From assembly GCA_029553255.1 (NCBI GenBank), contig JAKPCM010000104.1:1-34759 (forward strand): a stretch of DNA of 34,759 nucleotides. Reading direction: 5' to 3'. Within the stretch, counting starts at the first letter, position 1. Every line of letters begins with the position of its first letter. Below the pieces are notes generated by a model. That model worked only from the letters and a program-made list of their open reading frames with translations. It searched no databases and was not told where the DNA came from. Positions 1-34,759 of the stretch are shown here, one piece after another. The stretch comes from Caldisericota bacterium. GTDB taxonomy: Bacteria; Caldisericota; Caldisericia; B22-G15. The translations under genes and the position numbers were made by a program.

Positions 1-131
1 GGTGTTGCAAAAACCGCAACAACTTTAATTTTTTTCTCTTCAGTTGGTTTTTCTTCTGGTTTGGCACATCCATTTAAAACAACTAACCCTACTAACATTA
101 AAAAAAGCAAAATTGTAATGCCTTTTTTCAT
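1..131 (-). CDS. N-terminal fragment of a lipoprotein, probably a BMP-family ABC substrate-binding protein (runs off the left edge)
   Basis: Reverse strand ATG at 131 after GGAGGTGGAT; translates MKKGITILLFLMLVGLVVLNGCAKPEEKPTEEKKIKVVAVFAT: signal peptide, LNGC lipobox, and a BMP-like KVVAVFAT start. Not in the ORF track because it is truncated. Confidence 0.6.
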   Translation of the reverse strand, partial: MKKGITILLFLMLVGLVVLNGCAKPEEKPTEEKKIKVVAVFAT

Positions 132-172
132 ATCCACCTCCTGATGGATTATTTAATTTTATTATAATAATA

Positions 173-200
173 ATTTTAATTTAATTTTTTATGTTGTCAA
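173..200 (-). promoter_or_regulatory. sigma70-like promoter for the left-edge lipoprotein
   Basis: Reverse strand TTGACA (200-195), 16-nt spacer, TAAAAT (178-173), then SD and ATG at 131. Confidence 0.55.
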
Positions 201-268
201 CTTTTAACTTTATTGTTATTACAAAATAATATATTATCGAATTCTTTATCGAGTTAAGATTTAGGAAA

Positions 269-1387
269 CTATATCTTTTCTGAAACCATAGGACATTCTG
301 GATCTGGCAGAAAATAGTCTTTATAATAAAAATAAGATATTAAATGGCATCCTCCTTTACAAAGAGACAAGCCATAACAGGAAATACAGGGCTCTTTTTC
401 AAAATTTCTTAGTTTAATAAATGTATCATCACTATCCCAAACTTTATCTAAATTTTCAAAGTAAGAGATTTTTTGCGGTAAAAATGAGCAAGGGTGAACA
501 AAACCTTTTTCATCAATAGAAATAAGATAATCTCCAGCGCTACATCCCAAACAAGCAAGATTTTCTAAATTCTTTTTATTAGGTTTATGATACAAAGTAT
601 GAGGGAGAAAAGAGCAATCAATTTCAATAGGAATATCATATTTTAATGAGAGATCTATACATAAAGGGATTAATTCTACATTTTGTTTTTTTGTTAGTTT
701 TAATTCATCATAATTTTTTATTCCTCTACCATAAGGCTTTAACCTTAAGATTAAAATAGAATCTCCTCCATTATCCTTTACTATTTTTACAAACTCTGGA
801 AGATTTTCATAATTTAATCTCGTTATTACAAAATTTGCTCCGCTTCTTACGCCTATCTTATTCAATTTTTTGAATTTTGGTAAGAGAGAGTTTATTTCTC
901 CATCTCTTCCTAAATTTCCACTATTTATATCAAGACTTATATTTACCCTTTGAAAAACTTTTAACCTATTTATATTTTCATCATCTATAAGTGAACCATT
1001 TGTTGTAAGTGATGGTAATACTTCTAAATTATCAGCATATTCTGCGAGTTCAAAAATATATTTGTATGTTAAAGGTTCACCACCTCCAAAAGCTATTCTA
1101 AAAACACCTATATCTCTTAATTTATCAATAACTTTCTTTCCTAATTCAAAAGGTAGTTCTTCGCCATCAATTTTTGAAGATGAGTAACAAAAAGAACATT
1201 TAAAATTACATTTTTTTGTTAAATCTAAATGAACTTCAACTGGTGCTGTAAGATAGTTGGTTTCTTCCTCCCAAATTTTATCACCATAGAACCCCCTCTC
1301 TTTCATAAAATTTCTATCGACATAAATAAGATATGGTGGTTCCTTAAGTGATATTATTGCTCCAAAAGATTCAAATCTATACCTCAT
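269..1387 (-). CDS. Radical SAM protein with SPASM-like C-terminal Cys region
   Basis: CNFKCSFC (CxxxCxxC), GGGEPL, C-terminal CLGCSAGDYLISIDEKGFVHPCSFLP...CISCYGLSLCKGGC...PEC. Confidence 0.9.
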   Translation of the reverse strand: MRYRFESFGAIISLKEPPYLIYVDRNFMKERGFYGDKIWEEETNYLTAPVEVHLDLTKKCNFKCSFCYSSSKIDGEELPFELGKKVIDKLRDIGVFRIAFGGGEPLTYKYIFELAEYADNLEVLPSLTTNGSLIDDENINRLKVFQRVNISLDINSGNLGRDGEINSLLPKFKKLNKIGVRSGANFVITRLNYENLPEFVKIVKDNGGDSILILRLKPYGRGIKNYDELKLTKKQNVELIPLCIDLSLKYDIPIEIDCSFLPHTLYHKPNKKNLENLACLGCSAGDYLISIDEKGFVHPCSFLPQKISYFENLDKVWDSDDTFIKLRNFEKEPCISCYGLSLCKGGCHLISYFYYKDYFLPDPECPMVSEKI

Positions 1388-2700
1388 CTTTTAACTTGTA
1401 AAAGATAAAAATTATTGTCATAAATATTATAAAAAATAATTCTATCTTTTGATTTTCCAACAATATAATTCTCTTCAGAAAGGTATTTTTCTAACACTTT
1501 TCCATCTTTTAAATCAATAACATAAACTCCATATGGAGTATTTAAATAACAATTATCCAAAAGTGATAAAACATAAGAATCTGTTGGAATTTCTATTTTA
1601 AAAATTTCTTTTTTATCTTTAAGATTATACAGATATAATTCTCTTTTAAATTGTATCAAAATTAAATCTTTATCTTCATTATAATAATATGTCATATTTA
1701 CATTATATGGGCCAAAAGAAATTTCATCATCAAAAGCATAATCATAGAACCTTAGATATATTTGAGCTGCTCCATTTCTTACTCCTTCATAAACAAAAAT
1801 CCTATTTTTAAACAGTTCAATCAAATCAATGTTTCCTTTTAATTCTACATTTTTAATTAAATTTCCATTTTCATCATATATTTCTAAAACATTTCTATAC
1901 TCTCCTGCTTCTAAGAGAAATTTATTATCAAGAGAGTAAACTGAAAAAATTTCACCATTTTCTTTTTTTTCTATTATTTTTTCAACATTTCCTTCTTTGT
2001 CAAGAAGATAGAACAGATAGTCACCATAATCTTTATTAATTAGAAGAAATATTTTATTTTTTCCTATTGCTCCTCCATATACTTCTAAAAGAGATATATT
2101 TTTAAAAAATATCTTACTGTTTTTTTCTAAATCATAAAGATATACTCCATTATTAGTTGCAAATAATAAAAGGTTATCTTTAAAATCCAATAGACGAGGA
2201 ATAGGCCAGTTTACATCAGGGACCTCTTCATAAAATTCAAAAATTTTCTTAATATTCTCATCATAAACAAAAATAGAATGTTTATCTTCTTTATTTCCAC
2301 AAACAATCATTTTTCCATTTTTAAAATAATATTGCACATATGTACCATCAACAGGAACCTCTAAGGTTTTAAAATCTTTTAAATTATTCAAGTCAAAGAT
2401 ATAAAATTTAGCATTTTTTTCTACTTTTCCAGGTTCATAACATTGTATGTAAATTTTATTATCTATGAATTCTATATTATAACATTGTCCCTCGAGTTTT
2501 GTTTCAAAATATTTCTCAAGATAAAAAATGGGTGCCTCAATATCTTCTCTCTTTTTCTTACTTTCCTCTAATCTTTTTTGAATATTCGATTTTATATTTA
2601 TAATTGATTTATCAATATCTTCATAAAAGGATACAAATAATATAGACACAATAAGAATAGTAGTTATCTCAACAATAAGAATTTTATGGATTCTTTTCAT
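1384..2700 (-). CDS. Membrane-anchored beta-propeller-like protein
   Basis: N-terminal TM helix (ILIVEITTILIVSILFVSF), then repeated beta-rich segments (NGKMIVCG, DNLLLFATNNGVYLYDLEK, NKIFLLINKD). Overlaps the radical SAM start by 4 nt. Confidence 0.6.
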   Translation of the reverse strand: MKRIHKILIVEITTILIVSILFVSFYEDIDKSIINIKSNIQKRLEESKKKREDIEAPIFYLEKYFETKLEGQCYNIEFIDNKIYIQCYEPGKVEKNAKFYIFDLNNLKDFKTLEVPVDGTYVQYYFKNGKMIVCGNKEDKHSIFVYDENIKKIFEFYEEVPDVNWPIPRLLDFKDNLLLFATNNGVYLYDLEKNSKIFFKNISLLEVYGGAIGKNKIFLLINKDYGDYLFYLLDKEGNVEKIIEKKENGEIFSVYSLDNKFLLEAGEYRNVLEIYDENGNLIKNVELKGNIDLIELFKNRIFVYEGVRNGAAQIYLRFYDYAFDDEISFGPYNVNMTYYYNEDKDLILIQFKRELYLYNLKDKKEIFKIEIPTDSYVLSLLDNCYLNTPYGVYVIDLKDGKVLEKYLSEENYIVGKSKDRIIFYNIYDNNFYLLQVKR

Positions 2701-2869
2701 TTTTTTCTTTTAATTTTTTGAACTCATTATCAATTTTTTTTCCTATAAATCCTGATAAAGAAGTTACAACAATGCCACCAAATAGAAATAGAAGAGTAAG
2801 AGCAACAACACCATGACCACTTGAGTTTGGATTCGGATTTAGTTTTATTTTAAGAATCTTCCCCTTCAT
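2684..2869 (-). CDS. Small 61-aa protein with NPNPNSSGHG motif and one hydrophobic segment; possible peptide substrate
   Basis: ATG at 2869 preceded by TTGGAGGAAAAA (good SD), so the listed start at 2881 (TTG) is probably the SD itself. MKGKILKIKLNPNPNSSGHGVVALTLLFLFGGIVVTSLSGFIGKKIDNEFKKLKEKNEKNP. Confidence 0.7.
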   Translation of the reverse strand: MKGKILKIKLNPNPNSSGHGVVALTLLFLFGGIVVTSLSGFIGKKIDNEFKKLKEKNEKNP

Positions 2870-3245
2870 TTTTTCCTCCAAATATTAATATTGTATTAAT
2901 AATTGAGCTAACTCCATAAATTATTGTTGGTAAAAAGAAAAATGCACTTGGTTCCCAAGACATTGGATCTTTTGAATATAATTTCAAAAAAATTAATAAA
3001 AAATAGATAAAAAGAAGAAGAGGTAAAAGAAATGAAGTTTTAATTTTGGGATTGATACTTTTAACTAAAATACCAAAAGAAACTGAAAACCATATAGGAA
3101 CAATCAATAACATAAAAATATAATAAAAAAGAAGGGGAGGAGCTAAAATTGCTAAACCATAAGGTATCACTATAATCATAATAATAGTTATGCCTAATGC
3201 TATCAATAAATATTTCCAAATTAAATTTAAAAAGAGTTTTTTCAT
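2850..3245 (-). CDS. Multi-pass membrane protein, unknown function
   Basis: 131 aa, several hydrophobic helices; overlaps the start of the 61-aa ORF. Confidence 0.65.
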   Translation of the reverse strand: MKKLFLNLIWKYLLIALGITIIMIIVIPYGLAILAPPLLFYYIFMLLIVPIWFSVSFGILVKSINPKIKTSFLLPLLLFIYFLLIFLKLYSKDPMSWEPSAFFFLPTIIYGVSSIINTILIFGGKNEGEDS

Positions 3246-3322
3246 TTCCTCTCTATAATTATAAAATAGAATTAAATTTATTCATTATTTTTTATAACAA
3301 ATTGATAAAAAATACTATACAT

Positions 3323-3344
3323 GGTGACAGGCACCTTGTGCACT
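3323..3344. repeat. REP-like palindromic repeat (GGTGACAGGCACC core)
   Basis: ggtgacaggcaccttgtgcact; the core CAGGCACCTTGTnCACT recurs on the opposite strand at 27454-27474. Confidence 0.65.
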
Positions 3345-3377
3345 AAAAAAAATGCTATAAATGACTTTAATTAAAAT

Positions 3378-3752
3378 TTAGAAGTTCCCTACAATTTGTT
3401 TTAAATCATTTACAAGATTTTTAAATTCTAACCTTATTAATCCTAATTTTGCTTCATTAGTTAAAATTCCCAATAGAGCTATATTTTGAGAGATATTATA
3501 AATAAATATATAGCCCTCATTTCCTCTTGCAAATATCTCCTCAAATTCACCTTTTTTAAAATCCTCGATTGCTCTTTCTCCAAGCATTACTAATGAAGCA
3601 GAAAGAGCTGCAATTTTTTCTTCTTCTTCCATAGAAAGTGTCGAAGAAATTGGCAAACCATCTTTGCTTATTAGAATTAAAGATTCAACAGTTTTGTCAT
3701 TTTCCATAAGTTTATTAAACTTTTCTTTTATAAGATTAACATCTTGTATCAT
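3378..3752 (-). CDS. Roadblock/LC7-domain protein
   Basis: 124 aa; MIQDVNLIKEKFNKLMENDKTVESLILISKDGLPISSTL...IAALSASLVMLGERA; SD AAAGGAGGGTTAAATG. Confidence 0.8.
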   Translation of the reverse strand: MIQDVNLIKEKFNKLMENDKTVESLILISKDGLPISSTLSMEEEEKIAALSASLVMLGERAIEDFKKGEFEEIFARGNEGYIFIYNISQNIALLGILTNEAKLGLIRLEFKNLVNDLKQIVGNF

Positions 3753-3776
3753 TTAACCCTCCTTTAAGGTTTTTTT

Positions 3777-5057
3777 TTATTTTAACATATTTGATTCATA
3801 TTTAAAACTATCTCTTAACTCCTTATAAAGTGGAAATTCCTCACATAAACTCTTTACCTCTTTTTTTACGCTTTCTTGAATAGATCCATCAGATGGATTT
3901 TTTAAAACCTTAGCAATTAATTTTCCTATAATTTCCATTTCCTCTTCTCCCATACCTCTTGTTGTTAATGCTGGAGTTCCAAGTCTTATTCCACTTGAAA
4001 TAAAAGGTTTTTCAGGATCATAAGGAATTGTATTTTTATTAACTGTTATATTGACTCTACCTAATAAATTTTCAGCATCTTTACCAGTGATTTTAAATGG
4101 TCTTAAATCTACAAGCATAAGGTGAGTATCTGTTCCATCTGATACCAATCTTGCTCCTTCATTTTTTAATGTTTCAGCTAATTTTTTAGAATTTTTAACA
4201 ATTTTTTGTTGGTAAGTTTTGAATTCCTCACTCATTGCTTCTTTAAAGCATACAGCCTTTGCAGCAATTACATGCATAAGTGGACCACCTTGTATTCCAG
4301 GAAAAACATTTTTATCAAGATCTTTTTTATAAATCTCTTTTGTCAAAATAAATGCCCCTCTTGGTCCTCTTAAAGTTTTGTGAGTTGTTGAAGTAACAAA
4401 ATCTGCAGAATTTACTGGTGATGGATGTAAACCTGTAGCAACAAGACCAGCAATATGAGCAATATCTGCCATCAAATAGGAATTACTCTCATTTGCTATT
4501 TCTCTGAATTTTTCAAAATCAATCTTCCTTGGATATGCAGAATAACCTGTAACGATAACTTTTGGCTTTTCTTTCAAAGCAAGTTCTCTTACCAAATTAA
4601 AATCAATTGTCTCACCATCCTTGTTTACTCCATAATAAACAACTCTAAAAAATCTTCCTGAAAAAGAGACAGGACTTCCATGCGATAGATGACCTCCATG
4701 CGAAAGTTCCATAGAAAGAATAGTATCTCCTGGATTTAAAACTGTAAAATATACAGCCATATTTGCTTGTGTACCAGAATGTGGTTGAACATTTGCATGT
4801 TCTGCATTAAAAAGTTTTTTTGCTCTATCTATTGCAAGTTGTTCTGCAACATCAACAAATTCACAACCTCCATAATATCTTTTTCCTGGATATCCCTCAG
4901 CATATTTATTTGTTAAAGGAGAACCAAGAGCAGAAAGTACTGCGGGGCTAACAAAATTTTCTGAAGCAATAAGTTCAAGATTGTTATGCTGTCTTTCTAT
5001 CTCATTGTATATTGCTAAAAAAACTTCTGGATCTGTTTTTCTTAAGTTTTCTATCAT
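3777..5057 (-). CDS. glyA: Serine hydroxymethyltransferase
   Basis: [63 protein letters not shown]. Confidence 0.98.
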
Positions 5058-5152
5058 TTATACCTCCTCTTTAACCTTCTTTATTATTTTATAACAAAAT
5101 TAAATAATTTTAGTTTAAAAATTTTTATCTATTTTCTTGTTAAAATAATAAT

Positions 5153-6736
5153 GTGAGAAAAAAGTTTATCGATATTGTAAAGAATATAGATTATCCATAT
5201 ACTTCAGCAATTGTGAACAATGAAAGAATTGGTTTTCTTGATGAAGTTGAAGAAAATAGTAAATATGAATTAATAAAAATAGATGATATGGAGGGTATGA
5301 GAACATATGAAAGGACACTTACATTCCTTATATCATATATTTTTAATGAATTCTATAATTTGAAAATAGAGATAAAGCACTCTTTTGGAGATGCTATATA
5401 TGCAGAAGTTCAGGGAAAAAATAATATTGAAGAGATAATTCCTAAAATTAAAGAAGAGATGAATAATTTAATCAAAAAAGATATTACAATAAAAAAATTA
5501 ACTTTAAGGAAAGAAGAGGCAAGTGATTTACTTTTTAAAGCAAACAGTAATTATGAACCTAAACTAATAAAATATCTATCAAAAGACACTCTTAATCTTT
5601 ATTCAATTAATAATTATTATTCATATTTTTTGGGACCTCTTCTGCCAAAAACAGGTATGATAAAAGTATTTGATATAACACCTTTTAAGAGTGGATTTTT
5701 AATTATTCTTCCTGACAAAAAAAATTTTTATAAATTAGGAAAAATAAATAAAAGTAAAAAATTATTTTCTACTTTTGAAGAATCCAAAAAATGGGCATGT
5801 TCACTTGGAATAAAATATGCTGGAGATTTGAATGAAAAGATTGTAAAAAATGAAATAATAGAACTAATTCTTGCCCAAGAGGCACTTCATGAAAAAAAGA
5901 TTTCTGAAATTAGTGAAATGATTAAGGAAAAAAATTCTAAACTGATACTTATTTCTGGCCCTACATCTTCGGGCAAAACAACTTTAAATAAAAAATTAAA
6001 AATTTATTTAAAAGTTTTAGGATTCAATTCAATATCAATATCCACTGATGATTATTTTTTTGATAGAGATAAAACTCCAAAAAGAGAAAATGGAGAGCCA
6101 GATTATGAATCTATAAATGCAATTGACCTTAATCTATTGCAAAAACACTTAGATTTATTAATTGATAACCAAAGTATAGATTTACCAAAATTTAATTTTG
6201 CCACAGGGAAGCAAGAGATTGGGGAAAAGATAATACCTCAAAAAAATAGTATAATAATCATTGAAGGTTTACATTCAATTAATCCTGTATTGACAGAGAG
6301 AATCAAAGACTCATTAAAATTTAAAATATATATAAGCCCTCTAACTCAGATAAATTTTGATAATCTTAATAGAATTCCAACTCGTGATGTTAGATTGATA
6401 AGAAGAATTGTTCGTGATAATGTTTTTAGAAAAATAACTCCAAAAGAAACAATCAAAAAATGGTCAGATGTGATAGCGGGAGAGGAAAAAAATATATTTC
6501 CATTTCAAGACGAGGTTGATATAATGTTTAACTCATCTCTTTTTTATGAGCTTCCAGTATTAAAATTTTTTGCTGAAAAGGATCTGATGAGTATAGAAAA
6601 TATTGATAAGGAATATTATAAGGCATCAATATTGATTAATTTTTTGCAACATTTTACAAGTTTATCAGATGATTATGTACCATCAACATCAATCTTAAGA
6701 GAATTTATCGGTGGTGGTCTTATTGATGCTCAATAA
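5153..6736 (+). CDS. Nucleoside (uridine) kinase-like protein with an N-terminal region related to threonyl-tRNA synthetase editing-type domains
   Basis: P-loop SGPTSSGKTT, DDYFFDRDKTP, IIIEGLH, RLIRRIVRDN, SILREFIGG. GTG start. Confidence 0.88.
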   Translation: MRKKFIDIVKNIDYPYTSAIVNNERIGFLDEVEENSKYELIKIDDMEGMRTYERTLTFLISYIFNEFYNLKIEIKHSFGDAIYAEVQGKNNIEEIIPKIKEEMNNLIKKDITIKKLTLRKEEASDLLFKANSNYEPKLIKYLSKDTLNLYSINNYYSYFLGPLLPKTGMIKVFDITPFKSGFLIILPDKKNFYKLGKINKSKKLFSTFEESKKWACSLGIKYAGDLNEKIVKNEIIELILAQEALHEKKISEISEMIKEKNSKLILISGPTSSGKTTLNKKLKIYLKVLGFNSISISTDDYFFDRDKTPKRENGEPDYESINAIDLNLLQKHLDLLIDNQSIDLPKFNFATGKQEIGEKIIPQKNSIIIIEGLHSINPVLTERIKDSLKFKIYISPLTQINFDNLNRIPTRDVRLIRRIVRDNVFRKITPKETIKKWSDVIAGEEKNIFPFQDEVDIMFNSSLFYELPVLKFFAEKDLMSIENIDKEYYKASILINFLQHFTSLSDDYVPSTSILREFIGGGLIDAQ

Positions 6737-8345
6737 TATCTTTTTTATGAAGTTTTTTGTAATAACTTTTTGCAAATCTATGTGCCTCATCTCTTACTCT
6801 TTGAAAAAGTTGTAATACATTTGAATCTTTAGGAAGAATAATTTCTTTATCAAAATCTTCGTAAAAAAGGGTTTCAAACTCTTTTGCTAATGCAATAAAT
6901 TTGTATGGTAAAATTAGTTCTTCTTTAACTTTTAAAGCTACATTTAATTGTCCCCTACCGCCATCTATTAAAATAAGATCTGGTTCCCATGGAAACTCTT
7001 TATCATTTTTATGTAAGAATCTTCTAATGAAGACCTCTTTTAACATAGCATAATCATCTGGTTTATGGGTTAAATTTATTTTAAATTTTCTATAATATTC
7101 CTTTTTTTCTTTACCATTATAGAAAACAACAAGTGAACCAACTGCATATTTACCAGAGATATTCGATATATCATATCCTTCAATATATTCAGGAACTTTT
7201 TGTAAATTTAACAGCCCTTTAATTTCTCTAAGCGTCTCTTTATCTTTTGAAAAGTATATTTTTTGAAAATGCTCTTTTGCATTTTCTTCTGCGAGTTTCA
7301 AAACATCTTTTTCAAAGCCACTTTTAGGTATTTTCAATTTCAAATTTTTCTTAAACTTTTCTTTCAAAAATGTTAATAGTTCATAATCATTTTCTAATTT
7401 ATAATTAATAAAAATTGTGTCTGGAATATCAGTTTTTTTTGAATAAAACTCAGATATAAAAGATATTAAAATTTCAGATTCACTACCTTCTCCAACTAAT
7501 TCATAAGGTTTCTCAAAAACTAATCTACCTCCTCTAATCTCCATAAATTCAATTAAACTTAGATTTTTTTCTTTATAAAGATAAACCACATCAAAAGACT
7601 TATTCTGATTTGTTATAACTCTCTGATCATAAAAAACTTTATCAATTGATCTTATAATATCTCTTGTAACAGCTGCTTTTTCAAAATTTAAATTATTTAC
7701 ACTCTTTTGCATATCTTTTAATAAGGAATCTTTTAATTTTTTATAACTGTTTTTTATTAAAAGAATAAAATCATTAACTGATTTTAAATAATTTTCTTTA
7801 GAAATATTATTTATACAAGGCGCAGAACATTCTCCTAAATCATAATAGATACATTTTTTATCAGGTAATTTTTTCTCACATTTTCTAATTTTAAACAATT
7901 TTCTTCCTAAAGAGACAACTCTTCTCAAAGATTTCACATCAACAAAAGGTCCAAAATAGATAGAGTTATCTTTCTTTAATTTTCTTGTTATCTGTATATA
8001 TGGATATTCATCCATAACTATTTTTAAATATGGATATGATTTGTCATCTTTCAACCTTATGTTGAATTTTGGTTTATATTTTTTGATAAGATTTGATTCT
8101 AAAAGAAGAGCTTCTTCTGGAGAAGATGTCATAATATAATCGAATGATTCTATATTATTTCTTAGGATCTCATCCTTTGGAAATGTTACATTTTTTAAAC
8201 TAATATAACTACTCAATCTATCTTTTAAAGAGGTTGCTTTTCCTACATAAATTACCTCTCCTTGTTTATCATAAAAAATATAAACCCCGGGTTTTTCTGG
8301 AACTTTGGTTAAATCTTCTTTCCACTTCATAATTACATTTTTCAT
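6720..8345 (-). CDS. uvrC: UvrABC system protein C, lacking the C-terminal HhH region (true start may be ATG at 8330)
   Basis: GIY-YIG (PGVYIFYDKQGEVIYVGKA), LPDKKCIYYDLGECSAPC, UVR segment LNFEKAAVTRD, DISNISG, LILIDGGRGQLN, RDEAHRFA; terminates soon after RDEAHRFA. Confidence 0.95.
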   Translation of the reverse strand: MKNVIMKWKEDLTKVPEKPGVYIFYDKQGEVIYVGKATSLKDRLSSYISLKNVTFPKDEILRNNIESFDYIMTSSPEEALLLESNLIKKYKPKFNIRLKDDKSYPYLKIVMDEYPYIQITRKLKKDNSIYFGPFVDVKSLRRVVSLGRKLFKIRKCEKKLPDKKCIYYDLGECSAPCINNISKENYLKSVNDFILLIKNSYKKLKDSLLKDMQKSVNNLNFEKAAVTRDIIRSIDKVFYDQRVITNQNKSFDVVYLYKEKNLSLIEFMEIRGGRLVFEKPYELVGEGSESEILISFISEFYSKKTDIPDTIFINYKLENDYELLTFLKEKFKKNLKLKIPKSGFEKDVLKLAEENAKEHFQKIYFSKDKETLREIKGLLNLQKVPEYIEGYDISNISGKYAVGSLVVFYNGKEKKEYYRKFKINLTHKPDDYAMLKEVFIRRFLHKNDKEFPWEPDLILIDGGRGQLNVALKVKEELILPYKFIALAKEFETLFYEDFDKEIILPKDSNVLQLFQRVRDEAHRFAKSYYKKLHKKDIIEHQ

Positions 8346-8347
8346 TG

Positions 8348-8354
8348 TATTATA
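8348..8354. promoter_or_regulatory. Overlapping divergent -10-like elements (TATTAT on +, TATAAT on -) between uvrC and miaA
   Basis: tattata: + strand TATTAT 8348-8353 lies 6 nt before ATG 8360; - strand TATAAT is 8354-8349. Confidence 0.45.
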
Positions 8355-8359
8355 AATTT

Positions 8360-9271
8360 ATGAAAAAAGTAGTGGTAATTTTTGGTCCAACAGGAGTTAA
8401 AAAAAGTGAAATTGGAGTTTTGCTTTCAAAGGAAATTAATGGAGAAATAATCTCCTTCGATGCCTATCAAATATATAAATATATGGATATAGGAACAAAT
8501 AAAATAAGAAAAGAGGATATGGATAATATCCCTCACCACTTAATTGATATAGTTATGCCTAATGAAACTTTCTCTGCTGGATTATTTAAAGAATTCGCTG
8601 AAAAAGAAATAGAAGAAGTTTTGAAAAGGGATAAAATCCCAGTTTTAGTTGGTGGAACAGGTCTTTATATGAGAACACTTCTTTATTATGAACCACCAAA
8701 AAAAGATGAGAAGATAAGAGAAATTTTAAATAAAAAATTAGAAGAAGATGGATTAGAGGTATTATACAATGAATTATTAAAAATTGACCCTTTTTATGCA
8801 AATAAAATAAATAAAAATGATAAAAAAAGAATAATGAGAGCACTCGAAGTTTATTATATCTATAAAAAACCATTCTCAGGTTTCTTAAAAGAAGAGGAAA
8901 GATATGATTCAATTAAGTTTGGTATTATTATGGAAAGAAAAATTCTTTATAAAAACTTAGAAGATAGAATTGAAAAAATGTTTCAAAATGGATTTATTGA
9001 AGAGGTTAAGTTTATAAAAGAAAAATTTGGCTTTTCTCCTACATCAATAAAAGCAATTGGATATGAAACAATACTGCAATACATAAACGGTGATGTCAAC
9101 CTTGAAGATTGTAAAAAAATAATATTAAAAAAAACAAAAGATTATGCAAGAAGGCAGATAATATGGTTAAGAAAAGAAAAAGATATGATAATTATAGATA
9201 GAACCAATAAAGATGATAAAATGGTACTAAATGAGATTAGAGAGACTATAAAAGAGAGATGGAAGATTTAA
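8360..9271 (+). CDS. miaA: tRNA dimethylallyltransferase
   Basis: FGPTGVKKSEIG P-loop region, ISFDAYQIYKYMDIGTNK, PHHLID, PVLVGGTGLYMR, YARRQIIWLRKE. ORF track start 8345 is TTG; ATG 8360 is preferred. Confidence 0.95.
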   Translation: MKKVVVIFGPTGVKKSEIGVLLSKEINGEIISFDAYQIYKYMDIGTNKIRKEDMDNIPHHLIDIVMPNETFSAGLFKEFAEKEIEEVLKRDKIPVLVGGTGLYMRTLLYYEPPKKDEKIREILNKKLEEDGLEVLYNELLKIDPFYANKINKNDKKRIMRALEVYYIYKKPFSGFLKEEERYDSIKFGIIMERKILYKNLEDRIEKMFQNGFIEEVKFIKEKFGFSPTSIKAIGYETILQYINGDVNLEDCKKIILKKTKDYARRQIIWLRKEKDMIIIDRTNKDDKMVLNEIRETIKERWKI

Positions 9272-10470
9272 TTAAAAATGTAGAAAAAGAAATTAAATCA
9301 AAATTTGAGGAAATAGAGAGAATTGGAGAGAAAAATTTTATTAAAGTTCTGAACTCTTTCAGAAAAAATAGTGTAGTTGAAAGTGATTTTTTTGATTCAA
9401 CAGGATATGGGTTCAATGATGTTGGAAGAGAAAAACTTGAAAAAGTTTTTGCAGAAATATTTGATAGCGAAGATAGTTTAGTTAGATCACAAATAGCATC
9501 TGGAAGTCATGCTATTTCAATTGTTTTCTTTTCTTTATTAAAACCAGGCGACGAATTAATCAGTATTACTGGTGAACCATATGATACAATTCAAAGAATA
9601 ATTGGTACAAAAAAATCTCCACTTTCTTTAAAAGATTTAGAAATAAGTTATAAAGAATTTAATATTATAGAAAATGACATTGATTTTAGAAAAATCATTA
9701 ATGATAAGACAAAAATGGTTTTTATTCAAAAATCTATTGGTTATGGCAAAAGAAAAAAAACTTTATTAAATAGTGAGATAAAAGAATATATTGATGAAAT
9801 AAAAAATATAAAAGAAGATACTATTGTTTTTGTTGATAATTGTTATGGTGAATTTGTAGAAGAAAATGAGCCAACATCTGGTGGAGCAGACATTATCGCA
9901 GGTTCATTAACTAAAAATCCTGGAGGAGGGATTGTTCCATTTGGAGGATATATAGCAGGTAAAAAAAATTTAATTGAAAAATGTTCTTCACTTTTATCAT
10001 CACCTGGAATAGGTAAATATGGTGGAGCTCAAATCAGTTTTAAAAGATTAGCATTTATGGGTCTTTTTTTAGCACCACATTTTGTAAAAGAAACTTTAAA
10101 AGGTATAATTTTTACTTCAAAACTTTTATCACATTATAATTTTTGTGTTTTTCCAGAATGGTTTGAAAAAAGGGGAGATATAATATTAGGAATTGAATTT
10201 AAAAATAAGAATGATTTAATAAAATTTGCGCAATCAATACAAAAATATTCTCCTGTTGATTCAAATGCGGTTCTTGAACCATTAAAAGAAGATTTTTATA
10301 ATTATGAAGTAATAATGGCAGGGGGAACATTTACTCAAGGTTCATCAATTGAGTTGTCTTTTGATGCACCAATTAAGGAACCTTACATTGGCTATTTACA
10401 AGGAGGGATGATGTATGAATATATAAAATATGTTATTATTAAAATAGTAGAAGAATCTAAAATGGTTTAA
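9259..10470 (+). CDS. PLP-dependent methionine gamma-lyase/aluminium-resistance family protein
   Basis: DSTGYGFNDVGREKLE, RSQIASGSHAIS, KPGDELISITGEPYDTI, AGSLTKNPGGGI. Confidence 0.88.
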   Translation: MEDLIKNVEKEIKSKFEEIERIGEKNFIKVLNSFRKNSVVESDFFDSTGYGFNDVGREKLEKVFAEIFDSEDSLVRSQIASGSHAISIVFFSLLKPGDELISITGEPYDTIQRIIGTKKSPLSLKDLEISYKEFNIIENDIDFRKIINDKTKMVFIQKSIGYGKRKKTLLNSEIKEYIDEIKNIKEDTIVFVDNCYGEFVEENEPTSGGADIIAGSLTKNPGGGIVPFGGYIAGKKNLIEKCSSLLSSPGIGKYGGAQISFKRLAFMGLFLAPHFVKETLKGIIFTSKLLSHYNFCVFPEWFEKRGDIILGIEFKNKNDLIKFAQSIQKYSPVDSNAVLEPLKEDFYNYEVIMAGGTFTQGSSIELSFDAPIKEPYIGYLQGGMMYEYIKYVIIKIVEESKMV

Positions 10471-10472
10471 TA

Positions 10473-12416
10473 ATGGGAAATTCAACTATTGAAACTAAAA
10501 AAAGATTTTTACTTTATAAATTTTTAATCATCATTATTCTATTTTTATATTTTTTTAATATTTATTCTATTGAAAGTCAAAATCTGAAAAGAATAATTAC
10601 TATTTTGAGTTTTTGTTCTGTTTATTCTCTAATTTTTTATATATTTATTCAACAACTCTCAAAATCATTTTTTTGTGATTTATTAGAAAGTCTATTGGAT
10701 ACAATATCAATAACTTTTTTATTGAATTTATCAGGAGGTTTAAACAACATATTAATTTTATTATACCCTATTTCAATTATTAGATTTATTGACAATAACA
10801 AACTTTTAATTATCAATTTTGTTTTATCTACTTTATCATTACTATTTTTATCAATTTTACAAAAAATTTTTATTTTACCAACTTTCTTTACAGTTTTTAT
10901 TTTAATTTTTATATTTTGTTTTTATTTTAAAAGAAAAGAAAATTATGAATTAAGAAAAAATGAACCTAACTCTTTTGAAAGAAAACTTAATGAGATATAT
11001 AACCTATCAGAGGTATTAATTAAATCTAATGATTTAGATGATCTTCTTAATGAAGTGTCGAATTTCTTAAACAAATTTTTTAATTTTGAAAATGTTTTTT
11101 TCTATCTTTTAGATGAAACTAAAGAAAATTTAATTTTAAGAGGGACTATCAATAAGAGAAAAGAGGAAATTGGTTTTAGAAAAATTAAGATTGGCACAGG
11201 AGTAGCATCAATTCCTTTTGAAACAAAAAATTGGTTTTATGTTGATGATGTAAATAAAAATGATAGATATATTAAAGTTTATGATAATGTAAAATCTGAG
11301 TTTGTATATCCGATAAAAATAAAAGAAGAAATAGTTGGAATTATGGGTATTGAAAGTGAAAGAAGTTTAAATGAAGATGAAAAGAAAATTTTAATAACAA
11401 TTGGAAATATGATAAATATTTCTATTGAAAAACTAACTTCAATATCTGAAACAAAAAAGAAAATGGACTTTATTTCTCTTATAAATCAAATTTCAACTTA
11501 TCTTGTCTCTTCTCTTGATTTGAATGAAGTAACTAAAAAAATTGTCGAAATATTAACTGAACATCTTTCTTATGATTATATAGGAATTTTATTGAAATTT
11601 GATAATAAATTAAAAGTAATTTATTCAATAGGTTTTAAAACACCAGATTTAGAAATAGATATCAATTCTGAAAAAGGAATAGTTGTTCATAGTTTTCGTG
11701 ATAAAAAAACAATAATTGTAAATGATGTCACTAAAGATGATAGATTTATTCAAGATACAAATTCTAAATCTGAAATGGCTGTACCAATTATTTTTGAAAA
11801 AGAACCAATTGGAGTAATAAACATTGAATCTCCAATATTAAATAGGTTTACAGAAGATGATAGAATTCTAATTGAAACTCTTTCAAACACAATTGGTATA
11901 GCAATTATGAATGCAAGATTCTTTGAAGAAACAAAAAAATTAGCAATTACAGATTCATTAACTGGACTTGGGAACTATGGATATCTTGTCACATCAGTAA
12001 CTAAAGAAATAGAAAAATCAAAAAGATATGATCTGCCAATGACACTGATTTTTTTAGATTTGGATAATTTTAAGAGAATCAATGATACAAAGGGACACGA
12101 GGTTGGCAATATGATATTAATAAAAGTAAGTGAAATTATAAAGAAAAATATCAGAAGTTCAGATTATGCGTTTAGATATGGAGGTGATGAATTTATTATT
12201 TTATTACCTCTTACTGATAAATTAACTTCAAGGGAAGTTGCAGAAAGAATAAGGTTGGAGATAGAAAAAACAGAGGTTAGTGGAGTTAAATTATCAGCAA
12301 GCTTTGGAGTTGCATCTTACCCAGAAGATGGTTTTACCTGTTTTGATTTGATAGGGAAATCAGATAAATTTGCTTATATTTCAAAATCTTATGGAGGAAA
12401 TAGAATACACTATTAA
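10473..12416 (+). CDS. Membrane diguanylate cyclase: N-terminal TM region, two GAF-like domains, GGDEF domain
   Basis: Hydrophobic N-terminus; two GAF-like repeats (VYPIKIKEEIVGIMGIES; AVPIIFEKEPIGVINIES); RSSDYAFRYGGDEF with RxxD I-site 5 residues before GGDEF. Confidence 0.92.
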   Translation: MGNSTIETKKRFLLYKFLIIIILFLYFFNIYSIESQNLKRIITILSFCSVYSLIFYIFIQQLSKSFFCDLLESLLDTISITFLLNLSGGLNNILILLYPISIIRFIDNNKLLIINFVLSTLSLLFLSILQKIFILPTFFTVFILIFIFCFYFKRKENYELRKNEPNSFERKLNEIYNLSEVLIKSNDLDDLLNEVSNFLNKFFNFENVFFYLLDETKENLILRGTINKRKEEIGFRKIKIGTGVASIPFETKNWFYVDDVNKNDRYIKVYDNVKSEFVYPIKIKEEIVGIMGIESERSLNEDEKKILITIGNMINISIEKLTSISETKKKMDFISLINQISTYLVSSLDLNEVTKKIVEILTEHLSYDYIGILLKFDNKLKVIYSIGFKTPDLEIDINSEKGIVVHSFRDKKTIIVNDVTKDDRFIQDTNSKSEMAVPIIFEKEPIGVINIESPILNRFTEDDRILIETLSNTIGIAIMNARFFEETKKLAITDSLTGLGNYGYLVTSVTKEIEKSKRYDLPMTLIFLDLDNFKRINDTKGHEVGNMILIKVSEIIKKNIRSSDYAFRYGGDEFIILLPLTDKLTSREVAERIRLEIEKTEVSGVKLSASFGVASYPEDGFTCFDLIGKSDKFAYISKSYGGNRIHY

Positions 12417-12418
12417 TT

Positions 12419-13018
12419 CTATTCTCCTAATATTTCATTAATGATTTTTTCAAAAGCATTGTCACACCAATTCACTATATAATCCTTTATCTCATCAGCT
12501 TCATTTTTAACAGAATCAACAAAGTTATTGTCTTTTATAGATTTTAAATTTATAATAACATTTAGATAACATGAAAGAGCCCCACTTTTTAAATTTAAAA
12601 TTGAAACTCCAACATCAGAAACTGCATTTTTATTTCCTTTTTCTATTAAAATATTCAAAAAAGGTATAATCTCTTTTGATAATTTTAAAGATTCTAAAGG
12701 GACTGAGGCTGCTCCTTTGAGGGCCTCTTCTATTTTTTGTTTTCTTATATTTTTTTCCTCATCACTATTTTTAGGCAATCTATAAGCATCCATCACAGAA
12801 TCGAAACTTTTCTCATCTTCATAAGATAAATTTAAGAATCTATCTTTTAAATCTTTTAAATCATCAATATAAACTTCTAATCCTTTTGTTAATCCACATA
12901 CCATTGCCGCAAGTGATGCTGAAAAAGATAATAAGATATTACCTATACTTCCTCCTCCTGGAGTTGGAGATGGAGAAGATAACTCTTCGAGGTATTTTTT
13001 AATTGATCTATCTTCCAT
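12419..13018 (-). CDS. Cyclodeaminase/cyclohydrolase (FTCD_C) family protein
   Basis: LSSPSPTPGGGSIGNILLSFSASLAAMVCGLT; ATG 13018 preceded by TAGGAGGATTT, so the ORF-track start 13048 is probably too long. Confidence 0.88.
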   Translation of the reverse strand: MEDRSIKKYLEELSSPSPTPGGGSIGNILLSFSASLAAMVCGLTKGLEVYIDDLKDLKDRFLNLSYEDEKSFDSVMDAYRLPKNSDEEKNIRKQKIEEALKGAASVPLESLKLSKEIIPFLNILIEKGNKNAVSDVGVSILNLKSGALSCYLNVIINLKSIKDNNFVDSVKNEADEIKDYIVNWCDNAFEKIINEILGE

Positions 13019-13151
13019 AAATCCTCCTAAATAATTAATAAAAATCAAATCTTATTTATTATAATATAGAAAATTATTATGAAAATTAAAAATAATAATT
13101 TTTTATATTGATTGTGATAAAATATCTTTAGTATATTTTAGGAGGTGAATA

Positions 13152-13349
13152 ATGCCTGGACCAATTGTCGATCATGATAAGTGTAATGGTGATGAAGAAT
13201 GTTTTAATGTATGTCCTGCTGATCCAAATGTATTTGAAATCAGAGATGAAGGTGAGAATAAAAAATCATATGTTGTTCATCCAGAAGAGTGTATCGAATG
13301 TGGTTTATGTGTAGATGCTTGCCCTACTGGTGCAATAACATTGGAGTAA
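13152..13349 (+). CDS. Ferredoxin with one CxxDxxCxxxCP and one CxxCxxCxxxCP motif
   Basis: [12 protein letters not shown] and [30 protein letters not shown]. Confidence 0.93.
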
Positions 13350-13377
13350 TTTTGAGGGGATATGTTCCCCTCTAACT

Positions 13378-13469
13378 GGATGGGTGGCCGAGTGGTTGAA
13401 GGCACCGCACTTGAAATGCGGTAGGTGGTTAAGTCTGCCTCGCGGGTTCGAATCCCGCCCCATCCGCCA
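13378..13469 (+). tRNA. tRNA-Ser (anticodon TGA)
   Basis: GGATGGG/CCCATCC acceptor stem, CGCACttgaaatGCG anticodon arm with TGA, long variable arm, GGTTCGAATCC T arm, encoded CCA. Confidence 0.96.
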
Positions 13470-13480
13470 GGTTAAATAAA

Positions 13481-14464
13481 ATGCCTGCAAATTTACCGCC
13501 ACAATTTTATGAATTAGAAAAAGAGTATAGAGAGAAAAAAGACATTGAAGAAAAAATTGAGATTTTAAAAAAAATGTATGCTGTTATGCCTAAACATAAA
13601 GGTACAGATAAGTTGCAGGCAGATATTAAAGCAAAAATATCAAAATTAAAAGAAGAGTTAGATTATCAGAAAAAAAATAGAGGTAAAAGAAGTTCTTTTT
13701 ATATTGAAAAAGAAGGGGCTGGACAAATTACAATTGTTGGTCCAACAAACACTGGAAAATCAACACTGTTTGTTTCATTATCAAATGCCTTTTCTGATGT
13801 TGCTCCATATCCTTACACAACAAAAACTCCTATTGTTGGTATGGCAAATTATGAAGATATTAAATTTCAATTGATAGATTTACCACCTTTAACAAAAGAG
13901 GTCGATTTCATCATTATTGATATAATAAGAAATTGCGATTTGATTCTAATTGTACTCTCTTTTGATATAGATTATATAAGTGAATTTAATAATATAATAT
14001 CAACATTGAATGAAAAAGGAATAAATATTCTTGAGGAGGGCTTAATTGATGAATCAATCTTTGAACCATTAAACAAAAGGGGTGTTATTTTTATTAATAA
14101 ATCAGATTTAGTTGATGAAAAAGATATTCAAAATTATATAAAAAATTTAAAAACAAATATACCTATTGTTTATGGTTCTTCATTGTTAAATTATAATATG
14201 GATAAACTTTTAAATAAAATTTTCGAGGGTTTAAATATAATAAGAGTTTATACAAAAGAGCCTGGTAAGCCTCCAGATATGAAGGATCCATTGATTTTAA
14301 AAAAAGGTTCTAATGTAATTGATGCAGCGACAAAACTTCATAAAGAAATTGGAAAAAATTTAAAATATGCAAGATTATGGGGTTCAAGTAAATTTGATGG
14401 ACAAAGAGTAATGAAAGACTACATATTAAAAGATAAAGACATCCTAGAATTTCATACAAAGTGA
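13481..14464 (+). CDS. DRG/Obg-like GTPase with C-terminal TGS domain
   Basis: PKHKGTDKLQADIKAKISKLKEEL, GPTNTGKST (G1), DLPP (G3), NKSDLV (G4), C-terminal TGS-like RLWGSSKFDGQRVMKDYILKDKDILEFH. Confidence 0.88.
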   Translation: MPANLPPQFYELEKEYREKKDIEEKIEILKKMYAVMPKHKGTDKLQADIKAKISKLKEELDYQKKNRGKRSSFYIEKEGAGQITIVGPTNTGKSTLFVSLSNAFSDVAPYPYTTKTPIVGMANYEDIKFQLIDLPPLTKEVDFIIIDIIRNCDLILIVLSFDIDYISEFNNIISTLNEKGINILEEGLIDESIFEPLNKRGVIFINKSDLVDEKDIQNYIKNLKTNIPIVYGSSLLNYNMDKLLNKIFEGLNIIRVYTKEPGKPPDMKDPLILKKGSNVIDAATKLHKEIGKNLKYARLWGSSKFDGQRVMKDYILKDKDILEFHTK

Positions 14465-15330
14465 AGAAAACAAAATCTTTTATCTTTCTTATTATATTAT
14501 TTCTAATATTCTTATTTTTTATTAATGTAAATTTTATGAAATTTATAAAAATTTATTATGTTCAATTGATAATATTTCTCAGTCTATTTTTAATTCTTAT
14601 GATCTTCTTTAAATTAAAATTATTTACATCATTTTTATTGATATTTCTTATCTCTTTATTTTATTTTTATATTTATCCAAATTTTATCCAAAAAAATTTA
14701 ATAAATTATTCTGAAACATTTTTTGTAGAAGAAAAAGAGAATGTTAATGAAATAAATTTAGATATCTCTTTAAGTTCTGGAAATTTGAAAATAGACAGCG
14801 ACACAGATGAAGAAAAATTAATTTTTGATTACAACTCAAAATATAAAATATTCATATCATCTAAAATAAAAAATGATATTTTAAATTACCAAATATTTGA
14901 GAATCCTGTTTTTAATAGAACTGATTTATCTGATTCTGAGTGGAGTCTAAAAATAAATAAAGATATAATTACAAATTTAAATATTAATACAGATTGTATA
15001 AATGGTTTTTTTGATTTAAAAAATTTAAAGATTGGAAAGTTAAATTTTATTGCAAAATCAAGTAGAGTAGAGTTGTATCTTCCTGAAACAGAGGGAACTT
15101 CTTTTTTTAATCTCAAATTTGAACCATCTATAATAGATATTTATATACCTGAAAATTTTTATATTGAAGTTGAATCAAAATTAAATCAATCTGTAACAAA
15201 TATATTAGAAGTTGGATTTAAAGAAAAGGAAAAAAATATTTATTATCTTGATGGTGGAGATAAGGGTAAAATATATATAAAAATATCTGGGAAAAATTTA
15301 AACATAAGATTCAATTTTATTCAAGATTAA
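14461..15330 (+). CDS. Membrane protein with C-terminal beta-rich (toast-rack-like) domain
   Basis: GTG start overlapping the upstream stop; hydrophobic N-terminus then INLDISLSSGNLKIDSDTDE...RVELYLPE. Confidence 0.55.
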   Translation: MKKTKSFIFLIILFLIFLFFINVNFMKFIKIYYVQLIIFLSLFLILMIFFKLKLFTSFLLIFLISLFYFYIYPNFIQKNLINYSETFFVEEKENVNEINLDISLSSGNLKIDSDTDEEKLIFDYNSKYKIFISSKIKNDILNYQIFENPVFNRTDLSDSEWSLKINKDIITNLNINTDCINGFFDLKNLKIGKLNFIAKSSRVELYLPETEGTSFFNLKFEPSIIDIYIPENFYIEVESKLNQSVTNILEVGFKEKEKNIYYLDGGDKGKIYIKISGKNLNIRFNFIQD

Positions 15331-15373
15331 ATTTTGCATCTCAATTAATAACATTTGTTTTATAATTTAAGTT

Positions 15374-16603
15374 ATGAAAAAGATAAAATTTTTTAAATGT
15401 GTCTTATGTGGAAGAGAATTTAAAGAAGATGAGATAACTTATACCTGTCCATATTGTGGTCAAGATGGAATATTAGAAACATACCTTGATTATGAAAATA
15501 TAAAGTTCAGTAAAGATTTTTTAGAAGAAAGAGAACACACTATTTTAAGATATTTTGAGCTTTTACCTGTTGATGATTTGAATGGATTTCCTCCATTGAA
15601 TGTTGGTTATACTCCAATCTATAAACCCGAAAGATTGTCTAAATATTTAAATTTAAAAAATCTTTATATAAAAGATGATGGTAGAAATCCAACTGCATCT
15701 TTTAAAGATAGGGCATCATCTCTTGTTGTTAAAAAAGCAGTTGATAAAGGTTGTGATACTATTACAACAGCATCTACAGGAAATGCAGCCTCATCTCTTT
15801 CAGGATTAACAGCAAGTATGGGTTTAAAAACATATATTTTTGTTCCTGAAAAAGCACCAAAAGCAAAAATAGCACAGCTACTAAATTTCGGTTCAAAAGT
15901 ATTTGCAATAAAAGGTACATATGATGAAGCTTTTGATCTTTGTGTCAAATCAAGTGAAATATTTGGATGGTACAATAGGAATACTGCATACAATCCATAT
16001 ACAATTGAGGGTAAAAAAACAGTCTCTTTTGAAATATGGGAACAACTAAATTTTTCTGTCCCAGATAAAATTTTTGTATCAGTAGGAGATGGCGTTATCT
16101 ACAGTGGAGTATATAAAGGTTTTTATGATCTCTATTCAATGAAATTAATTGATAAAATTCCACAGGTTATAGGTGTCCAAGCAGAAGGTTCATCGCCGAT
16201 AGTTAAGGCCTTCTTAGAAAAAAAGGAGAGAGTAACTCCAATAGACAACCCTCAAACAATTGCTGATTCAATTTCAGTTGGTTATCCAAGAAACGGAACA
16301 ATGGCTTTAAAATTTGCAAAAAAATATAATGGAAGTTTCATTTCAGTTTCAGATGGAGAAATTCTTGAATCAATACCTCTTCTTGGAAAGTTAACAGGAG
16401 TTTTTGGCGAACCAGCAGGTGTTACTTCACTATCAGGTTTGATAAAAATGTTAAATGAGGGAAAAATTAAAGAAGATGAAAAAATTGTTGTATTAATAAC
16501 TGGAAATGGTTTAAAAGATATAGAATCAGCAATAAAAGCAGTTGGTGAACCATATTATATAGAAAATGATATAAATGATGTAAAAAAATATGTGATAAAA
16601 TAA
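15374..16603 (+). CDS. thrC: Threonine synthase
   Basis: N-terminal zinc ribbon CVLCGREF...CPYCG; GRNPTASFKDRASSLVV; TASTGNAASSLSG. Confidence 0.95.
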   Translation: MKKIKFFKCVLCGREFKEDEITYTCPYCGQDGILETYLDYENIKFSKDFLEEREHTILRYFELLPVDDLNGFPPLNVGYTPIYKPERLSKYLNLKNLYIKDDGRNPTASFKDRASSLVVKKAVDKGCDTITTASTGNAASSLSGLTASMGLKTYIFVPEKAPKAKIAQLLNFGSKVFAIKGTYDEAFDLCVKSSEIFGWYNRNTAYNPYTIEGKKTVSFEIWEQLNFSVPDKIFVSVGDGVIYSGVYKGFYDLYSMKLIDKIPQVIGVQAEGSSPIVKAFLEKKERVTPIDNPQTIADSISVGYPRNGTMALKFAKKYNGSFISVSDGEILESIPLLGKLTGVFGEPAGVTSLSGLIKMLNEGKIKEDEKIVVLITGNGLKDIESAIKAVGEPYYIENDINDVKKYVIK

Positions 16604-16620
16604 AAAAAAGGAGGTGCAAT

Positions 16621-17043
16621 ATGGCAGAAACATTTTGGGATAAAGTTAAAAAAGGTATAAAGGTTAGTACAGAAAAAACAAAGGAATTTGCAGCAATTGC
16701 AAATTTAAAAGGTTCAATTTTTACTCTTGATAACAAGAAAGGGGGTAAGTTTAAAGATTTAGGTTTAAAAGTTTATTCTCTCTATAAAGAGGGAAAATCT
16801 CCAGAAGATATCTTTAGAGATGTTGATGGTATTCTTGAAGAAATAAAAAATATTGAAAATGAGATTAAACAAAAAGAAGATGAAATAGAAAAAATAAGAA
16901 CTGAATCAAATATAAAAGAGGAAGAAGTTAAAGATATTGAAATTGAAGTAAAAAAGGAAGTTAAAAGAGAAGAAGCCGAAATTGAATTAAAAAGGGAGGC
17001 TGAAGAAGCAGAAAATAGTAAGAAGAAGAAAAGGCAAGAATAA
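16621..17043 (+). CDS. Small coiled-coil protein, unknown function
   Basis: SD AAGGAGGTGCAATATG; Glu/Lys-rich C-terminal coiled coil. Confidence 0.65.
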   Translation: MAETFWDKVKKGIKVSTEKTKEFAAIANLKGSIFTLDNKKGGKFKDLGLKVYSLYKEGKSPEDIFRDVDGILEEIKNIENEIKQKEDEIEKIRTESNIKEEEVKDIEIEVKKEVKREEAEIELKREAEEAENSKKKKRQE

Positions 17044-17045
17044 AT

Positions 17046-18119
17046 ATGGATGATACAATTAAAAATTTTATTGAACTCTGTAAGATACCTTCTCCTTCAG
17101 GAAATGAAGAAAAAGTAAGAGAAAAAATAGTTGAGATATATAGTGATTTTGGTGAATGGAAAGTAGATTCCATTGGAAATATGTATCTTTCTATTGGAGA
17201 AGGTGAAAAATCTCTTCTTTTGAATGCTCATATTGATACAGTCCCCGTTGATTCAGACAAAATAAATGTGATACTGGATAACAATATAATTAAAAGTGAT
17301 GGAAAAACAATACTTGGTGCAGATGATAAATCTGGTATTATTGCAATACTTGAAGGAGTAAGAAAAAAGAAAAATGAATTAAAAGGTAGAATTGATATTT
17401 TATTAACCGTTCAAGAAGAGGTAGGTTTAAATGGAGCAAAAAATGTTAACATCTCATCAATAAAAGCTAAAGAGGGTTATGTTTTTGATTTACATAACCC
17501 TCCCGGTGACATTGTAAATATTTCACCATATCATAATACTTTCAAATTTTTTATCTATGGTAAAGCAGCGCACGCAGGTGTTGAACCAGAAAAAGGTATT
17601 AATGCAATTTATCTATCATCAAAAGCTATAAGTAAATTAAAAATAGGAAAAATCGATAATGAATCAACTTCAAATGTAGGTTTTATTAAAGGAGGTTCTG
17701 CCACTAATGTTGTACCAGATTTTGTAGAGATTTGGGCTGAAGCAAGAAGTAGAGATGAAGAAAAATTGATTAAGATTAGTGATGAAATTATTGATACATT
17801 TATAGAAGAGGTTGAAGATGGTGGTGGAAAAATAGAATATAAATTAAATAGGGAATATAATGGATATAAATTTGATGAGGATGATAAGCTAATAAAAATA
17901 ATAAAAAAAGTTTTTGATTCATTAAATATCAAACCAAATATAATTTCTACAATGGGGGGTTCTGATTCTAATGTATTTAATGAAAAGGGAATTAAAACAA
18001 TTGTCTTATCTACTGGAATGAACAATGTTCATACAAAAGAGGAATATATAAAAGTTGAAGACCTTCTTACTTCAGTAAAAGTTGTAGAAAAGATAATTGA
18101 TTTTTATTTCGAAAATTAA
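17046..18119 (+). CDS. M20-family (PepT-like) metallopeptidase
   Basis: IPSPSGNEEKVRE, LLLNAHIDTVP, GADDKSGI, VQEEVGLNGAK, GKAAHAGVEPEKGINA. Confidence 0.92.
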   Translation: MDDTIKNFIELCKIPSPSGNEEKVREKIVEIYSDFGEWKVDSIGNMYLSIGEGEKSLLLNAHIDTVPVDSDKINVILDNNIIKSDGKTILGADDKSGIIAILEGVRKKKNELKGRIDILLTVQEEVGLNGAKNVNISSIKAKEGYVFDLHNPPGDIVNISPYHNTFKFFIYGKAAHAGVEPEKGINAIYLSSKAISKLKIGKIDNESTSNVGFIKGGSATNVVPDFVEIWAEARSRDEEKLIKISDEIIDTFIEEVEDGGGKIEYKLNREYNGYKFDEDDKLIKIIKKVFDSLNIKPNIISTMGGSDSNVFNEKGIKTIVLSTGMNNVHTKEEYIKVEDLLTSVKVVEKIIDFYFEN

Positions 18120-18649
18120 TGGAAAAAAAAATCTCTGAAGAGATTATTTTCAGGGGGAATCTTCTTAAAGTTATTTTAAGAAAAGTTATAGTAAATGATA
18201 ATAGAGAAACTTATAGAGAGATTGTTTATCATCCAGGTGCTGTTGGAATAATTCCTTTAACAAAAGAAAATAAATTAATTCTTGTTAAGCAATTCAGGTC
18301 ACCTTTTGAAGATTATTTAATTGAGATACCTGCAGGAAAATTAAAGGAAAACGAAGATCCATTTGAATGTGCAAAAAGAGAACTTCTCGAAGAAACTGGT
18401 TTTTCAGGAGAAATGGAAAAAATTGGAATTTATTCAACTTCTCCTGGATTTTCAAATGAACTGATTCATATTTTTTTATGTAAGAACGCAGAATATGAAA
18501 CAGATAGATATAAAAAAATAGGAGAAATTGAAAATTTGATATTTCTCAATATTGATGAAGCAAATAAACTGCTTTTAACTGGAGAAATAAAAGATTTAAA
18601 AACAGCATTCTCTATAATTTATATAAATGAAAAATTTAAATCTTTTTGA
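18119..18649 (+). CDS. NUDIX hydrolase (ADP-ribose pyrophosphatase-like)
   Basis: Nudix box GKLKENEDPFECAKRELLEETGF. Confidence 0.94.
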   Translation: MEKKISEEIIFRGNLLKVILRKVIVNDNRETYREIVYHPGAVGIIPLTKENKLILVKQFRSPFEDYLIEIPAGKLKENEDPFECAKRELLEETGFSGEMEKIGIYSTSPGFSNELIHIFLCKNAEYETDRYKKIGEIENLIFLNIDEANKLLLTGEIKDLKTAFSIIYINEKFKSF

Positions 18650-19544
18650 TATTTTTTTAAGTTATATTGAACTTGAAAAAGAATATTCAAAAAACACAAT
18701 ATCTTCATATAAAAATGATCTTGATGACTTCAAAGAATTTTTAACCAAAATAGATAAAGACCCTATTGAAATAAATAAAAAAGATATATTTAATTACCTT
18801 GTTTTTTTATCAAAAAAGAAACTTAAGCCAGCTTCATTAAGAAGAAAAATATCAGCGTTAAGATCTTTTTATAAATTCCTTATTAGAGAAGAACTAATTG
18901 AAAATGATCCAACGATAGATTTAACTTTACCAAAAAGAGATAAGGTTTTACCAGATGTAATTTCAATTGAAGAGATAGAAAAGTTGATAAATATAATCCC
19001 TGAGAAAGGATTTAAAGGAAAAAGAGATAGAGCGTTAATTGAACTGTTATACAGTTCTGGATTAAGAGTCTCAGAAATTATAAATTTAAAAATAAATGAG
19101 ATTGACTTGAAAAATGGATATCTAAAATGTTTTGGAAAAGGAAGTAAAGAGAGAATTGTCCCTTTTGGATCTTTTGCTAAAGATTTTTTGATAGAATACA
19201 TTGAAGAGAGAGATAAAAATAATATAAATAGTGATTTATTGTTTGTTACAAAAAAAGGGGGAAAAATTGTTAGACAAGAGATAAATAATATATTGAACAG
19301 TTATGCAAAAAAATCAAAATTAAAGAAAAAAATTCATCCACATATGTTGAGACATTCATTCGCAACTCATCTTCTTGAGAGAGGTGCTGACTTAAGAAGC
19401 GTTCAGGAACTTTTAGGACATGTGGATATCTCAACAACTCAAATATATACACATTTGACAAAAGAACATTTAAGAGAAGTTTATATGAATTCACATCCTT
19501 TATGGAGGAAAAATGATAAAAAGAGTGATACTAATAATTCTTGA
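18627..19544 (+). CDS. Tyrosine recombinase XerC/XerD family
   Basis: LLYSSGLRVSEI, HPHMLRHSFATHLLERGADLRSVQELLGHVDISTTQIYTH. Confidence 0.94.
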   Translation: MKNLNLFDIFLSYIELEKEYSKNTISSYKNDLDDFKEFLTKIDKDPIEINKKDIFNYLVFLSKKKLKPASLRRKISALRSFYKFLIREELIENDPTIDLTLPKRDKVLPDVISIEEIEKLINIIPEKGFKGKRDRALIELLYSSGLRVSEIINLKINEIDLKNGYLKCFGKGSKERIVPFGSFAKDFLIEYIEERDKNNINSDLLFVTKKGGKIVRQEINNILNSYAKKSKLKKKIHPHMLRHSFATHLLERGADLRSVQELLGHVDISTTQIYTHLTKEHLREVYMNSHPLWRKNDKKSDTNNS

Positions 19545-20670
19545 TGGTTTAGGGATTGGCAATGCAAAAGATGAAAAAAAATATGGTGATGAAGGATCAA
19601 ATACTTTACTTCATACAATTGAAAAAACAGGAATTTTACTACCAAATCTAAACAAAATGGGGTTAATGAATTTAATTTATAATACAAAAAAAGAAACTAA
19701 TGGTTTTTATGGTGTTTTAGAGGAAGTAAGTCCAGGAAAAGATACAACAACAGGGCATTGGGAACTTATGGGACTTGTTCTTAATAAACCATTTCCAACA
19801 TATCCTAATGGTTTCCCAGATTTTATTATAAAAGAGTTCGAGAGAAGAATTGGTAAAGAAATTCTTTGGAACAAACCAGCATCTGGAACAGAAATTATAG
19901 AAAAATTAGGAGAAGAACACATTAAAACTGGAAAACCAATTGTCTATACCTCAGCAGATTCTGTTTTTCAGATTGCAACACATATCAATGTGATACCTCT
20001 CGAGGAGTTATATAAGATGTGCGAAATAGCAAGAGAAATATTAAAAGGAGAACACTCAGTTGCAAGAGTTATTGCAAGACCTTTTGCTGGTGAACCTGGA
20101 AAATTTTATAGAACTTCAGATAGAAAAGATTTTTCACTTGAACCACCAGGTGATACTCTTCTTGATATATTGATAAAAAATGGATATAAAACACTTGGTA
20201 TAGGAAAAATATATGATATTTTTGCTGGAAGAGGATTAACTGAATCTATTCATATTGAAAACAATACTGAAAATATGGCAACTCTTTTGAAGGCAACAAT
20301 TGAAAGAGATGAATTTTCTTTGATTTTCACTAATCTCGTTGATTTTGATATGAATTATGGACATAGAAGAGATGTTTGGGGTTTTGCAAATGCTCTATTA
20401 GAATTTGATGGATTTCTTGGAAACTACTTAAGGTGGTTAAAAGATGATGATTTATTAATCATAACTGCTGATCATGGAAATGATCCCACATTTTTAAAAC
20501 ATACAGACCATACAAGAGAAAGAGTTCCAATTTTTGGTTTTGGTAATAAAATAAAAAGTAATAATTTTATTAAACTAAATAAATTCTCAGATTTAGGTGC
20601 AACAATTGCCGAAATTTTTGGTTTAAAAACAATCAATGGCAAATCCTTTTTAAATAAAATATTATTATAA
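19513..20670 (+). CDS. deoB: Phosphopentomutase
   Basis: LILDGLGIGNAKD, SPGKDTTTGHWELMG, TADHGNDPTFLKHTDHTRERVPI. Confidence 0.95.
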   Translation: MIKRVILIILDGLGIGNAKDEKKYGDEGSNTLLHTIEKTGILLPNLNKMGLMNLIYNTKKETNGFYGVLEEVSPGKDTTTGHWELMGLVLNKPFPTYPNGFPDFIIKEFERRIGKEILWNKPASGTEIIEKLGEEHIKTGKPIVYTSADSVFQIATHINVIPLEELYKMCEIAREILKGEHSVARVIARPFAGEPGKFYRTSDRKDFSLEPPGDTLLDILIKNGYKTLGIGKIYDIFAGRGLTESIHIENNTENMATLLKATIERDEFSLIFTNLVDFDMNYGHRRDVWGFANALLEFDGFLGNYLRWLKDDDLLIITADHGNDPTFLKHTDHTRERVPIFGFGNKIKSNNFIKLNKFSDLGATIAEIFGLKTINGKSFLNKILL

Positions 20671-20677
20671 AATATGG

Positions 20678-20683
20678 TATAAT
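20678..20683 (+). promoter_or_regulatory. Extended -10 element (TGGTATAAT) of the tmRNA promoter
   Basis: TGGTATAAT with TATAAT at 20678-20683; 8 nt before the predicted tmRNA 5' end at 20692. Confidence 0.6.
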
Positions 20684-20691
20684 ATAAATAC

Positions 20692-21040
20692 GGGGGCGAA
20701 AGGATCTCGACATGGAATTGATGTTTAAACCAGCAGGTGAGTTTGAGAGAACTCTAAAACTCTTAAAAATTTTAAAATGCCAACACAAATTATTCTTACG
20801 CAGTAGCTTAGGTGCTCTGCCAGTTTGAAGAAGTTTGGTTTCCTTGGCTCTTCAAACTGAGGCGTAAAGGAAAATAGTTCTTATCCACTCCTCATGGATA
20901 AGAATGAAAAAAAGAGGATACGCCCTGAAATCCTTTGCCTGTTAAGGATAAAGGGAAGAGAAAAAAATAACAGGATAAACCTGTAGAAGGTTTAAAAGGA
21001 GATTCCATGGACGCGGGTTCAATTCCCGCCGCCTCCACCA
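20692..21040 (+). ncRNA. ssrA: tmRNA; encoded tag ANTNYSYAVA*
   Basis: 5' GGGGGCG pairs with 3' CGCCTCC before ACCA; GGTTCAATTCCCGCC T arm; tag ORF gcc aac aca aat tat tct tac gca gta gct tag at 20779-20811. Confidence 0.95.
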
Positions 21041-21069
21041 AAATAATTTATTTATAATAAAATTTTAAA

Positions 21070-22743
21070 ATGATGGAAAATATATCTAAAATAGTAAATT
21101 ATTTCGAAATTATCGTTTTTCTTCATGATATTGGAAAAATTTCATCACATTTCATAATGAGTAAAGATCCTGAGTTAAATATAAAAGATAGACACGCGAT
21201 GTTAATTCTTGAAGAAAAATTACCAGATAATCTGAATAAATTTTTAAAAGCACCTATTAATAAGATATTCGAAGAGTTGAATTATTTAGACAATGGAATA
21301 TCTCCAATTCATTTTATTTGCTCTCATCATGGATGTGATAGGTGCATATATAATGAAGATTGTATTAAATATGAGAAGAACTTTTATATAAAACTTCTTC
21401 AAATTTCAGATAGACTCGATTCTTCAAATCCACCAAACTCTAAAAAGCAACCATTTTATGAAACCTATTTATCTAACTTTTTCCTTATTGAAAAAAAGAT
21501 TGATTATACAAAAATTGATTTGATTAGAAAAAAATTTTTAGATTTGTTGGATTCAAGTTTTTACAATTTTAATAGGGAAAATTTTTTCAAATTAAGTAAA
21601 TTTTTTATGGATAAAACAATTTCAGAGACAAGAAGAGGAGCAAATGATGTTTCTCTTTTTACACACTCAAAAGCAGTCTCTTCAATTTTTAAAGCAATTC
21701 TTTTTGAGTATCTATATTTCAACAGTGAACCTCCAAAAAATATTTTCGATGTTGAATTAAAATTTTTAAAAACAAAAAAGGGCTATAAAAAATTAATAGA
21801 AGAAAAAATAGGATTTGGAAATTTGATATTTGATGTTGAAGATAATGAATATTATTTAATTAGTAAATATATTGATAGAACATTTTTAAAAATAAATAAT
21901 ATCAAGGGAAATATTGTTGAAAAAATAGAAATTGAAGAGACAGATAAAAATTATCTATATCCATTAAATCCAGAAAATCTATTATCAACAATGCTTGTAA
22001 AAAATCCTTATGATATGAATTTCAACTTTTCAAATTTAGTTGATAAAACAAAAAAAATCATAAATTTTGCAAGATACAACGAAATTGAAGAGCTGAATTC
22101 AAAAATTAAAGGAATAAAAAAACATATAAATAATTTAAAAAAGGGTGGGAAAACAGAAGAAATAAAGATTAAAAAAAATATATTAAAGAAGTTGATGAGA
22201 AGGGAATATTATTTAAAAAGAAAATATGAAGATAGTTTCAATGTTAAGGAGATTGAGAATTTTTTAATGAAAAGTTTAGCACCTATTAGACCTCCATCAA
22301 TTGTTAATTTTTCAAAATATTTAAATGAAATTATGGAAAAAAAGAAATATAATATAAATGAGTTAACTTTTGAAACTTTTTTAAAAAAACCTCTAACTTA
22401 TTCAAGAATAATTCAATATTGTATTGACATAAAAAAAATAAAAAATATTGATTTAATTCCAAAATTTTATGGAAAAGTAAAATTTACAAATAAAAAAGTT
22501 ATACCAAAATATCAATCGATTGAAGATATTAAATTTTTAGAAGACAAAATCATAATAAATATGGATAAGAAAAATATTGTTATCCCTGCATATTACAATG
22601 GAGAATATTTAGATAAATTGAATTTATATTTCATAGGAAAATTAGAAAGAAGAGGAAAATATATTTATCCTTTAAGAAATGGGAAAAGTTTAATTCATAT
22701 AACAAAATTAAAAAAGGGAGATAGAATAAAATTTATTATTTAA
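21070..22743 (+). CDS. Orphan HD-domain protein similar to the N-terminal part of Cas10/Csx11-type CRISPR proteins
   Basis: FLHDIGKISSHF, ICSHHGCDRCIYNEDC, LLQISDRLDSSNPP, TRRGANDVSLFTHSKAVSSIFKA; no GGDD palm motif found. Confidence 0.6.
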   Translation: MMENISKIVNYFEIIVFLHDIGKISSHFIMSKDPELNIKDRHAMLILEEKLPDNLNKFLKAPINKIFEELNYLDNGISPIHFICSHHGCDRCIYNEDCIKYEKNFYIKLLQISDRLDSSNPPNSKKQPFYETYLSNFFLIEKKIDYTKIDLIRKKFLDLLDSSFYNFNRENFFKLSKFFMDKTISETRRGANDVSLFTHSKAVSSIFKAILFEYLYFNSEPPKNIFDVELKFLKTKKGYKKLIEEKIGFGNLIFDVEDNEYYLISKYIDRTFLKINNIKGNIVEKIEIEETDKNYLYPLNPENLLSTMLVKNPYDMNFNFSNLVDKTKKIINFARYNEIEELNSKIKGIKKHINNLKKGGKTEEIKIKKNILKKLMRREYYLKRKYEDSFNVKEIENFLMKSLAPIRPPSIVNFSKYLNEIMEKKKYNINELTFETFLKKPLTYSRIIQYCIDIKKIKNIDLIPKFYGKVKFTNKKVIPKYQSIEDIKFLEDKIIINMDKKNIVIPAYYNGEYLDKLNLYFIGKLERRGKYIYPLRNGKSLIHITKLKKGDRIKFII

Positions 22744-23661
22744 TCACTCTCTACTATAAGGTTTTCCAACAGAAGCTGGATACTCGATTTGTTTCTTGAA
22801 TATCATCATTATTATCAGAACAGAGATAAATGGTAACATCAAGAAAAATTGATAAGGAATATTTTGAGAAATTACCTGTAATCTAAATGCTATAACTTCT
22901 ATTGCAGCAAATAAAAAACCTCCTAAAATTGCTCTTTGAGGTTTCCAACTTGCAAAAATTGCAATTCCTACAGCCATAAATCCTCTTCCAGCAGAAATAT
23001 CAGGCATATAAGTTCCAGTAATTACAATTGGTAAATAAGCACCAGAAATGCCAATCAACATTGACCCAATGATTGTTGAAAGGTATCTTCTTTTTACTAC
23101 ATTAACTCCAACAACATCCGCAGCCTTAGGGTTTTCTCCAATCGCTCTTGTTTCAAGTCCGATTTTAGTCCTATAATAGAACCACCAAGCAAATAGTATA
23201 ACAAAATATAAAAAGTAGACAATTACATCCTGATTTAAAAAAGCTTGAATAATTGGTATTTCAGAAATAAAAGGTATTTTAATTAAAGGTGTTTTTGGGG
23301 CTCTTGGTGCAGTAAGTTTAACCCCAATTATTAATTTATACATTAAATCAGAAAGACCTGTCCCAAGAATAACAAGAGAAATCCCAAGAATAAATTGATT
23401 AACCTTAAAACTTTCATGTATATACGCTAAAATAAAACCAAATATTCCTCCCATTATCATACCTGCAATAAAACCCAAAATTGCATTTTGAGTTAGAAAA
23501 CTTACAATAAATCCGATTGATGCTGAGGCGAGCATTATACCTTCAGCAGCTACATTAAAAATTCCAGCTCTTCCCGAAATCACAATACCAAGACTTGTAA
23601 GCGTATAAACAACAGCATAAGTTATGGTTTGAGAAATAAATGAATTTATAAAACTCAACAT
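22744..23661 (-). CDS. ABC transporter permease, simple sugar/nucleoside (BMP) type
   Basis: LTSLGIVISGRAGIFNVAAEGIML; GLETRAIGENPKAADVVGVNV. Confidence 0.9.
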   Translation of the reverse strand: MLSFINSFISQTITYAVVYTLTSLGIVISGRAGIFNVAAEGIMLASASIGFIVSFLTQNAILGFIAGMIMGGIFGFILAYIHESFKVNQFILGISLVILGTGLSDLMYKLIIGVKLTAPRAPKTPLIKIPFISEIPIIQAFLNQDVIVYFLYFVILFAWWFYYRTKIGLETRAIGENPKAADVVGVNVVKRRYLSTIIGSMLIGISGAYLPIVITGTYMPDISAGRGFMAVGIAIFASWKPQRAILGGFLFAAIEVIAFRLQVISQNIPYQFFLMLPFISVLIIMMIFKKQIEYPASVGKPYSRE

Positions 23662-23662
23662 T

Positions 23663-24703
23663 TTATGTCCTCCTTAAAAACCTTTCCCTGAATGTTACAA
23701 TAAATAAAACAATCAAGGCTTGAGAAAGAAAAACCATTTCAACTGGAATTTGCATTGTTCTTTGAAGTGCATCAGCTCCTACAAGTAAAACTGACATTAA
23801 AAAGGCTGCAATTGGTACTCCAACAGGATCACCTGCAACTATCAAACCCGTTAAAACTCCAAAGATTCCATATTGTGCTCCACTCGTTTGAGCGAAGCCC
23901 TCAATTAATTTTTTATGAATATTTATAACTTCAAAGGTACCGCCTAAACCTGCAAGTGCTCCTGCAATGAAAAAAGTTGTTAATATAGTTTTTTGAAAAT
24001 TTATTCCGAATTTTTGTGCTGCATCAAGATTATGCCCAATAGCTGTTATTTCATAACCAAGCTTTGTTTTTTTAATAAGAACATATACAAAAATTATAGA
24101 AATTATTGCAAATATTATTGAAACTGGAACGCCATAAATAAATCCTAAGGTTCCAGATTTAGGAAGAGGAAGAGTTATTGGGTGTCCTTCAAAAGGATCA
24201 CGATAAATAGGGTTTGTTGCAATAAAATTTAAAAATTGTACTGCAACAAAATTTAGCATTATAGTTGATATTATAGGGTTAATATCAAATTTTGCAGCCA
24301 AAAAACCTGCAATTAAACCAAAAAAACCACCTGCTAATATTCCTGTTACAATAAGTAAAGGTATCATAATATAGGAGGGAAAGTTGATTCCAAGATATGG
24401 CAAAGTCAAACCAACAACAGCAGTGATTGTTCCTCCAAAAAGCATTTGTCCCCATCCACCAATATTAAAAAATTTTATCATAAAGGGTATAGTGTAAGCA
24501 TAAGTTGTAAATATTAAGGGTATAGTTTTTTTTATTGTCTCTTGAAACCCAAAAGTAGTTTTAAAAGATGTAGTTAAAAGAGTTTTTAAAACTTTAATAA
24601 CATTATATCCAAAAATAGAAACAATTATCGAAATAACCAAAAATGCAAAAAGTATTGAAAGAAAATATATAAGAATAACTCTTAAAATTTTTTTATCTTT
24701 CAT
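23663..24703 (-). CDS. ABC transporter permease, simple sugar/nucleoside (BMP) type
   Basis: FFNIGGWGQMLFGG, LGYEITAIGHNLDAAQKFGIN. Confidence 0.9.
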   Translation of the reverse strand: MKDKKILRVILIYFLSILFAFLVISIIVSIFGYNVIKVLKTLLTTSFKTTFGFQETIKKTIPLIFTTYAYTIPFMIKFFNIGGWGQMLFGGTITAVVGLTLPYLGINFPSYIMIPLLIVTGILAGGFFGLIAGFLAAKFDINPIISTIMLNFVAVQFLNFIATNPIYRDPFEGHPITLPLPKSGTLGFIYGVPVSIIFAIISIIFVYVLIKKTKLGYEITAIGHNLDAAQKFGINFQKTILTTFFIAGALAGLGGTFEVINIHKKLIEGFAQTSGAQYGIFGVLTGLIVAGDPVGVPIAAFLMSVLLVGADALQRTMQIPVEMVFLSQALIVLFIVTFRERFLRRT

Positions 24704-26238
24704 CTTTGTCCACCTATCATTAGTAATCCAATTTTATATTTATCAAATTCATCTCTATTGAATATACCTTGTAATTCCCCTTTATAAAGAACAGCAATTC
24801 TATCACTTAGTATCATCAATTCATCGAGATCTTCTCCAATCCACAAAACTGCACTTCCACTACCTCTTGTTTCAACAAGTTTTTCAAAAATAAATTCAAC
24901 TGTTGAAACATCAAGACCAGAAGTTGGATTATGAGTAACAAGAAGTTTTATTGGATTAACAAAGGCTCTTCCCATTATTACTTTCTGTATATTCCCACCA
25001 GATAATCTTCTTATTATTATCTCTTCACTTGGTGCATAAACATTGAATTTTTTTATTATATCAACTGTAGTAATTCTAACTTCATCCCATTTGATGAATG
25101 TTTTATTATTTAAAAATCTATCTTCTGAGTGATGTCCAAGTAGGATATTTTCTTTTAAATTACCATCAGGCAATATACCTTCTTTAATTCTATCCTCTGG
25201 TGTATAAAATACACCTTTTGAAAAAACTTGAAGAGTTGATAAACCATTTATTTTTTCTCCATCAACATATATCTCGCCTCTATTTAAATTTTTTGGATAA
25301 ATAATGATTTCTGCTAAATCCTTTTCACCATTTCCAGAAACCGCGGCTACTCCTAATATTTCTCCACCATATAACTCAAAAGATATATTTTTCAGTCCAA
25401 CACTTCTTTCACTTGATTCGACAGAAACATCTTTCAATTCAAGAATTGGTTTTGGACTTTTTTTAGATTCTGGTAATTCAACTTTCGGTAGTGCACTTTC
25501 AGTAACTTTAATATCCTTTTCAATAAACATCATCTTTACTATATTATCAGTAGTCATATCTTCTTTATCTAAAGTACCCTGAACTTTTCCTCTTCTTAAA
25601 ATTGTAACTCTATCACACGCTTCAAGTACTTCTCTCATTTTATGTGTAATAAAAATTATTGTTACACCTTTTTTAACCAATGATCTCAATGTTCTTAATA
25701 AATCTTTAAATTCACTTTCAACAAGAGATGTTGTTGGTTCATCAAGGATCAAAAGTTTTGCTCCTCTATAGATAGCTCTTACTATTTCAATTTTTTGTTT
25801 TAATCCAGCAGATAAATCCTTTACTTTTACATCTAATGGAAACTCCAATCCGAGATCTTTCGAAATATTTTTTATTTTTTCTCTTTCTTCTTCAATTTTT
25901 AATCTATATTTATCTTCACTGGTTCCTAAAATTATGTTTTCAATAGCATTAAATTGAGGTACTAAGGTTGAAACTTGATGAACCATTCCAATTCCTAATT
26001 TTATAGAATCATATGGAGAATTTATTTTAACTTTATTTCCTTCAATATATATTTCACCTTTATCTGGTGAATATAAACCATATAATATATTCATTAAAGT
26101 ACTCTTACCTGCACCATTCTCGCCAAGAAGACCATGAATTTCACCTTTTAATACAGAAAAATTAACATCATCTAAGGCAACAACGGATCCAAATACTTTT
26201 CTTATATTTTTTAATTCAACGAAAATTTCATTATTCAT
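24700..26238 (-). CDS. ABC transporter ATP-binding protein with two nucleotide-binding domains
   Basis: GLLGENGAGKSTLMNILYG, LSAGLKQKIEIVRAIYRGAKLLILDEPT; second domain LSGGNIQKVIMGRA with VSGNGEKDLAE. Confidence 0.94.
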   Translation of the reverse strand: MNNEIFVELKNIRKVFGSVVALDDVNFSVLKGEIHGLLGENGAGKSTLMNILYGLYSPDKGEIYIEGNKVKINSPYDSIKLGIGMVHQVSTLVPQFNAIENIILGTSEDKYRLKIEEEREKIKNISKDLGLEFPLDVKVKDLSAGLKQKIEIVRAIYRGAKLLILDEPTTSLVESEFKDLLRTLRSLVKKGVTIIFITHKMREVLEACDRVTILRRGKVQGTLDKEDMTTDNIVKMMFIEKDIKVTESALPKVELPESKKSPKPILELKDVSVESSERSVGLKNISFELYGGEILGVAAVSGNGEKDLAEIIIYPKNLNRGEIYVDGEKINGLSTLQVFSKGVFYTPEDRIKEGILPDGNLKENILLGHHSEDRFLNNKTFIKWDEVRITTVDIIKKFNVYAPSEEIIIRRLSGGNIQKVIMGRAFVNPIKLLVTHNPTSGLDVSTVEFIFEKLVETRGSGSAVLWIGEDLDELMILSDRIAVLYKGELQGIFNRDEFDKYKIGLLMIGGQR

Positions 26239-26257
26239 AGTTATTTTTAAAAAATAA

Positions 26258-26283
26258 AAAGGGAGGGAAAGTGCCCTCCCTTT
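26258..26283 (-). terminator. Intercistronic hairpin/partial terminator between the binding-protein and ATPase genes
   Basis: AAAGGGAGGG (26258-26267) / CCCTCCCTTT (26274-26283), 6-nt loop; minus-strand reading continues into TTATTTTTTAA. Confidence 0.7.
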
Positions 26284-26296
26284 AAATAAAATTATA

Positions 26297-27307
26297 TTAT
26301 GGATCTATTACATCAAGTTTTTCAATAACCTGAATCTTACCCGATGCAACATCATCTGCTATCTGTTTTACTCTATTATTAATCTCATCTGTTACATTTT
26401 TAATAGGAAATTGTGCATATCTCGCTTTACCTTCTCCATATTCGAGCATTAAGAAGCCACCTTTTTCTCCTTTAAGGACTCTACCTACAACTTCTCTAAG
26501 TGGGACTTTAAAATCAAATAAATCTGCTGTTAAATAATTTTGAGGTGCTTGTGAATATTTATCTGTATATTTAACAGTAATATATACAGGTCTATCTGCA
26601 TCTGCAAGCGCATTATATATTCCATAATTTCCTAAATTAACTGAACTTAAAATAACATCAACTCCACGAGAAATCAAACTTTCAGCGGCTTGTCTTGCTT
26701 TTAGCGGGTCATTCATATCACCTGCATAAACATACTCTAAGTTTACATTTAATCCAAGATCTTTTATTGCTTGTTTTATTGCATTAATCTCTCCGTGAGT
26801 GAATGGCATCTCTAATCCGCCAAGATAACCAATCTTACCTGTTTCAGTTTTAAGAGCAGCAAGTGAACCTAAAACATAAAATCCAGTATGGAAGTTTCTA
26901 TGAAAATACCACACATTTGGTTTCATATCAGTAGGTTTTGAATCGACTTCAATAATAAAGGTAACATCGGGATATTCATTAGCAACTTCTAAAGCAGCGC
27001 CATTGAATTGATTACCATGAACCCATATTATATTATATCCGTCAGAAATGTACTCCTTTATTACCCTCTCTACATCTGGTACTGCTATTTTTTCTGAATA
27101 AGCAGTATCAATACCAAATTCATTTCCAATTTCCTGAGTTGCAATGTAGCCAATTGTATTATAATCAGCATCTTGAATTGAACCCGGCATAACTGTTGCC
27201 AATTTAAACACTGGCTTTGTTTCTTCAGGTTGTTTACAGGAAGTAGAAAAACTGAAAACAAAGACTACAAATAGTAATGATACTAACAAAACTTTAAACT
27301 TCTTCAT
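26297..27307 (-). CDS. BMP-family ABC transporter substrate-binding lipoprotein
   Basis: Signal peptide with STSCKQ lipobox; ATVMPGSIQDADYNTIGY; SD AAAGGAGGTAAGCAAATG. Confidence 0.92.
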   Translation of the reverse strand: MKKFKVLLVSLLFVVFVFSFSTSCKQPEETKPVFKLATVMPGSIQDADYNTIGYIATQEIGNEFGIDTAYSEKIAVPDVERVIKEYISDGYNIIWVHGNQFNGAALEVANEYPDVTFIIEVDSKPTDMKPNVWYFHRNFHTGFYVLGSLAALKTETGKIGYLGGLEMPFTHGEINAIKQAIKDLGLNVNLEYVYAGDMNDPLKARQAAESLISRGVDVILSSVNLGNYGIYNALADADRPVYITVKYTDKYSQAPQNYLTADLFDFKVPLREVVGRVLKGEKGGFLMLEYGEGKARYAQFPIKNVTDEINNRVKQIADDVASGKIQVIEKLDVIDP

Positions 27308-27451
27308 TTGCTTACCTCCTTTCTTGTTATATAATAAACGAATTATTAAAATACATATTTATATAATATAACAAAAATAAAAAAAATTACAAGTTAATTT
27401 TCTATTTTTTATGAATTTATGTATATTAAATTATTCTTTTTAAAAATTATT

Positions 27452-27488
27452 TTAGTGTACAAGGTGCCTGACGCCCTTATACACTAAA
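27452..27488. repeat. REP-like inverted repeat
   Basis: ttagtgtacaaggtgcctgacgcccttatacactaaa: TTTAGTGTA/TACACTAAA arms with an imperfect AAGGTG/CGCCCTT inner stem; shares its core with 3323-3344. Confidence 0.7.
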
Positions 27489-27500
27489 GAATATTCTATT

Positions 27501-27694
27501 TTGACATTCTCACAAAAAGGAGAATCCAGTTTGTTCTTCCATTTCTCTATGTCATTCCTATCCCAATTGTCATTCCCGTGAAAACGAGAATCCAGTATTA
27601 CCATTTTGTTATTCTCAACTAAATGGGAATACATTATTTTTATCAGTAATATAGAGCATTTTGACATTCCTGTGTAAACGGGAATTCTGTATTT
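27501..27694. repeat. Cluster of degenerate palindromic repeats (GTCATTCCCGTGaaaaCGAGAATCCAGTAT type)
   Basis: Related copies near 27501-27530, 27568-27597, 27606-27636 and 27660-27694. Confidence 0.7.
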
Positions 27695-27769
27695 CTATCG
27701 ATGATATAGATTCCTGTCTCCCCAGAAATGATAATTTGGATGTTTTTTCAGATATCTCAGCATATGTTA

Positions 27770-27797
27770 TTGACAAAAAAATTAATTAGGATAAAAT
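27770..27797 (+). promoter_or_regulatory. sigma70-like promoter upstream of rpsP
   Basis: TTGACA 27770-27775, 16-nt spacer, TAAAAT 27792-27797. Confidence 0.6.
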
Positions 27798-27831
27798 TTA
27801 AAATAACCTGTTTCCTTTGGAGGTGAAAAGG

Positions 27832-28083
27832 TTGGTTAAGATTAAGTTAAGAAGAATGGGAAAAAAGAAAGAGCCCAGTTTTAGATTAATTGTTATTGAT
27901 AGTAGAAAACAGCCTAAAAGTTCATATATTGAAAGTTTGGGCTATTACAACCCACGCTCCGAAAAGGAAAATTTAAGTGTTGATATGGAGCGCTTGGAGT
28001 ACTGGTTGAGAAATGGTGCTCAACCAACAGAATCAGTTAAAAACTTAATTAATAAGTTAAAAAGTAAGGAGGTAACACAATGA
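27832..28083 (+). CDS. rpsP: 30S ribosomal protein S16
   Basis: VKIKLRRMGKKKEPSFRLIVIDSRKQ; GGAGGTG at 27819-27825 favours TTG 27832 over the ORF-track start 27817. Confidence 0.95.
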   Translation: MVKIKLRRMGKKKEPSFRLIVIDSRKQPKSSYIESLGYYNPRSEKENLSVDMERLEYWLRNGAQPTESVKNLINKLKSKEVTQ

Positions 28084-28310
28084 AGGATTTGCTTGAAGAG
28101 ATCGTGAAGGCTTTGGTTGATCATCCAGAGGATGTGAAAGTCCAGGCAGTTGAGGGTGAACAAGCAGTTGTTTATGAGGTAAAGGTTAGTTCAGATGACA
28201 TTGGAAAGGTTATTGGGAAACAGGGTAGAACCGCAAATGCTCTTCGTACACTTGTAAGAGCAGCTGCAAGTAAAACAGGTAAGAACGCTATGGTGAATAT
28301 TCTCTCCTAA
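28080..28310 (+). CDS. khpA: KH-domain RNA-binding protein KhpA (copy 1)
   Basis: GKVIGKQGRTANALRTLV; located after rpsP. Confidence 0.92.
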   Translation: MKDLLEEIVKALVDHPEDVKVQAVEGEQAVVYEVKVSSDDIGKVIGKQGRTANALRTLVRAAASKTGKNAMVNILS

Positions 28311-28335
28311 ATAAAGAGAGATAGAGCAATTAAAA

Positions 28336-28354
28336 CCCCGGGTTAATCCCGGGG
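28336..28354. other. GC-rich perfect hairpin between the two khpA copies
   Basis: CCCCGGG ttaat CCCGGGG; not followed by a T tract. Confidence 0.7.
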
Positions 28355-28387
28355 AATTCAGATTCATTATTCTAAAGGGAGGTAGTT

Positions 28388-28636
28388 ATGGCAGATTCAA
28401 CAAATGCAACAGATGTTTTAGAAAAGCTTGTAAAGACTATTGTTGATTATCCTGAAAAAGTTCAGGTTAAAAGAATTGAAGGAACATCAACGCTTATTTA
28501 TGAAGTAAGAGTTAGTCCTGAAGACATTGGTAAGGTAATTGGAAAACAAGGTAAAACAGCTGAGGCTATAAGAACAATTGTTCAAGCAATTTCAAGAAAA
28601 TCTGGTAAAAATACTATAGTATCTATTCTTTCTTAA
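28388..28636 (+). CDS. KhpA paralog (copy 2)
   Basis: GKVIGKQGKTAEAIRTIV; clear similarity to copy 1 over the full KH domain; SD AAGGGAGGTAGTTATG. Confidence 0.92.
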   Translation: MADSTNATDVLEKLVKTIVDYPEKVQVKRIEGTSTLIYEVRVSPEDIGKVIGKQGKTAEAIRTIVQAISRKSGKNTIVSILS

Positions 28637-28642
28637 TAAAAA

Positions 28643-29047
28643 GTGTTAATTAAAAGACAAGTTTTAATTAAATCTATCGTAACAGAGGCTTTAAAGAAAG
28701 ATTTAATTGAGAAATTCAATAAACTAATTGATTTATCAGAGAAAAGATTGAATGAAATTAATTCTGAGGAGAAAAAATTTCTTTTAACCGCACCATCTCT
28801 TGAACCTAATTACCTTCAAGCTATTAGAGGTAGATTAAAAGAACAAAAAGAGGAGGAAGAGAGAGTAAAAGAGAGTTTGATTCGTGAAAGAGAGAATATT
28901 AAAAATTTAAAAGAGGGAGAAATTTATTTACATGGTTATGTAGATAGTTTTGTAGATTTTAAAGAAGGAGATGATTTCTTCAAAAAATTAGAAAAAGCAG
29001 AGATAACCTTAAAAGATGGTAAAATTATAGAAATAAAGAATGAGTAA
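28643..29047 (+). CDS. YlqD-like protein
   Basis: GTG start; position between khpA and rimM as in Firmicutes ylqD; coiled coil then beta-rich C-terminus. Confidence 0.55.
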   Translation: MLIKRQVLIKSIVTEALKKDLIEKFNKLIDLSEKRLNEINSEEKKFLLTAPSLEPNYLQAIRGRLKEQKEEEERVKESLIRERENIKNLKEGEIYLHGYVDSFVDFKEGDDFFKKLEKAEITLKDGKIIEIKNE

Positions 29048-29531
29048 GTGGATAACAATAGGGGAGATTGTATCAATATGGGGGGTTTCAGATTCTTTTA
29101 ATGTAAAAAAAATAAGTGATAATAAAAGTAGGTTCAAAAATATTAAAAAAATTTATATTCAAAAAGAGAATGAAGAGCCTGAAATTATAAATGTAAAAGA
29201 AGTAATTGAAAGAAATGATAATGTTATCATAAAATTTAACGACAATTTAAAGGAAAAGATTGAAAATTATGTTGGTAAGTTTCTTGTAATACCCGAAGAG
29301 GAGTTGAAAACATTAAAGGAAGACGAATATTATATTTTTCAATTGATTGATTTAGATGTTTATGATTCAAATGGAAATTTTTTAGGTAAAGTTTCAAAAT
29401 ATGTTGAAAATCCAAAAGCCAATGATTTAATTGTAATTTCGAATGATAAGGAAGTTATGATTCCATTTATTAAAGAATTTATTAAAGAAATAAATTTAAA
29501 AGAAAATAAAATAGTTGTTCATAATATATAA
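29040..29531 (+). CDS. rimM: Ribosome maturation factor RimM
   Basis: GEIVSIWGVSD; DLDVYDSNGNFLGKVSKYVENPKANDLIVI; MIPFIKEFIKEINLKENKIVV. Confidence 0.88.
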   Translation: MSKWITIGEIVSIWGVSDSFNVKKISDNKSRFKNIKKIYIQKENEEPEIINVKEVIERNDNVIIKFNDNLKEKIENYVGKFLVIPEEELKTLKEDEYYIFQLIDLDVYDSNGNFLGKVSKYVENPKANDLIVISNDKEVMIPFIKEFIKEINLKENKIVVHNI

Positions 29532-29533
29532 AA

Positions 29534-30292
29534 ATGAGATTTATTGTTATAACAATTTTTCCAGAGATATTTAAAATATATTTCGAGACAGGATTACCAA
29601 AAAAAAGCATTGATAAAGGTCTCATAAATTATGAATTGATTAATCTAAGAGATATTTCGTCAGATAAACATAAAAAAGTTGACGATTATACTTATGGTGG
29701 TGGAACTGGTATGGTATTTATGTTTCCAGTATTAAAAAAAGCAGTTGAAAAAGCAAAAGAATTGTCTAACAATAATCATATTATTTTACTTTCACCATCT
29801 GGAATAAAATATGATCAAAATTTAGCTAAAGAATTATCAAAACACGAAACTATAACTTTAATTTGTGCTCATTACGAAGGATGTGATGAAAGGATAAAAA
29901 ATTTTATTGATGAGGAGATTTCTGTTGGTGATTTTATTACTCAAGGAGGAGAAATTCCTGCATTAATATTAATTGATACAATTTCAAGATTCATTCCTGG
30001 ATTTTTAAAAAAAGAGGAGGCAGTTAATTTAGAAACTTTTTCAGAAAATTTAGTTGAATATCCACAATATACAAGACCTAATGAATATGAAGGGTTAGAA
30101 GTACCTGATATTCTTCTATCAGGCAATCATGAAAAAGTTAGATTATATAGAAAAAAAGAGAGTTTAAAAAGAACTCTTCTTTTAAGGCCAGATTTGTTGT
30201 TGAAAAGAGGTTTTGATGAAGAAGAAAAAAAGTTGCTTATTGAAATAGAAAAAGAGTTAATCGAAAACATTGAAAAAATTCTTAAAAGATGA
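29534..30292 (+). CDS. trmD: tRNA (guanine-N1)-methyltransferase TrmD
   Basis: ITIFPEIFKIYFETG, YGGGTGMV, LICAHYEGCDERI, ISVGDFITQGGEIPALILID. Confidence 0.97.
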   Translation: MRFIVITIFPEIFKIYFETGLPKKSIDKGLINYELINLRDISSDKHKKVDDYTYGGGTGMVFMFPVLKKAVEKAKELSNNNHIILLSPSGIKYDQNLAKELSKHETITLICAHYEGCDERIKNFIDEEISVGDFITQGGEIPALILIDTISRFIPGFLKKEEAVNLETFSENLVEYPQYTRPNEYEGLEVPDILLSGNHEKVRLYRKKESLKRTLLLRPDLLLKRGFDEEEKKLLIEIEKELIENIEKILKR

Positions 30293-30858
30293 AAATATAT
30301 GTAGCTTTAATTCATTATCCAGTTTTCGATAAAAATAAAAAAATTATAACCTCATCTATTGTACCTTATGATGTTGTTGATATTAGTAGAGCATCAAAAA
30401 CATTTGGCGTTAAGAATTTTTATATTGTTCACCCATTTAAAAATCAAAGAGATACAATTAAAAGAGTTATTAAATTCTGGACAGAAGATAGGGGGAGTTT
30501 CTATAATAAAGATAGGAAAGAGGCATTAAAATTAGTTAAAATTAAGAAAAACTTGAATGAGGTAGTAGAAGATATAAAGAATATAGAAAAAATAGAACCA
30601 AAAGTTATTTTGACAAGTGCAAAAAAATCTGAAAACAGTATAAATTATGATTTTTTAAAATCAATTATATTAAAATCACCAGTCATTATTTTATTTGGAA
30701 CAGGTTGGGGAATTGTGAAAGAAAAGATGAAGTATGATTATATTCTTGAACCAATTTTAGGTTTTCCTGAAGATAATGAATATAACCACCTTACAGTTAG
30801 ATCTGCTTGTTCAATAATACTTGATAGGATTTGTAATTTATTTAGAGGCTCTTCTTAA
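30289..30858 (+). CDS. SAM-dependent RNA methyltransferase of the SPOUT-like family found next to trmD (Methyltrn_RNA_4 type)
   Basis: MKIYVALIHYPVFDKNKKIITSSIVPYDVVDISRASKTFG...LFGTGWGI. Confidence 0.78.
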   Translation: MKIYVALIHYPVFDKNKKIITSSIVPYDVVDISRASKTFGVKNFYIVHPFKNQRDTIKRVIKFWTEDRGSFYNKDRKEALKLVKIKKNLNEVVEDIKNIEKIEPKVILTSAKKSENSINYDFLKSIILKSPVIILFGTGWGIVKEKMKYDYILEPILGFPEDNEYNHLTVRSACSIILDRICNLFRGSS

Positions 30859-31866
30859 AACATAGATAAAAATTGGAGTTCCAATTATTGCAGTGAGTAT
30901 TCCAACTGGAATTTCAGAAGTCGTTAATGTTCTTGAAATATTATCAATTAAAAGAAGATATATTGAACCAAATAGTGCTGAAATTGGTAACAAGTACCTA
31001 TAATCTGGTCCAAAAATAAATCTTACAATATGTGGAACAGCAAGTCCAACCCACCCAATTATTCCACTAATCGAAACTGATATTGCAGTTAACAATGAAC
31101 ATATAGATATTATTATTAATTTAAGTATTTTTGGATTTTCTCCAAGAACAATTGCCTCATCATCGCCTAATGATAAAATATTCAGTTTCCATCTAAGTAA
31201 TATCAATAAAATTGTTCCAATTATAAAAATGGGTAAAGTGTAAAGCATTTCTTTTCTTGTAATAGAATTAAAAGAACCCATCAACCAAAAATCAATAGTT
31301 GGGAGTTTAGAAAATGGATCAGCATAATATTTTAAGAGTGATAAAAGTGATGTAAAAAGATTCCCAATTATAAAACCAGATAGAACTAAATTTATCGATG
31401 ATGCAATTTTTCCTGTCCTTGAAACAAAAATTGTTAGTAGCACAGAAATGATAGAAAATAAAAAAGATAAAATTGAGACATAAAAAAAGTTATTAAAATA
31501 TAAAATACCTAATGCTGCTCCGAAGCCTGCACCACCAGAAATTCCTAATATATAAGGAGAAACCAAGGGATTATTAAAAATACCTTGAAAAGAGACCCCA
31601 CATTGAGATAAAACAGAACCAACAAACATAACAACAATTATTCTTGGTAATCTTATATTAAAAATAACGATTTCTAAATTTTTATCTAAATTCATATTCA
31701 AATTAAAAATTTTATTTAAAATAACTTTAAAGGTTGTAAGAAAAGGAATATTGTATCTTCCAAATGAGAGTGAGAATAAAAAAATTAAAATATTTAAAAT
31801 TATTAAAAAAAATATAGTTAGATAAAAGGCCTTTTTACTTTTTTGCGTAGATAATTGTTTCACCAT
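30838..31866 (-). CDS. FecCD-family metal/siderophore ABC permease
   Basis: RLPRIIVVMFVGSVLSQCGVSFQGIFNNPLVSPYILGISGGAGFGAALG; GWVGLAVPHIVRFIFGPDYRYLLP. Confidence 0.95.
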   Translation of the reverse strand: MVKQLSTQKSKKAFYLTIFFLIILNILIFLFSLSFGRYNIPFLTTFKVILNKIFNLNMNLDKNLEIVIFNIRLPRIIVVMFVGSVLSQCGVSFQGIFNNPLVSPYILGISGGAGFGAALGILYFNNFFYVSILSFLFSIISVLLTIFVSRTGKIASSINLVLSGFIIGNLFTSLLSLLKYYADPFSKLPTIDFWLMGSFNSITRKEMLYTLPIFIIGTILLILLRWKLNILSLGDDEAIVLGENPKILKLIIISICSLLTAISVSISGIIGWVGLAVPHIVRFIFGPDYRYLLPISALFGSIYLLLIDNISRTLTTSEIPVGILTAIIGTPIFIYVLRRASK

Positions 31867-32605
31867 TATATCTAACTATCTCAACATCTATAGAATAGAC
31901 TCTCTTTAAATTTTCGCAATTTATAACATCTATTGGCTTGCCATAAGATGCAACTTCACCCTTTTTAATAAGAAGAATTTTATCTGAATATTTATATGCT
32001 TCGTTTGGATTGTGTAGTGTCATAATAACTGTAAGTTTCTTTTTCTTTTTTAACTCTTTGATTGTTTCAAGAACTATCAATTGATTCTTAAAATCAAGAT
32101 ATGCAGTTGGTTCATCCAGAAGTAAAATCTCAGTATTTTGAACGATTCCTCTTGCAATTAAAACTAACCTTAATTCTCCACCACTTATATCTGTATAAGG
32201 TCTATCTTTTAAATAATACAAACCCATTTCTTCTAATACTTTATTTGCAATTTCAATATCTTCTTCTTTTGGGGTAGAGTAGTCACTTATATAAGGGTTT
32301 CTACCCATTAAAACAAAATCTATAACTTTATAAGGAAAGGTCTGCTTATGAATTTGTGGTACAAAAGAAGTCGATTTACTTAAAGCTTTATTACTCAAAT
32401 CATTTATATTTTTACCAGAAATTATAATATCTCCACTTTTTGGTAAAATTATCTTTTGAATTAGTTTAAGTAGTGTTGTTTTTCCAGAACCATTAGGACC
32501 AAGAATTGTTAAAGTTTCACCTTCATCTATTTCAAGAGAAAAATTTCTAAATATCTCAGTATCAAAATAGCCAAAACTTAAATCTTTAATAATAATCTTT
32601 TTCAT
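31835..32605 (-). CDS. FecE-type ABC ATP-binding protein
   Basis: LGPNGSGKTTLLK, ISGGELRLVLIARGIVQNTEILLLDEPTAYLD. Confidence 0.95.
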   Translation of the reverse strand: MKKIIIKDLSFGYFDTEIFRNFSLEIDEGETLTILGPNGSGKTTLLKLIQKIILPKSGDIIISGKNINDLSNKALSKSTSFVPQIHKQTFPYKVIDFVLMGRNPYISDYSTPKEEDIEIANKVLEEMGLYYLKDRPYTDISGGELRLVLIARGIVQNTEILLLDEPTAYLDFKNQLIVLETIKELKKKKKLTVIMTLHNPNEAYKYSDKILLIKKGEVASYGKPIDVINCENLKRVYSIDVEIVRYNGETIIYAKK

Positions 32606-32606
32606 T

Positions 32607-34061
32607 TTAATCTTTCAGTATCTCCTCTATCTCTTTATCAGATAAATTATATCCAAAAATATTTTTATAAAAATCTTTAACCTCTTTTTTAAAATCAATT
32701 TTTAAAATATCACCATTTATTTTTTCTGAAAGCCAAAATATTCCTAAAATTGATTCAACAGATGGTAAATCATAAGATATAAAAAATGATGGAATAGTAT
32801 AAACTTTCTTTTCTTTTATTGCTTTTACATCCTGTAACTCTTTTCTATTTAAGATATCTTCTTTTGTTCCTATGAAATATGATGGAATAAAAATATATTC
32901 AGGATCAAATTTTAAAAGATCTTCTAATGAAATTTCGATTTTTCCTCCTTTTATATTTTTTGTAACACTCTCACCACCAGCGATATTAACCATTAAGGTT
33001 TGATAAAAATCACTTCCATAGGATTTAGTAATAGTCTCACCAGCAACATATACTTTTCTTTTTTCTAATCCTTTTAGTTTATCTTCAACTAATTTTTTAT
33101 TTTTGTTATAATAATTGATGATTTTCTCTGCCTCTTCTTTTTTATCAATAGCATCTCCAAGAATATTAATAGATTTTAAAAGATTTTCTGGCAATTCATG
33201 ATCTAAAAGAAGAACTGGCAAATTAATCTCTTCAAGTTTTTTTATATTAGTGTAATGAGGGGTAACTATAATGTCAGGTTTGCAAGATAAAAGAACTTCT
33301 GGATTGTAATCTTTAAAAGTTCCAAGGTCTGGGAGTTTCTCAAAATCAGGTGAAATTTTCTTAATATTTTCAAAATTTATAACCTTCATAGACGATGAAT
33401 AAGTTCCTATAAATCTATCTTGAGATTTTAATGCAAATATCATTATTGTAGACATTGGATATAAAGAAACAATTCTATAGATTTTTTTTGGAACGATAAC
33501 TTTTCTTCCTGTTGAATCAGTTACTTCTTTTGTTTCTCTATCTATTTTTATACCTATCGATTTATCTTTTGAATTATATTCAATATTTCCATCTAAATTT
33601 TCAATAATAAATCTTAATGGAACATAGGTTCTTGAATATAAAATAAATGGTTTTATCTCATCATCATTATCTATTTTTTTAGATTTCTCATTAACAAATG
33701 CACTGTTTTTATCTATTGTTAAAGCAATTAAATTGTTATTAAATTTTATTTCAACCTCTCTTGTTTTTTCCTTCCAAAACACCTCTCCACCAATACTTTC
33801 AATTATTGACCTAACTGGAATAAATGTTCTTCCATTTTTAATAATTGGTACTATATTCTCATTTGAATCAAAATTTAGTTTGTATCCATTTATATAGAAA
33901 GAACTTTCTCCCACATTAAAATTAATTTCTGCTAAAAATTTGTAATCTTGTGAGTCTGAAATTTTCAATGGGAGAAATGAGAAAATAAGTAAAAAAACTA
34001 AAATAAAAGATAAAACCTTTTTCATATTTTTGATTTGATAAATAATGGATGAGTTATTCAT
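32607..34061 (-). CDS. Periplasmic binding protein with N-terminal copper amine oxidase N1-type repeats (start possibly ATG 34025)
   Basis: Signal peptide MKKVLSFILVFLLIFSFLP; RTFIPVRSIIESIGGEVFW and RTYVPLRFIIENLDGNIEY repeats; then RIVSLYPMSTIMIFAL...PDLGTFKDYNPEVLLSCKPDIIV. Confidence 0.88.
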   Translation of the reverse strand: MNNSSIIYQIKNMKKVLSFILVFLLIFSFLPLKISDSQDYKFLAEINFNVGESSFYINGYKLNFDSNENIVPIIKNGRTFIPVRSIIESIGGEVFWKEKTREVEIKFNNNLIALTIDKNSAFVNEKSKKIDNDDEIKPFILYSRTYVPLRFIIENLDGNIEYNSKDKSIGIKIDRETKEVTDSTGRKVIVPKKIYRIVSLYPMSTIMIFALKSQDRFIGTYSSSMKVINFENIKKISPDFEKLPDLGTFKDYNPEVLLSCKPDIIVTPHYTNIKKLEEINLPVLLLDHELPENLLKSINILGDAIDKKEEAEKIINYYNKNKKLVEDKLKGLEKRKVYVAGETITKSYGSDFYQTLMVNIAGGESVTKNIKGGKIEISLEDLLKFDPEYIFIPSYFIGTKEDILNRKELQDVKAIKEKKVYTIPSFFISYDLPSVESILGIFWLSEKINGDILKIDFKKEVKDFYKNIFGYNLSDKEIEEILKD

Positions 34062-34759
34062 AAATTCATCCTTTTTAAAGTTATAAAATTAATATAATTT
34101 TTAAATTTCTCTAAACTGCCACCTTGTGAAATAATATCAAAGACCTTATTATCATCTTTTACAACTATCCCACCAATCATATCAACTCCATAATCAAACA
34201 AAACTTCAGAAAGAGGAGTTGAAGGCCCAAAAACTATTGTGTATTTATCTTTTGATAGTTCAAGAATTCTTTTTATAGATTTATTTGCAAAAGTTGAACC
34301 AGTTATAGCAACTATATCAGATTCTGGTATTAAATATTCCTGAAATGTATCAAGATAATCGCTCTCTTTTGGTTTTCTTTCAATAACAACAATTTCCTTT
34401 GCAACGCCTTTTAATTTTTCAATATCTTCAAAATGTCCGATAAATACAATTTTTTTATCTTTGCTTTTCTCTAATAGATAATCAAAAACATTAAATTGTT
34501 CATATTTTTCAGGAATTTTAATTAAAGAGTTTAGAGTTGCTAAACCAATTCCAACATTTAAAGTATCAAATGTCTTTAAATATTCAAGAAGTTCAAAAGC
34601 TTTTTTTCCTTTAAAATAACCAGCATCTTCAATACCTGTCATATGCTTTTCATTGTCATAAGTTATTGATATACCTAATTTTTTTGTTATAACAGCAATC
34701 CATCTAATGCTAATAGATAAATTGGCAATATTTGTATCAAAATCATCTTTAACGGTTGA
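34058..34759 (-). CDS. DUF364-type putative heavy-metal chelation protein, running off the right edge
   Basis: Reading frame stays open upstream of the listed ATG 34642 to the edge: STVKDDFDTNIANLSISIRWIAVITKKLGISITYDNEKHMTGIEDAGYFKGK; then NVGIGLATLNSL, GHFEDIEKLK, AITGSTFANKSIKRIL, VFGPSTPLSEVLFDYGVDMIGGIVV. Confidence 0.75.
   Translation of the reverse strand, partial: STVKDDFDTNIANLSISIRWIAVITKKLGISITYDNEKHMTGIEDAGYFKGKKAFELLEYLKTFDTLNVGIGLATLNSLIKIPEKYEQFNVFDYLLEKSKDKKIVFIGHFEDIEKLKGVAKEIVVIERKPKESDYLDTFQEYLIPESDIVAITGSTFANKSIKRILELSKDKYTIVFGPSTPLSEVLFDYGVDMIGGIVVKDDNKVFDIISQGGSLEKFKNYINFITLKRMNL

Follow-up and report, generated by a model that had tools for sequence, protein, structure and literature searches.

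A 557-residue protein, encoded on the forward strand at positions 21,070 to 22,743 of the window (the whole 34,759-nucleotide stretch of Caldisericota DNA analysed here), is on balance probably a solo enzyme that goes back to the N-terminal half of a Cas10 of the type III-C kind (Csx11 branch), acts outside the crRNA effector complex and cuts single-stranded nucleic acid. The protein would combine a permuted HD domain with a truncated and catalytically dead palm1; a helical domain follows, as does a C-terminal β-barrel in some lineages. Having departed from the effector complex, the protein would bind two divalent metal ions at its HD site and hydrolyse phosphodiester bonds. The substrate is most likely single-stranded DNA or RNA, gripped by the basic helical part, because the Cas10 HD domain cuts single-stranded DNA (PMC11229360) and the protein's additional helices are both long and basic. 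RAMP partners being absent, the protein's own C-terminal domains may control activity. The most likely role would be chromosomal nucleic-acid clean-up or repair, not crRNA-guided immunity. No description of such a solo Cas10-type HD family was found in a literature search covering few subscription papers.

The gene is genuine, and its dN/dS of about 0.2 shows purifying selection. Its reading frame lies exactly where the earlier note had drawn it, and both neighbours named there are in place: a tmRNA gene (20,692 to 21,040, forward strand, called in the window only) ends about 30 bp upstream, and an operon encoding a nucleoside-type ABC importer lies downstream in convergent orientation. The source genome (87% complete, 176 contigs) holds one copy. 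dN/dS is 0.22 against the protein of the nearest relative, G002 (92% identity), and 0.17 between the HD proteins of G001 and G003, with an overall range of 0.14-0.29; values this low indicate that the protein is maintained by selection.

The permuted HD domain and its predicted metal site

Profile matches, the structural model and the alignment delimit a circularly permuted HD domain at residues 1-217 (21,070 to 21,720; this and all further features of the gene lie on the forward strand). An HD-x-G-K motif (H19, D20, G22 and K23; 21,124 to 21,138) and an H86-H87 motif (21,325 to 21,330) are invariant. A further predicted metal ligand, H42 (21,193 to 21,195), is invariant in the solo family and variable in Csx11 and Csm1. 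Within the SDRLDSS motif, which spans D114 to D117 (21,409 to 21,420), D114 is invariant in 25 solo proteins (22 aligned homologs and three proteins from a second phylum) and D117 in 22. The K126-Q127 signature (21,445 to 21,450) is also found in most Csx11 proteins. The last element, the permuted T187-H199 motif (21,628 to 21,666), supplies the histidine that in canonical HD domains precedes the other motifs. The ligands thus run in the order HD (19-20), H42, HH (86-87), D114 and H199, with one histidine after all the others. H199, carried by the NDVSLFTHS helix, sits past D114 and aligns with its counterparts in Csx11 and Csm1, which gives the domain the permutation of Cas10. This circular permutation has been described as characteristic of HD domains fused to type III Cas10 (Makarova et al. 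2011, PMC3150331).

The predicted metal-binding set (H19, D20, H42, H86, H87, D114 and H199) is complete and invariant in all 25 aligned solo proteins, and metal-dependent cleavage of DNA or RNA is the putative activity. The four motifs on which the earlier note had based its HD assignment, FLHDIGK, SHHG, SDRLDSS and TRRGANDVSLFTHS (residues 187-200), are all found in the protein. They are not there by chance, since 13 positions (H19, D20, K23, H42, H86, H87, R91, D114, D117, T187, R188, D193 and H199) are invariant in 22 homologs whose identity falls as low as 22-30%.

Three cysteines, C89, C92 and C98, stand beside the HH motif (residues 84-98; 21,319 to 21,363). They are kept in host families f1, f3 and f4 and lost in f7, and perhaps form a metal or Fe-S site adjoining the active centre.

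Kinship with Cas10 and the parts beyond the HD domain

The resemblance to Cas10 and Csx11 that the earlier note had proposed is borne out by profile searches over residues 12-233, in which NCBIfam returned Csx11 (TIGR02682, E 1e-13) and PADLOC returned Cas10c (E 1e-19). The Csx11 profile matches 19 of 20 solo-family members. At 50.3 bits against a curated cut-off of 248.95, the match falls short of Csx11 equivalog status. A distant match to the Cas3'' profile TIGR01596 (E 3e-4) was also obtained, and a Pfam search gave no significant match. Up to an E-value of 10, neither Pfam nor NCBIfam gave a match to the general HD hydrolases that might have matched better according to the earlier note (dGTPase, RNase Y) or to any other general HD family, so that this possible refutation of the Cas10/Csx11 kinship failed.

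Sequence searches of solved structures, with the single protein or a profile, returned nothing useful. The AlphaFold2 model (pLDDT 90.7, pTM 0.91) was more informative when compared with the PDB by Foldseek: the best ten folds are all chain A (Cas10/Csm1) of Csm complexes, at probabilities of 0.99-1.00 (9g9i_A, 9ash_A and 6xn5_A among them), against 0.23 or lower for ranks 11-30. TM-scores are low (about 0.3); the similarity to Cas10 is therefore one of domains, and the whole-length architecture is not Cas10-like. The model had no match in a viral structure library.

Kinship extends past the HD domain. Residues 222-300 (21,733 to 21,969) form a palm1 relic, recognised from the model and from Csx11 homology, with a ferredoxin-like order of strands and helices (β-α-β-β-α-β-β over model residues 230-297) and no GGDD. 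The profile alignment with Csx11 continues to residue 270, where GNLIFDVEDNEYYLIS matches GNSIYEDTNGIYFTFP. Aligned alone to Csx11 with hhalign, four f7 members left out, the post-HD part scored 49.8, and none of 100 column-shuffled controls exceeded 19.0. A shortened Cas10 palm1 is thus retained. The Csx11 alignment ends past the palm1 hairpin, no palm2 follows, whether with GGDD or inactivated, and the translation has no CxxC pair after residue 217 that could mark a zinc finger between palms. The earlier note's statement that the protein has no palm domain accordingly stands for the GGDD palm2 and the zinc finger and gives way at about residues 222-300, where the shortened palm1 persists.

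Two further domains are defined by the alignment and the model. A helical domain at residues 313-456 (22,006 to 22,437) contains two long lysine-rich helices and the invariant residues H352, N355, P408 and R446. The C-terminal β-barrel (residues 470-557; 22,477 to 22,740) is present in f1, f7 and the second-phylum genome G392, and missing in f3. Neither domain has a significant structural match: the helical domain alone found nothing in the PDB, and the C-terminal half folded separately gave weak barrel matches only.

Csx11 is the closest known system. It shares with the solo protein a permuted HD domain with ETR..ND..L..HS, D..DS...KQ and GN.iy.d.n.iyF..P segments, the lack of an active GGDD palm and a branch of the tree. 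However, the solo protein is about half as long (solo-family members have about 470-685 residues against about 1000) and lacks the zinc finger, palm2 and cas operon. Its HD ligands are invariant across the family, whereas several Csx11 copies have lost theirs. Csm1 and Cmr2, the Cas10 proteins of types III-A and III-B, also have the permuted HD domain and provide the best structural matches, but they form a separate branch and possess a GGDD cyclase, zinc finger and complex partners that the solo protein does not. The Cas3'' HD nuclease of type I systems has the same ligand set in an unpermuted domain and acts with a helicase. Csf1 of subtype IV-C is described as a large subunit that has been reduced and carries a relative of the Cas10 HD domain (PMC8730458); its HD domain is at the C-terminus and its gene stands beside Cas7/Cas5 homologs. 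The nearest precedent is mCpol (Panoptes), the minimal CRISPR polymerase, a cyclase-only relative of one Cas10 part that works outside CRISPR (PMC12657230). The mCpol paper makes no mention of an HD domain (PMC12657230). Where mCpol keeps the cyclase, the solo protein keeps the HD domain without it; as this mirror image, a small and presumably crRNA-independent version of the Cas10 HD domain would be useful for biochemistry.

Distribution, tree and neighbourhoods

A profile search matched 28 of 54 Caldisericota genomes. The matches in G015 and G024 are Csx11 proteins, leaving 26 solo carriers, two of them known only from fragments at contig ends; families f2 and f5 are without the gene. Among 386 genomes outside Caldisericota most further matches are Csx11, and solo relatives occur in three of nine genomes of a second phylum, with the whole architecture in G392 (E 3e-71) and an HD domain plus a reduced remainder in G369 and G390. 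Relatives in two phyla suggest that a Cas10-type domain was taken over for another job. No match was found among 50,697 phage and 72,556 plasmid records. A 473-residue frame in G381, outside the phylum, was rejected as a solo relative: it belongs to a Csx11 split into two reading frames of 467 and 350 residues (L169:5893-8757), within a type III-C locus that otherwise looks complete.

In an unrooted tree of 38 HD+palm1 sequences, the solo family forms one clade (support 96/97), and Csx11 and the solo family together stand apart from Csm1/Cmr2 (99/97). Branching inside the solo clade follows the host families, with f7, f1 and f3 each grouping. When the second-phylum proteins are included, one side of the unrooted tree unites the full set of 25 solo proteins (94/76). 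As the trees are unrooted, they do not give the direction of descent.

Neighbourhoods differ between host families. In f1 the gene lies downstream of phosphopentomutase (and of the tmRNA gene, called in the window only), and in G001, G003 and G004 phosphopentomutase precedes it across a gap of equal length. In f3 it stands directly 3' of LipS2, often in a LipS1-LipS2 pair, wherever the flank is present; in f7 the gene before it encodes a DUF4129 membrane protein, and a DUF58 gene is often present there too. Since no neighbour is common to all families, no partner is implied. A functional tie to lipoate synthesis was discarded: f7 genomes encode the HD protein but give no LipS2 match above the cut-off, and f2 genomes encode LipS2 but lack the HD gene. 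So was a tie to tmRNA, that position being common only to close relatives of the window.

At f3 loci of Caldisericum-type genomes (L036:5230-9502 among them), LipS1 and LipS2, a two-enzyme lipoyl synthase, come directly before the HD gene, and in some f3 loci a methyltransferase and a YkoF-like protein lie upstream of the pair.

CRISPR status of the carriers and competing readings

The earlier note had described the gene as an orphan, which agrees with the survey: no cas genes adjoin it in any neighbourhood surveyed, Cas7, Cas5 and Cas11 included, and a genome-wide search gave no RAMP (PF03787) match in 16 of the 26 carriers, G018 (one contig, 99% complete), G003 (100%) and G004 (96%) among them. 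Nor does the window contain a CRISPR-like repeat spacing, searched for as exact 20-mers repeated at 45-100 bp, in keeping with the array-free window reported before. The source genome encodes Cas1, Cas4 and a type I Cas3b with its own HD domain. Cas1 matches occur in 18 of the 26 carriers against four of the 28 other genomes. A tie to CRISPR as such was nevertheless rejected, eight carriers being without a Cas1 match and the co-occurrence being confounded by descent, because whole families lacking one gene lack the other.

That the protein supplies a missing HD subunit to a type III system encoded at another locus of its genome is scarcely credible. Some carriers do have type III loci, and the incompleteness of the source genome (87% complete) leaves a small chance there. 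However, that genome has no match to RAMP, Csm1, Cmr2 or full-length Csx11 and no detected type III locus lacking its HD domain, the situation raised in the earlier note. With Cas3 carrying its own HD domain and no type III locus detected, the solo gene does not complement a broken type III system. In G001, of the same genus, the Cas10 of a III-B locus retains a permuted HD segment of its own, the aligned Csm1 proteins of the phylum have HD domains of their own too, and the complete or near-complete carriers without a RAMP match contradict this reading. Very improbable, too, is a general HD hydrolase of dGTPase, RNase Y or HD-GYP type that became Cas10-like by convergence. HD-x-G-K is common to many HD families, but no such family scored, the homology to Csx11 extends beyond the HD domain and the permuted arrangement of the motifs has been described as a characteristic feature of type III Cas10 (PMC3150331).

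The reading that competes most seriously, though still rather doubtful, makes the protein a small-molecule phosphohydrolase, a Cas10-type HD domain acting on cyclic oligoadenylates, cyclic dinucleotides or nucleotides, for instance as a signalling off-switch. Hydrolysis of small nucleotides fits the HD motifs equally well; two-metal HD phosphodiesterases, HD-GYP for example, share the ligand set H, HD-x-G-K, H, HH, D; and the gene is chromosomal, in metabolic neighbourhoods (LipS1/LipS2, phosphopentomutase, Nudix). Against this, the metabolic neighbours differ between families, the 16 carriers without a RAMP match give no sign of a type III system making cyclic oligoadenylates, and the long basic helices would suit a polymer substrate. 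A stand-alone innate defence nuclease, such as a single-stranded DNase or abortive-infection effector, is unlikely. The protein is related to a defence protein, and the absence of its gene from f2 and f5 shows it to be dispensable. Defence genes are usually mobile between genomes, though, and this one is single-copy, follows host families in its tree, has no adjoining defence genes and is unmatched in the phage and plasmid records.

Origin is a related question. According to published scenarios, type III Cas10 acquired its HD nuclease domain by capture, with the source left unnamed (PMC8730458). The solo family could conceivably be a surviving relative of that donor, descended from a CRISPR-free HD+RRM enzyme from which Cas10 would have taken its HD domain. 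Kinship with such a pre-CRISPR donor is improbable; descent from Cas10 is favoured, mainly because part of a palm is retained and the family lies close to Csx11. The earlier note had left ancestral and domesticated states side by side, and on these two features, with an unrooted tree, the evidence leans to the derived state. With its permuted HD domain, a predicted active site that is intact, a remnant of palm1 and no CRISPR partners, this clade-conserved chromosomal family is either a case of a domesticated CRISPR nuclease or a clue to the HD donor.

Some CRISPR loci of the surveyed genomes have features of their own. In G024 (L053:5611-9264, reverse strand), Csx11 of a type III-C locus is fused N-terminally to an AbiEii nucleotidyltransferase (PF08843, E 2e-30) and preceded by an AbiEi gene, and in G078 (L055) AbiEii is a separate gene at the corresponding place. 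A toxin-antitoxin guard on the III-C system is possible. Genomes of genus g8 (G011, G015, G019 and G023) show weak two-piece Cas1 matches in frames of 313-329 residues, possibly a divergent Cas1.
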